Source: Methylobacterium haplocladii
Lineage (GTDB): Bacteria > Pseudomonadota > Alphaproteobacteria > Rhizobiales > Beijerinckiaceae
Length of the DNA: 64,000 nucleotides
Assembly: GCF_007992175.1 (NCBI RefSeq)
Contig: NZ_BJZT01000028.1
Coordinates: 1-64,000 of the forward strand
Direction of reading: 5' to 3'
Of this stretch, positions 1-64,000 are shown piece after piece. The translations under genes and the position numbers were made by a program. Numbering within the stretch: the stretch's first letter is position 1; each line of letters starts with the position of its first letter. The notes below the pieces were generated by a model that searched no databases, was not told the DNA's origin, and saw only the letters and a list, made by a program, of their open reading frames with translations.

Positions 1-34
1 AGCTAGACCACGCCGGCTGAGTGCTGACGTCTCC

Positions 35-125
35 GTCATTTCCGGGGCTGGGCATCGGAACGCGGGATCCAGAAACGCCGAGGTGTTCGACCCGGGTTCT
101 CGCCTTCGGCAAGCCCCGGAACGAC
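35..125. repeat. Dispersed palindromic repeat, copy 1
   Basis: The outer arms GTCATTTCCGGGGCT (35-49) and AGCCCCGGAACGAC (112-125) are inverted copies of each other with one indel and one mismatch. Inside are a GGGATCCAGA block and a CCCGGGTTCTCGCC block. The same plan recurs at 63766-63876, so this is a family of intergenic palindromic elements rather than a terminator of one gene. Nothing coding is seen in 1-145. Confidence 0.6.
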
Positions 126-145
126 CGCCGTGGGTGGCGACGCAT

Positions 146-1042
146 TCAAGCCAGCGCTGCCATAGCCTCGAACACGAGGGCGTGGCGGCCTGCGAGCGCG
201 TCGACGTCGGTGTCGTAGCCGCCGCCGATGACCGAAACCAACGGGATGCCGCGCGACCGTGCCTGCCCGATCACGAAACGGTCGCGCGCGGCGAGGCCCT
301 CATCGGTGAGGCTCAGCCGTCCGAGCCGGTCGTCCCGATGCGGGTCGACGCCGGCATTGTAGAAGATGAGATCCGGGGCAATGGTATCGATCAGAGACGG
401 CAGCCGCGCTTCGAGCACGGCCCGATAGCCAGCATCGTCGAGGCCGTCCGACAGCCCGATGTCGAGATCGCCCGGCACCTTCGGGATCGGATAGTTTCGC
501 TCGGCGTGGATCGACAGCGTGAACAGGTCCGGCTCCCCCGACAGGCAATCGGCCGTACCGTCGCCCTGATGCACGTCGAGATCGACGATCAATACCCGCC
601 CCACCGCTCCCTCGCGCCTCAGTGCAAGCGCCGCGACCGCCACGTCGTTGAAGATGCAGAAGCCGCGTCCGCCATCCCGCCGCGCATGATGGCTACCGCC
701 GGCCGCGCTGCCGGCGAGGCCGTGCGCCAGGGCGAGCCGCGCCGCCGCGAGCGTGCCGCCGGACGACGCTCGGGACCGTGCGGCGACGCCTTCGTCCACA
801 TGGAAGCCGATGGTGCGCTCGACGTCCGGAGACACCGCCGCCGCGAAGACGGCGTCGACATAGGCGCGGTCGTGGGCCAGCGCGATCAGATCGGCATCCG
901 CCGGCTCCGGCCTCAGAAATCCGCACGGCACGAGGCCACGCGCGGTCAGAACTTCGGCGAGCCGCCCGTATTTGCGCATCGGAAAGCGATGGCCTTCGGG
1001 CAGCGCCGCCTCGTAGGCGGGATGGAACAGGATCGGGACCAC
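146..1042 (-). CDS. Histone deacetylase family (acetoin-utilisation type) amidohydrolase
   Basis: This 298-residue protein has the single-domain fold of class I/II histone deacetylase-like enzymes. These zinc hydrolases remove acetyl groups from lysines, polyamines or related amines. The motif set is complete: GGSHHARR gives the tandem active-site histidines near 118-119, DLDVHQGDG supplies zinc ligands Asp156 and His158, and [10 protein letters not shown] supplies Asp233. The [17 protein letters not shown] start is typical of the bacterial AcuC/HdaH branch. I chose the GTG at 1042 because AGGAGGTGA lies 8 bases upstream; a longer reading to 1159 adds only basic, unconserved residues. It is transcribed away from the glycosyltransferase gene and has no obvious operon partner. 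The substrate cannot be told from sequence. Confidence 0.9.
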
Positions 1043-1300
1043 GTGCCGGATCACCTCCTCGTGTCTGACAGTCAAAAGCCGTCGAGAGCGACTTGTCCGG
1101 CGATCGGTCGTCGGCAAGCGCGACCGTGCGCCGCCACCGACGCAGCGGATGGCCATCAAGACGTCGGCCGCGAAATCCGCCGTTCGGAAATACTGTTGTC
1201 ATACGGCTGATATCGCCTGCCCGCTAAGGCCACCCGATGTGCATTCCGGCCCTCTGGCCGGCGAGGACGCGGAGTCGCAGGCGACTCGGAGGGATTGCGG

Positions 1301-2458
1301 ATGGTCGGCAGCCTCGAGACCCCAACCCTTCTTGCCCTGTCGTTCTGCGCTTTGTTGACCCTGATCCATCTCGTCAGCATCGCGCTGGCCGCAAGCCGCC
1401 TCGGCCGAAGCCGGGGAGCCTCGACCTTTCCGGCCGGTGCGCCGGTCTCGCTGGTGCGCCCGGTCTGCGGGCTGGAGACCTTCAGCGAGGAGACGCTCAG
1501 CCGCGGCTTCGTCCTCGATTACCCCGATTACGAGATCGTGTTCTGCGTCGCCGATGCCGGCGACCCGGTCCTGCCGCTGGTGCGGCGGCTGATGGCGGCG
1601 CATCCGGCCGTTCCGGCCCGCATCGTCGTCGGCGATCTGCGGGTCAGCGACAACCCGAAGCTCAACAACTGCGTGAGGGGCTGGGAGGCGGCGCGGCACG
1701 ATTGGGTCGTGCTCGCCGATTCCAACGTACTGATGCCGCACGATTATCTGTGGCAGCTGCAGGCGGCGTGGCGCGCGGATACCGGCCTCGTCTGCTCGAC
1801 GCCGATCGGCGCCCGTCCGGACGGCTTCTTCGCGGAGGTCGAGTGCGCCTTCCTCAACACGCTGCAGGCACGCTGGCAGTATTCCGGGGCCGCCCTCGGC
1901 CTCGGCTTCGCGCAGGGCAAGAGCATGCTCTGGCACAAGCCGTTCCTGGAGGAGCGCGGCGGCATCCGCGCCCTCGGCGCCGAGATCGCCGAGGATGCGG
2001 CAGCGACGAAGCTGGTGCGGGCGGCCGGCCGCAAGGTTCATCTCGTCGCCCTGCCATTCAGCCAGCCGCTGGGGCGGCGCAAGCTCTCCGAGGTCTGGTC
2101 GCGGCAGCTGCGTTGGGCGCGGCTGCGCCGGATCACCTTCCCGGTGTTCTTCGCACCGGAGATCGGCATCGGCGCGCTGTTTCCCTTCGTGCTCGCCGGA
2201 GCACTCGCGGGGACAGCGGAGGCTGCTGCCGGGCTGAGCCTGTTGGCCATGCTTTGGTACGGCGCCGAGTTCATTCTGGCCCGCCACGCCGGCTGGTACC
2301 GCCCGGCCCGGCTGCTTCTCGCGATGCTGGTGCGGGACACGATGCTGCCAGCGGTCTGGTGCGGTGCGTGGTTCCGCAGCGCTATCGTCTGGCGCGGCAA
2401 CGCCATGGACATCCGCAAGGCACCGCTGCGGCTGCGGACGAGGGCAACGGCCGCTTAG
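1301..2458 (+). CDS. Family 2/21 glycosyltransferase, ceramide glucosyltransferase-like (HpnI-like)
   Basis: This 385-residue membrane glycosyltransferase has an N-terminal membrane helix (about 7-30), a cytosolic GT-A domain and hydrophobic C-terminal segments (about 285-370). The processive-type motifs of ceramide glucosyltransferases are visible: DNPKLNN, ADSN (D2), EDAAATK (D3) and RQLRWARLRR, the (Q/R)XXRW signature. Family members move a hexose from a UDP-sugar to a lipid. In hopanoid-producing bacteria the close relative HpnI acts in making hopanoid side groups, so ceramide, glycerolipid or hopanoid-pathway use are all possible. The ATG at 1301 is preceded by GGAGGG at 7 bases. Its stop overlaps the convergent queE stop by 4 bases. 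No ceramide or hpn genes are adjacent. Confidence 0.8.
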   Translation: MVGSLETPTLLALSFCALLTLIHLVSIALAASRLGRSRGASTFPAGAPVSLVRPVCGLETFSEETLSRGFVLDYPDYEIVFCVADAGDPVLPLVRRLMAAHPAVPARIVVGDLRVSDNPKLNNCVRGWEAARHDWVVLADSNVLMPHDYLWQLQAAWRADTGLVCSTPIGARPDGFFAEVECAFLNTLQARWQYSGAALGLGFAQGKSMLWHKPFLEERGGIRALGAEIAEDAAATKLVRAAGRKVHLVALPFSQPLGRRKLSEVWSRQLRWARLRRITFPVFFAPEIGIGALFPFVLAGALAGTAEAAAGLSLLAMLWYGAEFILARHAGWYRPARLLLAMLVRDTMLPAVWCGAWFRSAIVWRGNAMDIRKAPLRLRTRATAA

Positions 2459-3087
2459 GGGATCCCCAGGATCTTGTGCGTTTGCAGCGACAGCCGCCAG
2501 CGCGCGTCGCCCCGGCAATAGGCGATCGCGGCCTGCGTGTTGGCAAGTCGGTCGGGCCCGTCCATCGGCTGCAGGAAGCGGCGGAGGAAGGCGAGATCAG
2601 CAAAACGCTCCGGCTCGGCGCCGGCTTGCGGAAACACCAGCTTCAGTTCGTGGCCGCTGGTCTGCACGAGGGGATTGCCGGCCTTCGGGCTGACGCAGAT
2701 CCAATCGATACCCTCGGGCGCCGGCAGGGTCCCGTTGGTCTCAACCGCGATCTCGAAACCGTGTCCGTGGACCGCGGCGATCAGCGCAGTGTCGAGCTGC
2801 AGCAGGGGTTCTCCGCCCGTGAAGACCACGAAGCGATCGACCTCACCGCCCTCCCACGCCGCGTCGATCGCGGCCGCAAGGTCGGCGGCACTGGGGAAGC
2901 GCCCTCCCCCGTCTCCGTTCATGCCGACGAAGTCCGTGTCGCAGAAGCGGCAGGCGGCGTCCGCCCGGTCCTCCTCGCGGCCGGACCAGAGGTTGCAGCC
3001 GGTGAAGCGGCAGAAGACGGCGGCGCGGCCGGCCTGCGCGCCCTCGCCCTGCAACGTGTGAAACAGTTCCTTGACCGCGTAGGCCAT
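2455..3087 (-). CDS. queE: 7-carboxy-7-deazaguanine synthase
   Basis: QueE is a radical SAM enzyme that contracts 6-carboxytetrahydropterin to 7-carboxy-7-deazaguanine, the ring precursor of queuosine in tRNA. The 210 residues are a usual length. The start VKELFHTLQGEG is the family hallmark. The cluster motif reads CNLW, then a long loop, then CRFCDTDF; this expanded first spacing is normal for this enzyme. TGGEPLLQ is the SAM-binding GGEP motif and VETNGT follows. No queC, queD or queF lies next to it here, so the pathway is dispersed. The 243 bases upstream (3088-3330) hold no supported gene and no clear preQ1 riboswitch that I could fold by eye. Confidence 0.94.
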   Translation of the reverse strand: MAYAVKELFHTLQGEGAQAGRAAVFCRFTGCNLWSGREEDRADAACRFCDTDFVGMNGDGGGRFPSAADLAAAIDAAWEGGEVDRFVVFTGGEPLLQLDTALIAAVHGHGFEIAVETNGTLPAPEGIDWICVSPKAGNPLVQTSGHELKLVFPQAGAEPERFADLAFLRRFLQPMDGPDRLANTQAAIAYCRGDARWRLSLQTHKILGIP

Positions 3088-3330
3088 CGCTCATCCCGCC
3101 GCCGATGCGGCATCCGTCGGGTCTTGCCGCCGCAGATAGCCCCGATGGACTCGGATCGCCACCGGCGTGGCGTCGGCCATGACGCGGATCCAACGCCAGG
3201 CCGAGTTCGGTGGGGACAACCCGCTTCGCCTTGCTCTCGCCATGGAGGCTGCGTTGAAGATGGATGTCGCGCGCCCGACACTGCGCCGGGGGCGGCACGC
3301 CCCAAAACCTCTCGCGACTGAGACCTATCG

Positions 3331-4797
3331 ATGCTGAACCGGGTTCTTGGACGGGTGATCGGGGCGTTCGGCGTCCTCGCCGCTTTCGCGGGGACGGCCG
3401 TCGCGGTCACGGCGCCGATTGTCGTAGTCGAGGTCGATTCCGGCAAGGTGATCTACAGCCAGGGCGCCACCGACCCCTGGTACCCAGCCTCGATCACCAA
3501 GCTGATGACCACCTATGTCGCCCTCGACATGGTGCGCCAGGGCAAGGTGTCCCTCGACACGCTGCTGACGATCTCGCCCCAAGCTGCTGCCGAGCCACCC
3601 TCGAAGATGGGCTTCAAGCCCGGCACGCAGCTGACCCTCGACAACGCCCTGAAGATCATCATGGTCAAGTCGGCCAACGACGTGGCCTGGGCGATCGGCG
3701 AGAACCTCGGCGGCACCGTCGACGGCTTCTCGGACATGATGAACGAGACCGCGCGCCGGATCGGCATGCGCGAGAGCCGCTGGTACAACCCAAACGGGCT
3801 GCCCGAGCCGCGCCAATGGACCTCGGCCCGCGACATGGCGATTCTGGGCCGCGCCCTGATGCGCGACTTTCCCGACCAGCAGGCGCTGTTCTCGATCTCG
3901 GCGATCCAGTTCGGCAAGGCCGTGATGGCGAACCACAATGGCCTGCTCGGCCGCTATGCGGGTGCCGACGGCATGAAGACCGGCTTCATCTGCTCGGGCG
4001 GTTTCAATGTGGTGGCGAGCGCCACCCGCAATGGCCGGCGCATCATCACGGTGGTGATGGGCCAGCCGAGCGCTCGCGAGCGCGACCTCAAGGCCGCCGA
4101 CCTGTTCGATTACGGCTTCAGCCAGTCCGCCGGCTGGACCGCGCCGACGCTCGAAGCCCTGCCCTCCTCGACGATCGGCGCGCCGCCGGACATGCGCCCC
4201 TATATCTGCGACCGGAAGAAGCCGATGCCGGTCGACGAGGGCCAGGCCGCGATCACCTCCAACGCGCCCGCCGGCGCCGACAACGCCTTCTCGCAGCTCC
4301 TCGGCGCGACCCAGGCCGGTGCCGCTCCCGTCGCCCTCGCCACATTGAACAGCGCCAACATGCGCGGCCGCAGCCTGCCGCCGCGGGCTCCTCTGCAGCC
4401 GATCGCCGTCTGGACTGGCAGCAGCCCGGCCGCGGGCGCCGCAGCGCTCGCCCAACAAGAGGAAGAGGCCAAGAACAGCAAGGCTGCCAAGCTCGCGGCC
4501 GCCAAGGAGAAGCGCGAGGCGGCCCGGGAGGCGGCCAAGCAGGCCAAAGCCGAGAAGGCCGCCAAGGTCCGTGCCGCAGCTGTCACCGCGCCGCATCCGC
4601 ACGGCAAGGCCGGCGTTCCCGCGACGACCAGCGCCTACACGGCCGTCGATGGCCCGGAGAAGAAGCCGGCCAAGGCAGCTGGGAAGGCTGCCGTGAAGGC
4701 GTCCCCGGCGACGGTGGCCAAGCCCACCGCCAAGCCCGCTACGAAGGCTGCGGCCAAGCCCGCGGCGAAGAAGAAGAGCGCCGCTGCGAGCGAGTAG
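3331..4797 (+). CDS. D-alanyl-D-alanine carboxypeptidase, S11 family
   Basis: This is a periplasmic penicillin-binding protein of the DacA/DacC type that trims the terminal D-Ala from peptidoglycan pentapeptides. An N-terminal signal segment (1-26) precedes the serine peptidase domain. The active-site triad of motifs is intact: SITK with nucleophile Ser54 and Lys57, SAN at 114-116 and KTG at 216-218. After the catalytic part (to about 290) there is a tail of nearly 200 residues. From about 370 it is very rich in Ala, Lys and Pro, a low-complexity basic stretch that could bind wall polymer or nucleic acid; that is inference. The usual C-terminal amphipathic membrane anchor is not obvious. It is followed at 62 bases by the COG0523 GTPase. 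Confidence 0.93.
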   Translation: MLNRVLGRVIGAFGVLAAFAGTAVAVTAPIVVVEVDSGKVIYSQGATDPWYPASITKLMTTYVALDMVRQGKVSLDTLLTISPQAAAEPPSKMGFKPGTQLTLDNALKIIMVKSANDVAWAIGENLGGTVDGFSDMMNETARRIGMRESRWYNPNGLPEPRQWTSARDMAILGRALMRDFPDQQALFSISAIQFGKAVMANHNGLLGRYAGADGMKTGFICSGGFNVVASATRNGRRIITVVMGQPSARERDLKAADLFDYGFSQSAGWTAPTLEALPSSTIGAPPDMRPYICDRKKPMPVDEGQAAITSNAPAGADNAFSQLLGATQAGAAPVALATLNSANMRGRSLPPRAPLQPIAVWTGSSPAAGAAALAQQEEEAKNSKAAKLAAAKEKREAAREAAKQAKAEKAAKVRAAAVTAPHPHGKAGVPATTSAYTAVDGPEKKPAKAAGKAAVKASPATVAKPTAKPATKAAAKPAAKKKSAAASE

Positions 4798-4858
4798 AAC
4801 CGAGCGCCGCGAGCGCCTATGTCCCGGTGCGATAGCCACCGAGATCGCGCCCACTGAT

Positions 4859-5956
4859 ATGACCGAACGAAACGGCCGTCCGGCGCCGATCCCGTTGACC
4901 GTGCTCACCGGCTTTCTCGGCGCAGGTAAGACCACGCTCCTGAACCGGCTCCTGCAGGATCCGGCGCTCGCCGATACCGTGGTGATCGTGAACGAGTTCG
5001 GCGAGATCGGGCTCGATCACCTGCTCGTCGAGACTGTCGACGAAGACATGATCCTGCTCGGCGCCGGCTGCCTCTGCTGCACCGTGCGCGGCGATCTCAT
5101 CGCGGCGCTCGAAGACCTCCTGAAGAAGCGCGACAACGACCGCATCAAGGCGTTCCGCCGGGTCGTGATCGAGACGACCGGCCTCGCCGACCCTGCCCCG
5201 ATCCTGCATGCGCTGATCGCGCACCCTTACCTGTCGATGCGGTTCCGACTGCAGGGCGTCGTGACCGTGGTCGACGCCGTCAACGGCGCTTCCACCCTCG
5301 ACGAGCACACCGAGGCCGTGCGGCAGGCCGCCGTCGCCGACATCCTGGTGATGACGAAGCGCGATCTGTCCGGCGCGGAGCCCGAGCTGCTGGCCTCACG
5401 GCTCCGCCAACTCAACCCCGGTGCCCGGCTGGAGGAGCCCGACGTTGCGGCCGAGACGCTCCTCGGCGGCTTCTTCGGACTCGACGCAAAGAGTGCGGAC
5501 GTCCGTGAATGGCTCGGCGCCGAGGACGCTGCCCGGGATCATCACCATGATGGCCACGGCCACCATCATCACGACGTGAACCGCCACGACGCGGCGATCC
5601 GCGCGTTTCATCTCGTCAGCGACACACCCGTTCCGCGCCCGGCCTTCGAGATGTTTCTGGACCTGATCCGCTCGGCACACGGCCCGAAGCTGCTGCGCCT
5701 CAAGGGGCTCGTCGCGATGGCCGACGATCCGGAGCGGCCGGTGGTGGTGCACGGCGTCCAGCACGTCGTCCATGCGCCGGTGACGCTCGAGGCCTGGCCC
5801 GATGCGGACCGCCGCTCGCGCCTCGTCCTGATCGTGCGCGACCTCGACCCTGCCTTCGTCGAGCGGATCTGGGACGCCTTCCTGGGACGCCCCCGGATCG
5901 ACGGGCCGGATGCGGCGGCGTTGTCCGCCAACCCCCTCGCCATCCCGAACGGCTGA
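4859..5956 (+). CDS. COG0523/CobW-family metal-chaperone GTPase
   Basis: This 365-residue G3E P-loop GTPase carries Walker A as GFLGAGKTTLLN (about 18-29), the family metal-binding motif GCLCC (CxCC), an ETTGLADP switch region and the guanine-specificity motif TKRD. A histidine-rich stretch (DHHHDGHGHHHH, about 228-241) sits between the GTPase domain and the C-terminal CobW_C domain. COG0523 proteins deliver zinc, cobalt or iron to client enzymes at the cost of GTP. The His-rich linker suggests zinc or nickel handling, but the client is not shown by context: the neighbours are a peptidoglycan carboxypeptidase and an acetyltransferase-like gene. It does not sit in a cobalamin gene cluster, so cobW itself is unlikely. 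Confidence 0.92.
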   Translation: MTERNGRPAPIPLTVLTGFLGAGKTTLLNRLLQDPALADTVVIVNEFGEIGLDHLLVETVDEDMILLGAGCLCCTVRGDLIAALEDLLKKRDNDRIKAFRRVVIETTGLADPAPILHALIAHPYLSMRFRLQGVVTVVDAVNGASTLDEHTEAVRQAAVADILVMTKRDLSGAEPELLASRLRQLNPGARLEEPDVAAETLLGGFFGLDAKSADVREWLGAEDAARDHHHDGHGHHHHDVNRHDAAIRAFHLVSDTPVPRPAFEMFLDLIRSAHGPKLLRLKGLVAMADDPERPVVVHGVQHVVHAPVTLEAWPDADRRSRLVLIVRDLDPAFVERIWDAFLGRPRIDGPDAAALSANPLAIPNG

Positions 5957-6071
5957 CCGTTTTCGGACAAACCCTCCCGGCACCGTTCTTGAACCCTTAA
6001 CCCCGTGCTCACGGGCGCGCCGGCAGATCGTCCCGTAACGGGACTGCGGCGCAGGGGATCGGGACGGGTCG

Positions 6072-7082
6072 ATGCAGCCACGCTTCACCATCATCCAGGG
6101 CGGTCTGTCGGAAATGGCGCCGCGCGCCGTCCCGATGCCCGGCCGCGCCGGGCTCGCTCTGGTGACGGATGCGCCCACCGCGAAAGCCGCCGCCGCGGCC
6201 GGATGGCGCGTGGACGTGCGCCGTCCGGCCGAGTTGCGCGAGGCCGAGATCGAGGAATGGCGGGCGCTCGCCGCCCGCGCCACCAATCTCGATCCCTTCG
6301 CCGATCCGGATTTTCTGGCCACTGCAGCCCTGCACGTGCCGCGCGGGAATGCGGGCGGCATCGCCTTTGCCCTCGTTTTCTCCACGAACGAGACCGGAAT
6401 CGAGCGCCTGCGCGGCGTGATCCCGCTCGCCCTGCCGCATCCGATGTGGGGTGGTCCGGCCGTCGCCCTCTGGCAGGCGCCACTGTCGCCCCGCCCGGTC
6501 GAGCCCGTCTTCGCCGACGGTGCGGCGGCCGGTGCGATCGCGGCGCTGCTCGATCATCTCGCCGAGACCAACCCGCGCGCGAGCCTGCGTCTCTCCGGCA
6601 TCGCTGCCACCGGCGCCCTGCTCGCGGATCTCAGCGCCGACGCGCGCTTCCGTGTCGCGGACCGTGAGACACACCCTGTGATCCCGGAGGCTCAGTTCGT
6701 GCGAGTCGGCCTGCGCCAGACCGTATCTCGCATCGAGCGGATCACCGCCCCCGACAAGATCCGCGACGCGATCGAGCGTTTCCTGCTGGCGGACGCGTGC
6801 CGTTCGCGCCGGCCGCTGCTCCCCTATCCCGCCGCCGTCTCGACGCTCCGCGTCGTGTCCCGCCTTTTCGCCCGTCGCGGTCTCATCGAAGTCGAGCTGC
6901 ACTCGGCGTTCGGTGAGGTCGTGTCCGCCGCGATCCGTCTCGGCCGCGAGGGCGAGCGCATGCTCTGGCGCTCGGCCAACCTCGACGAGGCTCTTCCGGT
7001 CCAACCGCGCACGGCGGATGTCGAGATCGCGTTGGTTGACGCCGTGGAGCGCCCGGCCGTGATCAGGCTGGTCGTGTCGTAA
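6072..7082 (+). CDS. Acetyltransferase-like protein (CelD/BcsL type), C-terminus shortened
   Basis: This 336-residue cytosolic protein is tentatively assigned. The stretch from about 55 to 180 (EIEEWRALAARATNLDPFADPDFL ... RGVIPLALPHPMWGGPAVALW ... PLSPRPVEPVF) has the order and spacing seen in the N-terminal half of CelD/BcsL-like GNAT-fold proteins linked to envelope polysaccharide synthesis. The usual C-terminal acetyltransferase half with its WK and SPG-type motifs is not recognisable. Instead the last 90 residues are a basic then acidic segment with no motif I know. It may be a divergent or non-catalytic member. A GGGACGGG stretch precedes the ATG. It stands alone between the GTPase and a convergent cyclase gene. 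Confidence 0.6.
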   Translation: MQPRFTIIQGGLSEMAPRAVPMPGRAGLALVTDAPTAKAAAAAGWRVDVRRPAELREAEIEEWRALAARATNLDPFADPDFLATAALHVPRGNAGGIAFALVFSTNETGIERLRGVIPLALPHPMWGGPAVALWQAPLSPRPVEPVFADGAAAGAIAALLDHLAETNPRASLRLSGIAATGALLADLSADARFRVADRETHPVIPEAQFVRVGLRQTVSRIERITAPDKIRDAIERFLLADACRSRRPLLPYPAAVSTLRVVSRLFARRGLIEVELHSAFGEVVSAAIRLGREGERMLWRSANLDEALPVQPRTADVEIALVDAVERPAVIRLVVS

Positions 7083-7113
7083 GCTCGCTCCGATGATCGA
7101 GGGGCACACCCCT

Positions 7114-8337
7114 TCACACGAACGCCACGTCCAGCCGCCGATCCGCCTTGGCGACGATCTGGCACTTTCGCGATAGTCCGTCCGCCTCGATGAGGAGCTT
7201 GAAGGTCTCCGGCACGCCGGCCGTGTCGACGATCCGGAGGGAGGCGCTTTCGTCCGAGAGGCTGCGGACGGTGCAGTCGAGGGACGAGCGGCCGCCGTTG
7301 AACGAGATCAGCCCGGCCTTCAGCACCCGGCGCCGGGTGCCCTGGTGGGCGATCGCGACGGTCCGCCATTCGCGGCAGCGATTGCGGCCCTCGTGCTTGG
7401 CCGCGTAGAGCGCGGCGTCGGCGTTCTCGAGCAGGCCATCCATGTCAGCCGTCGCGCCGTCGAGGGCCGCGACGCCGAAGCTCGCCGTGACCTGGAGGGC
7501 ACCCCCCGGGGTCGGGATCCGCACGTGAGCGATCGCCGCCCTCAGCTTCTCGGCCACTCTCAGCGCCGAGGCGAGGCTGGTATACGGGAGCAGGACCGCG
7601 AACTCCTCGCCGCCCATCCGGCCGAAGGCGTCGGACTTGCGCAGCTCCTCGCGGCAGGCCGCCGTCGCCGCGGCCAGCACGAGGTCCCCGACCGCATGGC
7701 CGTGCCGGTCGTTGACCGACTTGAAGTGGTCGAGATCGACCATGATGCAGGAGAGATCGTGCCGGTGCCGTTGGGCCAGGGCGAAGGCCCGCGCAAACTC
7801 CTCGCGAAAAGCGCGTCGGGACAGGGTGCCGGTCAAACCGTCGGTCATGGCGAGCATTCGCAGTTCCAGCTCGCTCATCACGATTCGCGCGAGATCGGTC
7901 AGCGTCTCGACCTGATCGTCGAGGAAGCTGCGCGGCTTCGTATCCATCGCGCAGAGCGTGCCGATCCCGTGCCCCTCCGGGGTGATCAGCGGCGCGCCGG
8001 CATAGAAGCGGATGTGGGGCGCGCCGACCACGAAGGGGTTGGCCAGAAAACGCGGGTCTTCGTTCGTATCGGGGACGATCAGCGCGCGGGTTTCGCGGAT
8101 GGCGACATCGCAGAGGGCCGGTCCGCGGGGCGTCTCGCAGGCTGCGACGCCGGTCCGAGACTTGAACCACTGACGATGCCCGTCGATCAGCGTGATGGTC
8201 GACATCGGCACGTCGAAGATCCGCCGCGTCAGCCGCGTGATCCGGTCGAACGCCTCTTCGCACGGCGTGTCGAGGATGTCGTAACGGTCGAGTGCGGCGA
8301 GCCGCTCGGGCTCACGCTTTTGTCCCTCAGCGGGCAT
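7114..8337 (-). CDS. GAF-GGDEF-PilZ protein, diguanylate cyclase
   Basis: This 407-residue cytosolic signalling protein has three parts. A GAF domain (about 10-155, with the ALCDVAI and GHGIGTLCAMD blocks typical of cyclase-linked GAFs) is followed by a GGDEF domain (about 162-325). A C-terminal PilZ-like module (about 330-407, RRRVLKAGLISFNGG ... LSDESASLRI) ends the protein. The active loop reads GGEEF at 242-246, and an RKSD inhibitory I-site sits exactly five residues before it (233-236), so product inhibition is expected. The cyclase makes c-di-GMP and the PilZ part would bind it, though its N/DxSxxG motif is imperfect. No transmembrane segment is seen. It is monocistronic and convergent with the acetyltransferase-like gene. 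Confidence 0.9.
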   Translation of the reverse strand: MPAEGQKREPERLAALDRYDILDTPCEEAFDRITRLTRRIFDVPMSTITLIDGHRQWFKSRTGVAACETPRGPALCDVAIRETRALIVPDTNEDPRFLANPFVVGAPHIRFYAGAPLITPEGHGIGTLCAMDTKPRSFLDDQVETLTDLARIVMSELELRMLAMTDGLTGTLSRRAFREEFARAFALAQRHRHDLSCIMVDLDHFKSVNDRHGHAVGDLVLAAATAACREELRKSDAFGRMGGEEFAVLLPYTSLASALRVAEKLRAAIAHVRIPTPGGALQVTASFGVAALDGATADMDGLLENADAALYAAKHEGRNRCREWRTVAIAHQGTRRRVLKAGLISFNGGRSSLDCTVRSLSDESASLRIVDTAGVPETFKLLIEADGLSRKCQIVAKADRRLDVAFV

Positions 8338-8593
8338 GACACGAACTTACCGGCGGTGGAAGACGGACCGGATTACTACGCGGCCGTGCTTTACGAACGG
8401 TTTTTCGTCAACGGCCACAAGACCGCGACCCGTGAGAAGGGGGTGCGAAAAGTGGAAGTCGGTTTTCCGAAAACCGAGCCTTGCGGCTAAGCTACCGAAA
8501 GCAGCGCTGCAGCCTTATCCTCGTGGCTCCACATCCTGTCCCGGCTGGGCTGGGCGTCGGAGGAACCCGATCCGGCACGCGCAATAGCGGACA

Positions 8594-8621
8594 GGACGGC
8601 GGACATCCGGTCCGGCCGTCC
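8594..8621 (-). terminator. Strong stem-loop after the 65-residue gene
   Basis: GGACGGC (8594-8600) pairs with GCCGTCC (8615-8621), and GGAC (8601-8604) pairs with GTCC (8610-8613), leaving a 5-base loop. It begins 10 bases past the stop of the small minus-strand gene, where a terminator would lie. There is no run of T on the minus strand, so release may need Rho. The rest of 8338-8630 shows no gene. Confidence 0.45.
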
Positions 8622-8630
8622 CCAAATCCG

Positions 8631-8828
8631 TCAGCGGTCGCCGAAGCCCGACAGCAGCTTCTCGATCTGCGCCATGCCGTTCTCGCGGGCCTTGGCCTCG
8701 GAGTGGTGGTTGCGGTCGGAGCGCTGGGCCAGTTTGCCGTGCTTGCGGATCGCCCACTGGTATGAGCCCCCGTCGGCCTTCGGCGGGATGATCTCCAGGG
8801 TGTAGGGGTGCGTCTCGTTATCGTTCAT
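8631..8828 (-). CDS. Small conserved-looking protein of unknown function (65 aa)
   Basis: I do not recognise the family. The 65-residue product starts MNDNETHPYTLEIIPPKADG and continues GSYQWAIRKHGKLAQRSDRN. It reads as a compact soluble alpha/beta peptide of mixed charge with a normal amino-acid composition, unlike the Arg/Pro-rich shadows around it. No signal peptide, membrane segment or cysteine is present. The pattern EI(I)P...GGSYQWAIRKHGKL...RSDR resembles small stand-alone DUF proteins that contain one beta hairpin followed by a helix; this is impression, not identification. It lies 89 bases downstream of the Crp-type regulator, on the same strand, and could be cotranscribed with it. 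The ATG has no strong ribosome site. Confidence 0.65.
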   Translation of the reverse strand: MNDNETHPYTLEIIPPKADGGSYQWAIRKHGKLAQRSDRNHHSEAKARENGMAQIEKLLSGFGDR

Positions 8829-8917
8829 AGCGGTCTCATGCCACGCAAGGCGCCCGGAACCAAGATAGATCGCGCGGCCGTGGCGTCGAATCGGCCGCAA
8901 GCGTGCCGGAAAACACG

Positions 8918-9592
8918 TCAACGGCTCCGAAAGGCCGCCAGCGCCACGCGATGGGCGACGACGATCTGGCCGCGGCGGAGCACGACCGACCCACGCTCGG
9001 CCCACTCGCCGAGGATGCGACTGATCACCTCGCGCACGCTGCCGAGGTCCGAGGCGAGCTGGTGATGGGTCTTGACGACGATACCGTCGGCATCGGCCTC
9101 GACCAGAAGGCGGCGGGCGAGGCGCTGCTCCAGCGACGCGAAGGCGATGTCGTCCACCAGGGTGAACAGGCTGGAGAGCAGGCGGGTATAGTCGTCGAGC
9201 ACGAAGGCACGGAATTCGGCGCTCTCGGCCATGAGTTGCCGGAAAATGTCGATCGGCAGCGCGGCGAGTTCGGTGCGTGTCTCGGCGACGCTCTCGGCCG
9301 GGAAATTGCCACCGGACAGCAGGCATTGGGTGGTCAGCACGCAGGTGCCGCCGCCGGTCACCTTGTAGATCAGCATCTCACGGCCGGTTTCCGACACCCG
9401 GAAGACGCGGGTGCGCCCGTCGATGCACATCAGATAGTAGGCGCAAGGTCCCTCGAGTTCGTAGGCGACGGCGTTCGCCTCCAGCACCGGAAACTGCACG
9501 GTGCCGCGCGCGATCTGGAGATGCGCCGCGGAGAAGTTTCCGATGAGCGGAAAGCGCTCGATCCAGCGCTCGATCCGATGACTGTCCGGCAT
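8918..9592 (-). CDS. Crp/Fnr-family transcription regulator
   Basis: This 224-residue protein has a cyclic-nucleotide-type beta-barrel domain (about 15-115), a dimerisation helix (about 118-150) and a winged helix-turn-helix at the C-terminus (THHQLASDLGSVREVISRIL, about 173-192). The four-cysteine cluster of Fnr is absent: only a few scattered cysteines (for example in GPCAYYLMC and GGGTCVLTTQC) are present, so an oxygen-sensing [4Fe-4S] Fnr is unlikely. The ligand may be a nucleotide, a haem-bound gas or a redox signal. A TGTGA-N6-TCAC palindrome lies 83 bases upstream of the start, in the divergent promoter region, which suggests self-regulation and control of the pentapeptide-repeat gene. 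Confidence 0.9.
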   Translation of the reverse strand: MPDSHRIERWIERFPLIGNFSAAHLQIARGTVQFPVLEANAVAYELEGPCAYYLMCIDGRTRVFRVSETGREMLIYKVTGGGTCVLTTQCLLSGGNFPAESVAETRTELAALPIDIFRQLMAESAEFRAFVLDDYTRLLSSLFTLVDDIAFASLEQRLARRLLVEADADGIVVKTHHQLASDLGSVREVISRILGEWAERGSVVLRRGQIVVAHRVALAAFRSR

Positions 9593-9674
9593 GCGTGGCG
9601 TCCGCCTGTCGCCGGTCCGTCGAGGCGGCCGGCCCCTTTTTTTTTGGAAGTTCTTCCCGCCGGAGGGCTTCCTG

Positions 9675-9690
9675 TGTGACCTGGGTCACC
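9675..9690. promoter_or_regulatory. Crp-type operator palindrome
   Basis: GTGACC-TG-GGTCAC at 9676-9689 is a perfect 14-base palindrome. Written as TGTGA-N6-TCACC (9675-9690) it differs from the classical Crp site TGTGA-N6-TCACA at one base. It lies between the Crp-family gene (start 9592, leftward) and the secreted pentapeptide-repeat gene (start 9800, rightward), so either or both may be controlled. A run of ten T (9637-9646) is nearby. Confidence 0.6.
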
Positions 9691-9799
9691 GACATGAGCG
9701 GCCTTCCACGATAACACTCCCCTACACCGATCATAAGCCGTGGCTCGACGACGCGCAGAGTTGCCGGCGCCGTCCGGCACCCCCGGGAGATACCCTGCC

Positions 9800-10600
9800 G
9801 TGCGCGCCCCTGCCCTCGCCCTTCTCGTCGCGCTGGCTGCCGCCGGTCCGGCCCTCGCCGCACAGGACATGCTGCTGGGGGCCGACATGACCTCGGACAA
9901 GATGACGAAGGCCGAGATGACCCGTGCGGATATCGAGGGTCTGATCGCGGGAGCCGGCGGTAAGCCGATCGACCTCCATGACAGGAGTCTGTCGGGTCTC
10001 GACCTGTCGGGGCTCGACCTCAGGGGGGCCAACTTGCGCACCGCGCGGCTCAACGGCACCGACCTCCAGGGCGCCGACCTCGGCGGCGCCAACCTGCAGC
10101 AGGCCTGGTTCCTGAAGGCGAACCTCAGCGGGGCCAAGCTCGTCGGAGCCGACATGTTCGGCATCACGGCGCGCAACGCGAATTTCTCGGGAGCCGATCT
10201 CAGCCGGGCCAAGCCGATCGGCGACTTCTCCGGGGCGAACCTCAGGGGCGCAACGCTGACCGATCTCAAGGGCAACGCCGACATGAGGAACCAGTCCATG
10301 GGCCTGATGGGCACGGTGTTCACGGGCGTGAACCTGGAGGGCGCGACGTTGAAGGGCGCCGGTCTGAGCCACGCCAAACTCGACTATGCCAACCTCAAGG
10401 GCGCCGACCTCAGCGAGGCGAACCTGACCGCCGCTGACGCTTCCGGCACCGATCTGTCTGGAGCCATCATCACCGGCGCCAGCGTGAAGGGCATGGACGT
10501 GAGCGGGGCCAAGCTGCTGGGGATCAAAGGCCGGGACACTGCCAGGGGTTGGGCCGATCTCGTCAACGCCGACCGGGCGATCGCCGATACGAGCCGGTGA
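9800..10600 (+). CDS. Secreted pentapeptide-repeat protein
   Basis: This 266-residue exported protein has a signal peptide (about 1-20, ending ALAA-QD) followed by about 40 tandem pentapeptides of the A(D/N)LxX type. Clear runs include LSGLDLSGLDLRGANLRTA, LQGADLGGANL and LKGADLSEANL. Such repeats build a right-handed quadrilateral beta-helix, which in known cases binds or mimics other molecules; no enzymatic residues can be picked out. The GTG at 9800 is preferred because GGGAGA lies 9 bases before it and it gives a clean signal peptide; an upstream ATG at 9740 would put a basic tail before the signal. It is divergent from the Crp-type regulator and shares its operator region. Confidence 0.88.
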   Translation: MRAPALALLVALAAAGPALAAQDMLLGADMTSDKMTKAEMTRADIEGLIAGAGGKPIDLHDRSLSGLDLSGLDLRGANLRTARLNGTDLQGADLGGANLQQAWFLKANLSGAKLVGADMFGITARNANFSGADLSRAKPIGDFSGANLRGATLTDLKGNADMRNQSMGLMGTVFTGVNLEGATLKGAGLSHAKLDYANLKGADLSEANLTAADASGTDLSGAIITGASVKGMDVSGAKLLGIKGRDTARGWADLVNADRAIADTSR

Positions 10601-10782
10601 TCACGCAAGAGTTTGATGTCTGCACCGGCCGTGGCCGGCCTGGGCCGCGGACAGGATGCCCGTCCAGGGCTACGAGTAACCGAATGACAGGCCCAGTCGA
10701 ATGGACCCGGCCTGAAGCGGATAGGTCGTGGTCGTCTCGAGCCGCTCCGTTTCCCGAGCAAGCCAACGAAGCCGGTCAAACC

Positions 10783-11175
10783 ATGCTCCCTCGCCGAACC
10801 CTCCTCGCCCTCGCGGCTCTTTTCACGCTCGGTCTCGCGCCCCCCGCCCGGGCCGGCGAGAGCGTGGCCTACACGCCCGATGCGTTCGCCGCCGCGCAGA
10901 AGGCCGGCAAGCCGATCCTCGTCGAGGTCAGCGCGCCCTGGTGCCCGATCTGCAAGACGCAGAAGCCGATCCTGGCCAGACTTGCCAAGGACCCGCGATT
11001 CAAGGACCTGCAGATCTTCGACATCGACTTCGACAGCCAGAAGCCGGCCCTGCGCACCTTCGACGCCCGCACCCAGAGCACGCTCATCGCCTACAAGGGC
11101 GGCACCGAAGTCGGCCGTTCCGTCGGCGAAACCCAGCCGGAATGGATCGAGGGGCTGCTCGAGAAGGCGCTCTGA
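10783..11175 (+). CDS. Periplasmic thioredoxin-like protein with WCPIC motif
   Basis: This 130-residue protein has a signal peptide (about 1-25, ending ARA) and a thioredoxin fold. The redox motif is WCPIC (within SAPWCPICKTQKPIL, about residues 47-51), i.e. CPIC instead of the CGPC of thioredoxin. The later cis-Pro loop seems replaced by TQSTLIAYKGG. Its stop is followed after 9 bases by a CcdA-like membrane reductase gene, which would pass electrons from cytosolic thioredoxin to this protein. The pair could reduce apocytochrome c, TlpA-type clients or outer-envelope disulfides. The family resembles the DsbD gamma/ThiX types. No cytochrome c maturation genes are next door. Confidence 0.88.
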   Translation: MLPRRTLLALAALFTLGLAPPARAGESVAYTPDAFAAAQKAGKPILVEVSAPWCPICKTQKPILARLAKDPRFKDLQIFDIDFDSQKPALRTFDARTQSTLIAYKGGTEVGRSVGETQPEWIEGLLEKAL

Positions 11176-11184
11176 GGGCCTGCC

Positions 11185-11904
11185 ATGGTCACGACGTTCG
11201 GCCTCGCCTTCCTCGCGGGCATCCTCTCTGTGTTGTCGCCCTGCGTGTTGCCGCTGCTGCCGCTGGTGCTCGGGGCAGCGGCCTCCGAGCATAGATACGG
11301 TCCGGCGGCGCTTGCGGCGGGGCTCGCGATCTCCTTCGTCGCGATCGGACTGTTCGTGGCCACGATCGGTTTTTCGCTCGGGCTCGATACCGGCGTGTTT
11401 CGCACCGTCGCGGCGATCCTGCTGATCGGCGTCGGCCTCGTGCTGATACTGCCGGTGCTGCAGACCCGGCTCGCCACCGCCGCCGGCCCCGTGAGCAACT
11501 GGACGGAGACGCGCTTCGGCGGGTTCTCCACGACTGGGCTCGCCGGACAATTTGGCGTCGGCCTGCTGCTCGGGGCGGTGTGGAGCCCCTGCGTCGGCCC
11601 GACGCTCGGCGCGGCGTCACTGCTGGCCTCGCAGGGCCGGGATCTCGGCACCGTCGCGGTGACGATGCTGCTGTTCGGCCTCGGCGCAGCCTTGCCGCTC
11701 CTCGTCTTCGGCATGCTTTCGCGCGAGATGCTGATGCGCTGGCGCGACCGGATGATGAGCCTCGGCAAGGGCATGAGGGCGGCGCTCGGCGCGATCCTCG
11801 TGGTGACCGGCCTCGTCATCGTATCCGGCTACGACAAGCTGCTGGAGACGGCCCTGGTGGACGCCTCGCCGGACTGGCTGACGAACCTGACCACGCGGTT
11901 CTGA
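11185..11904 (+). CDS. CcdA/DsbD-type transmembrane thiol-disulfide reductase
   Basis: This 239-residue inner-membrane protein has six predicted hydrophobic segments. Two conserved proline-flanked cysteines mark the family: SPCVLPLLPL in helix 1 (Cys20) and SPCVGPTLG in helix 4 (about Cys136). CcdA proteins carry reducing power across the membrane from thioredoxin to periplasmic thiol proteins, for example for cytochrome c assembly. The gene follows the WCPIC thioredoxin-like gene at 9 bases, so the natural acceptor is its neighbour. Downstream, GGCACGG and CCGTGCC (about 11951-11980) could form a weak stem-loop before the efflux operon. Confidence 0.92.
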   Translation: MVTTFGLAFLAGILSVLSPCVLPLLPLVLGAAASEHRYGPAALAAGLAISFVAIGLFVATIGFSLGLDTGVFRTVAAILLIGVGLVLILPVLQTRLATAAGPVSNWTETRFGGFSTTGLAGQFGVGLLLGAVWSPCVGPTLGAASLLASQGRDLGTVAVTMLLFGLGAALPLLVFGMLSREMLMRWRDRMMSLGKGMRAALGAILVVTGLVIVSGYDKLLETALVDASPDWLTNLTTRF

Positions 11905-12084
11905 CCGGCTCCCTTTACCGGACGCCTGAAGCCTGAGCGGAAGGCGATCCGGCACGGGGTCCGACGCTTCGCTCCGTGCCAGGACCACCAGCCTCCTCTC
12001 GCGTTGACCGCCCGTAAACGCTGTTTTGGTAAGCCCGGCTGCGATCGCGCCTGTGTCTGCCGATCGCCCGAGGAGGCCCCCTGC

Positions 12085-13185
12085 GTGGCTCGATTCCCGC
12101 GTTTCACGCGGCCGGCGCCGGTCTTCGGCTTGGCGGCGCTCGCGCTCGCGTCCTGCGGCCCGGATGCCGACGGGCCGCCGCCGCCGCTCGTGCGGAGTTT
12201 CGTGGTGGCGCCCGGGGGAGCCGGCGTGCAGCGCTTCACCGGTGTGGTGCGGGCGCGGACCGAGAGCGCGCTCGGCTTCCGTGTCGCCGGCAAGATTTCG
12301 GAGCGCCTCGTCGATCCGGGCGACCGGGTGAAGCGCGGCCAGCCGCTGATGCGACTCGACCACGCCGATTTCGGCCTCGCGCTGAGTTCGGCCAAAGCCA
12401 CCGTCGACGCCGCGCGGGCCCAGATGGTGAAGACGGCCGCCGACGAGAAGCGCAGCCGCCGGCTGGCCACCGAGGGCTGGGTCTCGGTGCAGGCCTACGA
12501 CCAGATCAAGGCTGCGGCCGACGCGGCGGCCGCGCAATTCGCCGCCGCCGAGGCTCAGGCCGGCCAGATCGGCAACCAGGCGGCTTATGCAGAACTCCAG
12601 GCCGATGCCGACGGCGTGGTCATGGAAGTGCCGGCGGAGCCGGGACAGGTCGTCGGCGCCGGCCAGACCGTGGTGCGCCTCGCCCGCGACGGTGCCCGCG
12701 AGGCCGAGGTTTTCCTACCCGAGGGCGCCGAGCGCATGGCCAATGCCGACGCCACCGCCGCGCTCTATGCCAGCCGTGATGCCGCCTTCCCCGCGCATCT
12801 GCGCGAACTCTCGGCCATGGCCGATCCGGCGACGCGCACCTATCGCGCCCGCTACGTTCTCGAAGGCACCGGCGAATCCGCAGCCTTGGGTGCCACGGTC
12901 ACCGTCGCGCTGCAGGCGAGCCTGCGCGGCAACGACGCGAGCTTTTCCGTGCCGCTCGGCGCACTCTTCGACAGTGGCGACGGCCCGTCAGTCTGGAAGA
13001 TCGACCCCGCCACCCGCACCGTCGCCGCCCAGCCGGTGCTGGTCACCCGGATGCGCGAGGAAAGCGCCGACATCGCCTTCGGGCTCAACGAGGGCGACCG
13101 CATCGTCGCGCTCGGCGCGCATCTGCTCAAAGGTGGGCAGCGCGTCCGCGTCGGCGCCGAGCGCGTGGCGGATGCCGTGAAATGA
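12085..13185 (+). CDS. RND efflux periplasmic adaptor (membrane fusion) lipoprotein
   Basis: This 366-residue membrane fusion protein has a lipobox LALASC near residue 26, followed by a proline-rich linker. The lipoyl/barrel-sandwich half starts FTGVVRARTESALGFRVAGKI. An alpha-helical hairpin (about 90-165) carries VQAYDQIKAAADAAAAQF, and beta-barrel and membrane-proximal domains end the protein. The GTG at 12085 is chosen because AGGAGG lies 8 bases upstream and it gives a short proper signal; an earlier start at 12004 adds a Cys-rich, unlikely leader. It overlaps the pump gene by 4 bases (ATGA), so they are translationally coupled. No TetR-type repressor or outer-membrane channel gene is adjacent; an unlinked TolC partner is likely. 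Confidence 0.93.
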   Translation: MARFPRFTRPAPVFGLAALALASCGPDADGPPPPLVRSFVVAPGGAGVQRFTGVVRARTESALGFRVAGKISERLVDPGDRVKRGQPLMRLDHADFGLALSSAKATVDAARAQMVKTAADEKRSRRLATEGWVSVQAYDQIKAAADAAAAQFAAAEAQAGQIGNQAAYAELQADADGVVMEVPAEPGQVVGAGQTVVRLARDGAREAEVFLPEGAERMANADATAALYASRDAAFPAHLRELSAMADPATRTYRARYVLEGTGESAALGATVTVALQASLRGNDASFSVPLGALFDSGDGPSVWKIDPATRTVAAQPVLVTRMREESADIAFGLNEGDRIVALGAHLLKGGQRVRVGAERVADAVK

Positions 13186-16100
13186 CCGGCTTCAACCTTT
13201 CGGCGCTGGCGGTTCGCGAGCGGGCGATCACGCTGTTTCTGATCATTGCGACGATAGGCGCCGGCTGCTTCGCCTTCGTGAAGATGGGGCGCGCCGAGGA
13301 TCCCTCCTTCACCGTCAAGACGCTGGTGGTCTCCGCTGCGTGGCCCGGCGCGACGGCCGAGGAGATGCAGCGGCAGGTCGCCGACCCTCTCGAAAAGCGT
13401 CTTCAGGAACTCACCTGGTACGACCGCGTCGAGACCACCTCGCGCCCGGGCCTCGTGCTGATGAAGCTCAACCTCAAGGACGGCACCCCGGCCGCCGAGG
13501 TGCCCGAGCAGTTCTACCAGACCCGAAAGAAGCTCGCGGATACCGCGAGCACCCTCCCCCGCGGCGTCTACGGTCCCTTCGTCAACGACGAATTCTCCGA
13601 CGTCTACTTCTCGCTCTACGCGCTGCAGGCCCGGGACATGCCGCATCGCCATCTGGTTGCGCAGGCGGAGGAATTGCGCCAGCGGCTGCTGCGGGTGCCC
13701 GGCGTCGGCAAGGTCAACATTCTGGGCGAGCAGGCCCAGAAGATCTTCGTCGAGATCTCCTATCAGCGCCTCGCTACGCTCGGCATCAGCGGACAGGCGC
13801 TGTTCGCCGCGATCGCCGCGCAGAACGACCTGACGCCCGGCGGCTTCGTCGAGACCGCCGGCCCACGCACCTATCTCCGCCTCGACGGGGCGCTGGAGGG
13901 CATCGAGGCAGTCAAGGCGATCCCCGTCGGCACGGGCGGCCGCAGCCTCAAGCTCGGCGACGTGGCCGAGGTCACGCGCGGCTACGAGGACCCGAAGAGC
14001 TTCGTGATCCACAACGACGGCGAGCCGGCCCTGCTGCTCGGCCTCGTGATGAAGCCCGGCACGAACGGCCTCAGCCTCGGCGCGGCCCTCGTGAGGGAAG
14101 AGGCCGGCATCCGCGCCTCGCTGCCGGCCGGCCTGAAATTGGAAAAGATCTCGGATCAGGCGCGGGTCATCGACGCGTCCATCGACGAGTTCATGGTCAA
14201 ATTCTTCACGGCGCTGGCCGTGGTCGTCGGCGTCAGCCTGCTGACGCTCGGGCTGCGCGTCGGCATCGTCGTGGCGCTGGCGGTGCCGCTGACCTTGTCG
14301 GCCGTGTTCGTCGTGATGATGGCCACCGGCCGCGATTTCGATCGGATCACCCTGGGCGCCCTCATCCTGTCGCTCGGCCTATTGGTGGACGATGCCATCA
14401 TTGCAATCGAGATGATGGTGGTGCGCATGGAGGAAGGTGCCGACCGGATCAGCGCCGCCACCCATGTCTGGGGCACGACGGCTTTGCCGATGCTCTCGGG
14501 TACGATCATCACCATTGCCGGCTTCCTGCCGGTGGGTTTCGGCCGATCCACCGCCGGAGAATACGCCGGCAACATCTTCTGGGTCGTGGCGTTCTCGCTG
14601 ATCGTCTCGTGGTTCGTGGCGGTGACCTTCACGCCGTATCTCGGCGTGAAGCTGCTCCCCCAGATCAAGCGGGTCGAAGGCGGGCACGACGCGATCTACG
14701 CGACCAAGCACTACGCACGCCTGCGCCGGCTGGTCCGCCTCTGCGTCGACCGCAAAAAGCTCGTCGCCGGGCTGACGCTCGGCCTGTTCGTGCTCGCGGC
14801 GGCCGGCGCGGGCCTCGTCGAGCAGCAGTTCTTTCCGAATTCCGACCGGCCGGAGCTGATCGTCGAGGTGAACATGCCGCCGGGCACGGCCTTCGACGTC
14901 ACCGAGGCCTCGGTGAAGCGGATCGAGGCGGCTTTGCGCGCCGAGCCGGAATCCCGGATCGTCACGGCCTATGTCGGCCAGGGCCTGCCGCGCTTCATCC
15001 TGCCGCTCGATCCGGAACTGCCCGATCCGGCCTTCGCGCAAATCGTGGTGCTCACCGCCGACAGCCACGCCCGCGACCGGCTCAAGGACAAGGCGCGGGC
15101 CATGGTCGAGGCCGGGCTGTTTCCCGAGGCGCGGGTGCGGGTGACGCAGTTCGTGTTCGGGCCGCCAGTGCGCTATCCCGTTCTCTTCCGGGTGATCGGC
15201 CCCGATCTCGACGAGCTGCGAAAGATCGCGGCGCGGGTGCGGGACGTCGTCGCCGCCAACCCGGACATGCGCCTCGCACATCTCGACTGGGGCGACAGGA
15301 CGCCGAACCTGCGCCTCGCCTTCGACCAGGAGCGCCTGCGCCTGCTCGGCCTCTCTCCCCGCGACGCGGCGATGCAACTCCAGACCATGCTCAACGGAGC
15401 ACCGGCCACGCAGGTGCGCGAAAACCTGCGCCCGGTCGACGTGATGGTGCGCAGTCCCTCGGCCGAGCGCCGCACGCTGGGCTCCATCGGCAGCATGACC
15501 CTGGTTACGAGCGATGGAAAAGCCGTGCCGCTCTCACAGGTCGCCCGGCTCGAGAGCCGCAGCGAGGACGCGGTGCTCAAGCGCTACGATCGCAATCCCT
15601 GCATCGCCGTGCAGGGCGACGTACGCGACGGGCGGCAACCGCCGGACGTGACGGCGAAGATCCTGCCGCTGCTGGAGCCGATCAAGGCCGGGCTGCCGCC
15701 GGGCTACCGCATCGATACGGGCGGTTCGGTCGAGGACAGCGCCAAGGCGCAGGCGGCGCTCGGTGCAGTCTTTCCGCTGATGCTCGTGGTGACGCTCACC
15801 GTCCTGATGTTTCAGGTCCGCTCGTTCTCGACGATGTTCATGGTGCTCGCCACCGCTCCCCTCGGGCTCTGCGGCGCGGTGCCGACGCTTCTCGTGTTCG
15901 GCCAGGCCTTCGGTTTCAACGCCATCCTCGGCCTCATTGGGCTGTCGGGCATCCTGATGCGCAACACCCTGATTCTCGTCGACCAGATCGATCGAGAGAA
16001 GGCGGCCGGCCTCTCGGATTACGACGCCATCGTCGAATCGACGGTGCGCCGCGCCCGGCCGGTTATTCTCACGGCGCTCGCCGCCATGCTCGCCTTCATC

Positions 16101-16286
16101 CCCCTGACCCATTCGGTGTTCTGGGGCGCGCTGGCCTACGTGCTGATCGGCGGGGTGGGAGTCGGCACGGTACTGACGCTGCTCTTCCTGCCGGCCTTGT
16201 ATGCGCTGTGGTTCCGGGTGGCGGCACCGGTCGTTGCGGCGGCGGAGGAGTCAGTGTGGATGCCGGCCGAGCCGGTCGGTGCATGA
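13182..16286 (+). CDS. RND-family efflux pump, inner-membrane transporter
   Basis: The 1034 residues have the two-fold layout of AcrB-type proton-driven transporters: a helix at 15-33, a large periplasmic loop, five or six helices (about 335-500), a further helix at about 530, a second large loop and a final helical block (860-1020). The proton-relay pair Asp403-Asp404 is visible in GLLVDDAIIAIEM of TM4. The protein is closest in style to the AcrB/TriC-like and MdtB-like branches used with a single lipoprotein adaptor. Substrate is unknown: it may expel biocides, solvents or metals, but the CzcA-type charged motif in TM4 is not present. It is the second gene of a two-gene operon. Confidence 0.95.
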   Translation: MTGFNLSALAVRERAITLFLIIATIGAGCFAFVKMGRAEDPSFTVKTLVVSAAWPGATAEEMQRQVADPLEKRLQELTWYDRVETTSRPGLVLMKLNLKDGTPAAEVPEQFYQTRKKLADTASTLPRGVYGPFVNDEFSDVYFSLYALQARDMPHRHLVAQAEELRQRLLRVPGVGKVNILGEQAQKIFVEISYQRLATLGISGQALFAAIAAQNDLTPGGFVETAGPRTYLRLDGALEGIEAVKAIPVGTGGRSLKLGDVAEVTRGYEDPKSFVIHNDGEPALLLGLVMKPGTNGLSLGAALVREEAGIRASLPAGLKLEKISDQARVIDASIDEFMVKFFTALAVVVGVSLLTLGLRVGIVVALAVPLTLSAVFVVMMATGRDFDRITLGALILSLGLLVDDAIIAIEMMVVRMEEGADRISAATHVWGTTALPMLSGTIITIAGFLPVGFGRSTAGEYAGNIFWVVAFSLIVSWFVAVTFTPYLGVKLLPQIKRVEGGHDAIYATKHYARLRRLVRLCVDRKKLVAGLTLGLFVLAAAGAGLVEQQFFPNSDRPELIVEVNMPPGTAFDVTEASVKRIEAALRAEPESRIVTAYVGQGLPRFILPLDPELPDPAFAQIVVLTADSHARDRLKDKARAMVEAGLFPEARVRVTQFVFGPPVRYPVLFRVIGPDLDELRKIAARVRDVVAANPDMRLAHLDWGDRTPNLRLAFDQERLRLLGLSPRDAAMQLQTMLNGAPATQVRENLRPVDVMVRSPSAERRTLGSIGSMTLVTSDGKAVPLSQVARLESRSEDAVLKRYDRNPCIAVQGDVRDGRQPPDVTAKILPLLEPIKAGLPPGYRIDTGGSVEDSAKAQAALGAVFPLMLVVTLTVLMFQVRSFSTMFMVLATAPLGLCGAVPTLLVFGQAFGFNAILGLIGLSGILMRNTLILVDQIDREKAAGLSDYDAIVESTVRRARPVILTALAAMLAFIPLTHSVFWGALAYVLIGGVGVGTVLTLLFLPALYALWFRVAAPVVAAAEESVWMPAEPVGA

Positions 16287-16540
16287 CGCCCGCCAGACAC
16301 TGTCGCGCACAGGGGGGTGGGTTGGAGCGATACCGTACGAGCGCAAGTCGCTCGCAGCGGTCCCACCACACCGACCGTCCCTGCGCCGCCTTTCCCAAAC
16401 CGAACCCATCGCCCAACATCATTCGTTAATCGCGTCCGCACCCAGCTGCGCCACGCCGTTGAGAATTAAGCCGAAAGCAATCCGCAATCGCAAAACTCCT
16501 TCCACTACGCGCAACCACAAGCGCGAGCGGCGGGCACGGC

Positions 16541-17875
16541 ATGAGCATCATCGACACCAGCGACGCAGGCCGATCCGGCCTCACCGGCAGCGCGCGCGAT
16601 TTTCGCGTCCCGGGCGGTCCGGATCTGCTGGGGCGCGGCGACGGCTTCTTCGCGTGGCAGCAGACACGGCGGCAGAACGGATACTGGCCGTTCTCGCGCT
16701 CCACCGAGACCCGCCCCGGCACCGCCTGCCGAGCACGCGACGACAGCGGCAACCCGATGGAGGGCGTCAACTTCTCCTCGCAGGACTACTTGAGCCTCGC
16801 CGCGCATCCGGAGATCGCCGAGGTCGCGACCGATGCCGTGAAGCGCTTCGGCGTCCACAGCGCCGGCTCGGCCGTGCTGGTCGGCAACACCGCGAGTTCG
16901 GTCGCCCTGGAGCGCCGCATCGCCGACTTCCTCGAGATGGAGCAGGCCGTGCTCTATCCGACCGGCTGGGCGGCCGGCTACGGCGTGATCCGCGGGCTCG
17001 TGCGCTCGGCCGACCACATCGTGATGGACGCCCTCTCGCATACCTGCCTGCAGGAGGGCGCCAGCGCGTCAACGCAGAACATCTCGCTGTTCCGCCATCT
17101 CGACCTCGACCATTGCCGATCGAAGCTCCAGGCGATCCGCGCGAAGGACGCGCGAAACGGCGTCATGGTCATCACCGAGGGCCTGTTCTCGATGGACTCG
17201 GACACGCCCGATCTCGCCGCGCTGCAGGCGCTCTGCAACGAATACAGCGCCACGCTGATGGTCGACGTCGCCCATGATCTCGGTGCGCTCGGCACGGAAG
17301 GACGCGGCCATATCGGCATCCAGGGGATGCTGGGGAAGGTCGACCTCGTGATGGGCAGCTTCTCCAAGACCTTCGCCTCGAACGGCGGCTTCGTCGCCAC
17401 CAACCGGCGCGCGATCAAGGAATACCTTCGCTACTACAGCCCCTCGACCACCTTCTCGAACGCGCTCTCGCCGGTGCAGACCGCGGTGATCGGCAAGGCC
17501 TTCGAGATCGTCGCCTCCGCCGAGGGCAAGATGCTTCGCGAAAAACTGATGCGGAACGTCGTCAGCCTGCGCAGGCAGTTCGGCGAGCAGGGCCTCGACG
17601 TCTACGGCGACCCCTCGGCGATCGTCTGCGCCAAGGTCGGAGCCGAGAGCATCGCCCGTATGGTCAGCCGCCGCCTGCCGACGCTGGGCCTGCTCGCCAA
17701 CCTCGTCGAGTACCCCGCCGTGGCCAAGGGTGCCGCGCGCTTCCGGCTGCAGGTCATGGCCGGCCATTCCGAGGAAAACATCCGGCACGCCGTCAAAGCG
17801 ATCAAGCTCGCGGTGGACGAAGCGCGAATCATGGCGGCGGTGCGCGAGGCGCGTTCGCGGGCGATGGCGGCGTAG
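16541..17875 (+). CDS. PLP-dependent alpha-oxoamine synthase family protein
   Basis: This 444-residue type-I fold PLP enzyme of the family of 8-amino-7-oxononanoate synthase, 2-amino-3-ketobutyrate ligase and serine palmitoyltransferase. These join an amino acid to an acyl-CoA or acyl-ACP with loss of CO2. Lys276 in GSFSKTFASNGG is the Schiff-base lysine, and His167 in DALSHTC is the stacking histidine. The aspartate/histidine motif reads VDVAHDLGALG, while most relatives have VDEAHSxG, so the glutamate is replaced by valine. An extra N-terminal region (about 1-70) precedes FSSQDYLSLAAHPEI. No biotin, ceramide or threonine-degradation gene is linked, so the acyl donor is open. CqsA-like signal synthases belong to the same family. 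A 254-base leader (16287-16540) holds its promoter; nothing else was seen there. Confidence 0.85.
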   Translation: MSIIDTSDAGRSGLTGSARDFRVPGGPDLLGRGDGFFAWQQTRRQNGYWPFSRSTETRPGTACRARDDSGNPMEGVNFSSQDYLSLAAHPEIAEVATDAVKRFGVHSAGSAVLVGNTASSVALERRIADFLEMEQAVLYPTGWAAGYGVIRGLVRSADHIVMDALSHTCLQEGASASTQNISLFRHLDLDHCRSKLQAIRAKDARNGVMVITEGLFSMDSDTPDLAALQALCNEYSATLMVDVAHDLGALGTEGRGHIGIQGMLGKVDLVMGSFSKTFASNGGFVATNRRAIKEYLRYYSPSTTFSNALSPVQTAVIGKAFEIVASAEGKMLREKLMRNVVSLRRQFGEQGLDVYGDPSAIVCAKVGAESIARMVSRRLPTLGLLANLVEYPAVAKGAARFRLQVMAGHSEENIRHAVKAIKLAVDEARIMAAVREARSRAMAA

Positions 17876-17924
17876 CGCCTCGCCGAGGGCGCGCATTCCC
17901 ACCGATCCGGCTATACCCGGCCCA

Positions 17925-19724
17925 GTGATCCCCGCTCAGCCCCGCCCCTTCCTCGACGTCTCGCGTTCCGTGCTCGGCCGGCCCTGGCGCGAGCGCGGTG
18001 CCGACGCGACGCAGCACGCCTTCGCCACGACGATGACGCAGGCGCACGGCTTGCCGGACCTGCTCGCTCGCATCCTCGCGAGCCGCGGCGTGCGGCCGGA
18101 ACAGGCGGAGACATTTCTGGCCCCCAAGATCCGCGACCTGATGCCGGACCCGTCCGTGCTCGTGGACATGGAGGCCGCTGCCGAGCGCCTCGCCCGCGCC
18201 GTCAAGACCGCCGAGCCGGTGGCCATCTTCGGGGATTACGACGTCGACGGCGCGGCCAGCGCCGCGCTCCTCGCCGGCTACCTGCGGGCGCTCGACGTGC
18301 CGGTGCAGATCTGGATTCCCGACCGCATCACCGAGGGCTACGGCCCCAACGTCGCCGCGGTGACGAAGCTGGCCGAGAACGGCGCGCGCCTGCTCGTCTG
18401 CGTCGATTGCGGGACCGCCGGCCACGCGCCGCTGGAAGCCGCGAGGGCGCTCGGCCTCGACGCCATCGTGCTCGACCACCACGCCGCCACCGAGCGCCTG
18501 CCGCCGACGGTCGCGCTGGTGAACCCGAACCGCCTCGACGACCTGTCGGGCCTCGGCCACCTCTGCGCTGCGGGCGTGGTGTTCCTGACCCTCGTTGCCC
18601 TCAATCGCCGCCTTCGCCAACTCGGCGCCTTCGCCAACCGCCAAGGACCGGCGCTCACCGATTCCCTCGACCTCGTGGCCCTCGCCACCGTCGCCGACGT
18701 GGTGCCGCTCGTCGGCCTCAACCGCGCCTTCGTGGTGCAGGGCCTGACCGTGATGCGCGGGCGCGGCCGGCCCGGACTCGCGGCGCTGTTCGACGCGGCT
18801 GGATTGAGCGAGCCGCCGGAGGCCTGGCATCTCGGCTATCTCGTCGGCCCGCGCATCAATGCGGGTGGACGTATCGGCGATGCCGGGCTCGGCTCGCAGC
18901 TTCTGGGCACAGCGGACCCGGCCGAAGCCCACCGCATCGCCGTCGAACTCGACCGGCTGAACCGCGAGCGGCAGGCGATCGAGGCGCTGGCCGTCGAGGA
19001 GGCCGAGGCCGCGATGGATCGCGACCTGATGGGCGAACCCGGCCGGCCGGTCCTCGTCACCGGCTCGGATGCGTGGCATCCGGGCATCGTCGGGCTGATC
19101 GCGGCGCGTCTGAAGGAGCGCTTCGGTCGCCCGGCCTTCGCCTTCGCGATCCGCTCGGACGGCACCGCCACCGGCTCCGGCCGATCGATCCTCGGCGCCG
19201 ATCTCGGCCGTGCCGTCCACGATGCGGTCGAGGCCGGCCTTGCGATCAAGGGCGGCGGCCACGCCATGGCGGCGGGCGTAACCCTGCCCAGTTCGGATTT
19301 TTCCGCTTTCTCCGCGCATCTCGCATCGGCACTCGGCTCGGCCGTCACCGCGGCCCGTGATGCGGAAGCCCTGCTGATCGACGGCACCGTCAGCGCGGGC
19401 GGCGCCACCGCCGAACTCGTCAAGACGATCCAGCGCGCCGGCCCCTTCGGCCAGGGTGCGCCGGAGCCCGTCCTCGCCCTTCCCCGGCACCGCCTCGTCG
19501 ATGCGGCCGTCGTCGGCAACGGCCATGTCCGCGCCCGTTTCCGCAGCCGCGACGGGCAGATCGTCGGCGCCATCGCCTTCCGCGTCGCCCAGGGACCGCT
19601 CGGGCTGGCGCTGCTCGGCGGCATCGGCCAGGATTTCCACGTCGCCGGCACCCTCTCCACCGATCGCTGGCGGGGGGCCGAGCGGGCGCAGCTGCGCATC
19701 GGCGATCTTGCGGTCCCGGAGTGA
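17925..19724 (+). CDS. recJ: Single-stranded-DNA-specific exonuclease RecJ
   Basis: RecJ degrades single-stranded DNA 5' to 3' in recombination and mismatch repair. The 599 residues show the DHH phosphoesterase core with FGDYDVDGAASAALL (motif I) at about 101-115, VCVDCGT (II), VLDHHAA (DHH, III), NPNR and the later ATVADVVPL motif. The C-terminal DHHA1 part holds GSGRS and KGGGHAMAAG. A C-terminal OB-like segment follows. The GTG at 17925 gives a normal RecJ start (IPAQPRPFLDVSRSVLGRPW); no strong ribosome site is visible. The start lies 49 bases after the oxoamine synthase stop, so cotranscription is possible. Confidence 0.95.
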   Translation: MIPAQPRPFLDVSRSVLGRPWRERGADATQHAFATTMTQAHGLPDLLARILASRGVRPEQAETFLAPKIRDLMPDPSVLVDMEAAAERLARAVKTAEPVAIFGDYDVDGAASAALLAGYLRALDVPVQIWIPDRITEGYGPNVAAVTKLAENGARLLVCVDCGTAGHAPLEAARALGLDAIVLDHHAATERLPPTVALVNPNRLDDLSGLGHLCAAGVVFLTLVALNRRLRQLGAFANRQGPALTDSLDLVALATVADVVPLVGLNRAFVVQGLTVMRGRGRPGLAALFDAAGLSEPPEAWHLGYLVGPRINAGGRIGDAGLGSQLLGTADPAEAHRIAVELDRLNRERQAIEALAVEEAEAAMDRDLMGEPGRPVLVTGSDAWHPGIVGLIAARLKERFGRPAFAFAIRSDGTATGSGRSILGADLGRAVHDAVEAGLAIKGGGHAMAAGVTLPSSDFSAFSAHLASALGSAVTAARDAEALLIDGTVSAGGATAELVKTIQRAGPFGQGAPEPVLALPRHRLVDAAVVGNGHVRARFRSRDGQIVGAIAFRVAQGPLGLALLGGIGQDFHVAGTLSTDRWRGAERAQLRIGDLAVPE

Positions 19725-19833
19725 CACTCCGGCGCGTCGTGTTCGCGCAGCCCGCGATCCTGTTGACACCCGGAAACGCCCTCACCATAAGGACGCCCTG
19801 TCGAGACCACCCCTCGGGGCGGTCCTGCGGTTT

Positions 19834-19917
19834 GGGGGAATGTCCCGAGCGGCAAAGGGGGCGGACTGTAAATCCGCTGCGTAAGCTTCGTAGGTTCGAG
19901 TCCTACTTCCCCCACCA
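19834..19917 (+). tRNA. tRNA-Tyr (GUA)
   Basis: The acceptor stem GGGGGAA (19834-19840) pairs with TTCCCCC (19907-19913), followed by discriminator A and an encoded CCA. The anticodon loop reads ACTGTAAAT with anticodon GTA. The length of 84 including CCA and the long variable arm fit a class II tRNA-Tyr. GGTTCGAGTCC is the T loop. Confidence 0.97.
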
Positions 19918-19974
19918 AACCTACACGACGGATGCCTTCTCAACGCTTCGGCGCCATGCTATCCGGTGCCGTAT

Positions 19975-20048
19975 GCGGGTGTAGCTCAATGGTAGAGCAG
20001 CAGCCTTCCAAGCTGAATACCCGGGTTCGATTCCCGGTACCCGCTCCA
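19975..20048 (+). tRNA. tRNA-Gly (UCC)
   Basis: The acceptor stem GCGGGTG (19975-19981) pairs with TACCCGC (20038-20044) with one G-U pair, then T and an encoded CCA. The anticodon loop CTTCCAA carries TCC for glycine GGA codons. It lies 57 bases after tRNA-Tyr and is probably cotranscribed with it, a pairing common in bacteria. The usual downstream tuf/secE block is not here. Confidence 0.97.
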
Positions 20049-20077
20049 TCATGTCCTGGCATTTGGCGGAATGACTG

Positions 20078-20102
20078 AAGCGGGGTTTTTGCCCCGCTTT
20101 TT
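20078..20102 (+). terminator. Rho-independent terminator of the tRNA pair
   Basis: AAGCGGGG (20078-20085) pairs with CCCCGCTT (20092-20099) around a TTTTTG loop, and the stem is followed by a T run to 20102. It is 30 bases past tRNA-Gly and in the right orientation. Confidence 0.88.
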
Positions 20103-20220
20103 GCTCAGGTCCTGACGACGCCCGTACACATTTCGCGATCTGAACGGATCCGGCCATTCGGTCGAAGGCTGCCCGGGAGCGAACGGGCCGTGGCCCGTCC
20201 GTGATCCATCGTAGCGGCGA

Positions 20221-22419
20221 TCACCAGCGGACGACGACCTGCGCCCGAACGGTGCGGGGTGCGCCGGGGCTGATGTTGTTGTTGCCGTCGGCGGTGGCGA
20301 TGTAGCGCCGGTCGAACACGTTCTCGATGTTGACCTGGGCGCGCGCGTATTCGTTGATCTTGTAGAACAGGCCCAGATCGAAGCGGGTGATACCCGGCAG
20401 CCTGACGGTGTCGTCCGACGATGCGAAGGTGTGCCCGGTCTGGATGTAGCCGACGCCGAGGGAGAATTCGTCCGTCACGTCGAACTTGTTCCAGAGCGTG
20501 AAGGCGTTGAACGGCACGAGCCCGACGCGGTTGCCCGGCCTGATGCCGGCTGTCGCCGCCCCGAAGCCGGAGACGATGGTCGCGTCGATGAAGGAGTAGC
20601 CGCCCGAGGCCTGCCACCAGTCGGTGACGTAGCCGTTGATGCCGATTTCCGCGCCTTGCGTGTTGGTCTGGCCGCTGGCGAGGAAGAACCCGGCCCGGTT
20701 CGGGTCGTTCAGGCGTTGGTTGAACCGGTCGAGGTTATAAAGCGCGCCGGTCAACTGCAGAACCGGCGAGACATCGTACTTCACGCCGATCTCGGCATTC
20801 TCGAAGCGCTCCGGCTCGGTGATGGCGAGGCCGGGGGACAGCGTCGAGAACTGGTCACCCGAGGAGGGCAGGTAGGAGATCGCGTAGCTGCCGTAGAAGG
20901 CGAGGTTCGCGAATGGCTTCACCACGACGCCGGCGCGTGGCGAGACCAGGTCGTCGACGCGGGCATTGACCGCGGCCGTGCGCCGGTCCTGCGACGAGAA
21001 GTCGAAATGGTCGTAGCGCAGGCCGCCGATGAACTGCAGATGCTCGTTCACCTCGATCTGGTCCTGGGCATACACGGCGGCGAGGCCGAGACTGTAGGTG
21101 TTGTTCGCCCCTGTCGTGTTGCGGAACGTTACCGGCACGCGCGTCACCGGCGAAAGCGGGTTCACCACCAGCGTCTGCGTACCAGTCGTCGAGAAGAAGC
21201 CCTCCTCGCGGAAGGCGAGGCCCTCCTGGTAGCCGAGTTCGAAACCGGCCACGACGGTGTGCTTGAGGAGCCCCGTCGCGAACTGGTAGGTGAAATCGTT
21301 TTGCGAGAAGTAGTTCGTGCGCGGGGTTTCGTTGTTGTAGGCGGTGATGTTGACCGCCGTCCCAGCCGCGTTGACTGGGCCGCCCGGATAAACGTTCTGA
21401 TAGAATTTCTGGTAGTCGGCGAAGCGCAGTGTGCTGTGCAGGGCCACGCCCGACTCGAACAGATGGTCGAGGGTGGCGGTGGCGATGTTGGCGTCGACCT
21501 TGGCGTAGCTCAGGTCCGGATTGCCGAAATAGGTCGAGGTGTTCTGGCGGTAGCGATAGGCCCGGCCGAACTGCGAGGGGATGCCGCGGTCGGTGGTGCG
21601 CTCGTCGTGGAAGTACTCGTAGGAGAGCTTCAGCGTCGTCTGCGGCCCGATGAGGAAGGTCATCGTCGGATTGACGCCGTAGCGGCGGATGTCGACGAAG
21701 TCGCGATAGGTCCCGGTATCCTCGAAAACGCCGTTGAGGCGGAAGAACACGCTGTCCGAGATCCGGTCGCCGACATCGAGCGCGACGCGCTTGTTGTCGA
21801 ACTGGCCGCCCTGGGCGACGATCTCACGGATCGGAACGCCGTCGGCTTCCTTCAGCACGCGGTTGATGACGCCGCCGCCGCCGCCGCGGCCGAAGATCAG
21901 CGCGTTCGGGCCTTTGAGCACCTCGATGCGCTGGGTGTTGTAGAGATCGCGAAAGTACTGGACGTCGTCGCGGATGCCGTTGACGAAGAAGTCGGCGTTC
22001 GAGCGCTGCCCGCGGATGACGAGATCGTCGCGGTTGCCCTCACCCTGGTGCGGGATGATGCCCGGCACGTAGCGCACGGCCTCCTCGATGCTCTGAAAAC
22101 CCTGGTCGCGGATCTGCTGCTGCGTCACCACCGTGACGGATTGCGGCGTGTCGATCAGCGGCGTCGCGGTCTTGGTGGCGCTGCGCGTGGCTTTCGTGAG
22201 ATAGCCGACGGTGACGCCGCCCAATGGCTCCTGGCGCAGGCCGCCCTCGCCCGCGACGCTGAGTTCGTCGAGGGTCGTCGCCGTCGCCCCGGCCAGCGCT
22301 GCTCCGGTCGTGTCGGCTCCCGGTTCGCGTGGGGCGGCCGAGGCCATGCCGAGACCCGCCGCCGATCCGCAGACAATTAGGAATGCGCGGACCCTGCCGC
22401 GAATGACGACCTTGTGCAT
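20221..22419 (-). CDS. TonB-dependent siderophore receptor (Fiu/FhuA-like)
   Basis: This 732-residue outer-membrane receptor imports an iron chelate with energy from TonB. After the signal peptide (about 1-28) comes a plug domain with the TonB-box-like region and SATKTATPLIDTPQSVTVVTQQ, the classic siderophore-receptor plug signature, then RYVPGI, DDLVIRGQ and RIEVLKGPNALIFGRGGGGGVIN. The rest is a 22-strand barrel ending in VVVRW, a terminal aromatic residue for BAM recognition. The ATG at 22419 starts a proper signal peptide; a longer reading to 22485 adds an arginine-rich lead. It is divergent from a two-component system. A 6-5-6 inverted repeat about 120 bases upstream may be an iron-type operator. 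Confidence 0.94.
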   Translation of the reverse strand: MHKVVIRGRVRAFLIVCGSAAGLGMASAAPREPGADTTGAALAGATATTLDELSVAGEGGLRQEPLGGVTVGYLTKATRSATKTATPLIDTPQSVTVVTQQQIRDQGFQSIEEAVRYVPGIIPHQGEGNRDDLVIRGQRSNADFFVNGIRDDVQYFRDLYNTQRIEVLKGPNALIFGRGGGGGVINRVLKEADGVPIREIVAQGGQFDNKRVALDVGDRISDSVFFRLNGVFEDTGTYRDFVDIRRYGVNPTMTFLIGPQTTLKLSYEYFHDERTTDRGIPSQFGRAYRYRQNTSTYFGNPDLSYAKVDANIATATLDHLFESGVALHSTLRFADYQKFYQNVYPGGPVNAAGTAVNITAYNNETPRTNYFSQNDFTYQFATGLLKHTVVAGFELGYQEGLAFREEGFFSTTGTQTLVVNPLSPVTRVPVTFRNTTGANNTYSLGLAAVYAQDQIEVNEHLQFIGGLRYDHFDFSSQDRRTAAVNARVDDLVSPRAGVVVKPFANLAFYGSYAISYLPSSGDQFSTLSPGLAITEPERFENAEIGVKYDVSPVLQLTGALYNLDRFNQRLNDPNRAGFFLASGQTNTQGAEIGINGYVTDWWQASGGYSFIDATIVSGFGAATAGIRPGNRVGLVPFNAFTLWNKFDVTDEFSLGVGYIQTGHTFASSDDTVRLPGITRFDLGLFYKINEYARAQVNIENVFDRRYIATADGNNNISPGAPRTVRAQVVVRW

Positions 22420-22539
22420 AGAAGCCCCCGAGCCACACCGTACGGGCGATCCAGCGACGTTTCGCGCAGGTTTTCGCCGAGGCATGTCTAGGCAGAGGGG
22501 TCAGTGTATGGTCAAATTACGGATCACCAATGTTTGCTT

Positions 22540-22556
22540 TTTAGAACCTGTCTAAA
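22540..22556. promoter_or_regulatory. Inverted repeat TTTAGA-N5-TCTAAA, possible iron-response operator
   Basis: TTTAGA (22540-22545) and TCTAAA (22551-22556) are perfect inverted repeats spaced by ACCTG. The half-sites match those described for the rhizobial iron regulator Irr (TTTAGAA-N-TTCTAAA), but the spacing is wider. It lies in the AT-rich part of the 345-base region 22420-22764 between the receptor and the response regulator. No gene or riboswitch was recognised elsewhere in that region. Confidence 0.4.
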
Positions 22557-22764
22557 TCAAGGGCCCAATAAAAATACTGGCTTCTGCACCGTTCGATCCG
22601 AGACATATTTGCGTCTTTGCTGAAAATCACGACGTTATGCTTGTCGAAGGCCCGAGTGAGAATATCGTAAGCCTGGGTGTGGCTTTCAGGACACCCGCAT
22701 CGGCATCACACGGTCGGCCTGTGGAAAACGGGCTGCTCCCCAGCCGCAACTCTCGAGTTCGACA

Positions 22765-23445
22765 GTGAAAGTTCTACTCATCGAGGATGACGCGTGCACC
22801 GCCGCCCTCGTGGCTGCCGGCCTGTCGGAAGCAGGACACAGCGTCGAGCACGCTGCCGACGGCATCGAGGGTCTGCGGCTCGCGCGCGAAGGCAGCTACG
22901 ACGTCGCGGTCGTCGATCGGATGCTGCCGGGGATCGACGGCCTCAACCTCGCGCGGATGCTGCGCGCCGCCGGCATACAGACGCCGCTTCTGTTTCTCAC
23001 GACGATGTCCGGCATCGACGACCGGGTCGACGGTCTCGAAGCCGGCGGGGACGACTACCTCGTCAAGCCATATGCCTTCCCGGAACTCCTGGCCCGGGTC
23101 AACGCTCTCGGACGTCGGCCGCTGCTCGCAACCGTCCGGACGGTTCTTCGGGTGGCGGACCTCGAGATGGACCTGATCGCGCGGAAGGTCCGGCGCGCCG
23201 GGCGTACGATCGAACTGCAGCCGCGCGAATTTCAGCTGCTCGAGTTTCTCCTGCGCAATGCAGGCTGTCTGGTGACCCGCCGCCAGCTGCTCGAGAACGT
23301 CTGGGAATTCCAGTTCGACCCGAAGACCAACATCGTCGAAACCCATATGAGCCGCCTGCGCGCCAAGGTGGACCGGGGCTTCGACTGCTGGCTCATCGAA
23401 ACCGTACGCGGCTCCGGATACCTGCTTCGTGGCCTTCCTTCGTAA
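22765..23445 (+). CDS. OmpR-family response regulator
   Basis: This 226-residue two-component regulator has an N-terminal receiver with acidic pocket EDD (7-9), phospho-acceptor Asp51 in VVDRMLPG, Thr80 and Lys101 in VKPYAF. A C-terminal winged-helix DNA-binding domain (about 130-225) contains LQPREFQLLEFLLRN and ETVRGSGYLLRG. All phosphorylation residues are present, so it should be switched by the kinase whose gene overlaps its end by 17 bases. The gene starts with GTG. The divergent siderophore receptor is the obvious candidate target, alongside the operon itself. Confidence 0.95.
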   Translation: MKVLLIEDDACTAALVAAGLSEAGHSVEHAADGIEGLRLAREGSYDVAVVDRMLPGIDGLNLARMLRAAGIQTPLLFLTTMSGIDDRVDGLEAGGDDYLVKPYAFPELLARVNALGRRPLLATVRTVLRVADLEMDLIARKVRRAGRTIELQPREFQLLEFLLRNAGCLVTRRQLLENVWEFQFDPKTNIVETHMSRLRAKVDRGFDCWLIETVRGSGYLLRGLPS

Positions 23446-24799
23446 GCTCGTCCGCAGCGCCGGATTTCGATACGCGCTCCTCTACACCGTCGCCCTGGTA
23501 TGTTCGGTCGCCGCGATCGGCTGGTTGGTGGAGAAGGCCGTCACCGATGCCCTGCGGGTCCAGACCCGCGGTCACGTCGACCGCGAGATCAGCGCGCTCG
23601 CCGTCGAGTTCGTCCATGGCGGTCGCGCCGATCTCGAAGCGGCGCTGGCCGGGCGTCCGACGGGCGACGAGGCGCGTCAGCGGTTCGCGATCGTCGAAAC
23701 GGACGGTCGTATCGTCTTAGGCGACCCCAAACTCGCCGCTTTCAAACCCAGCGCCAGTCCGTCGGCGCATGCTTTCGACGATGTCGACAGGACGGGATCG
23801 GGCCAACCCGTGATCGTCGCTGCTCAGGCGCTCGACGATGGGACGACCCTCATCGTGGTCGATGATCTCCAGAGCATTCAGGACGTCAGGGCGATCGTGA
23901 AGCAGGCCTTCACGACGGCGCTGTTCGCCTCCGCCGCGCTGGGGCTGGTCCTGGGTCTGTTCGTCTCCGGCGCCCTGTTGCGCCGGGTCGATGCCGTGAC
24001 CCGAACGGCCGAGGCCATTATCGCAGGCGATTTCGCACGACGGATTGCGACCACGGGCTCCGGCGACGATTTCGACCGGCTCGCCCGAACCTTCAACCGG
24101 ATGCTGGACTGGATCTCCGGCCTGATGAACAACCTTCGGCAGGTCTCGAACGACGTCGCCCACGATCTGCGAACACCGCTCACGCGTCTTCAGCAAGGAT
24201 TGCAGAACGCGAACCGCAGGCCCTCCACGAATGCGGAGTATCGTGCTGCCGTCGACAAGGCGGTGACGGAGATCGACGGAATTCTCGACATCTTTTCGGC
24301 TCTCCTGCGCATCGCACAGATCGAAGCGGGGGCTCGCCGCGCCGGGTTTCGAGCGATCGACCTTTCGCTGGTCGTTCGGACAGTCGCCGAGGCCTATGCC
24401 CCGGCCATCGAGGACGGAGGCCGGCGGCTGATCTGCGACATCGATCCGGATATGCGCGTCAACGGCGACAAGGAGCTGCTCACCCAACTGTTCTCGAACG
24501 TCTGCGAGAATGCCCTGCAACACACGCCGGTCGGCGCGACGATCCGGATCGAACTCCGCTCCATCGACGGCATGGCACGGGCAAGCATCGCCGATGACGG
24601 CCCCGGCATTCCGGTCGATGAGCGCGACAAGGTCTTGCGCAGGTTCTATCGGGTCGAGAAGAGCCGCGGCACCACCGGACACGGTCTCGGCCTGACGCTG
24701 GTCGCAGCGGTTGCGGATCTGCACGGTTGCGACCTGGAGATCGCCGACAACGCGCCCGGCCTTCGTGTCACCGCCACCTTCGCCCCATCGGTAGCCTAG
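23429..24799 (+). CDS. Sensor histidine kinase of the OmpR-linked pair
   Basis: This 456-residue membrane kinase has a first transmembrane helix at about 15-37 and a periplasmic sensor region (about 38-158) with no motif I recognise. A second helix follows at about 160-182, then a HAMP domain (to about 235). The HisKA domain has the H-box SNDVAHDLRTPLTRLQQ, then a HATPase with NVCENALQHTP (N box), ADDGPGIP (G1) and GTTGHGLGLTL (G2). It starts with GTG inside the regulator gene, which points to coupled translation. The periplasmic part suggests it reads an envelope or substrate signal, perhaps linked to iron because of the neighbouring receptor; that is inference. Confidence 0.94.
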   Translation: MAFLRKLVRSAGFRYALLYTVALVCSVAAIGWLVEKAVTDALRVQTRGHVDREISALAVEFVHGGRADLEAALAGRPTGDEARQRFAIVETDGRIVLGDPKLAAFKPSASPSAHAFDDVDRTGSGQPVIVAAQALDDGTTLIVVDDLQSIQDVRAIVKQAFTTALFASAALGLVLGLFVSGALLRRVDAVTRTAEAIIAGDFARRIATTGSGDDFDRLARTFNRMLDWISGLMNNLRQVSNDVAHDLRTPLTRLQQGLQNANRRPSTNAEYRAAVDKAVTEIDGILDIFSALLRIAQIEAGARRAGFRAIDLSLVVRTVAEAYAPAIEDGGRRLICDIDPDMRVNGDKELLTQLFSNVCENALQHTPVGATIRIELRSIDGMARASIADDGPGIPVDERDKVLRRFYRVEKSRGTTGHGLGLTLVAAVADLHGCDLEIADNAPGLRVTATFAPSVA

Positions 24800-25021
24800 C
24801 CGGCATTTCGATCGAGATGCCGTGCGAAAATCAGATGCGACGGAGTGCGCGGCGGCGATTGGCAGAGCCGTCTCGCATCAGGCCAACCATCCGTTTGACG
24901 CTCTCAACATGCACGAAAAATTGCAGAACGCTCGGCCGGTCTGAGCCAATGCGCGACGCTCTGAATTCAGTGCAGTTCGGTCGCCGCTGAATCGAATTCA
25001 TGGAACCGAATCATGAAAAGA

Positions 25022-25040
25022 GTTTTTGATAATCAAAAAC
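25022..25040. promoter_or_regulatory. Perfect 19-base palindrome with Fur-box core
   Basis: GTTTTTGATAATCAAAAAC is a perfect 9-1-9 palindrome. Its TGATAATCA core equals the centre of the classical Fur box, and 13 of 19 bases match overall. A second inverted pair, ATCATG (25010-25015) and CATGAT (25041-25046), brackets it. It ends 23 bases before the rlpA-like start codon, where a bound repressor would block transcription or translation. The preceding 24800-25009 shows no gene; CTGAATTCAG at 24961-24970 is a smaller palindrome. Confidence 0.5.
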
Positions 25041-25063
25041 CATGATGATTTGGAGCGATTCTT

Positions 25064-25660
25064 ATGCCGGATGCCGATGATCGAAAATCAATTGCTGCGC
25101 CTACCGTAGCGATGGCGGCTCTGTTGGTGGTATCTGGCATATGCGGCGCACGCGCCGAGGAGAAGTCTGCGACGGCGAGCCTGTTCGATCCGCACCTGAC
25201 AATGCCGGGGCCGGTAAGCCCCACTTTCACACAGCCGCCGTCGGCGTCCCCCTTACCGGCTTTGGCGCCGGGCGCCGAGCGCGCAGAGACGACTTCGACG
25301 GCGACGGCCCGGAGCGACATTTCGGGTTCGATTGGGCCGCATCGGCGGCGCGTCGAGACGCGGAATACGACGAAGCTCGGCAGCGGCCGCGCGAGCTGGT
25401 ACCAGCATCCCGGCCGTACTGCGAGTGGTGAGACGTTCAAGCCCGATGGCCTTACCGCTGCACATCACACGCTGCCCCTCGGTGCCCGGGTACGCGTGGT
25501 GAACAACGGGAACGGACGCTCCGTGATCGTGAGGATCACGGACCGGACGAACCAGCAGACCCAGAAGAAGCGGCCTTACATCATCGATCTCTCGCGCGGC
25601 AGCGCGCGGGCCCTGGGCATCGACGGCGTCGCCCAGGTTGCGCTTTACAAGGCCGACTGA
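25064..25660 (+). CDS. RlpA-like septal ring lytic transglycosylase family protein
   Basis: This 198-residue exported protein has a signal-type segment (about 11-31, ending ARA-EE), a low-complexity Pro/Ser/Thr linker (35-100) and a double-psi beta-barrel domain (about 106-198). The domain motifs are GRASWYQHPGRTASGETF, LTAAHHTLPLGARVRV, VRITDR and IIDLSRGSARALGI. RlpA proteins cut denuded glycan strands at the division septum; the conserved His/Asp pair (TAAHHTLP, ITDR) is kept. It lacks the C-terminal SPOR domain of E. coli RlpA. GGAG lies 7 bases before the ATG. An iron-type palindrome sits directly upstream, unusual for a cell-wall enzyme. Confidence 0.9.
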   Translation: MPDADDRKSIAAPTVAMAALLVVSGICGARAEEKSATASLFDPHLTMPGPVSPTFTQPPSASPLPALAPGAERAETTSTATARSDISGSIGPHRRRVETRNTTKLGSGRASWYQHPGRTASGETFKPDGLTAAHHTLPLGARVRVVNNGNGRSVIVRITDRTNQQTQKKRPYIIDLSRGSARALGIDGVAQVALYKAD

Positions 25661-25706
25661 CTGGCCGGACCGTGCTGCGATCCGGAGCCACTGTCGTTCG
25701 GTCGAT

Positions 25707-25937
25707 TCATGCCCTCTGGCGCCGCTCGTCGGAACGATTGTCCTGCCGCACATTGAAGAACGTCGCGTCGAGCATGGCTGCGCGCGTGATGAGATCGCCT
25801 TCTTGAGCCGGCTCGCCATCCATTTCAAAATGATACGCCTGCCCGGCGGTGCTGGTGATGACGAGGCTGACATCGAAATCGGCCAGAACGCGGATTGCTC
25901 TGCACAACAGGGCACCTTTAGCCGTGTGATCAATCAT
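25707..25937 (-). CDS. Small protein of unknown function (76 aa)
   Basis: I do not recognise the family. The product starts MIDHTAKGALLCRAIRVLADF and runs through DVSLVITSTAGQAYHFEMDGE to an acidic/basic tail ending DERRQRA. The composition is natural, with one amphipathic helix and a likely beta hairpin, and no signal or membrane segment is seen. The ATG at 25937 has AGGGG 9 bases upstream; a GTG at 25967 would add ten residues. It is convergent with rlpA (46-base gap). It could be a small regulator, but no motif supports that. Confidence 0.5.
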   Translation of the reverse strand: MIDHTAKGALLCRAIRVLADFDVSLVITSTAGQAYHFEMDGEPAQEGDLITRAAMLDATFFNVRQDNRSDERRQRA

Positions 25938-25967
25938 CGCCCGAGACCCCTGAAAGGCGAATTGCAC

Positions 25968-26491
25968 GGTTATTTAATGCTCGCGTGATTCGTTGGGCTA
26001 GTGCGCGAAGGTCACGCCTGCAATCATTTGAGGCTGTCGGACCAAGTCAGATTTCGCCGACGTCAGAAAAGACAAATCATCGGAATTTGTCCACTAGTCG
26101 ACAGTTTGGCCGTTTTGTCAGCGTTGATCCCCGATCCATTGCGGTATCGGGCAGTGCTGCACACCTGTCCCCAACGCGCGTTTAGCCATGTCGGCCGACG
26201 TGTTTCGTCGTGATCCTGACGCTCTGGCTAAGCTCTGGCAGCCTGAAAGGCCGTTCGGCGCGGACGCGCGGCGGAGTGACAATGAGCAGCGGTGTCCGCG
26301 TGCGATACGTTCGTTCTTGTCGAGGGCGCCGAGGGCGCCCTCGTCTTCAACGTACTCGATTGACGGTGATGCCGGGTCGGCGAAAACGAGCGCGCGGCAT
26401 GTCCTTGAGCCATCGACCTATTTGAATCAGGTCGATGGCTTTCGAATCCAATGCGAAGTTCGTTGCGATCAAATAAAATTCCGTCGTCCGG
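25968..26491. other. Gene-free stretch with two perfect stem-loops
   Basis: No open frame here has convincing coding character. Two strong hairpins stand out. CGAGGGCGCC and GGCGCCCTCG (26321-26330 and 26334-26343) form a 10-base stem with a GAG loop. AGCCATCGACCT and AGGTCGATGGCT (26408-26419 and 26429-26440) form a 12-base stem with a 9-base loop followed by TT. The second has the look of a plus-strand terminator although no plus-strand gene precedes it, so a small RNA ending here is possible. Confidence 0.45.
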
Positions 26492-26980
26492 TCAGATTTT
26501 CAGCCGCTTGTTGCACTCCGAATAATATCCGCCACCCTTCATGATCCAGTTCAGGCCGCCGTTGCCGCCATTGGCCTTGTTGATGTTGTACTGATCGAGA
26601 CAGGTCTTCTGGCGCTGCTTGCCGGCGGACTCGCTGGCGTATTTCGGGTCGATCTTGCTCGGGAAGACCGCAGAGCCGGAGGCGGCCGGGGTCGTCGGCT
26701 TTGCGGTCGGCTCGGGCTTGGCGGCAGTCTGTGTCGGGGCGGGCTTGGCCGCTTCCGTCGGGGCAGCCGCGGGAGCCGTGGTGGTCGTTGCTGCGGCGGG
26801 CTGCGCGTCGGCACCGCATTGGGCCTTACGGAAGTCGTTCCACTTCGTCGCGCCGAGCGAGCCGTCCTTCTTGGCGGCCTGGTACTTGGTGGAACATTCG
26901 CTGGCGGAGAGGGCCGAGGCCGGCCCGCTCGCGCCAATCGTCAGGGCGAGGATCGAGGCGGCGAAAATCAGTCGGGACAT
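26492..26980 (-). CDS. Secreted protein of unknown function with PsiF-like cysteine segment
   Basis: This 162-residue protein has a signal peptide (about 1-24, ending ASA). A short segment ECSTKYQAAKKDGSLGATKW with a following AQCG recalls the small PsiF-type repeat. A low-complexity Ala/Pro/Thr/Lys linker (about 58-102) follows, then a C-terminal part with KQRQKTCLDQYNINKANGG and SECNKRLKI. Four cysteines in two pairs could form disulfides in the periplasm. GGGAGG lies 9 bases before the ATG at 26980, which settles the start. No enzymatic motif is visible. The gene is monocistronic. Confidence 0.78.
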   Translation of the reverse strand: MSRLIFAASILALTIGASGPASALSASECSTKYQAAKKDGSLGATKWNDFRKAQCGADAQPAAATTTTAPAAAPTEAAKPAPTQTAAKPEPTAKPTTPAASGSAVFPSKIDPKYASESAGKQRQKTCLDQYNINKANGGNGGLNWIMKGGGYYSECNKRLKI

Positions 26981-27103
26981 GGGATGAAACCTCCCTGGCG
27001 CAGCGTTTACCAGTCCCGGAAATCTACGCCGTGCCCTGGATGCTGAGAAGGGCTCCCACGAGTTTTCCAAGCCCGTTGGACCACCCGTCCGTGCCGTCGC
27101 ATC

Positions 27104-27613
27104 TCACGCGATCATGGCGACGGTCAGCGGCAGGTCCATGTCGCCGCTTCGTTCGCCGGCGGCGGTGAGCAGGGCGTGTACCTGCCCGCGATGATGGGTC
27201 TGGTGGTTGAAGAGATGTGTGACGATGAAGGCGCGCGGCGCGGTCATCTCGCGGCCGGCCGCACCGCTGAACCACGAGAGCGACCCGCCGAGCAGAGTCT
27301 CGTCGAGACGCGTGGCCCATGCGACGAGGTCCACGTCGACACGGGTACGCGCCGCGGCGAGGGCTTGGAAGGATTCGTGGAGTCGGTCGCTCTCGGCCAG
27401 TGCCTGCGCCGGCCTCTCCCAGCCGTCGATACGACTCATCCACATGCGGTCCGCCCAGAGCAGATGATTGAGCGTACCGTGAATCGAGCGCCAGAAGACG
27501 CCGCGATCGGCTCGCCGCTCGGCCTCGGAGAGGCGTCCGGCCGCGTCGTAGATCCGGGCATTCATGGCGGTGTTGTAGGCCGCCATGGTGCGCGCATAGC
27601 TCGGCGTGATCAT
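27104..27613 (-). CDS. DinB-family protein (metal-binding four-helix bundle)
   Basis: This 169-residue DinB/YfiT-type protein has its three metal-ligand histidines in the expected places: one in SIHGTLNHLLWADRMW (first helix pair) and two in THLFNHQTHHRGQVHALL near the C-terminus. Members include bacillithiol and mycothiol transferases, but most have unknown substrates. The start at 27613 follows AGGAGG at 6 bases; a longer reading to 27769 is rejected because its added residues are Arg/Ala-rich and unlike the family. No thiol cofactor gene is nearby. It is soluble and cytosolic. Confidence 0.9.
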   Translation of the reverse strand: MITPSYARTMAAYNTAMNARIYDAAGRLSEAERRADRGVFWRSIHGTLNHLLWADRMWMSRIDGWERPAQALAESDRLHESFQALAAARTRVDVDLVAWATRLDETLLGGSLSWFSGAAGREMTAPRAFIVTHLFNHQTHHRGQVHALLTAAGERSGDMDLPLTVAMIA

Positions 27614-27728
27614 GCCCGTCCTCCTGGCTCCCGACCGGCCCGTCACTCGGTCGGACGTCCGGCCGTCTGTGACTCGATCTCGAAATGATGCTGCCGCAGG
27701 CGGAAATGCCAACCCGGCATGAGCCACG

Positions 27729-28385
27729 TCAGCGAAACCGCCACACGCTCGACTGCTTGATCTCGGCATCCTCGAGCGAGCGCGTCACGGGCACTTCATA
27801 GGTCGCGATGGCATCCAGCCGGTCACGCGGAAGGTAGGAGCGGCCCGGATCGCCGATGAGGACCAGCGTGCCCATGGCGTGTAGCCCATGGAGCCAACCC
27901 CCGACCGCGCCGGCGAGGTCGCGCTCGTAACAGATGTCGGCGGCGAGCACGCCGTCGAACGGGCCATTGCAGCCGATGAGGTTTTCGCCCGTCGCCGTAA
28001 TCCGGTCGGCGACTCCGTTTTCGGCAGCGTTGAGGGGAATGGCGGCGAGCGCGAAGGCGTCGAGGTCGCTCGCGAGCACATGCGCCGCTCCCGCCTTCGC
28101 CGCCGCGATGGCGACGAGGCCGGAGCCGGAGGCGAAGTCGAGCAGGCGCTTGCCTGCGACCGTCTCGGGATGGTCGAGGATGTACCGGGCCAGCGCCTGC
28201 CCTCCGGCCCAGGCGAAGGCCCAGAAGGGCGGCGGCAGGCCGATCTCTTCCAGTTCCTCTTCGGTCTTCTGCCAAAGCTCGGTCGCCTCGTCTGCGACGT
28301 GCAGCCGGATCTCGGGGGCGTACGGCACCGGCGTGAGGCGGGTGTTGGAGCGGATGAAGGCGAGCGGATCGCGGGAGGGCGTCAC
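27729..28385 (-). CDS. Protein-lysine methyltransferase, ETFB-KMT-like
   Basis: This 218-residue SAM-dependent methyltransferase has FIRSNTRLTPVPYAPEIRLH at the N-terminus and the motif I glycine loop LLDFASGSGLVAIAAAKAGA, then ASDLDAFALAAIPLNA and VLAADICYERDLA. This layout is that of the METTL20/ETFBKMT group. Alphaproteobacterial members of that group have been reported to methylate the electron-transfer flavoprotein beta subunit and ribosomal protein L7/L12. The GTG start overlaps the stop of the upstream glycosyltransferase gene by 4 bases (GTGA), so the two are coupled although no shared pathway is evident. PrmA-like function is a less likely alternative. Confidence 0.85.
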   Translation of the reverse strand: MTPSRDPLAFIRSNTRLTPVPYAPEIRLHVADEATELWQKTEEELEEIGLPPPFWAFAWAGGQALARYILDHPETVAGKRLLDFASGSGLVAIAAAKAGAAHVLASDLDAFALAAIPLNAAENGVADRITATGENLIGCNGPFDGVLAADICYERDLAGAVGGWLHGLHAMGTLVLIGDPGRSYLPRDRLDAIATYEVPVTRSLEDAEIKQSSVWRFR

Positions 28386-29527
28386 GCGGACAGCATTTCG
28401 GCGTAGATGCCGGCCACGGCACCGCCCACGGCCTCCTCGGTGTAGCCGCCCTCGAGGATACGGGCGTGGGCCGTCTCCCCCATCCGCTTCGCCAGCGCCA
28501 GGTCGCCGGCGAGACGTATCAACGCTGCGGCCAATGCCGGAGCATCGTCGGGCCGGACCAAAAACCCCTCCATGCCGTCCCGGACGAGGTCGCGGCAGCC
28601 CGGCACGTCGCTGGTGAGGATCGCACGACCGCTGGCGGCGGCCTCCAGCAGCGTACGCGGCAGTCCTTCTCCACCGCGCGAGGGCAGGCAACCGACGTGG
28701 TGGGCGGCGAACACGCCCGCGACGTCCCGCGTCGGCCCGTACCAGGTGACGCCGTCCTGACTCCAGGCGCGCAAGGTGGCTTCGGGGATGGCGCGGCGGT
28801 TGGAGGTGTCGGGCGCGCCGTAGAGCGAGAGTTCGACCGCGGCCCCCTGCCCTCGCGCCAGCCGCACGGCCTCCACCGCGATGTCGATACCCTTCGACCA
28901 CAGCATCCGCGCCACGATCGCCACCCTCAGCGGCGGCATCGGTGGCAGCGGGCACGGCGCGAAGGCGTCGGGATCGACGCCGGCGCCGCCGACGATGGTC
29001 ACGGCAGTGTCGGACGGGTCGAGCCCGAGCGCGCGGGCATCGTCGGCATTCTCGAACAGGTAGCGGGTGCGCCGGCTTGCCAGCGGCCCGCGGATCAGGC
29101 CCTTGAGCGCAAGCCGCGCGAGTTTTCCGGTGCGGTCCTCGCGGGCGCCGAGGAGGCCAAGGCCGGTGAGCGCGTAGACCCGATCGGGAATGCCCGCCAT
29201 CGCCGCCGCCGTGCCGCCGACGAGGATGCCGCGCAGGGCGACGCAGTGCACGATGTCGGCTTTCAGGGCCTTCAGGATCGCGGAGAGCTGCCCGGCGGCG
29301 TAGCCTGCCGCCATCGGGTTGAGACTCGAACGCTCGGCCTCCAGCTCGACCACCCGTGCGCCGGTCGCCTCGATGACGGCCCTGTGCGCGCGCACCCGAG
29401 TGATCACCGCCACCGACAGGCCCATCGCCACGGCGGCACGCGCCATCGGCAGGAAGTGCGAGGCGAAGAACCAGTCCTCGGTGACCACGTAGGCGAGGGT
29501 CTTCTTTTGTAGAGTTGGGGTGTCCAT
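28382..29527 (-). CDS. Family 4 glycosyltransferase
   Basis: This 381-residue GT-B fold enzyme has an N-terminal acceptor domain (LAYVVTEDWFFASHFLPMAR) and a C-terminal donor domain. The donor domain shows ARMLWSKGIDIAVEA and the nucleotide-sugar binding block PSRGGEGLPRTLLEAAASG, where the usual EGFGLP reads GEGLPR, then VPGCRDLVRDGMEGFLV. Such enzymes add a sugar to a lipid or growing polysaccharide. The N-terminal WFFASHF is like that of capsule and O-antigen enzymes. I chose the ATG at 29527; another at 29545 adds six residues and neither has a clear ribosome site. It is upstream of and coupled to the methyltransferase gene. Confidence 0.87.
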   Translation of the reverse strand: MDTPTLQKKTLAYVVTEDWFFASHFLPMARAAVAMGLSVAVITRVRAHRAVIEATGARVVELEAERSSLNPMAAGYAAGQLSAILKALKADIVHCVALRGILVGGTAAAMAGIPDRVYALTGLGLLGAREDRTGKLARLALKGLIRGPLASRRTRYLFENADDARALGLDPSDTAVTIVGGAGVDPDAFAPCPLPPMPPLRVAIVARMLWSKGIDIAVEAVRLARGQGAAVELSLYGAPDTSNRRAIPEATLRAWSQDGVTWYGPTRDVAGVFAAHHVGCLPSRGGEGLPRTLLEAAASGRAILTSDVPGCRDLVRDGMEGFLVRPDDAPALAAALIRLAGDLALAKRMGETAHARILEGGYTEEAVGGAVAGIYAEMLSA

Positions 29528-29628
29528 CGCGGCGGTGTGTAGCATGGCCGCAGACGGTGCGGCACGGGACGCCGGAACACGCCGCATCGGATGCCGGTTG
29601 AGCCCTCACGTCGCGTGAGAAATCCAGC

Positions 29629-30789
29629 ATGTCAGCCTGTGAGGACACCGGAACCGTCGATCCGCGCGAAGCCGCCGTCGAGGCCGGTTTGCGCTACGTC
29701 GACGACTCGAAGCCCGGCCTGACGCGCAAGCGCAGCGGAAGCGGCTTCTCCTTCCAGGATGCCGACGGCGCGACGATCCGCGACAAGGCCCTGATCGCGC
29801 GCATCAAGAAGCTCGCGATCCCGCCTGCCTACACCGACGTCTGGATCTGCCGCCACGCCAACGGCCACATCCAGGCGACCGGGCGGGACGCCAAGGGGCG
29901 CAAGCAGTACCGCTATCACCCGGAATTCCGGCAGGCCCGCGAGACGGCCAAGTTCGAACGCATCATGGCCTTCGCCGATGCGTTGCCCGGCATCCGTGCC
30001 CGCATCGACACGGACATGGGCAAGCGCGGGCTGAACCGCGAGAAGGTACTGGCGACGGTGGTGCATCTCCTCGAGAGCACGCTGATCCGCGTCGGCAACG
30101 ACGACTATGCCCGCGCGAACAAGAGCTACGGCCTCTCGACCCTGCGCGACCGGCACGTGAAGATCGACGGGGCCGAACTGTCCTTCCGCTTCAAGGGCAA
30201 GAGCGGCAAGGAGTGGAACCTGTCGATCCGCGACCGGCGCGTCGCCAGGATCGTCAAGGCCTGCCAGGACCTGCCGGGCCAGGAGCTGTTCCAGTATCTC
30301 GACGAAGACGGCGAACGGCGCGACGTGACCTCGTCGGACGTCAACGCATACCTGCGGGAGATCACCGGGCAGGATTTTACGGCAAAGGATTTCCGCACCT
30401 GGGCGGGCACGGTGCTCGCGGCCCTGGCGCTCAAGGAATTCGAGACCTTCGACAGCGAGGCCAAGGCCAAGCGCAACGTGCGCGATGCCATCGAATCCGT
30501 CGCGAGCCGTCTCGGCAACACGCCGACGATCTGCCGCAAGTGTTACATCCACCCGCAGGTGGTCGACTGCTACCTCGAAGGTGCGCTGCTGCTGCAGGTG
30601 AAGGAGGCGGTCGAGGATGAGCTGGCCGAGGAACTCGACCAGCTTAAGCCGGAGGAGGCGGCCGTGTTGAGCCTGCTCCGCAACCGGCTACAGGATGCCA
30701 CGAGGTCTCCGAGCACGAAGCGGACGAGCGCGAGGCGCAAGGGAGCACCGGCGAAGGCGCGCCCCACGAAGGGTCGGCGCGCCGCTTGA
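29629..30789 (+). CDS. DNA topoisomerase type IB (poxvirus-like)
   Basis: This 386-residue type IB enzyme relaxes both positive and negative supercoils without ATP. The N-terminal domain (about 20-110) has AIPPAYTDVWIC and HIQATGRDAKGRKQYRYHP. The catalytic part has VGNDDYARANKSYGLSTLRDRHV, SFRFKGKSGK with the catalytic Arg/Lys, and CRKCYIHPQVV with the tyrosine nucleophile at residue 306. The C-terminal 40 residues are a basic Lys/Arg/Ala tail (SPSTKRTSARRKGAPAKARP) likely to bind DNA. Such enzymes are scattered among bacteria and probably spread by transfer, but base use here is like the neighbours. Monocistronic. Confidence 0.95.
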   Translation: MSACEDTGTVDPREAAVEAGLRYVDDSKPGLTRKRSGSGFSFQDADGATIRDKALIARIKKLAIPPAYTDVWICRHANGHIQATGRDAKGRKQYRYHPEFRQARETAKFERIMAFADALPGIRARIDTDMGKRGLNREKVLATVVHLLESTLIRVGNDDYARANKSYGLSTLRDRHVKIDGAELSFRFKGKSGKEWNLSIRDRRVARIVKACQDLPGQELFQYLDEDGERRDVTSSDVNAYLREITGQDFTAKDFRTWAGTVLAALALKEFETFDSEAKAKRNVRDAIESVASRLGNTPTICRKCYIHPQVVDCYLEGALLLQVKEAVEDELAEELDQLKPEEAAVLSLLRNRLQDATRSPSTKRTSARRKGAPAKARPTKGRRAA

Positions 30790-30814
30790 TCCCTCAACAG
30801 CCGTGCCGGCCGCC

Positions 30815-31462
30815 TCAATGCGGGGCGCCACGGCGCGGGAGATCGACGTCCACAACGGGGTCGAGACCAAGTTGGCGGGCGAGCATCACGAGATCCTTGA
30901 GGCGTCCCGTCTGGGTCTTGCGGCGCAGGTTCAACCGATGCGTCTCGACGGTGCGGACGGAAAGCGACAGCCGCCGCGCGACCTCCTTGTTCGAAAACCC
31001 GGCGCTGAGGAAGCGCAGCACTTCGGCCTCGCGTGGCGTCAGCGACAGGGTCTCGGGGGCGGCAAGGAAGCCGCGCTCGCGCATGTCGATGCCGATCTCG
31101 GCCGTGGCCCCCGCGAGGCCGAGGATGACGCCGCAGACGTCGCGAATAGGGATGCCACGCCCGATGAAGGCGTCTGCGCCCGCAGCGAGCAGCCGCTGCA
31201 GATCTTCCGACCGAAGGGTCTGGAAGACCACCAGGATCCGCAAGGCCGGATGGCCGTCGCGCAAGGCCGCGATCCGCTCGCAGGTGGCTTCCGGCAACGA
31301 GTCGCGGAGGCAGACCAAGGCGACGGAGCTATCCGGCTCGCCACGGCTGAGATCCTCCTCGCCGATCGTGCGCAACGCCGGCGTGTGCTCCAGCGTGGCC
31401 CGGAAATTTGGATCGAGCCCGGGCGGCTCGTCGATGATCAGCACCCCGACGGCGTTACTCAT
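30815..31462 (-). CDS. LuxR-family regulator with a degenerate receiver domain
   Basis: The C-terminal 65 residues (about 138-200) are a clear LuxR/FixJ helix-turn-helix: LSLTPREAEVLRFLSAGFSN, then KEVARRLSLSVRTVETHRLNL. The N-terminal 120 residues have the length and secondary-structure plan of a receiver (VLIIDEPPG, ILVVFQ, AGADAFIGRG). Where the phospho-acceptor aspartate should be, the sequence reads SVALVCLRDSLPE, with no Asp in the expected spot, and the lysine after beta-5 is replaced by Arg. It is thus likely regulated by something other than phosphorylation, or by a small ligand. The ATG at 31462 is preceded by GGGGGAA. The next gene upstream on the same strand also has a degenerate receiver. 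Confidence 0.85.
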   Translation of the reverse strand: MSNAVGVLIIDEPPGLDPNFRATLEHTPALRTIGEEDLSRGEPDSSVALVCLRDSLPEATCERIAALRDGHPALRILVVFQTLRSEDLQRLLAAGADAFIGRGIPIRDVCGVILGLAGATAEIGIDMRERGFLAAPETLSLTPREAEVLRFLSAGFSNKEVARRLSLSVRTVETHRLNLRRKTQTGRLKDLVMLARQLGLDPVVDVDLPRRGAPH

Positions 31463-31677
31463 GCCGCATTCCCCCAATTGAGCGTCCCACCGCAGAACAT
31501 CGCGGTCGGGTCGGGGGTATTCAGAACAAGAGTCGTTCCAGCGCTTTGGAGGGTAGTTTCGGTTCAATTTCGATCTGCACTACGAAGATCTGTGCCATCC
31601 TGATCCCGATGCGGGACAGTTGCGGTAACCTTTCGTTAGTGTTTCTTAATGGTTAGCGAAAAGCGTTCCAGCCCGTC

Positions 31678-32574
31678 TCAGCAGGCTTTGCTGAGCGGCC
31701 GTTCTTCGCGCGCGGAAACGACCCGGTCGCGCCCGGTCGATTTGGCCTCGTAGAGGGCGATGTCCGCGCGCTTGAGCAGGCCGTCCACGGTCTCGCCGCT
31801 TCGCCACGCGCTGACGCCGAAGCTGCAGGAGAGCTTCACGGGCCCCCCCTCCGCCGGAATGCGCAAGGCGACGACGCGTCGGCGCAACCGCTCCGCGACT
31901 ACGAGCGCCCTGGCGATGTCGCGATCGGGCAGCAGAAGCGCGAATTCCTCTCCACCGAGCCGGCCGGCAATGCCGTTCCCGGAGATGAGGGAGGCCACCG
32001 CCTTGATCGCCTCGTCACCGACATCGTGCCCATGGGCGTCGTTGATCCGCTTGAAGTGGTCGATGTCGACGAGGATCGCAGCCAGACTCCCGCCGGCCCC
32101 TGCATCGGCGACCGCCTCGTGTGCGCGCCGCATGAAGGCCCGGCGGTTCGTGAGGCCCGTCAGCGGATCGGTCTCGGCCAGCCGGATCAGCGCGCTCTGC
32201 ATGGTGTTGAGCCGCTCGGCCGCCCGCAGCCGGGCGTGCAGTTCCTCTGCGCTCGGCGGCTTCTCGATGAAGTCGTCGGCGCCGCTGTCGAGCGCTTCGG
32301 CGAGCGTGTGCGTCGAGCGGGACGACGACATCACGATGATCGACAGCGGTCGGCTGGCATCGCCGAGAAGACGTGCGGCCCAGCACAGTTCCAAGCCGCT
32401 GATCGGCCGCACTTCGAGACTGGTGATCAGCGCGGTGATCGATGGATGCGCCGAGATGTAGTCGAGCGCCTGAGCGGAATCCGTGAACGGCTCGATCACG
32501 TGTCCGCGCGGTTCTAGAAGCCCGGCCACGAGCTTAAGTACGACGCGGCTCGAGTCGACGATCGCGATGTGCAT
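31678..32574 (-). CDS. REC-GGDEF protein with altered phosphorylation site
   Basis: This 298-residue PleD-like protein has an N-terminal receiver-like domain (1-120) and a diguanylate cyclase domain (about 140-290). The cyclase loop is intact as GGEEF in IAGRLGGEEFALLLP, with the metal-binding VDIDHFKRIND, so c-di-GMP synthesis is expected. An RxxD inhibitory site is missing: GNGI stands where the arginine motif would be. In the receiver the phospho-acceptor position reads ITSLEVRPISG, with Ser replacing Asp, while EKPPSAEEL after beta-5 keeps the lysine. Activity may be constitutive or set by protein contacts. The region 31463-31677 before the LuxR-type gene holds no gene. Confidence 0.9.
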   Translation of the reverse strand: MHIAIVDSSRVVLKLVAGLLEPRGHVIEPFTDSAQALDYISAHPSITALITSLEVRPISGLELCWAARLLGDASRPLSIIVMSSSRSTHTLAEALDSGADDFIEKPPSAEELHARLRAAERLNTMQSALIRLAETDPLTGLTNRRAFMRRAHEAVADAGAGGSLAAILVDIDHFKRINDAHGHDVGDEAIKAVASLISGNGIAGRLGGEEFALLLPDRDIARALVVAERLRRRVVALRIPAEGGPVKLSCSFGVSAWRSGETVDGLLKRADIALYEAKSTGRDRVVSAREERPLSKAC

Positions 32575-32743
32575 ACGATCCCCTAGCGGTCGCCCCCGAC
32601 TGGGCACGACTCTAAGGGGAAGAGTGCAGCCAAGAGGTTAAGACACACCCCAGAAGCCACTGCAACTTGTGCTATCCGGGGACTGCAAAAAGGGCGCGAA
32701 GCGTGTTCCCGGCAACCGCGGATTTCTCCGGAGGCAGCATTCG

Positions 32744-33184
32744 TCAGCGCCTCGGGACCGTGACCGAGATGACGCGCACGCCGCTTTGGCCCGAACCTGC
32801 CGTTTCGGCTTCGCGTGCCCATTGCCCCGTTATGCCGCGGTAAGGCCCCCTCGCGGCACGCCGGCGCGGCGCAGGTTTGTAGCCGTCGATCACTGTCAGC
32901 GTCGGTGCTGCAGTCGGTGCCTGACGGATGCCGGTCACCGTCGGCACCCCGTAGGTGCCGTAGCCCCATGCCGACGGGACGAGCTCGTTCGGGCGGGGAA
33001 ACCGCGTCAGGGGCGCTCCGATATAGCTGCCGCCGATCGCTTCGGCCGCGAAGCCGTAACCGCTTCTATCACCATAGCCGCCAGTGTAGCCGTCGTAGCC
33101 GTAGCGCTCGCCGGCCGTAACCCCGGAAATAGAGCCGGCTGACACGAGTATGGCGAGGCCGAGGCTGTGAAGGGCTGTACGCAT
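32744..33184 (-). CDS. Secreted Gly/Tyr-rich protein of unknown function
   Basis: This 146-residue protein starts with a signal peptide (about 1-24, ending VTA-GE). The mature part opens with a Tyr/Gly-rich segment (RYGYDGYTGGYGDRSGYGF), followed by AWGYGTYGVPTVTG and a basic proline/arginine region, PAPRRRAARGPYRG. No cysteine and no catalytic motif is seen. It is probably a periplasmic or surface structural protein. The ATG at 33184 has GGGAG 9 bases upstream. Small secreted proteins of this sort are frequent in this bacterial group, and the family cannot be named from sequence alone. The 169 bases between it and the REC-GGDEF gene are non-coding. Confidence 0.75.
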   Translation of the reverse strand: MRTALHSLGLAILVSAGSISGVTAGERYGYDGYTGGYGDRSGYGFAAEAIGGSYIGAPLTRFPRPNELVPSAWGYGTYGVPTVTGIRQAPTAAPTLTVIDGYKPAPRRRAARGPYRGITGQWAREAETAGSGQSGVRVISVTVPRR

Positions 33185-33378
33185 CTGAGACAACTCCCGA
33201 GTCGACGCGACACCAATCGCACGTGTCCCAGGTCGTTCCGGATGCCTGCATCCCGCCAGCGATGCAGAATGCTGACACCAGCCGGTATCCCGAGGAATTG
33301 AAGACGGACGTTCCGCTCAGCATACGAACAACGCCCCGCTTCGGGTCGAGCTCGGTGGTTCGGGATGGCTCCGTCGCC

Positions 33379-33624
33379 TCAGCGGCAGATCGTGACCCGG
33401 CGGATGATCCAGCCCTCACCTTCCACCCAGAGCCGCTTGCGCGACTTGCTGCACGTGGCTGAATCGTCATCCTCGATCGCGGCTGCAGGCTGGGCCTGAA
33501 CGGCATCCGCGACCTTGGTCGGGCCGCTCCCGACCTGGGCCGGTGCGGCCATGGCGACCGATGCCGCGAACCCAAGGAAAAACGTGCCAGTGGCGACGGC
33601 GGCGAAACGATTTTTGACGGCCAT
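33379..33624 (-). CDS. Small secreted protein with C-terminal CSKSRKRLWVEGEGW motif
   Basis: This 81-residue product has a signal peptide (about 1-26, ending AMA-AP). A short acidic Ala/Pro-rich linker follows, then a compact C-terminal segment CSKSRKRLWVEGEGW-IIRR ending TICR. The two cysteines (residues 58 and 80) could form one disulfide. The length and start are certain within codon choice (ATG at 33624). I do not know a function; the motif pattern looks conserved rather than random, and related short secreted proteins may occur in neighbouring genera. It has no operon partner. Confidence 0.75.
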   Translation of the reverse strand: MAVKNRFAAVATGTFFLGFAASVAMAAPAQVGSGPTKVADAVQAQPAAAIEDDDSATCSKSRKRLWVEGEGWIIRRVTICR

Positions 33625-34031
33625 TGTGCCCTGCCCGCGCATCGCTTCTGACGACACGCTGTGTTCGATCAATTCTCGCCGGGAACGCTCGGCTGAACCT
33701 GTACCGATACAATTCCGAGCCTGGCTGTTCGGTTGCAGGTTGTGGACATTTTCACTGCACGAAATCCGAGCATCCACCTTCGCCGTGCCGCCCTCCGACG
33801 CGGCTCTGCCGCGACGCCGCTGCAGTCCCGGAGGCCTTGAAAAGATCTCCGAAACGAGGGTAGTGCGTCGTCGGACAATCGAGCCGGCCGTTCCACCTGT
33901 CATTGGTCCTGCGATTGCTTGTTCGGAACAATTCCAAACAACGTATCGCATGGATCTTCGGCGCCCGAAGCTTCGGGTTCATGTAGAACGACAGCCCGAT
34001 GCAAGGTAAAGTTGGGCAGGAGACTTTCGCG
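33625..34031. other. 407-base gap upstream of the iron permease, with two palindromes
   Basis: No gene is supported. TTGTTC-G-GAACAA at 33919-33931 is a perfect inverted repeat lying about 100 bases before the ftr1 start, in the region expected for its promoter. CCCGAAG-CTTCGGG at 33964-33977 is a second perfect 14-base palindrome. Both could be operators for an iron- or redox-responsive regulator. The rest appears non-coding. Confidence 0.4.
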
Positions 34032-34850
34032 ATGGTGGATGGGTCGACGTTCGCACAAGCCTTCACGATCCTGTTCCGAGAAGGCCTCGAAGCGCTCCTG
34101 GTGATCGCGGCTCTTGCGGCCTTTCTGCGCCGCGCAGGCGCGGCCGAGCGCATTGGGCCGCTTTATGCGGGCGCCGCCGCGGCAGTGCTGGCGAGCCTCG
34201 CCATGGCCTGGGTCTTCGAGACCTATTACGACGGCAACCACAGCGACCTGTTCGAGGCAGGCGTGATGCTGATCGCGGCGGCGCTGATGTTCTACATGAG
34301 CGGCTGGCTCTTCCTGCGGCAGGACCCGCGGGCGTGGCAAGCCGACCTGAACCGCCTCGCCGAGAAGGCGCTCGGCGCCGGGACGATCGTCTCGCTCGCC
34401 GCTATCGCCTTCCTCGCCGTGTTCCGCGAGGGAGCGGAGACGATCCTGTTCCTGCACGCGTTGGCCAAGGGCGCCAACGGGTTCGATACGAGCCTACTGG
34501 CCGGGCTTGCCGTTGCGTCGCTCGCCCTGGTCGCGATGTTCGTGGCGATGCAATGGCTCGCGCTGCGCCTGCCCCTGCGGCCGATGTTCATCGTCACTTC
34601 CGCCTTCCTGTTCGTCATGGCCCTGAAGATGGTCGGGGCCGCCTTCCAGGAGCTTCAGGAGCAGGCGATCGTGTCCGTCCACAATGACGGCGTCCCGGAA
34701 TTCGTAGGGTCCTGGGGCCTCAACGGGAGTTGGGAAGCGCTCGGTACGCAGGCCGTGATCGTCGCCGTCGCAGCGCTGGCGGGCCTGCTGCTGCTGACGC
34801 GCCGTGGCGGGAAGACCGCGGCGGCGAGCCGGACCGCTACCGCGTCCTGA
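34032..34850 (+). CDS. Ftr1-family high-affinity iron permease
   Basis: This 272-residue inner-membrane protein has seven predicted transmembrane helices. Both family iron-binding REXXE motifs are present: FREGLEALL in the first helix (about Arg16-Glu20) and VFREGAETILFL in the fourth helix. Ftr1/EfeU proteins move iron, usually after oxidation to Fe(III) by a partner oxidase or haem peroxidase. No efeO, efeB or copper protein gene is directly linked here. The ATG at 34032 has AGGAG 9 bases upstream; an earlier ATG at 33999 has none. It is convergent with a 55-residue gene that ends 14 bases beyond its stop. Confidence 0.93.
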   Translation: MVDGSTFAQAFTILFREGLEALLVIAALAAFLRRAGAAERIGPLYAGAAAAVLASLAMAWVFETYYDGNHSDLFEAGVMLIAAALMFYMSGWLFLRQDPRAWQADLNRLAEKALGAGTIVSLAAIAFLAVFREGAETILFLHALAKGANGFDTSLLAGLAVASLALVAMFVAMQWLALRLPLRPMFIVTSAFLFVMALKMVGAAFQELQEQAIVSVHNDGVPEFVGSWGLNGSWEALGTQAVIVAVAALAGLLLLTRRGGKTAAASRTATAS

Positions 34851-34863
34851 GCGGCACCCCGAA

Positions 34864-35031
34864 CTACTCCGTCGGCTCGCCGGCGGTGACGGAGATCATC
34901 GGCAACGTGGTCGCGATCACCGCCGCCGCCGGGGCGCTCGGCGGAAGCGTGGAGGTGGCCGCGGCCGCGAGGCCGAGGATCAGCGTACAAGCCAGGAGCG
35001 AGGTTTCGATCCCGCGATACAACCCGTCCAT
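34864..35031 (-). CDS. Tiny exported or membrane protein (55 aa)
   Basis: The reading frame encodes 55 residues beginning MDGLYRGIETSLLACTLILG, continuing LAAAATSTLPPSAPAAAVIA and ending MISVTAGEPTE. An N-terminal hydrophobic helix (about 9-27) could be a signal or anchor. The start is well supported: GGGAG stands 7 bases before the ATG on the minus strand, in a gap that otherwise has no gene. Function is unknown. It lies on the opposite strand to the Ftr1 permease, ending 14 bases past the permease stop, so an antisense or accessory role is possible but unproven. Confidence 0.6.
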   Translation of the reverse strand: MDGLYRGIETSLLACTLILGLAAAATSTLPPSAPAAAVIATTLPMISVTAGEPTE

Positions 35032-35123
35032 GTCGGATCTCCCGGCCTTGATTCGGCTATGAGCCGATCATCGACTGGAAGCAGTGTGGAAACCGTAACC
35101 GGGTCGCTGCCGTCCCGATTGCG

Positions 35124-35300
35124 TCAGTGCTCGGTCCCGGGCCTGTTCTGCCGTGGGGCTTCCCCGTGCTGTTGGGTGAAAGCCGAGCGCTCGGGCTGAT
35201 TCTTGGCCTTTGCGACGCGACCGCGCTGCCAGATCGCGAAGGCGGCGACTGCGACGATCGTGAAAATGGCCAGTAGCGGTATGAGAACGTCATTCGACAT
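35124..35300 (-). CDS. Tiny single-pass membrane protein (58 aa)
   Basis: The 58-residue product reads MSNDVLIPLLAIFTIVAVAA, then FAIWQRGRVAKAKNQPERSA, and ends in a polar tail finishing RPGTEH. One transmembrane helix (about 5-24) followed by WQRGR positive-inside residues predicts an N-out, C-in bitopic protein. GGAG stands about 10 bases before the ATG. The composition is natural for a membrane peptide and unlike the Arg/Pro-rich shadows of other frames. It is followed 92 bases later by the 55-residue gene on the same strand, so both may form one transcript. No known family is recognised. Confidence 0.65.
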   Translation of the reverse strand: MSNDVLIPLLAIFTIVAVAAFAIWQRGRVAKAKNQPERSAFTQQHGEAPRQNRPGTEH

Positions 35301-35389
35301 TGAATTGTATCTCCGAGTGGGTTCCCGGAGAAGCCGATCCGGCCACCGTTGTTCCTGGCCTTGAGCACAATAGTTCTGGCGCTGAGATA

Positions 35390-35421
35390 AAGAAAAACAG
35401 CCAAGATTATCTTGGCTGTTT
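35390..35421 (-). terminator. Rho-independent terminator of the dksA-like gene
   Basis: AAACAGCCAAGA (35395-35406) pairs with TCTTGGCTGTTT (35410-35421) with a three-base loop. On the minus strand the stem is followed by TTTTTCTTT. It starts 33 bases past the dksA-like stop codon. Confidence 0.87.
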
Positions 35422-35454
35422 CGTGATATTCTAGTCGGCGTTTGGTTTCAGCGA

Positions 35455-35874
35455 TCAATCGTCGCGATAGACGCGCTCGCGGCGTTCGTGCCGCTCTTGT
35501 GCTTCGAGCGACAGCGTAGCGATCGGCCGGGCGTCGAGACGCTTGAGCGAGATCGGCTCGCCGGTCTCTTCGCAGAAGCCATAGGATCCGTCTTCGATCC
35601 GCGACAGCGCTGCGTCGATCTTGCTGGTCAGCTTGCGCTGACGGTCGCGGGCCCGCAACTCGATCGCTCGGTCGGTCTCGGACGAGGCGCGGTCGGCCAG
35701 ATCGGGATGGTTTTCGTTCTCGCTCTGCAGAGCCGTCAGCGTGCCCTGTGCCTCGCGAAGGATTTCGCTCTTCCAATTCATGAGCTTGCGACGGAAGTAC
35801 TCACGCTGCCGCTCATTCATGAAAGGTTCGGCGTCGGAGGGCGCGTAGCTCTCGTCGATCGTCACCTTCGTCAT
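35455..35874 (-). CDS. dksA: DksA/TraR-family RNA polymerase-binding regulator (single-cysteine type)
   Basis: This 139-residue DksA-like protein acts with ppGpp at the RNA polymerase secondary channel in the stringent response. The coiled-coil region (about 25-90) includes NERQREYFRRKLMNWKSEIL and the acidic tip DLADRASSETDRAIELRARD. The zinc-finger part keeps one of the four usual cysteines, in YGFCEETGEPI; the last two are replaced by ATLSLEAQ. Alphaproteobacterial DksA proteins with a single cysteine are known to work, so loss of zinc ligands does not mean loss of function. GAGGCGG precedes the ATG at 35874; an earlier start at 35886 adds only four residues. Confidence 0.92.
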   Translation of the reverse strand: MTKVTIDESYAPSDAEPFMNERQREYFRRKLMNWKSEILREAQGTLTALQSENENHPDLADRASSETDRAIELRARDRQRKLTSKIDAALSRIEDGSYGFCEETGEPISLKRLDARPIATLSLEAQERHERRERVYRDD

Positions 35875-36204
35875 GGTCCGCCTCACGCCAATCCCTGTCG
35901 GTCAGCCGCGATAGTGGGCGAGCGTATAAGCGAGGGATTGTCGGTTCACAACGTACGGCGCGGCAATCGGACCGTTCGACACGAAAAGTCGCCGCGATGC
36001 GGCAAACGCGTCACGGTCCTTCGTATCAAACATTGAGAAAAATCAAATTTGATCCGAATTTCAATGATCGAGTTTCAAGAAAATCTTTTTTGCCGGGATG
36101 TGGCCTGCCGCGAATAGAGCATTTCGGAACGTGCACGCCGCTCGGCAGTCTCGCGCCGGCGCGTCGTCAGCGACGCGTCTCGTTCAACCGCAGGTTTTCG
36201 ACGA
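35875..36204. other. 330-base leader of the dksA-like gene
   Basis: No gene is seen. An AT-rich block at 36020-36095 contains the perfect palindrome ATCAAATTTGAT (36042-36053) and is the likely promoter area of the leftward dksA-like gene. The remainder up to the AlgX-like stop is GC-rich and featureless by eye. Confidence 0.35.
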
Positions 36205-37233
36205 TCAATGCGCTCTGGCGTCGCCTTCCAGGCGCGCGATCGCGGCGGCGATGTCTGCTGCAACCTTGCGCGCCAGTGGGTGCCGGTAATGTGACTGGTC
36301 GAAGAACAGTGCCGGGTCGCGGGCCTCCGGCCCGTCGCGGCGCCAATCGAGCACAGCGCTCCGCCGATGACCGCGCACCGATGCGATGAGAGCGGCCTTG
36401 CAGGCCTGCTCCGCCCGCGCACGCGGCGTACCGGGCCGCGGCAGGGCGGCGGCGTAGATCGGCGGGAAGACCAGGATCAGCGCCGTCTCAGCCGGTAGAG
36501 CCGCCGCGATGGCCGTGAAGCGCTCGGCCGCCGGAAAGGACGGTCCGGCACGGCCGGCCTCCGGTGCCTCGGGTGCCGGCTTTTCGCGTTCGGCCGCCTT
36601 CACTGGATCGCCGGCATAGCCGAGGGCAGAATAGTCCGCCTCGTAGTCCCACCAGCCGTCGCGTGGCGCCGTTTCGTGCCGTTTGCGCAGCAGCCAGCCG
36701 ATCCGGTCCGACAGCTCTTCGAGCACCGACCAGCGCAGCAGGCCGCGCAGGTAGACGACTGTGCGGTCCGAGAACAGCCAGAACGGAAACGGCTTGTCGT
36801 TCGAGAGATGCGGGTCGTCCGTGCACCAGAAATTGTCGGCTGAGACGACCAAGGCACGCGGTGCCGCGTGATGGCGCAGATACCAGTCCATGAGCGTGAA
36901 TTGCTCCCCAGGCCCCGTCGCCGTCACCGAAAGCTGGACGAACGGAATGCCGGTCGCCTGCGAGAGCCGGCCCGGGTCGATGAGCTGGATGTGCGAGTTG
37001 CCGAAGATCGCGCCCCGATAGGCCGGATCGCGGCCGCGCACGGCCGCCGAGGTTCGCGGCCCCTGGGGCCGCACCGCATCGACGGAGAGCAGGGATGAAC
37101 GCCCGCTGTCGTAGGGATCGATGGCGTAGGCGAGCGCGAGATAGCCGGCGACGAGACCGGCGAGCCCATAGGCGAAGGTCCGGGCCCAACCGGCCCAGCG
37201 TGTCTCCGCAGTGGGTGTTTCGGGGCCGGTCAT
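36205..37233 (-). CDS. AlgX/DltD-like SGNH-type protein partner of an MBOAT acyltransferase
   Basis: This 342-residue protein has one N-terminal membrane helix (about 14-36) and an exported SGNH-hydrolase-like domain. The block GAIFGNSHIQLIDP (GNS signature) holds the nucleophile Ser. SADNFWCTDDP is a central block, and FFDQSHYRHPLARK near the C-terminus holds the catalytic Asp/His pair DxxH-like. Such proteins work with MBOAT acyltransferases, taking an acyl group moved across the membrane and placing it on a polysaccharide or teichoic-type polymer, as in AlgX/AlgI or PatB/PatA. The MBOAT gene is directly upstream with a 4-base gap. The polymer is unknown, as no polymer synthase is adjacent. 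Confidence 0.85.
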   Translation of the reverse strand: MTGPETPTAETRWAGWARTFAYGLAGLVAGYLALAYAIDPYDSGRSSLLSVDAVRPQGPRTSAAVRGRDPAYRGAIFGNSHIQLIDPGRLSQATGIPFVQLSVTATGPGEQFTLMDWYLRHHAAPRALVVSADNFWCTDDPHLSNDKPFPFWLFSDRTVVYLRGLLRWSVLEELSDRIGWLLRKRHETAPRDGWWDYEADYSALGYAGDPVKAAEREKPAPEAPEAGRAGPSFPAAERFTAIAAALPAETALILVFPPIYAAALPRPGTPRARAEQACKAALIASVRGHRRSAVLDWRRDGPEARDPALFFDQSHYRHPLARKVAADIAAAIARLEGDARAH

Positions 37234-37237
37234 CCGC

Positions 37238-38611
37238 TCAGAACTGGAAATAGATGAACTCGTAATTCGCATCGTCCCCGATCTTCAGGAGCACGACCAC
37301 GAACAGTACGGCGACGCCGATGGCCAGCGCCCGGCTCGGCGGCGCCTTGTGGACCGCCGCCCAGGCGCTCGGGCCGAGCGTCGCCACTGCGGCTGCGATG
37401 GCGATGGTGCGCCATTTGAAGCCGGACCCGACGGGCGCCAGCCCGAACAGTCCCTTGAAGACGGCGAGCGCCGCCTCGAAGGAGGTGGCGCGAAACAGGA
37501 CCCAGCTCAGCATCACGAAGAGCAGCGTCAGCGCCCAGCCGAGAATCGCCGGCATGGTTCGGTCGGCCTTGCGCCAGAGCACGCCAACGGCGAGGCCGAG
37601 TCCGTGTGCCGCGCCCCATGCGACGAAGGTCAGCCCGGCGCCGTGCCAGAGGCCGCCGAGCGTCATCGTCGCGAACAATGCCGCCATCTGGAGCGCGAGA
37701 CCGCGGCGATTGCCGCCGAGCGCGATGTAGAGGTAATCGCGCAGGAAGCGCGACAACGTCATGTGCCAGCGCCGCCAGAAATCGCGCAGCGACGTCGCAC
37801 GATAGGGCACATCGAAGTTCTGCGGCAGCACCAGCCCGAACAGCAGGGCAATCCCGAGCGCCATGTCGGTGTAGCCGGAAAAGTCGAAATAGATCTGGAA
37901 GGTGAAGCCGAGCGTCGCCTGCCAAGCCTCGGCCATGGTCACGACCTTGCCGGCGGCGGCGGCCTGAAAGACCGGATTCACGTAGACGCTGAGCGGATCG
38001 CCGAGCAGCACCTTCTTCGCCAGGCCGACCGTGAGCAGCAGGATGCCGCGCCCGATCCGCTCCATGGCGTCGGCGCGGGCATAGGGGCGCTCGTCGAACT
38101 GGTGCATGATCTCGCTCCAGCGCACGAGTGGGCCAGCGAGAACCTGCGGGAAGAAGGCGATGTAGAGGGCGTATTTGGTCAGCCCGAAGGCCGGCGCGCG
38201 GCCGGCCTTCAAGTCGGTCAGGTACATGATGTGGTGGAAGGTGAAGAACGAGATGCCGAGCGGCAGCACCCAGTCCAGGTGAGGCGCTGCGATGCCGGGC
38301 AGCAGAGAGACGAGATCGGCGAAGAAGTTCAGATATTTGAAGAGCGCCAGGACCAGCAGGTTCACGCCGATCGCCGCCGGGATCAGCCATGCGACGGGAC
38401 GCGCCAGGAAGGCCCGCGCCACCAGCCAGTTCAGCCCGATCGAGGACAGCAGCAGCGGCACGAAGCGCACGTCCCACCAACCGTAGAACACGAAGGACAG
38501 CAGGACGAGGAGCGGCAAACGCCAGGCCGGCCGAAAGCGCTCGGCGAGCGCATGCAGCGCGAGGGCGGCCGGCAGGAAGGCGAGGAGGAAGATGAAGGAG
38601 TTGAAGAGCAT
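37238..38611 (-). CDS. MBOAT-family membrane O-acyltransferase (AlgI/PatA-like)
   Basis: This 457-residue multi-pass membrane protein has about 11 hydrophobic segments. The family core is present: the FWRRWHMTLSRFLRDYLYI motif with the near-catalytic Asn/His region, and TLGGLWHGAGLTFVAWGAAHG with the catalytic histidine in WHGA. FSGYTDMALGIALLFG is a further family block. These enzymes move acyl groups, usually acetyl from acetyl-CoA, across the cytoplasmic membrane to a periplasmic acceptor. Cotranscribed with the SGNH-type partner (4-base gap), so the pair is a polysaccharide O-acetylation module. The 199 bases between its start and the HWE kinase gene are the divergent promoter region. Confidence 0.93.
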   Translation of the reverse strand: MLFNSFIFLLAFLPAALALHALAERFRPAWRLPLLVLLSFVFYGWWDVRFVPLLLSSIGLNWLVARAFLARPVAWLIPAAIGVNLLVLALFKYLNFFADLVSLLPGIAAPHLDWVLPLGISFFTFHHIMYLTDLKAGRAPAFGLTKYALYIAFFPQVLAGPLVRWSEIMHQFDERPYARADAMERIGRGILLLTVGLAKKVLLGDPLSVYVNPVFQAAAAGKVVTMAEAWQATLGFTFQIYFDFSGYTDMALGIALLFGLVLPQNFDVPYRATSLRDFWRRWHMTLSRFLRDYLYIALGGNRRGLALQMAALFATMTLGGLWHGAGLTFVAWGAAHGLGLAVGVLWRKADRTMPAILGWALTLLFVMLSWVLFRATSFEAALAVFKGLFGLAPVGSGFKWRTIAIAAAVATLGPSAWAAVHKAPPSRALAIGVAVLFVVVLLKIGDDANYEFIYFQF

Positions 38612-38810
38612 CGACGCTGCATCGGCCGCGCGATCCCGGGCGCGTCGCTTGCGTTCGCCCCCTCACGCGGGCGCTTTGTCGAGGATCGTTGCGGCACCGT
38701 CAACGAAGCGTTGAACCCGGCCTGCCGGGGAAACCGATCCTGCGGCGATGCGCTTGCGCCCGCATCGTCTCCATCTCGTTGTCCGGACAGTGTTTTCCCG
38801 TTAAGCTCGG

Positions 38811-40511
38811 ATGCGTCGAGACGAGCGGCGCGTGACCGGGCAGAACCAGAAACACATGTCGGTCGAAGAGCTTGCGGCGGAGAATGCGCGCCTACGCGCC
38901 CTGCTGCGGGATGCGGGGCTCGATGCCCGGCGGCTCGTGCAGCGGCAGATGCAGGCGGCCGACCGGGATTATCAGCTCGATCTCGCGGGTGCCGTCTCCG
39001 AACTCGCGGCCTCCGACGACCTCGAATCCGAGCTCCGCGTCAGCCGCGCCGCGCTGGCGCTGAGCGAAGAGCGGCTCGCCTTCGCCGTCGAGGCTTCGGG
39101 GTCGCTCGGCTGGTGGGACTGGGACATCACTCAGGATCGCGTCTATGCGGGCGAGACCTTCGCCCGCATGTACGAGGTCGATCCGACGGTGGCCGCTGCG
39201 GGCGCGCCGATCCTCGACTTCATCGACGGCATCCATCCGGACGACCGGGCCTTCGTCGGCGAGCGGATCGAACACGCGATCGCCACGGCCGGCGAGTTCC
39301 GCGAGGAGTACCGACTGCTGTCCGGCGACGGCACCGTCACATGGATCTACGCCCGCGGCCGCTGCTATCACGACGCGCAGGGACGGCCCTCGCGCTATCC
39401 CGGCATAGCCATCGACATCACCGAACGGAAGTCCGCCGAGCAGCGCAAGGACGCGCTCGTGGAGCTCGGCGACCGCCTTCGCGATCTCGACGAGGTCGGG
39501 GCGATCGCCTACGCGGCGGCGGAAGTCATCGCCCGTGCGCTCGGCGCGACGCGAGCCGGCTACGGCCTCGTCGACCACGCCCGCGAGACCGTGACGATGC
39601 AGCCGGATTGGCGCATGCCCGGCACCGCCAGCATCGCCGGCCTGCACCGCTTCCGGGACTACGGCTCGTTCATCGACGACCTCAAGCGCGGCGAGACCGT
39701 GATCATCCCCGACGTGACGGCCGATCCGCGCACCCGCGCCATGTCGGACGCACTGCTCGGTCTCGGCATCCGCGTGCTCGTCAACGTACCGATCGTCGAG
39801 CGCGGCCGGCTCGCGGCGGTCGCCTTCGTCCACTACGACCGGGCGCATGCCTGGACGCAGGAGGAGGTCGCCTTCGTGCGCACGGTGGCCGACCGGACCC
39901 AGGCCGCCGTCGCCCGGGTGCGCGCCGAGGAACAGCAGCGCTGGCTCAACGGCGAGCTGAGCCACCGGCTCAAGAACACGCTTGCCATGGTGCAGTCGAT
40001 CGCGACGCAGACCCTGCGCAATGCCGCGGACCTCGACGCGGCCCGCGAGGACCTCGTCCCGCGCCTGATCGCGCTCGGCAAGGCACACGACATCCTGCTC
40101 GCCGGCAGCCGTGAAAGCGCCGAGGTGACCGATATCGTTACCGGCGCGCTGGCTCTCCACGCCGACGGCGTCGGCCGCTTCGCCATCGACGGGCCGACGG
40201 TGCATGTCGACCCGGCCGTCGCCCTGTCCCTCTCTCTGATCCTGCACGAACTGGCGACGAACGCCGCGAAGTATGGCTCGCTCTCACAGGCTGGCGGACA
40301 TGTCTCGGTGGTCTGGGCGGTCGACGGCGCCGGCGAGGATGCCACGTTCCGTCTGACCTGGACCGAGCGCGGCGGGCCGACCATCGCGCCGCCATCGCGA
40401 AAAGGGTTCGGGTCGCGTCTGATCGAACGCGGGTTGGCGGGCGGAACGGTGAGGACGGAGTATGCGCCGGAGGGTGTGAGCTGCAGGCTCGAGGCGCCGC
40501 TGGGGGGCTGA
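38811..40511 (+). CDS. PAS-GAF HWE-family sensor histidine kinase
   Basis: This 566-residue soluble kinase lacks a membrane helix. An N-terminal coiled segment (15-90) precedes a PAS fold (about 90-205, with GSLGWWDWDITQDRVY and RYPGIAIDITERK, a PAC end). A GAF domain (about 212-380) follows, then the HWE histidine kinase core with LSHRLKNTLAMVQSIATQTL (His in LSHRLKN) and the ATPase motif LILHELATNAAKYG. HWE/HisKA2 kinases are typical of alphaproteobacteria and often respond to light, redox or general stress. GWW in the PAS is common in flavin-free PAS domains and the LOV cysteine motif is absent, so light sensing is unlikely. The start is uncertain; ATG 38856 is an alternative. Confidence 0.9.
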   Translation: MRRDERRVTGQNQKHMSVEELAAENARLRALLRDAGLDARRLVQRQMQAADRDYQLDLAGAVSELAASDDLESELRVSRAALALSEERLAFAVEASGSLGWWDWDITQDRVYAGETFARMYEVDPTVAAAGAPILDFIDGIHPDDRAFVGERIEHAIATAGEFREEYRLLSGDGTVTWIYARGRCYHDAQGRPSRYPGIAIDITERKSAEQRKDALVELGDRLRDLDEVGAIAYAAAEVIARALGATRAGYGLVDHARETVTMQPDWRMPGTASIAGLHRFRDYGSFIDDLKRGETVIIPDVTADPRTRAMSDALLGLGIRVLVNVPIVERGRLAAVAFVHYDRAHAWTQEEVAFVRTVADRTQAAVARVRAEEQQRWLNGELSHRLKNTLAMVQSIATQTLRNAADLDAAREDLVPRLIALGKAHDILLAGSRESAEVTDIVTGALALHADGVGRFAIDGPTVHVDPAVALSLSLILHELATNAAKYGSLSQAGGHVSVVWAVDGAGEDATFRLTWTERGGPTIAPPSRKGFGSRLIERGLAGGTVRTEYAPEGVSCRLEAPLGG

Positions 40512-40517
40512 CCGGCG

Positions 40518-40949
40518 TCAGACCCCGCGTAGGGCTTCGAGCTTGGCCAATTCCACTGCTGCACGCAGCTCGATATCGGCGACCAATCCGTCCAGGCGGG
40601 GGTCGCCGCTCGACTCGGCCCGGTCGGACAGACGGCCCGCGATCGCCTGCAATTCGTGTGTGGCGACGCGGCCGCCGAGGATCGCGGCCTTCAGGCGGTC
40701 GAGGCCGTCGAGGAGATCGTGTCCGCGCTTGACCGAACGGCGGCGGCGCTCCTGCGGTTCGTCCGCGTTGCCCTGTAGCGTCAAGATGGCGTCGAGGCCG
40801 GCGAGCATCCCGGTCTGCGCGGTTGCGCTCGTGCCGGCGCGAGCCGGCTGTGCGCTCTCGGCGAGCACGAACGCTCGCGCGCCTTCGGTTCTGCGCCCGG
40901 CGGAAGCCGGTCCGGTGGCGGTCGTGGCAAAGCGGTGCTCGACGCGCAT
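40518..40949 (-). CDS. fliX: Flagellar assembly regulator FliX
   Basis: This 143-residue soluble protein matches the FliX pattern: a disordered Ala/Thr/Arg-rich N-terminal part, then LDAILTLQGNADEPQERRRRSVKRG, followed by DLLDGLDRLKAAILGGRV and the helical end ELRAAVELAKLEALRGV. In Caulobacter, FliX couples flagellar basal-body assembly to the sigma-54 activator FlbD. The gene is divergent from flgI, as in other alphaproteobacteria. I prefer the ATG at 40949 because the extra residues of a start at 41015 are not FliX-like. flbD itself is not in the window, so the class III control loop is split. Confidence 0.87.
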   Translation of the reverse strand: MRVEHRFATTATGPASAGRRTEGARAFVLAESAQPARAGTSATAQTGMLAGLDAILTLQGNADEPQERRRRSVKRGHDLLDGLDRLKAAILGGRVATHELQAIAGRLSDRAESSGDPRLDGLVADIELRAAVELAKLEALRGV

Positions 40950-41037
40950 GATCCTGGCCACGGGTGGGAACGGGTGCCCCGAAGGGCTCGGCCCGTCCAG
41001 TCTTCCGGCCGCCATGGTTAACCACCGGTAAACGGCT

Positions 41038-41061
41038 CGGCAGAAGCTGCCGGGCCGGCAG
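41038..41061. promoter_or_regulatory. Clustered CGGCAG elements upstream of the flgI promoter
   Basis: CGGCAG (41038-41043) and CTGCCG (41047-41052) form a perfect inverted repeat with a 3-base spacer, and another CGGCAG follows at 41056-41061. The cluster lies about 90 bases before the sigma-54 promoter, where an enhancer-type activator such as FlbD would bind. The identity is inferred from position. Confidence 0.35.
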
Positions 41062-41147
41062 GAACAGACGTGTGGCAGAGCCGTGACGACGACCGGGCCG
41101 AGACGAGGAATTGGAGATATTTCAACGCATTAGATAAACCGGAACGA

Positions 41148-41163
41148 TGGCACGGCCCTCGCA
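41148..41163 (+). promoter_or_regulatory. Sigma-54 (-24/-12) promoter of flgI
   Basis: TGGCACG-GCCC-TCGCA matches TGGCACG-N4-TTGCA with one mismatch. The essential GG (41149-41150) and GC (41161-41162) are separated by exactly 10 bases. The flgI start codon follows 30 bases after the -12 element, a short leader. This agrees with sigma-54 control of middle and late flagellar genes in alphaproteobacteria. Confidence 0.7.
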
Positions 41164-41193
41164 GGTTAGGTCTCGACATTCATCGAGTCCCTC

Positions 41194-42333
41194 ATGACCC
41201 CGCGTCCCGTCCGGCTAAGTTCCCTCCCCCTCCTGGCGCTCCTGGCGCTGGGGCTCGCCCTGTGGCTGTCGGCCACCGGCACGGCCTCGGCCCTGTCGCG
41301 GGTGAAGGACCTCGCCTCGATCGAGGGCGTGCGGCAGAACCAGCTCGTCGGCTACGGCATCGTCGTCGGCCTCAACGGCACCGGCGACACCCTCAACAAC
41401 ATCCCCTTCACCAAGCAGTCGCTGCAGGCGATGCTCGAGCGGCTCGGCGTCAACACGCGCGGCGCGACCATGCGCACGCAGAACCTCGCTGCAGTGATGG
41501 TGACGGCGAGCCTCCCGCCCTTCGGCACGCAGGGCAACCGCATCGACGTCACCGTGTCCTCCCTCGGCGACGCCAAGTCGCTGCAGGGCGGCACGCTGCT
41601 GGTGACGCCGCTGCTCGGTGCCGACGGCGAGGTCTATGCGCTCGCGCAAGGATCGGTGGCCATCGCCGGCTTCTCTGCCGAGGGCGAGGCCGCCAAGATC
41701 ACCCGCGGCGTGCCGACCAACGGCCGCATCTCCAACGGCGCGATGATCGAGCGCGAGGTCGCGTTCAAGCTCAACGATGCGCGCACCCTGCGCCTGTCGC
41801 TGCGGAACCCCGATTTCACGACCTCGAAGCGCATCGCCTCGGCGATCAACGATTTCATGGGAACCGACACGGCCGAGCCCACCGACCCGGCCACCGTCAC
41901 GCTGCAGATCCCGGCGAAGTACCACGGCAACATGATCCGCCTGATCACCGAGGTGGAGCAGCTGAAGGTCGAGCCCGACCAGACCGCCCGCGTGATCGTC
42001 GACGAGCGCTCCGGCATCATCGTGATGGGCCGCGACGTGCGCGTCTCCACCGTGGCCATCGCCCAGGGCAACCTGACAGTGACCATCACCGAGCAGCCCC
42101 AGGTGAGCCAGCCGGCTCCGCTCTCGAACGGTCAGACCGTGGTGGTGCCGCGCACCGCCGTGAAGGTCGATACCGGCGACGGCAACAAGCTCGCGCTGGT
42201 GAAGGAGGGCGTGACGCTGCGTGAGCTCGTCGACGGCCTCAACGCCCTCGGCGTCGGACCGCGCGACCTGATCTCGATCCTCCAGGCCATCAAGAGCGCC
42301 GGCGCTCTCCAGGCCGACATCGAACTCATGTGA
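41194..42333 (+). CDS. flgI: Flagellar P-ring protein FlgI
   Basis: This 379-residue periplasmic protein builds the ring that bushes the flagellar rod in the peptidoglycan layer. A signal peptide (about 1-34, ending ASA) precedes the conserved start RVKDLASIEGVRQNQLVGYG. Further family blocks are IVVGLNGTGDTLNN, TPLLGADGEVYALAQGS, EREVAFKLNDARTLRLSL, IVMGRDVRVSTVAIAQGNLT and LGVGPRDLISILQAIKSAGALQADIELM at the C-terminus. The length is standard. It is the first gene of a flagellar operon with cheL/flgJ-like and flbY-like genes. Confidence 0.96.
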   Translation: MTPRPVRLSSLPLLALLALGLALWLSATGTASALSRVKDLASIEGVRQNQLVGYGIVVGLNGTGDTLNNIPFTKQSLQAMLERLGVNTRGATMRTQNLAAVMVTASLPPFGTQGNRIDVTVSSLGDAKSLQGGTLLVTPLLGADGEVYALAQGSVAIAGFSAEGEAAKITRGVPTNGRISNGAMIEREVAFKLNDARTLRLSLRNPDFTTSKRIASAINDFMGTDTAEPTDPATVTLQIPAKYHGNMIRLITEVEQLKVEPDQTARVIVDERSGIIVMGRDVRVSTVAIAQGNLTVTITEQPQVSQPAPLSNGQTVVVPRTAVKVDTGDGNKLALVKEGVTLRELVDGLNALGVGPRDLISILQAIKSAGALQADIELM

Positions 42334-42357
42334 TTTCCAGAAAACGAGGACCCGATC

Positions 42358-42720
42358 ATGCTTCCTCTCGCCACTTTCGCAGCATCCGCCGCCGTCGGCG
42401 TCGGCAAGGCCCTGGCCGGGGCGCTCGCCAAGACCGACAGCGACACCATGGACACCGCCAAGGCCACGGCCTCGGCCAAGGCGCGCAAGACCGCCAACGA
42501 CTTCGAGTCGATGTTCCTCGAGAACAGCATGGAAACGCTCACGCAATCGAGCGGCACCGAGGGGCCGCTCGGCGAGAACGGCAACGGCGGCGGCGTCTGG
42601 CGCTCGATGCTCACCAAGGAATATGCCGGCGCCATCGTGAAGAGCGGCGGCGTCGGCATCGCCAGCCAAGTCTACGGCGAGATGATGAAGATGCAGGAGG
42701 CCGGCCGTGCAGGCGCCTGA
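42358..42720 (+). CDS. cheL: Rod-binding protein, FlgJ N-terminal domain type (CheL)
   Basis: This 120-residue protein corresponds to the N-terminal rod-capping half of FlgJ without the muramidase domain. The family signature is ARKTANDFESMFLENSMETL, with GVWRSMLTKEYAGAIVKSGG and GIASQVYGEMMKMQE near the C-terminus. In alphaproteobacteria this stand-alone form is named CheL and lies in the order flgI-cheL-flbY as found here. It would help cap the growing rod, with the peptidoglycan-cutting enzyme supplied elsewhere. It follows flgI by 24 bases, and the flbY-like gene starts inside its end. Confidence 0.9.
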   Translation: MLPLATFAASAAVGVGKALAGALAKTDSDTMDTAKATASAKARKTANDFESMFLENSMETLTQSSGTEGPLGENGNGGGVWRSMLTKEYAGAIVKSGGVGIASQVYGEMMKMQEAGRAGA

Positions 42721-43186
42721 TCCGCACGCCGTCCGCATTCACGACAAGGCCTCGGCGGACGCGTTCGTCGCCGGGCTGATGGCAACGATGCGGGATCTCG
42801 ATGCGGTACTCGCCAGCGAGAGCGACGGCGTCCGCATCGGGCGCATCCGCGAGGCCATGGTCGATGCACCGCGCAAGGCCGAGCTCGCCTCCGCCTATCT
42901 CAACGGCCTCGAGGCGGCGAAGGCCAATGCCATCGCGCTCACCCGCTTCGCACCCACAGGCATCGAGGCCCTCAAGGCGGCCCATCGCCGCTTCACGGCC
43001 GTCGTCGAGACGAACCAGGCCGTACTTGCCACCGCGCGCACCGTTTCCGAGGGCCTGATCCGGACGCTGGCCGATGAACTCGGCAACGCCAGCACGTCTG
43101 CCGTCTACGGCCGGCCATCGTCGCCTCCCTCCCCCTACGGACGCAACGCCGGCCGAGCACCGCTGGTGTTTTCGCGGAGCCTCTGA
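42707..43186 (+). CDS. flbY: Flagellar protein FlbY-like (FlgN-type chaperone)
   Basis: This 159-residue helical protein, GTG start at 42707 with AGGAGG 6 bases upstream inside cheL, overlaps cheL by 14 bases. It is one long helical bundle (ASADAFVAGLMATMRDLDAVL, then RIREAMVDAPRKAELASAYL, then NGLEAAKANAIALTRFAPTG) and ends in a Pro/Ser tail. No domain is certain. Position in the operon and helical nature fit FlbY, which has FlgN-like features and may act as a chaperone for hook-associated proteins. The name is assigned mainly from synteny. Confidence 0.75.
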   Translation: MQAPDPHAVRIHDKASADAFVAGLMATMRDLDAVLASESDGVRIGRIREAMVDAPRKAELASAYLNGLEAAKANAIALTRFAPTGIEALKAAHRRFTAVVETNQAVLATARTVSEGLIRTLADELGNASTSAVYGRPSSPPSPYGRNAGRAPLVFSRSL

Positions 43187-43190
43187 GGGG

Positions 43191-43508
43191 TCAGCGTTGC
43201 CCCGCGTCGATCCGCACGAACGAGCGCAGCGGGCCGGCATCGGTCTGGCTGCGTGTGTCGACCGAGAGCCTGCCGTAACTCGCCGCCGTCGACGGTGAGC
43301 GGACCCGCGCGCCGGCATCGGTGCCGACGGCGATACGGCCCGAGACCCTGATGCAGGTTGTGGTGCCGGGGATGCGCCCGAAGCCGGCGCCCTGCTCCGG
43401 GCACGCTTCCAGCGCGCCTTCCGAAGGCAGCGGCGCGCGCTCGAAAGCCGCCGCCGGAGCCACGGTCATGAGCAGAGCGATTGCGTGGCAGCAGGAGAGC
43501 CGTGCCAT
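43191..43508 (-). CDS. Short porin_2-like secreted protein (mini-porin)
   Basis: This 105-residue protein has a signal peptide (about 1-21, ending AAA-FE). The mature start EACPEQGAGFGRIPGTTTCI followed by RVSGRIAVGTDAGARVRSP matches the N-terminal porin_2 pattern (C-x-x-Y/QGAGF-x-IPGTTTC) of alphaproteobacterial porins. A second stretch, YGRLSVDTRSQTDAGPLRSF, matches the next strand pair. The protein stops there, so the rest of the barrel is missing. It cannot form a 16-strand porin; it may be a stand-alone porin-like family, a truncated remnant or a barrel-associated plug. It is convergent with flbY, separated by 4 bases. Confidence 0.72.
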   Translation of the reverse strand: MARLSCCHAIALLMTVAPAAAFERAPLPSEGALEACPEQGAGFGRIPGTTTCIRVSGRIAVGTDAGARVRSPSTAASYGRLSVDTRSQTDAGPLRSFVRIDAGQR

Positions 43509-43628
43509 GGCGCGAACTCCATCGGGCACCGAGCGATGGCCTCAAGCTAAGCCATCGGATCGGCCGGGCCAAGCGCTTCGCAGCAACGGGTTACGCTCGG
43601 CTTCCAAGTGATGGGATCGGCCTTCCCC

Positions 43629-43719
43629 CGTCATCATGGGTGCAGCGAAGCGACCCAGAGCCAATGTCCCCACCGTTGAAGACATCGCCGTCGGTTGCTT
43701 CGCTGCGCTCGCAACGACG
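43629..43719. repeat. Degenerate palindromic repeat (TGCGAGCGAAGC-type)
   Basis: GTCATCATGGGTGCAGCGAAGCGACC on the left is an imperfect inverted copy of the right end, whose complement begins GTCGTTGCGAGCGCAGCG and ends AAGCAACC. It resembles the genome-wide palindromic elements that carry CTTCGCTGCGCTCGCAA arms. The centre (about 43656-43692) is not palindromic. Confidence 0.45.
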
Positions 43720-43798
43720 AGGAGGGGATGTCCTATTTGGCAGACGATGGATGCCGGGATGGACCGGATCGATCGGCCAACCATCATGTCATTGCAAG

Positions 43799-43827
43799 AA
43801 AAAACCTCCGAGGCGCGCCCCGGAGGT
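43799..43827 (-). terminator. Rho-independent terminator of lon
   Basis: On the minus strand ACCTCCG (43827-43821) pairs with CGGAGGT (43810-43804), and the stem is followed by TTTTTT (43804-43799). It begins 33 bases past the lon stop. Confidence 0.85.
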
Positions 43828-43859
43828 CTTTCGTCGTCGTCTGGTCTCGGATGATCGCC

Positions 43860-46283
43860 TCAGTGAGCGACCACCGCCGCGCCATCGTCCTGGCCCGGCT
43901 TCTTCACTGGCGGAAGAGGCTCGTCCCACTCGATCGCGATCGGCTGACGCACCAGGGCGTGGATCAGGACCTGATCCATCCGGGCGACCGGGATGATGTG
44001 CATGCCGTTCTTCACGCTATCGGGTACCTCGACGAGGTCCTTGGCATTTTCCTCCGGGATCATCACCGTCTTGATGCCGCCGCGAAGCGCAGCGAGCAGC
44101 TTCTCCTTCAAGCCGCCGATCGGCAGGATGCGGCCGCGCAGGGTGACCTCGCCGGTCATGGCGACATCGCGGCGCACCGGGATGCCGGTCAGCGTCGAGA
44201 TGATCGCGGTGGCCATGGCAATGCCGGCCGACGGACCGTCCTTCGGGGTCGCCCCCTCGGGAACGTGGACGTGGATGTCCCGGCGCTCGAACAGCGGCGG
44301 CTCGATGCCGAAATCGATGGCCCGCGAGCGGACATAGCTCGCCGCCGCCGAGATCGACTCCTTCATCACGTCACGCAGGTTGCCCGTGACCGTCATCTTG
44401 CCCTTGCCGGGCATCATGACGCCTTCGATCGTCAGCAACTCGCCGCCGACCTCGGTCCAGGCCAGACCTGTCACCACGCCGACCTGATCGTCGGCGTCGA
44501 TCTCGCCGTAGCGGAACTTCGGCGGTCCGAGGAACTCCGGCAGGGTCTCCGGCGTGCCCTCGACGGTCTTGACCTTATTGATCAGGATCTCCTTCACCGC
44601 CTTGCGGGCGAGGTTGGAGATCTCGCGCTCGAGATTCCGCACGCCCGCCTCGCGGGTGTAGCGGCGTATGAGCATCATCAGGCCGTCGTTGGTGATCGAC
44701 CACTCCTTCGCATCCAGGCCATGCTTCTTCAGCGTGTTCGGGATCAGGTGGCGGCGGGCGATCTCGGCCTTCTCGTCCTCGGTGTAGCCGGCGATCCGGA
44801 TGATCTCCATGCGGTCCATCAGCGGCGCAGGGATGTTCAGCGTGTTGGCGGTCGTCACGAACATCACGTTCGAGAGATCGTAGTCGACCTCCAAGTAGTG
44901 GTCGTTGAAGGTCGCGTTCTGCTCGGGGTCGAGGACCTCCAGCAGAGCGGCCGACGGATCACCGCGAAAATCCATGCCCATCTTGTCGATCTCGTCGAGG
45001 AGGATGAGCGGGTTCGAGGTCTTGGCCTTGCGCATCGACTGCACGACCTTGCCCGGCATCGAGCCGATATAGGTCCTGCGGTGGCCGCGGATTTCGGCCT
45101 CGTCTCGCACGCCGCCGAGCGACATGCGCACGAACTCGCGGCCCGTCGCCTTGGCGATGGACTTGCCGAGCGAGGTCTTGCCGACGCCAGGGGGGCCGAC
45201 GAGGCAGAGGATCGGACCGGTGAGCTTGTTCGCGCGCTGCTGCACGGCAAGGTACTCGACGATCCGGTCCTTGACCTTCTCAAGGCCGAAGTGATCGTCG
45301 TCGAGCATGGCCTGGGCGCCGAGGAGATCCTTCTTGATCTTCGAGCGCTTGTTCCACGGAATGCCGAGCATCCAGTCGAGGTAATTGCGCACGACGGTCG
45401 CTTCCGCCGACATCGGCGACATCTGGCGGAGCTTCTTGAGCTCGCCGGTGGCCTTCTCGCGGGCTTCCTTCGAGAGCTTGGTCTTCTCGATCTTCTCCTC
45501 GAGCTCGGCCAGCTCGTCGCGGCCGTCCTCGCCGTCGCCGAGCTCCTTCTGGATCGCCTTCATCTGCTCGTTGAGGTAGTACTCGCGCTGCGTCTTCTCC
45601 ATCTGCCGCTTGACGCGGGTGCGGATGCGCTTCTCGACCTGCAGAACGGAGATCTCGCTCTCCATCAGCGAGAGCACGCGCTCGAGGCGCGCTGCGACCG
45701 TCGGGATCTCGAGGATCGCCTGCTTGTCCGCGATCTTGACCGCCAGATGCGAACCGACCGTGTCGGCAAGCTTCGAGGGCTCGTCGATCTGCGTGACCGC
45801 GGAGACGACCTCGGGCGAGATCTTCTTGTTCAGCTTCACGTAGTTCTCGAACTCGGAGATCACCGAGCGCGCAAGCGCCTCCGCCTCGACGCGGTCGCCG
45901 AGATCGTCGGCGAGGGTCTCAGCGGTCGCCTCGTAATACTCGTCCGAACGCGTGAAGGCCTCGATCTTGGCGCGGCCGGCGCCCTCGACCAGCACCTTCA
46001 CGGTGCCGTCGGGCAGCTTCAGCAGCTGCAGCACGGATGCGAGCGTGCCGATCGTGTAGATCTGGTCCGTCGACGGGTCGTCGTCGCCTGCGTTGATCTG
46101 CGTGGCGAGCAAGATGTGCCGATCGGTGCGGACGGCCTCCTCGAGGGCGCGGATCGACTTCTCGCGCCCGACGAACAAGGGCACGATCATGTGCGGGAAT
46201 ACGACGATGTCGCGCAGGGGCAGGACGGCATAGGAGCCCGTCGAGCCCGGGACGACCGGCTGGCGCGATTTCGACTGGGTCAT
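43860..46283 (-). CDS. lon: ATP-dependent Lon protease
   Basis: This 807-residue soluble protease degrades misfolded and short-lived regulatory proteins. The N-terminal LON substrate domain starts [21 protein letters not shown] and is followed by a coiled region. The AAA+ module carries [20 protein letters not shown] (Walker A), [11 protein letters not shown] (Walker B) and a downstream sensor arginine. The C-terminal protease has [14 protein letters not shown] with nucleophile Ser near 685 and the catalytic Lys near 728 in [10 protein letters not shown]. The ATG at 46283 is chosen by family comparison; an earlier start at 46412 adds unconserved residues. It is downstream of clpX, separated by a 257-base gap. 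Confidence 0.98.
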
Positions 46284-46505
46284 AAGTGGCTTCCCTCGTG
46301 CTCTGACGCCGGGCATTCGCTCCTCTTTGACGAGCAAGCATCCTGCCACGGGCCGACCGGGCCGCGTATGGTCGGGTATCGGATCGAACGTGTGCGGCTG
46401 GTGGCGCGGCACCGCACCTCGAAAAGGGAGCGTGCGGCCACTGCGCTGGTGCTGAGGTGGCGCTCGCCGCCACCGCTTTCAAGTTTCACATTCGCCGCAG
46501 CGAAC

Positions 46506-46533
46506 GGGCCGTGACGCTGGTGCGGCACGGCCC
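46506..46533 (-). terminator. Stem-loop after clpX
   Basis: GGGCCGTG (46506-46513) pairs with CACGGCCC (46526-46533) around a 12-base loop, 8 bases past the clpX stop. No T run follows, so this is a weak or Rho-assisted terminator. A CTTGAAA heat-shock-like -35 (minus strand, 46483-46477) follows in the lon leader, but I see no good -10. Confidence 0.5.
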
Positions 46534-46540
46534 GGATGTC

Positions 46541-47812
<1,272 letters not shown>

Positions 47813-48037
47813 GTCGGTCTCCGCTCCGCGAGCGCGACGCCGGCAAGGGACGAACGCGCATCGCTCATAGTTAAAGGTATCTGCCTAAAGAAACAGTCAC
47901 CTCGGGGCTTACATCGGTGCCGAAGGAGTCAGAACCACGATGCAATCATGCTGCCGCTTCCGGATCAACCGGCGGAGCACCCCGATCCGTCGCCAAAAGG
48001 ACGCATCGGGCCGCCGCCGGGTTCCCCCGGCCGCAGG

Positions 48038-48664
48038 TCACGCCGCCGCAGGCTCCGGCCGCTTGTGCAGGATGTCGTCGATGATGCCGAACTCTTTGGC
48101 GGCATCGGCGGTCATGAAGTTGTCGCGCTCCAGGCCCTTCTCGATGGTCTCGTAGTCGCGGCCGGTGTGCTTCACGTAGATCTCGTTGAGGCGCCGCTTC
48201 AGCGCCTCGATCTCGCGGGCATGGATCAGGATGTCGGTCGCCTGGCCCTGGAATCCGCCGGAGGGCTGGTGGACCATGATGCGGGCGTTCGGCAGCGAGA
48301 AGCGCTGGCCGGGCTCGCCGGCGCAGAGGAGCAGCGAACCCATCGAGGCCGCCTGACCCGTGCAGAGCGTCGTCACCGGGCAGCGGATGAACTGCATGGT
48401 GTCGTAGATCGACAGGCCCGAGGTCACCACGCCGCCGGGCGAATTGATGTAGAAGGAGATTTCCTTCTTCGGATTCTCGGCTTCGAGGAACAGCAGCTGC
48501 GCGACGATCAACGAAGCGCCGTAATCCTCAACCGGGCCGGTGAGGAAGATGATGCGCTCGCGCAGCAGGCGCGAATAGATGTCGAAGGCGCGCTCACCGC
48601 GGCTCGACTGCTCGACCACCATCGGGACGAGGTTGCTCTGAAAATAGTCGACCGGATCTCTCAT
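48038..48664 (-). CDS. clpP: ATP-dependent Clp protease proteolytic subunit ClpP
   Basis: This 208-residue serine peptidase forms the double heptameric chamber that works with ClpX or ClpA. The catalytic triad is Ser107 in GQAASMGS, His132 in MVHQPSGG and Asp181 in ERDNF. The N-terminal region before [20 protein letters not shown] is short. The ATG at 48664 is preferred because GAGGG lies 7 bases before it; a GTG at 48670 is an alternative. The 124-base gap to tig contains the strong palindrome CGGAGCGA-A-TCGCTCCG. Confidence 0.97.
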
Positions 48665-48788
48665 CGTCACGCCCTCAAGGTCAGGGACCGGCCGGAGCGA
48701 ATCGCTCCGAAGCCGGTGTTACAAGCCAACTACGGCGGTTCTTAACACCGCCTGATCAGGCCCGCCTCCCTGAACCCGGGTGCGGGCC

Positions 48789-50192
48789 TCAGCCGGCGGC
48801 CGTCTCGGTCGCCGCCTCGTTCGTCTCGGCAGGTGCGGCCTCTTCGTCGTCGTCGGCGAAGAGCGTCTCCTTGGAGACCGGCTCTTCGACGAGCGTGACC
48901 TGACCGAGGACGTGGTCGACGACCTTTTCCTCGAACAGCGGCGCGCGAAGCTCGGCGAGCGCCTGCGGATTATTCCGATAGAAGTCGTAGACCACCTTCT
49001 CCTGGCCGGGGAACTGACGCACCCGGGCGAACAGGGCCTGGTTGACCTCCTCGTCGGAGATCTTGATATCGGCCGTCTCGCCGACCTGTGCAAGCACCAG
49101 TCCGAGACGCACCCGCCGCTCGGCGATGGTCCGGTACTCGGCGGTCGCCTTTTCCTCGGTGGTGCCCTCGTCCTCGAAGGTCTTTTCGCGTGTCTTGAGG
49201 TCCTGCTCGACCTGGGCCCAGACGCTCGCGAATTCCTGGGTCACAAGGCTCGGGGGCAGCTCGAAGGCGTACTTTTCGTCGAGGGCGTCGAGCAGCGCCT
49301 TCTTGAGCTTGCGGCGCGACTGCGCCTCGTAGTCGGTGCCGATCGCCTTGCTGACGGCCTCCTTCAGCTTCTCGAGATCGTCCATGCCGAAGCGCTTGGC
49401 GAGCTCGTCGTCGATCACGACCTCGCCCGGCGCCTGGATCGCCTTCACGGTGACGTCGAACTCGGCGTCCTTGCCGGCGAGCTGCTCGGCCTGGTAGCCC
49501 TCGGGGAAGGCGGTCTTGACGACGCGGCTGTCGCCGGCCTTGGCGCCGACGAGCTGGTCCTCGAAGCCGGGAATGAAGCTGTTCGAGCCGAGCTCCAGCT
49601 CGACGTCCTCGCCCTTGCCGCCCTCGAACTCGACGCCGTCGATCTTGCCGACGAAATCGATGGTGACCTTGTCGCCGGTCGCAGCCTCGGCGCCCTCGTC
49701 CTTCGGGGTGAAGTCGCGGTTCTGCTTGGCCATGCGGTCGAGCGCCTCCTGCACCTCCTCGTCGGAGGGCTTGAGGACGGGCTTCGTCAGCGTGACGCCG
49801 GAGAGATCGACGAGCTCGAAGGTCGGCAGGACCTCGAGCTTCACCTTGAAGGCGAGGTCGCCCTTGGCGTCGAGCGCGCGCTCGACGATGTTCTTGTCTT
49901 CGTCCTTCGGGAACTCGATCTGCGGCTCGAGAGCCAGCTTGAGGCTGTTGTCGGCGACGATCTTCTGGTTCGCCTCGTTGACTGCGTTCTGCAGCACGTC
50001 GGCCATGACGGATTTGCCGTAGACCTTGCGCAGATGCGCCACCGGCACCTTGCCGGGGCGGAAGCCCTTGAGCTGGGCCTTGCCCTTGATGTTCGAGAGC
50101 TCGGTGTTCAGGCGATCCTCGAGTTCGCTCGCGGGCAGAAGCACCTGAAACTCGCGCTTCAGCCCTTCGGAAGTCGTCTCGGTCACCTGCAT
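48789..50192 (-). CDS. tig: Trigger factor
   Basis: This 467-residue ribosome-associated chaperone and peptidyl-prolyl isomerase meets nascent chains at the exit tunnel. The ribosome-binding domain has the GFRPGKVP signature at residues 43-50. The PPIase domain shows [20 protein letters not shown] (about 165) and [12 protein letters not shown], and the C-terminal helical chaperone arms end in an acidic Glu/Ala tail. Expected length. It lies upstream of clpP on the same strand, the usual tig-clpP-clpX-lon order. The start is the second candidate; an earlier GTG/ATG at 50228 is in frame but adds unconserved residues. Confidence 0.97.
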
Positions 50193-50351
50193 CGTCGTCT
50201 CGTCCGCTTCTCTGAAATTCGTACGCAATGGCTTCGTCCGCCGCGGGCGAACCCGTGACGGGGCGACGGACCGATCCGGGGGTCGGGGGCCGTCTCGACG
50301 CGACCGCGGGTCAGCCCGTCACAGGCCCCTCGGCGGTCACGGCGGCTGGAC

Positions 50352-50436
50352 TGGTGCGGGCGGAGGGGCTCGAACCCCCACGTCTTGCGACACTGGTACC
50401 TAAAACCAGCGCGTCTACCAATTCCGCCACGCCCGC
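50352..50436 (-). tRNA. tRNA-Leu (UAG)
   Basis: Read on the minus strand, GCGGGCG (50436-50430) opens the acceptor stem, which pairs with the 3' CGCCCGC-type end at 50362-50356, followed by discriminator A and CCA at 50354-50352. The anticodon loop TTTAGGT carries TAG for leucine CUA. The 85-base length with an extra arm fits class II leucine tRNA, and GGTTCGAGCC is the T loop. Confidence 0.96.
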
Positions 50437-50607
50437 GGGCACCTGCGAGGAGGCACACGTCCGGCCGCACAGGGGCGGCTCTATAACACGGGCATTCCGG
50501 GCCGCAGCAAAAAACTTCAGGCGTCCGGCGGCCCGGTGGCGGCGGCAGGCACACGCCGTTAAGGAACAGCCGCAGCGTTCCGCTCCTCCATCGCGAACCC
50601 GAGTGCC

Positions 50608-52026
50608 ATGCCGTCACGCAAAGCCCGGTCCGGACCGTCCCGACGCGCCCTCCTCGGAGGCGCCGCCGCGCTCGCCTGGGTACCGCGGCCGGCTTTCTCG
50701 CAAGCAGCGCCGGGCGCGGCGCAGGCGGAGACGATCTGGACGGCCGGCCCCGGCAAGACGCGACTGAAGCCGGAGCCGGCCAAGGAAACCCCGATCTGGT
50801 GCTTCGACGGCAAGTCGGCGCCGCCGGTTCTGCGGATCAAGCACGGCGAGTCCGTGCGACTGAAGCTCGACAACAAAACCGAGAAACCACTCTCGCTGCA
50901 CTGGCACGGCGTGCGGAACCAGAACGCCATGGACGGCGTCGGCGGGGTGACGCAGCCTCCCATCGCGCCGGGCGCGAGCTTCACCTACGCCTTCACGCCG
51001 CCGGATGCCGGCACGTCGGTGATCCGGCCCCTCGTCGTCGGCGGTTCGAGCGAGCCGTCGGGCCGCGGCCTTGCCGGACTGCTCGTCGTCGAGGAGAAGA
51101 CGCCGCCGGCCGTCGACCGCGACCTGAGTTTCCTTTTGCAGGACGTGCGGCTGGAAGAGGATGGCCAGCCGCTGCCGTTCGGACAGGTGTCCTTCGCCGC
51201 TGCCTCGGGCCGGCTCGGCAATCTCGTCACCCTCAATGGCCGGCCGATCCCGGATGCGGTCGAGGTGCCACCGGGAAGCCGCCTGCGCCTGCGGATCGCC
51301 AATGCGTGTAACGCCCGCACGACCCGCATCAGGTTCGATGGGGCCAAGGCCTATGTCGTCGCCGTCGACGGCCAGCCGACCGATACCTTCGAGCCCTTGC
51401 GCGCGACGCTGCCCTTCGCGCCGGGCACCCGCTACGACCTGCTGCTCGACATGCCGGCCGAGGCCGGCGCCGCGGTGACGATCAACGCGCTGATCGGCAG
51501 CGGACTGGCGCTGGCCACCATCACCGCCAATGGCGCGCCGCTCACGCAGAAGCGTCCGGAGATCAAGGGCATCGGCAACAACACGCTGCTGCCGGCCGAG
51601 GTGCGGTTGCAGAACGCGTTCCGCCGCGACCTCGTCCTCACCGGCGGGGCCAAGATCGACACGAACAAGCCGGGCGTCGAGCCGGCCTTCACCGGCGACC
51701 CGACCCGGATCTGGCAGGTCAACGGCGTCAGCGGGACCGCCGGCGCGGCCCCCGCCTTCAGCGTGAAGCGCGGCCAAGTCGTAGTGCTGACGGTCCGGAA
51801 CGACACATCGTTCCTGCAGACCCTGCACGTCCACGGCCACGCCTTCCGCCTGCTCCACCCCCTCGACGACGGCTGGGAGCCCTACTGGCTCGATACCTTC
51901 CAGCTTCTCGACGGAAAGCTCGCCCGCATCGCCTTCCTTGCCGACAACCCCGGCCGCTGGCTGATCAGCTCGACGGTGCTGGAGCGGTTCGATACGGGGC
52001 TGTGGACGAGTTTCGACGTCAGCTAA
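50608..52026 (+). CDS. Multicopper-oxidase-like protein lacking most copper ligands
   Basis: This 472-residue protein is exported by the Tat route (SRRALLGGAAALAW) and has three cupredoxin domains. The first copper motif is kept (LHWHGVRNQ, His98 and His100) and the third is near-normal (TLHVHGHAF, His407, His409, His411). The second motif, normally HSH after GTFWY, reads GTSVIRPLV with no histidine. The last motif, normally HCHxxxH, reads RWLISSTVLERFDTG with no Cys or His. A type 1 copper site and a full trinuclear site cannot form, so oxidase activity is doubtful. SufI/FtsP, an inactive division-related relative, is the best-known analogy. Confidence 0.85.
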   Translation: MPSRKARSGPSRRALLGGAAALAWVPRPAFSQAAPGAAQAETIWTAGPGKTRLKPEPAKETPIWCFDGKSAPPVLRIKHGESVRLKLDNKTEKPLSLHWHGVRNQNAMDGVGGVTQPPIAPGASFTYAFTPPDAGTSVIRPLVVGGSSEPSGRGLAGLLVVEEKTPPAVDRDLSFLLQDVRLEEDGQPLPFGQVSFAAASGRLGNLVTLNGRPIPDAVEVPPGSRLRLRIANACNARTTRIRFDGAKAYVVAVDGQPTDTFEPLRATLPFAPGTRYDLLLDMPAEAGAAVTINALIGSGLALATITANGAPLTQKRPEIKGIGNNTLLPAEVRLQNAFRRDLVLTGGAKIDTNKPGVEPAFTGDPTRIWQVNGVSGTAGAAPAFSVKRGQVVVLTVRNDTSFLQTLHVHGHAFRLLHPLDDGWEPYWLDTFQLLDGKLARIAFLADNPGRWLISSTVLERFDTGLWTSFDVS

Positions 52027-53539
52027 GCGCCAGCAGCCCCGACAGCACCGCCGGCATCAGCTCCGAAATATCCTCGGCGATGAGCCCCGGCCCGTGCCGC
52101 AGCCCCGCATCGCCATGCAGCCAGACCCCGGCGCAAGCGGCCTCGAACGGCGGCATGCCCTGCGCCAGCAGCCCGGCGATCAGGCCGCCGAGCACGTCGC
52201 CGGAGCCTGCAGTGCCGAGATAGGGCGTGCCGTGGTCGTTGATCGCGGCCCGGCCGTCGGGCGCGGCGATGACGGTGTCGGAGCCCTTGAGTACCACGAC
52301 GCCGCCGAGGATCGCCGCCGCGCGCCGGGTACGTTCGAGTTTGTTAAGACCTTCGTCGGTGGCGTCCGTGTTGGCGAACAGCCGGGCGAACTCGCCCTCG
52401 TGCGGCGTCAGCACGGCCTGTGAGTCGCCCTGAGCGATGTGGTCGGCGAGCAGCGGGGCCTGTCCCTTGAAGCTCGTCAGCGCATCGGCATCGAGGACGA
52501 GCTTGCGGCCAGCCGAGGCTGCGACGGCGACGAGGTCGCGGGTCGCCTCTCCGATGCCGAGGCCCGGTCCGATCAGCACGGTGTCGAGGCGCTCGTCGGT
52601 GAGGATGTCGTCGAGGTCGTCGGGGCTGTCGCAGGCGCGCAGCATGATCGCGGTGAGATGGGTGGCGTTCTCGGCCATGGCGCCGCTCGGGGCGACCACG
52701 GTCACCAGCCCCGCCCCGACGCGGAGCGCCGCGCGGGCAGCCAGCCGCGCCGCGCCGGTCTTGAAGGCCGGCCCCGACAGGACGAGGACGTGACCACGGG
52801 TGTATTTGTGGCCCTGCGCGCCGGGCCTCGGAAAAGCGGAGATCCAGAGATCCGGTCCGTTGCGGAAGGCCGCGAGACTGTCGACCGCGAGCCCCGCTTC
52901 CAGAGCCGCTTCGCCAGTGCCGATATCGGCGATGTGGAGCGCGCCGCAGAGCGAGCGTCCCGGCTGGAGCAGGTGACCGGGCTTGAGGGCCACGAAGGTC
53001 ATCGTCTCCGTCGCCGTGACCGCCGCGCCGCGAACCGCGCCGCTGTCGCCGTCGAGGCCGCTCGGCACGTCGACCGCGAGGACGGCTGTTCCGGAGGCGT
53101 CGATCGCGGCGATCAACGCCCGCGCCTCGCCATCGATGTCGCGCGAGAGCCCGGCGCCGAACAGCGCGTCGACGATCAGGTCGAAACCGGAAAGGTCGCT
53201 CCCCGGCCCTGCCGGGTCGACCGGCTGACCCGCTGCCACCCAATCGGTTGCGGCGAGGGCCGCGTCTCCGGAGAGGCCGGCGACCTCCCCCATCCGCCGC
53301 AATACGACGCCGAAACCGGCTCGGGAGAGCAGCCTGCCGGCGACGAAGCCGTCGCCGCCATTGTTGCCCGGGCCGCAGAGGATCAGGATGCGTCCGCCGG
53401 ACGGTGCCAGGGCGCGGACGCGTTCGGCCACGGCAGCGCCGGCGGCCTGCATCAGCCGGTAGCCGGGCATGCCGTCGGCGATCGCGGTTTCATCGACCCG
53501 CCGCATCGCCGCGACCGTGAGCAGGCGGTTGGTCGTCAT
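52019..53539 (-). CDS. nnr: Bifunctional NAD(P)H-hydrate epimerase / ADP-dependent dehydratase
   Basis: This 506-residue two-domain repair enzyme restores NAD(P)H from its hydrated forms. The N-terminal YjeF epimerase domain carries CGPGNNGGDGFVAGRLL, FDLIVDALFGAGLSR and AVDVPSGLDGDSG. The C-terminal kinase-fold dehydratase has GHKYTRGHVLVLSGP, ATHLTAIMLR, LIGPGLGIG, VLTPHEGEFARLF and NDHGTPYLGTAGSGDVLGGLIAGLLAQG. The family length is right. The start is uncertain: ATG 53539 or 53548. It overlaps the oxidase-like gene by 8 bases at their convergent ends. Confidence 0.95.
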   Translation of the reverse strand: MTTNRLLTVAAMRRVDETAIADGMPGYRLMQAAGAAVAERVRALAPSGGRILILCGPGNNGGDGFVAGRLLSRAGFGVVLRRMGEVAGLSGDAALAATDWVAAGQPVDPAGPGSDLSGFDLIVDALFGAGLSRDIDGEARALIAAIDASGTAVLAVDVPSGLDGDSGAVRGAAVTATETMTFVALKPGHLLQPGRSLCGALHIADIGTGEAALEAGLAVDSLAAFRNGPDLWISAFPRPGAQGHKYTRGHVLVLSGPAFKTGAARLAARAALRVGAGLVTVVAPSGAMAENATHLTAIMLRACDSPDDLDDILTDERLDTVLIGPGLGIGEATRDLVAVAASAGRKLVLDADALTSFKGQAPLLADHIAQGDSQAVLTPHEGEFARLFANTDATDEGLNKLERTRRAAAILGGVVVLKGSDTVIAAPDGRAAINDHGTPYLGTAGSGDVLGGLIAGLLAQGMPPFEAACAGVWLHGDAGLRHGPGLIAEDISELMPAVLSGLLALS

Positions 53540-53620
53540 CGGCGGCATTCGGCTCTCTGCTCGCGCATCGCTCAGGCGTTGCCTTTGGAATGGGCCGTTT
53601 CGAACAAACTGCCCGAATGA

Positions 53621-54082
<462 letters not shown>

Positions 54083-54083
54083 G

Positions 54084-54863
54084 ATGGGCGAGAAGGCGAC
54101 AGCCGCCCGCCGCGCCTTCCGCAGCCTGCACGCGCAGGGCTGTTTCGTCCTTCCGAATCCCTGGGATATCGGCAGCCTGAGGCGCCTCGAAGCGCTCGGC
54201 TTTCCTGCGCTCGCCTCGACCAGCGCGGGCTTCGCCTGGAGCGCCGGACTCGACGACAGGGCCATGACCCGCGACGCGGTGCTTGGCCACCTCCGTAACG
54301 TCTGCGCCGCGACCGACCTGCCTGTGAACGCGGACTATGAATCCGGCTTCGCCGACAATCCCGAGGGCGTGGCCACCAACGTGACGCTGGCCATGGCGAC
54401 CGGCGTCGCCGGGTTGTCGATCGAGGATCGCACCGGCGACACGCTCTACGAGACGGCACTGGCGGTGGAGCGGATCGCGGCGGCACGCTCTGCGGTCGAT
54501 GCCGTCGATTCCGAAGCCGTGCTCATCGGCCGCAGCGAGGGGTTTCTGATCGGCCGGACGGACCTCGGGCAGACCATCGACAGGCTCGTCGCGTATGCCG
54601 AGGCCGGAGCGGATTGCCTCTATGCGCCGGGATTTTCCGATCCCGACGACATCCGAGCCATCGTGCGGGCCGTCGCGCCCAAATCCGTCAACGTGCTGCT
54701 GGCGTCGCCGGCGATGCGCGTGGCGGACCTCGCGGACAGCGGCGTGCGCCGGGTCAGCACCGGCAGCCGCCTCGCCTTCGCGGCTTGGGCCGGCTTCGAG
54801 GCGGCGGCACGGATGCTGCTGGAGGACGGCGCGCTGCCGGCCGCGAGCTTCAAGGGCGCCTGA
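54084..54863 (+). CDS. Isocitrate lyase/PEP mutase superfamily protein
   Basis: This 259-residue TIM-barrel enzyme resembles phosphoenolpyruvate mutase-like and carboxyvinyl-carboxyphosphonate mutase-like proteins. The start [20 protein letters not shown] and [12 protein letters not shown], then [32 protein letters not shown] and [13 protein letters not shown], give the metal- and substrate-binding loops. The KRCxH loop of true isocitrate lyase is absent. Function is most often C-C lyase activity on an oxaloacetate-like acid. The ATG begins one base after the glnB stop, so it should be translated with glnB; the biochemical link to nitrogen is unknown. Confidence 0.88.
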
Positions 54864-54930
54864 GCGCCATGGCGCTTCGCTGAACCCGCAAAACACTGCG
54901 AGCGATCCCCTGCCGAACCTCAACGACGTC

Positions 54931-55839
54931 GTGAGCGAGATCGCCGAAGAGATGCGGCGCCGGCCGGATCGCGGCGAGGTCGCCACCTACATCCCCGAGC
55001 TGGCCCGCGCCGACCGGCAGGCCTTCGGCATCGCCGTCATCGGCAACGACGGTCAGGTCGTGGCTGCCGGCGACTGCGACGTGCCGTTCTCGGTGCAGAG
55101 CATCACCAAGGTATTCACGCTGACGCTGGCACTGGGCAAGATCGGCGACCGGCTCTGGCAGCGCGTCGGCCGCGAGCCCTCGGGCAACCCGTTCAACTCG
55201 ATCGTCCAGCTCGAACTGGAGAAGGGCGTACCGCGCAACCCGTTCATCAATGCCGGTGCTATTGCCGTCACCGACGCCATCCTGTCCGGGCACGAGCCGC
55301 GCGAAGCTTTGGGCGAGATCTTGCGCTTCCTGCAGTTCTTGGCCGAAGACCCCACCATCGCCATCGATCAGGCCGTGGCGGCCTCGGAGAAGCGGACGGG
55401 CTTCCGCAACGTCGCCCTCGCCAATTTCATGAAGTCCTACGGCGTGCTGGAGAACCCTGTCGACTTCACCCTCGGCGTCTATTTCCATCACTGCGCCATT
55501 GCCATGTCGTGCCGGCAGCTCGCCATGGCCGGGCGCTACCTCGCCCATAACGGACGCAACCCCTCGACGGGCCTGCTGGTGATCTCGCCCGAGCGCGCAC
55601 GCCGCATCAATGCGATCATGCTGACCTGCGGCCACTACGACGGCTCCGGGGACTTCGCCTACCGGGTCGGCCTGCCGGGCAAGAGTGGTGTCGGCGGCGG
55701 CATCCTGGCCATTGCGCCGGGTCAGGCCTCGATCGCAGTGTGGTCGCCGGGGCTCGACGCCGCCGGCAACTCGCATCTCGGCCGGCTCAGTCTGGAGCGG
55801 CTGACGAAGCGCATGGGCTGGTCGATCTTCGGGAATTGA
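54931..55839 (+). CDS. glsA: Glutaminase (serine-dependent beta-lactamase fold)
   Basis: This enzyme hydrolyses glutamine to glutamate and ammonia. The 302 residues carry the family blocks [34 protein letters not shown] with nucleophile Ser in [49 protein letters not shown] and [18 protein letters not shown] give the first in-frame GTG (54931) as the start. Similarity to the family seems to begin earlier, near a CTG at 54880, and there is no in-frame ATG or TTG between the PEP-mutase stop and 54931. So the exact start is unclear and may be non-standard. The gene is probably cotranscribed with glnB. Confidence 0.9.
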
Positions 55840-55890
55840 CGTCGAAATACGGCGAATGGCATCCGCGCGATTTCGACCGTAGCAAGAGAA

Positions 55891-55919
55891 GCGGCGCGGA
55901 CCCCGAAGGACCGCGCCGC
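55891..55919. terminator. Stem-loop between glsA and glnII
   Basis: GCGGCGCGG (55891-55899) and CCGCGCCGC (55911-55919) form a 9-base stem with an 11-base loop. It lies between the convergent stops of glsA (55839) and glnII (55948), and could serve both. On the minus strand TTCTCTTG follows, a weak T tract. Confidence 0.55.
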
Positions 55920-55947
55920 ACACCGTGTTGATCGTCTCGCAAAAAAG

Positions 55948-56991
55948 TTAGGCGGCGGCCTCGCTCATCGAAGCTTCCATCTGCACGGAGGCGATGGTCT
56001 TCAGGATCTGCGAGGCGATCTGGTAGGGGTCCCCCTGGCTGTTGGGGCGGCGGTCTTCCAGGTAGCCCTTGTAACCGTTGTTCGCGAAGGAATGCGGCAC
56101 GCGGATCGAGGCGCCGCGGTCGGCGATGCCGTAGCTGAACTGGTCGATCGCCGCGGTCTCGTGCTTGCCGGTCAGGCGCATGTGGTTGTCGGGGCCGTAG
56201 ACCGCGATGTGGTCGGCGATGTTGTCCTTGAAGGCCGCCATCAGCTTCTCGAAGTACTCTTTGCCGCCGACCGTCCGAAGGTGCTCGGTCGAGAAGTTGG
56301 CGTGCATGCCCGAACCGTTCCAGTCGGTGTCGCCGAGCGGCTTGCAGTGATACTCGACGTCGATCTCGTACTTCTCGCAGAGGCGCTGCAGCAGGTAGCG
56401 GGCGACCCACATCTCGTCCGCGGCTTTCTTGGAGCCCTTGCCGAAGATCTGGAATTCCCACTGGCCCTTGGCGACTTCGGCGTTGATGCCTTCATGGTTG
56501 ATGCCGGCGTCGAGGCAGAGGTCGAGATGCTCTTCGACGATCTGGCGCGCGATCGAGCCGACGTTTGAGTAGCCGGCGCCGCAATAATACGGGCCCTGCG
56601 GGGCCGGGTAGCCGGCGGTGGGGAAGCCGAGCGGGCGGCCGTCCTTGTAGAAGAAGTACTCCTGCTCGAAGCCGAACCAGGTGTTGTCGTCGTCGATGAT
56701 GGTGGCGCGCTTGTTCGAGGCGTGGGGGGTGACGCCGTCCGGCATCATGACCTCGCACATCACCAGGATGCCGTTCTTCCGGGTCGAATCCGGGAAGTGG
56801 CGCACGGGCTTGAGCATGCAGTCGGAGCTACCGCCCTCGGCCTGCTTGGTCGACGATCCGTCGAAGCCCCACATCGGAAGCTGCTCGAGCGTCGGGAAGC
56901 TGTCGAATTCCTTGATCTGCGTTTTGCCACGCAGGTTCGGGGTCGGCGTGTAGCCGTCGAGCCATAGATACTCGAGCTTGTATTTCGTCAT
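55948..56991 (-). CDS. glnII: Glutamine synthetase type II (eukaryote-like)
   Basis: This 347-residue enzyme makes glutamine from glutamate, ammonia and ATP. It is of the GSII class found in rhizobia and relatives besides GSI. The short beta-grasp domain (KLEYLWLDGYTPTPNLRGKT, then PMWGFDGSST) precedes the catalytic domain with NTWFGFEQEYFFYKDGRPLG, YYCGAGYSN, HEGINAEVAKGQWEFQIFG, DTDWNGSGMHANFST and the C-terminal NNGYKGYLEDRRPNSQGDPY. GSII lacks the adenylylation tyrosine, so it is regulated by expression. A near-consensus sigma-54 promoter lies about 85 bases upstream on the same strand, matching the NtrC control known for glnII. Confidence 0.96.
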   Translation of the reverse strand: MTKYKLEYLWLDGYTPTPNLRGKTQIKEFDSFPTLEQLPMWGFDGSSTKQAEGGSSDCMLKPVRHFPDSTRKNGILVMCEVMMPDGVTPHASNKRATIIDDDNTWFGFEQEYFFYKDGRPLGFPTAGYPAPQGPYYCGAGYSNVGSIARQIVEEHLDLCLDAGINHEGINAEVAKGQWEFQIFGKGSKKAADEMWVARYLLQRLCEKYEIDVEYHCKPLGDTDWNGSGMHANFSTEHLRTVGGKEYFEKLMAAFKDNIADHIAVYGPDNHMRLTGKHETAAIDQFSYGIADRGASIRVPHSFANNGYKGYLEDRRPNSQGDPYQIASQILKTIASVQMEASMSEAAA

Positions 56992-57486
56992 CCCTGCATT
57001 CTCTCGTTCGCCAATAAGGCTCGGTCTGAGCACGCCCGGGCGCCACCGGGTCGTCGGCCGACGAGCGCAGGCTTGCATGATGCGTGCCAGCTCAAGCTGC
57101 CCGGCGGGCTGTGCTGTTGGCGCATGAACGGGCAAGCCGTGCCCGCAGGAAGCACGGCGTTGCTCCGGTCCATCGCTGCCGTAGAACGATTTACCCCAAC
57201 GAATGCCTTAAAAAGCGGCACATTCCCCAACGACTGAGTCTGGCAACGTGGGCGCTCGGGGGATATCAGTGCCCCCGGCCAACGTGCGTGACGGGAGGGC
57301 GCACGGGACCAGGGTCCGTCCGACACGCTCGCGCGTCCGGCGCTCTTGAGGATCCGTCCGAGCCCCATCGTCGCGAGCATTCCGGCGTGACCGGCCGCCC
57401 GATGCGGCTGCGAACGCGGGATGATCCCTCGACCGGGGTGGCCACGCTCCCTTGCCTACGCTCCCTGTCCGAGGAGAACGCCGACG
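56992..57486. other. 495-base divergent promoter region of glnII and glnA
   Basis: No gene is supported. The glnII sigma-54 promoter is at 57073-57089. GCCGTGC and GCACGGC (57136-57142 and 57152-57158) form a 7-base inverted repeat with a 9-base spacer about 50-70 bases upstream of it; their order is opposite to an NtrC site. TGGCAACGTGGGCGCT at 57241-57256 is a poor sigma-54-like match facing glnA. A normal GAGGAG ribosome site precedes glnA. Confidence 0.5.
57073..57089 (-). promoter_or_regulatory. Sigma-54 (-24/-12) promoter of glnII
   Basis: On the minus strand TGGCACG-CATC-ATGCA (57089-57074) matches TGGCACG-N4-TTGCA except for the first T of the -12 element. GG and GC are separated by exactly 10 bases. 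The glnII start codon is about 83 bases downstream of the -12 element. An activator such as NtrC would be needed. Confidence 0.75.
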
Positions 57487-58896
57487 ATGAAGAACGCAGC
57501 CGAAGTCCTGAAGGCGATCAAGGACAACGACGTCAAATACGTCGACCTCCGTTTCACCGATCCGCGGGGCAAGTGGCAGCACGTCACCTTCGACGTCTCG
57601 CTCGTCGACGACGAGCTGTTTTCCGAAGGGACGATGTTCGACGGTTCCTCGATCGCCGGCTGGAAGGCCATCAACGAGTCCGACATGCTCTTGATGCCCG
57701 ACCCGGTCACGGCCTGCATGGACCCGTTCTTCTCGGCCTCCACCATGTCGATCGTCTGCGACGTGCTCGAGCCCTCCACCGGCGCCCCCTACTCGCGCGA
57801 CCCGCGCTCGACCGCCAAGCTCGCCGAGGCCTACCTGAAGTCGACCGGTATCGGCGACACGATCTTCGTCGGCCCCGAGGCCGAGTTCTTCGTGTTCGAC
57901 GACGTCAAGTTCGGCGCCGACCCCTACAAGACCGGCTTCGAGCTCGATTCGACCGAGCTACCCTCGAACGGCTTCACCGACTACGAGGGCGGAAACCTCG
58001 GCCATCGCATCCAGACCAAGGGCGGCTACTTTCCGGTGCCCCCGCAGGATTCGGCGCAGGACATGCGCGGCGAGATGCTGGCCGCGATGCAGTCCATGGG
58101 CGTCAAGGTCGAGAAGCACCACCACGAGGTGGCCTCCGCCCAGCACGAACTCGGCATGAAGTTCGATACGCTAACGCTGCTCGCCGACCATATGCAGATC
58201 TACAAATACGCGATCCACAACGTCGCTCAGAGCTACGGCAAGACCGCGACCTTCATGCCCAAGCCCGTCTACGGCGACAACGGCTCGGGCATGCACGTGC
58301 ACCAGTCGATCTGGAAGGACGGCAAGCCGCTCTTCGCCGGCAACAAGTACGCCGACCTCAGCCAGGAATGCCTGTGGTACATCGGCGGCATCATCAAGCA
58401 CGCGAAAGCGCTCAACGCCTTCACCAACCCGTCGACCAACTCCTACAAGCGCCTAGTGCCGGGCTACGAGGCCCCCGTGCTGCTCGCCTACTCGGCGCGC
58501 AACCGCTCGGCCTCCTGCCGCATCCCGTGGACAACGAACCCGAAGGCCAAGCGCGTCGAGGTCCGCTTCCCCGACCCGATGGCGAACCCCTACCTCGCCT
58601 TCTCGGCCCTGCTGATGGCCGGCCTCGACGGCATCATGAACAAGATCGATCCGGGTCCGGCCATGGACAAGGACCTCTACGACCTGCCGCCGAAGGAGCT
58701 GAAGAAGATCCCGACGGTGTGCGGTTCACTGCGCGAAGCCCTGCAGAATCTCGACAAGGACCGCGCCTTCCTCAAGGCCGGCGGTGTGTTCTCGGACGAC
58801 CAGATCGACTCGTTCATCGAGCTGAAGATGCAGGAGGTCATGCGCTACGAGATGACTCCGCACCCGGTCGAGTTCACGATGTACTACTCGCTCTGA
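57487..58896 (+). CDS. glnA: Glutamine synthetase type I
   Basis: This 469-residue dodecameric enzyme is the main glutamine synthetase. The catalytic blocks are present: [30 protein letters not shown] with metal-ligand Glu, [61 protein letters not shown] and [20 protein letters not shown]. Tyr398 in [12 protein letters not shown] is the adenylylation site, so GlnE control is expected. The ATG at 57487 follows GAGGAG at about 10 bases. A strong terminator closes it. Confidence 0.98.
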
Positions 58897-58923
58897 GCAT
58901 CTCGGAGTTTTGGAGACGACACG

Positions 58924-58949
58924 GGGCCGGAGTGATCCGGCCCTTTTTT
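58924..58949 (+). terminator. Rho-independent terminator of glnA
   Basis: GGGCCGGA (58924-58931) pairs with TCCGGCCC (58936-58943) with a GTGA loop, followed by TTTTTT (58944-58949). It is 27 bases past the glnA stop. Confidence 0.93.
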
Positions 58950-59023
58950 CATGCCCGGGTCGGGACGCGACGGCGCCGGTCCGGGCTCCTATGATCGCCG
59001 GCGTCGCGAATCCGGAGCCACCC

Positions 59024-59602
59024 ATGTCCCTCGTCGTCCCCGTCATCCTCGGCAGCGTTCGATCCGACCGCCAGGGCATCCGCGCCGCGCGCTTTCTCGT
59101 TGCGCAGCTGGAAGGCCGCGGTTTCGAGGCACCTCTGGTCGACCCGGCGGAACTCAAGCTTCCGCTCCTCGACCGGATGTACAAGGAATATCCGAAGGGC
59201 GAGGCGCCCCGGGCGCTCGAAGATCTCGCGACGCTCTATCGCCGCGCGGACGCCTTCGTGGTGGTCTCGGGCGAGTACAACCACTCGATCCCGCCAGCCC
59301 TCTCGAACACCCTCGATCACTTTCTCGAAGAGTATTATTGGCGGCCGTCGGGCATCGTCTGCTACTCGGCCGGCCAGTATGGCGGCGTGCGCGCCGCGAT
59401 GCAGCTTCGCGCAATGATGGCCGAGCTCGGCGCGCCGAGCATCCCTTCGCTGCTGCCGATTCCGCGTATCCAGAAGGCACTGAGCGCGGGCGGCGAGCCG
59501 GCCGAGGAGTGGCTCGGCAAGGCTGCGAAGAAGTTTCTCGACGAATTGGTCTGGTATGCCGAGGCGCTGAAGGCGAAGCGCGCGGAGGGAACGCCTTATT
59601 AA
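59024..59602 (+). CDS. NAD(P)H-dependent FMN reductase family flavoprotein
   Basis: This 192-residue flavodoxin-fold protein has the FMN phosphate-binding loop ILGSVRSDRQGIRAARFL at the N-terminus, then LPLLDRMY, the GEYNHSIPPALSNTLDHFLEEYY signature and CYSAGQYGGVRAAMQLRAM. Members reduce FMN, chromate, quinones or azo compounds with NAD(P)H. GGAG lies 6 bases before the ATG at 59024. It is the first gene after the glnA terminator and has its own leader; its role is likely detoxification or redox balance. Confidence 0.93.
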   Translation: MSLVVPVILGSVRSDRQGIRAARFLVAQLEGRGFEAPLVDPAELKLPLLDRMYKEYPKGEAPRALEDLATLYRRADAFVVVSGEYNHSIPPALSNTLDHFLEEYYWRPSGIVCYSAGQYGGVRAAMQLRAMMAELGAPSIPSLLPIPRIQKALSAGGEPAEEWLGKAAKKFLDELVWYAEALKAKRAEGTPY

Positions 59603-59675
59603 GTGTCGCAGCGCGCGTGGCACCCGGCTTGCCGCCGCCCGGCCTGGACCGAAAGTGTACGGATCGGGATTGCGG

Positions 59676-60014
59676 ATGAACGAGAGCGTCGAGCGGGTCA
59701 GCGCGTGTCTGGCCGACCTCGTCAGGGCGGCGCTGATCTCCGATGATCGGCGCAGCCTCGAATTCCGGGATGCCGCACGAGCCGGGCTCGCCGCCCTCGC
59801 GGCCGACCCGCCGGATCCCGCTACGGTCCGCATCGACGGCGCCTGGACCTTCGGCATCCGCGCCGCCGAGGCACCGGACATGGTAGCCGAGGCGAGGCGC
59901 GTGAACCTCACATTGCCGCAGGCCAGTCCATTCACGCTGGCGGAGCTGGTCGATCCCGCCTTCGACGTCGACGCAGCTGTCGAGCGCATCGCCAACGCGG
60001 CCTCCACCGGCTGA
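59676..60014 (+). CDS. Small protein of unknown function (112 aa)
   Basis: I do not recognise the family. The 112-residue cytosolic product starts MNESVERVSACLADLVRAAL and continues ISDDRRSLEFRDAARAGLAA; it is helical with an Ala/Asp-rich body, no signal and no membrane segment. The middle (IDGAWTFGIRAAEAPDMVAEARR) and end (TLAELVDPAFDVDAAVERIANAASTG) are amphipathic helices. The start at 59676 lacks a clear ribosome site, and a GTG at 59655 would add seven residues. It lies 73 bases after the FMN reductase stop, so cotranscription is possible. Confidence 0.6.
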   Translation: MNESVERVSACLADLVRAALISDDRRSLEFRDAARAGLAALAADPPDPATVRIDGAWTFGIRAAEAPDMVAEARRVNLTLPQASPFTLAELVDPAFDVDAAVERIANAASTG

Positions 60015-60119
60015 TCCCCAGCCCTGAATGACGAAGGCGTTGCCGCGGGACGGGTGCAAGCCCATGTTTCGGTCGATGGCCTGCGGGCCGATCCCTTCCC
60101 GATCCAGCGCGCCGGCCGC

Positions 60120-62510
60120 ATGAGCCCGGCGCAGCGAGCCCTCCCCGCTTTGACCAGACGCACCGCACCCGCACCGGCCACCGGCGCCCTTCCCTCGCGC
60201 GAGACGATCGTCGCGTTCATCGCGGACTCCACCGAGAAGGTCGGCAAGCGCGAGATCGCCAAGGCCTTCGACGTGAAGGGCTCGGACCGGATCGAGCTGA
60301 AGCGCATCCTCAAGGAGATCGAGGAGGACGGCGCGATCGAGCGTGGGCGCGGCGGGTTCAGCAAGGCCGGCCGCCTGCCCCCGGTCGTGCTCGCCGACAT
60401 CTTTTCGCGGGATCGCGACGGCGAACTCGTGGCCCGCCCGGCCCAGTGGGAGGCCAAGGATGGCGAGGCTCCGCGCATCACCGTCCAAATGCCCCGCGGC
60501 GGCCGCAAGGCGAACCGCCCCGCCCCCGGCATCGGCGACCGCGCGCTGATCCGTGTCGAGCCGGATGGGGACACGTCGAACCGCTACACCGGCCGCATCG
60601 TCAAGGTGATCGGGAAGAACAAGTCCGAGGTCATCGGCATCTATCGCCAGGGGGGCAACAACGGTCGTGACGGCGGGCGTCTCGTGCCAGTCGAGAAGCG
60701 TTCGCAGGGCCGCGAGATCGCGATCCCCCCAGGCGAGGAGGGCGAGGCCCGCGACGGCGATCTCGTCAGCGTCTCGCTGGAGAGCGAGACCCGCTTCGGC
60801 CTGCCGAAGGGCCGTGTGCGCCAGCGCCTCGGCTCCCTCGGCTCCGAGAAGGCGGTGAGCCTGATCGCGCTGCACCTCCACAACATCCCGCACGTCTTCG
60901 CCAAGGACACGCAAGCCGAGGCCGACGACGTGAAGGAGGTCGGCCTGAAGGGCCGCGAGGATTGGCGGGACGTGCCGCTGATCACCATCGACCCGCCCGA
61001 CGCCAAGGACCATGACGACGCCGTGATGGCGGAGCCGGATCCCGATCCGAAGAACGAAGGCGGCTTCATCGTCACCGTGGCGATCGCGGACGTGGCGGCC
61101 TATGTCCGCCCCGGCAGCGCCCTCGACCGCGAGGCGCTGATGCGCGGCAACTCGGTGTATTTCCCGGACCGGGTCGTGCCGATGCTGCCCGAGCGCATCT
61201 CGAACGACCTGTGTTCGCTGCGTGAGAACGAGGATCGGCCAGCGCTCGCTGTCCGCATGGTCATCGCCGCCGACGGTACCAAGCGCCGGCACACCTTCCA
61301 CCGCGTGATGATGCGCTCGCGCGCCAAGCTGGCTTACGCCCAGGCGCAGGCCGCCATCGACGGCAGGCCCGACGACACCACGACGCCCTTGCTGGCGCCG
61401 GTTCTCCGCCCGCTCTACGCCGCCTACGAGGCGCTCAAGCAGGCGCGCGACGCCCGCGGCCCGCTGGCCCTCGACCTGCCGGAGCGCAAGGTGCTGCTGG
61501 CGCCGGACGGCTCGGTCGACCGGGTGATCGTGCCGGAGCGGCTGGAGGCGCACCGCCTCATCGAAGAATTCATGATCCAGGCGAACGTCGCCGCGGCGGA
61601 GACGCTGGAGGCGGCGAAGTCGCCGCTGATCTACCGCGTCCACGACGAGCCGGCGCTGGAGAAGCTGAGGGCGCTGGGCGAGGTGCTCGCCTCCATCGGC
61701 ATCAAGCTGCCGAGGGGCGATGTGCTCAGGCCCTCGCTGTTCAACCGCATCCTCGGCTCGGTCGCCGAGACCGAGCACGCGATCTTCATCAACGAGGTCA
61801 TCCTGCGCACCCAGGCGCAGGCGATCTATTCGAGCCAGAACCTTGGTCATTTCGGGCTGAACCTGCGCCGCTATGCGCACTTCACCTCCCCGATCCGCCG
61901 CTACGCCGATCTCATCGTGCACCGCGCCCTGATCGCGGCGGGCCGGCTCGGCTCGGACGGCCTGCCGTCCGACACGACCGTCGGCATGCTCGATGCCGTC
62001 GGCGAGCAGATCTCGGCCGCTGAGCGCCGCGCCATGGCGGCCGAGCGCGAGACCATCGACCGGCTGATCGCCCACCACCTCGCCGATCGGATCGGCGCGA
62101 CGTTCATGGGCCGCATCTCCGGCGTCACCCGCGCCGGGATGTTCGTGAAGCTGGCCGAGACCGGGGCGGACGGCTTTATCCCGGCCTCGACCATCGGCGC
62201 CGACTTCTACCGGCATGACGAGACCCGACACGCGCTGGTCGGCGACCGGACCGGCGAGACGTTTCGCTTGGGCGATACCGTCGAGGTGAAGCTCGTCGAA
62301 GCGGCGGCCGTGGCCGGCGCGTTGCGATTCGAGATCCTGTCGGAAGGACGCTCGGGTTCCAGTCGACCGGGACCGGGCGGACGCCCGAAATTCCACAAGG
62401 CCAAGTCGAAGCAGACGAGCTACGGCCCTCCCGGCACGGCATCGAAGCGCGGCAAGCCTCCTGCGGCCGGCCGCAACACACCCAACCGCAAGCGCGGGTC
62501 GCGCGGCTGA
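60120..62510 (+). CDS. rnr: Ribonuclease R
   Basis: This 796-residue processive 3'-5' exoribonuclease degrades structured RNA. The winged-helix N-terminal region (GKREIAKAFDVKGSDRIELKR) leads to cold-shock domains, the RNB catalytic centre with ITIDPPDAKDHDDAVM (metal-binding Asp residues), LRRYAHFTSPIRRYADLIVH and a C-terminal S1 domain (IGATFMGRISGVTRAGMFVK). A basic tail of about 60 residues (KFHKAKSKQ ... GRNTPNRKRGSRG) adds RNA binding. The start is uncertain; a GTG at 60054 would extend it by 22 residues. Confidence 0.96.
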   Translation: MSPAQRALPALTRRTAPAPATGALPSRETIVAFIADSTEKVGKREIAKAFDVKGSDRIELKRILKEIEEDGAIERGRGGFSKAGRLPPVVLADIFSRDRDGELVARPAQWEAKDGEAPRITVQMPRGGRKANRPAPGIGDRALIRVEPDGDTSNRYTGRIVKVIGKNKSEVIGIYRQGGNNGRDGGRLVPVEKRSQGREIAIPPGEEGEARDGDLVSVSLESETRFGLPKGRVRQRLGSLGSEKAVSLIALHLHNIPHVFAKDTQAEADDVKEVGLKGREDWRDVPLITIDPPDAKDHDDAVMAEPDPDPKNEGGFIVTVAIADVAAYVRPGSALDREALMRGNSVYFPDRVVPMLPERISNDLCSLRENEDRPALAVRMVIAADGTKRRHTFHRVMMRSRAKLAYAQAQAAIDGRPDDTTTPLLAPVLRPLYAAYEALKQARDARGPLALDLPERKVLLAPDGSVDRVIVPERLEAHRLIEEFMIQANVAAAETLEAAKSPLIYRVHDEPALEKLRALGEVLASIGIKLPRGDVLRPSLFNRILGSVAETEHAIFINEVILRTQAQAIYSSQNLGHFGLNLRRYAHFTSPIRRYADLIVHRALIAAGRLGSDGLPSDTTVGMLDAVGEQISAAERRAMAAERETIDRLIAHHLADRIGATFMGRISGVTRAGMFVKLAETGADGFIPASTIGADFYRHDETRHALVGDRTGETFRLGDTVEVKLVEAAAVAGALRFEILSEGRSGSSRPGPGGRPKFHKAKSKQTSYGPPGTASKRGKPPAAGRNTPNRKRGSRG

Positions 62511-62533
62511 GGGGGGTGGTGTAGGACGGGACC

Positions 62534-63034
62534 ATGCCGCTCGAGACGAAGCACGAGATCGATCCGCCGCCGGTCGCCGTTCCCAGCACGGTCGAGCGGA
62601 CTAAGCTGATCCCGGCCATGGCGCTCGGCTTCGTCTGCCGTTGCCCGCATTGCGGCGAGGGCCGGCTCTTCGGCCGCTTCCTCAAGGTCCGGCCCGCATG
62701 CGAGGCCTGCGGGCTTTCGCTCGACGGACACCGCGCCGACGATCTGCCGCCCTACCTCGTGATCTTCATCGTCGGCCACATCGTCGGCTACCTGATCCTG
62801 AAGATCGAAATGGGCTACGATCTGCCGCTCTGGGTCTCGGCGACCCTGTGGCCCGGTCTGACGCTCGGCTTGGCGCTCGGGTTGCTGCAGCCCGTGAAGG
62901 GCGCCGTGATCGGCCTGCAATACGCCATGCGTATGCACGGCTTCGAGACCTCCCTTCCCCCGCGGCCCGGAGCCGAGGAGACGCGCGTTGGATCAGGCGA
63001 CACCGCCCCCGCCGCCGGCATCGGCCGGGTCTGA
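62534..63034 (+). CDS. DUF983 family membrane protein
   Basis: This 166-residue protein has two predicted transmembrane helices (about 73-95 and 100-123) and an N-terminal zinc-ribbon-like pair of cysteine motifs: CRCPHCGEGRLF and CEACGLSL. The DDLPPYLVIFIVGHIVGYL stretch is the DUF983 signature. The function of the family is unknown; it may be a membrane metal or redox factor, as CPHCG/CEACG could bind zinc. It follows rnr by 23 bases, and its end overlaps the Nudix gene by 47 bases. Confidence 0.93.
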   Translation: MPLETKHEIDPPPVAVPSTVERTKLIPAMALGFVCRCPHCGEGRLFGRFLKVRPACEACGLSLDGHRADDLPPYLVIFIVGHIVGYLILKIEMGYDLPLWVSATLWPGLTLGLALGLLQPVKGAVIGLQYAMRMHGFETSLPPRPGAEETRVGSGDTAPAAGIGRV

Positions 63035-63737
63035 GACGCGGAGCCGCGCGGCTCCGGCTCTCCGTCCCCGCGACGCGGCCACGCTGATCCTCGTCGATCG
63101 CGCGAAGAAGAAGCCGCGGGTGCTGATGGGCCGGCGCCATGTCGGCCTCGCCTTCATGGGCGGCAAGTTCGTGTTCCCTGGAGGGCGGGTCGAGCCCTCG
63201 GACCGCCGGATGATCGTCGCGGGCGCCCTGCCCCAGCGCAGCGAAGACGCCCTCGACGCGCGCCTCGTCCGACCGTCGCCGATGCTCGGCCGTTCTCTCG
63301 CTCTCGCCGCCATCCGCGAAACCTACGAGGAGACCGGGCTGCTGGTCGGCTCGCGTGACTACGGGCCGCCGGCCTCCGTGCCCGAGGGGGCTTGGACGGC
63401 CTTCGCCGAGGAGGGCGTGTTTCCGGATCTCGAGGCGCTGCACCTGCTCGCCCGCGCCATCACGCCGCCGGGTCGCCCGCGCCGCTTCGACACCCGGTTC
63501 TTCGTCGCCGACCGCACGGCCGTGGCCGCCGAGCGCCCGGGCATCGTCGGCCCCGATTCCGAACTGACCGAGATCGCCTGGGTCGGCCTCGACGAGGCCC
63601 GCAAGCTCGACTTGCCCCGCATCACCCGCGCCGTGCTCGACGACCTGGAAGCCGCGGCCGCGCTCGACTTCCAGCCGTTCCGCGCGATCCCCTTCTACTT
63701 CGAGCGGTACGGAAAGGGGTTGCGGGAATTGCTGTGA
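62988..63737 (+). CDS. Nudix hydrolase with interrupted Nudix box
   Basis: This 249-residue hydrolase likely cleaves a nucleoside diphosphate-linked compound or CoA derivative. The Nudix core starts FMGGKFVFPGGRVEPSDRRM. Normally GX5EX7REUXEEXGU is continuous; here about 30 residues (MIVAGALPQRSEDALDARL plus more) separate GGRVEPSD from the REXXEE part, AAIRETYEETGLLVG. This inserted form resembles the NUDT19-like and related alphaproteobacterial subgroup. The start is TTG at 62988 with GAGGAG 7 bases upstream, overlapping the DUF983 gene by 47 bases, so translation is likely coupled. Confidence 0.88.
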   Translation: MDQATPPPPPASAGSETRSRAAPALRPRDAATLILVDRAKKKPRVLMGRRHVGLAFMGGKFVFPGGRVEPSDRRMIVAGALPQRSEDALDARLVRPSPMLGRSLALAAIRETYEETGLLVGSRDYGPPASVPEGAWTAFAEEGVFPDLEALHLLARAITPPGRPRRFDTRFFVADRTAVAAERPGIVGPDSELTEIAWVGLDEARKLDLPRITRAVLDDLEAAAALDFQPFRAIPFYFERYGKGLRELL

Positions 63738-63765
63738 TGGGGTTTTCGGCTGTTCAACGCTTCAG

Positions 63766-63876
63766 TCATTCCGGGGCCGCGCAGCGGAACCCGGAATCCA
63801 GAGCCGCCGATTGAGCCATGCTTGACGGGCCCGGCGGGTCTGGATCCCGGGTTCGCCTGCGGCGCCCCGGGATGAC
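63766..63876. repeat. Dispersed palindromic repeat, copy 2
   Basis: GTCATTCCGGGGC (63766-63778) and GCCCCGGGATGAC (63864-63876) are inverted arms with one mismatch. Inner blocks CCCGGAATCCAGA and TCTGGATCCCGGG are also inverted. The same plan is seen at 35-125. Confidence 0.75.
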
Positions 63877-63917
63877 GGCGGAGTGTTTGAGCGCCGCGCG
63901 AGGGCTACTTTCAGAAC

Positions 63918-64000
63918 ATGACCGACACCGATCCCCGCGACCTCGGCCTCTGTCCCGACCGCCTCGAGTGCATCGACGCCTGGATGCGGCGCTATGTCGA
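63918..64000 (+). CDS. Serine hydrolase (class C beta-lactamase-like), N-terminal fragment
   Basis: The window ends after 27 complete codons. The visible residues MTDTDPRDLGLCPDRLECID and AWMRRYV match the N-terminal pattern of beta-lactamase-related hydrolases (GL-x-P-x-RL-x-x-ID-x-W-M-x-R-YV). The catalytic SxxK motif lies beyond the window, so class is provisional. The start is ATG; no strong ribosome site is visible. Confidence 0.55.
   Translation, partial: MTDTDPRDLGLCPDRLECIDAWMRRYV

Follow-up and report, generated by a model that had tools for sequence, protein, structure and literature searches.

Two small genes between an Ftr1 permease gene and dksA

The analysed DNA (the window, 64,000 nucleotides of a Methylobacterium haplocladii contig) harbors two short open reading frames on its minus strand, p58 (35124..35300) and p55 (34864..35031), encoding 58 and 55 residues, respectively, each from an ATG start. 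The p58 product is a predicted single-pass membrane protein with the C-terminal end NRPGTEH, and p55 begins with MDxxYRGxETSLL, followed by a hydrophobic stretch and by a conserved TLPMxSVTA near its end. As read from the sequence, a Shine-Dalgarno-like GGAG (35314..35311) is located 10 nt 5' of the p58 ATG, and a GGGAG (35043..35039) 7 nt 5' of that of p55. All of these positions, lengths, starts and ribosome-binding motifs agreed with the first-pass annotation of the stretch, which had also assigned one hydrophobic helix to each product. Kyte-Doolittle analysis likewise revealed one hydrophobic stretch in each, with the best 19-residue mean reaching 2.86 in p58 (residues 5-23) and 1.83 in p55 (residues 11-29, moderately hydrophobic).

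On the downstream side, an Ftr1/EfeU-type permease gene (33999..34850, plus strand; PF03239, E 8.5e-25) runs convergently with p55, their stops being 13 bp apart, and appears to be an incidental neighbour. Its listed start is 33999, and an ATG at 34032 with a better-placed AGGAG is possibly the true start. Upstream of p58 lies dksA (35455..35886, minus strand; TIGR02420, E 4.1e-43). Further along the minus strand, 32744..33636 encodes two unnamed proteins of 149 and 85 aa, frequent neighbours of p55 with no Pfam match at E<=0.001. Searches of Pfam and NCBIfam gave no match for the p55 protein of the window, and the only one for its p58, to DUF1380 (E 0.21), scored 12.1 bits where the cut-off is 26. 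An RNA element in the gap was considered and rejected, as no Rfam match was found up to E 1 in 33600..36200 and no consensus RNA structure was detected in 32 aligned p58 leaders.

Distribution and constraint of the two families

Of the 111 genomes searched from the genus of the window, 108 have a p58 match and 77 a p55 match (both E<=0.001). At the family level, p58 matched 10/199 genomes at E<=0.01, nine of them from its own genus. Across the order, the p58 profile matched 14/397 genomes (seven from its own genus and seven weakly elsewhere), and the p55 profile matched 4/297, all from its own genus. As such, both families are largely restricted to the genus at this sensitivity. Outside the genus, the best p58 relative is L207 (E 8.7e-8), which carries GGAAC 54 nt before its start. 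This and three other weak, short matches outside the genus (L209, L211, and L212) have the p58 helix region in common but not the tail, and helix and full tail occurred together in none of the out-of-genus matches listed. Three further weak matches (L208, L210, and L213) look like chance. Close relatives of p58 were found in Methylorubrum (suomiense, thiocyanatum, salsuginis, aminovorans, populi, zatmanii, podarium, and rhodinum) and also in several Methylobacterium, the named carriers comprising 14 loci, Methylorubrum included.

To describe the p58 family, 122 copies were fetched, which did not cover every match in the genus; two of them, one a fragment at the edge of a contig and the other interrupted by an early stop, were dropped, and the remaining 120 distinct copies fell into clades A (57 copies, the type of the window, including two at first placed in clade B), B (46), and C (17). 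Clade-A copies start with ATG, GTG, or TTG (45, 11, and 1 of 57, respectively), a loosely defined Shine-Dalgarno-like site precedes 56 of the 57, and the C-terminal NRPGT[ED]H is present in 52. Across 25 representatives, the columns L10, A11, T14, R26, V29, R38, S39, H45, G46, P49, and R50 were invariant. For p55, all 75 placed copies start with ATG; two of the 77 loci were not placed by tblastn, and L280 was used for L084, which is the same place. Invariant columns among 14 p55 representatives were M1, Y5, R6, G7, E9, L12, L17, L19, L43, P44, and V48.

The dN/dS comparisons exclude rows that lack an ATG or have long frames. On pairs of moderate pS (NG86), 957 clade-A p58 pairs had a median dN/dS of 0.30, and 139 p55 pairs of equal length one of 0.32 (0.28 for the first 26 codons, 338 pairs); these values are rough because dS was often near saturation. 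These ratios lie well away from 1, the value that the first-pass annotation had named as contrary to its reading, and the conservation of frames and start sites among relatives that it had proposed as a check was found. The amino acids of both p58 and p55 are under purifying selection, and their starts are constrained as well.

Spurious frames are common in this DNA, as evidenced by the 64 open reading frames of at least 40 aa counted in 32000..38500, which is what would speak for p58 and p55 being chance open frames in GC-rich sequence. Such an origin has a practically negligible probability, considering that both are conserved at the protein level despite synonymous divergence, that their relatives keep the start codons, and that particular residues are conserved. 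It is thus confirmed that p58 and p55 are genuine genes; conservation, kept starts and dN/dS all bear out the earlier suggestion of small membrane-protein genes that are easily overlooked.

The AlphaFold model of p58 (mean pLDDT 79, pTM 0.45) consists of one helix (residues 3-33) and a tail predicted with little confidence. A fold search with this model returned a single match at E 4.8, and a comparison with PDB sequences a single match at E 0.69. All seven basic residues of p58 follow the hydrophobic stretch. Since the basic side of a membrane protein is the cytoplasmic one (the positive-inside rule), this distribution points to a cytoplasmic C-terminus. In p55, the conserved TLPMxSVTA beyond the moderately hydrophobic stretch may represent an exported end.

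Some genomes harbor several p58 copies, with five matches in G266 (L097-L101) and three in G209 (L105-L107), among which L106 has an early in-frame stop. In addition, two contigs of Methylobacterium brachythecii (L014 and L015, the same as L230 and L231) open inside a p58 copy and contain its final 18 codons, suggesting that the p58 segment lies at the edge of an assembly repeat there. Relatives of p58 were detected in 2 of 72,556 plasmid records, both from Methylobacterium, one annotated as a hypothetical protein and one without a listed feature in an incomplete gene table; the p55 family sequence was absent from the viral contigs and plasmids searched, and a mobile origin of the genes was rejected.

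Gene neighbourhoods and the question of an iron link

The neighbourhoods of p58 were scanned for marker genes in flanks of mostly 1.5 kb, with some places counted twice. In 95 records, clades B and C among them, p58 was the sole marker recognised. The order DksA-p58-FlgH-FlgA was present in 19 records, with FliX also recognised in three, and other arrangements were FlgN-p58-FlgH and FlgN-p58-IspE, in Methylorubrum where named. Downstream of p58 in the window, p55 takes the place of flgH, and FliX, FlgI, FlgJ, and FlgN are located at 40.5-43.2 kb, beyond an MBOAT gene and a gene without a Pfam match that we take to be SGNH-like; the window thus keeps the dksA/flagellar side of this arrangement. 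Clade-A p58 lies at the edge of a dksA/flagellar block. Its position beside flgN and/or flgH, or beside dksA next to the flagellar block, could indicate a flagellar accessory protein. This function is improbable, given that p58 has a putative promoter of its own and runs against flgH, that its neighbours elsewhere are ispE, p55, or unrelated genes, and that the FliL model was matched by one of 25 p58 members, and weakly (E 0.027). The p58 segment was also observed at or near rearrangement breakpoints, its flanks varying among dksA, flgN, flgH, ispE, and p55 (the window, L005, L007, L046, and L109).

The neighbourhoods of p55 were surveyed in 77 genomes with fetched flanks of 1.5-2 kb. The 85-aa neighbour was found at 42 of the 77 loci, the 149-aa neighbour at 32, Ftr1 at 18 (the window and 17 other genomes), and DksA at 4, and at 32 loci none of the neighbours seen in the window was recognised within the fetched flanks. 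Often, p55 is the first gene of a block that also encodes the 149- and 85-aa proteins and a GGDEF response regulator. At L018 and L019, p55 lies close behind dksA with no counterpart of the p58 segment, and nothing similar was found there at L078 either. The window's own locus is the single one of the 77 at which p58 adjoins p55. Accordingly, p58 and p55 are no pair; they belong to two unrelated families that adjoin each other in the window.

Alignment with L018, L019, and L078 further revealed a conserved block upstream of p55, a putative promoter or leader, at 35062..35099 (minus strand). Of the 75 p55 upstream regions (150 nt), 58 contain the motif [GC]TTA[AC][CG] (11% in shuffles), and a GATCAT- or CATCCT-like element usually comes after it. 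Rows were excluded as for dN/dS in part of the analysis of this block. To our knowledge, the block fits no promoter class, and no sigma factor or regulator could be matched to it.

From the closeness to an iron transporter, the first-pass annotation had also derived the idea of an accessory peptide or antisense control; on this view, p58 and p55 would be subunits that assist the Ftr1 permease or would regulate it in antisense. Adjacency in the window, with p55 and Ftr1 convergent and nearly touching, and the presence of p55 beside Ftr1 in the other genomes mentioned above would fit this idea. However, the flanks fetched for p58, mostly 1.5 kb, showed Ftr1 in the genome of the window only, and 59 of the 77 p55 loci were without a visible Ftr1, so the conserved place next to the permease that had been anticipated did not emerge. 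Moreover, p55 and Ftr1 lie on opposite strands, and wherever Ftr1 accompanied a placed p55 the two were convergent (17/17) and thus have no transcript in common; p55 also has its own conserved upstream block, and neither p58 nor p55 matched a known Ftr1 accessory or iron-transport family in Pfam or NCBIfam. A partnership with Ftr1 is therefore very improbable. In other words, the part of the earlier reading that concerned real small membrane-protein genes stands, and the part that tied them to Ftr1 falls by synteny, which lowers the original claim. Neighbourhood alone misleads at this locus, where both genes are real but their proximity to an iron transporter seems to have arisen by chance through rearrangement.

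A putative ECF-type promoter and a possible role for p58

The interval between dksA and the putative p58 promoter contains a terminator-like hairpin (35394..35422, minus strand) with a 13-pair stem and a T-rich tail. Because the scan gave four terminator-like sites where 2.4 were expected, the evidence for this hairpin lies in its stem length. A sigma-70 promoter scan of the region found no site. On the minus strand, a putative ECF-type -35 element, GGAAC (35351..35355), precedes the p58 ATG by 55 nt, and a putative -10 element, GCTT (35331..35334), follows 16 nt after it and departs from the canonical [CG]GTT.

The -35 element is common to most of clade A: 52 of the 57 copies, that of the window included, have GGAAC at a distance of 54-61 nt upstream of the start, and four of the other five have AGAAC or GCAAC at -57..-59. 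Among representatives below 80% CDS identity, it was present in 18/21, compared with 1.7% in mononucleotide shuffles. The upstream DNA has otherwise diverged, and what an alignment shows as common to the copies is GGAAC, the TT downstream of it, and the Shine-Dalgarno region. The upstream sequences of clades B and C are different, and GGAAC at -52..-66 was detected in only 1/46 and 1/17 of their copies, respectively. Several clade B paralogues (e.g., L010, L137, L157, and L177) have a common upstream pattern of GCAACC followed by GCATTATGC or similar.

The spacing of the p58 element resembles that of EcfG, the sigma factor of the EcfG/PhyR general stress response, in that a TT (as NNTT) stands at N16/17 after GGAAC in 50 of the 52 copies. 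The -10 sequence itself is consistently unusual, the canonical [CG]GTT being found at N16/17 in 0/52 clade-A copies and at N15-18 in 2/52. CsbD genes are typical general-stress targets and were used as control loci from the genus: 20 of 30 had GGAAC within 250 nt and 10 had none there, and all 20 with GGAAC had [CG]GTT at N16/17. Similarly, nepR in the genome of the window has GGAAC-N16-CGTT upstream. When a strict version of the p58 promoter pattern was used as the query, that genome had no site, and ten genomes (nine of the genus and G062, from another genus) gave seven matches, six of them p58 itself. No common regulon was thus apparent for this promoter, because its matches were nearly all p58 and none was in the genome of the window.

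On account of its EcfG-like -35 element and spacing together with the unusual -10, EcfG is the likeliest reader of p58, and another ECF sigma factor is the main rival. Such a factor, recognising GGAAC directly followed by CTT or TT, together with a -10 ending in TT, would place p58 outside the general stress response. It would account for the CTT that follows GGAAC in 17/52 copies, for the triplet beginning with TT in 27/52, and for the complete lack of [CG]GTT at N16/17 in p58 when every CsbD control with GGAAC has it, and it can be entertained as a tentative alternative. Nevertheless, the distance from GGAAC to TT is the one expected of EcfG promoters in almost all copies, and the -10 variants GCTT, CATT, and AATT occur among the EcfG-dependent genes of S. 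melonis (PMC6599016). Reading by EcfG thus remains preferred, and expression of p58 is perhaps under general-stress control.

Taken together, we propose, at roughly even chances, that a rearrangement joined two independent genes and that p58 is an ECF-sigma-controlled single-pass membrane protein (the likeliest reader being EcfG/PhyR) whose cytoplasmic tail docks a partner. A rearrangement would have brought the two independent small membrane-protein genes together beside Ftr1. Behind the terminator-like hairpin that follows dksA, p58 would be transcribed alone, from the GGAAC-type promoter of an ECF sigma factor, with EcfG/PhyR as its likeliest reader. Its N-terminal helix would span the inner membrane and leave the conserved basic tail in the cytoplasm, where the tail (HGxxPRxNRPGTEH) probably holds or inhibits a partner at the membrane. 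Most simply, p58 would be made under stress, and its conserved tail would serve to dock a partner. The p55 product would be another small membrane protein, independent of p58, whose gene in many genomes stands beside those of the two unnamed proteins and the GGDEF response regulator.

A more far-reaching possibility is that p58 founds an undescribed and nearly universal family of Methylobacterium/Methylorubrum, a stress-induced membrane effector read by an ECF sigma factor of its own from the non-canonical GGAAC promoter, with a conserved cytoplasmic tail and with clade B and C paralogues rewired to other promoters; this extended form is rather unlikely. Literature searches found no publication that apparently treats either gene. 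Both families are unnamed in the Pfam and NCBIfam collections searched, yet they are of a familiar kind, that of uncharacterised small single-pass membrane proteins. Near-universal presence in the genus and a distinctive upstream element raise p58 above an ordinary hypothetical protein, and with its occurrence in 108/111 genomes, conserved tail, promoter-like element, and lack of a family name it is an obvious candidate for a component still lacking from the picture of methylobacterial stress physiology.

Compared with known systems, the putative promoter is what likens p58 to the EcfG/PhyR regulon of M. extorquens, whose published consensus is GAAC-N16,17-C/GGTT (PMC4814048): the GGAAC/GAAC -35 element and a TT at the right spacing are alike, whereas the [CG]GTT at N16/17 is what p58 lacks. 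With regard to the Ftr1/EfeU neighbourhood, the permease adjoins p55 in the window and in those 17 other genomes, but neither small gene travels with it as a rule or matches an iron-transport family. Like CcmD-, NapE-, and ATP19-like small proteins, p58 has one N-terminal helix followed by basic residues; weak matches to CcmD (1 of 25 p58 members; E 0.0022 in Pfam and 0.0086 in NCBIfam) and to ATP19 (4 of 25, best E 0.0076) were detected, none of them for the p58 of the window. Finally, p58 resembles the uncharacterised single-pass small membrane proteins of bacteria in its size, single helix, and unnamed status, and differs from them in forming a largely genus-restricted family with a conserved tail.
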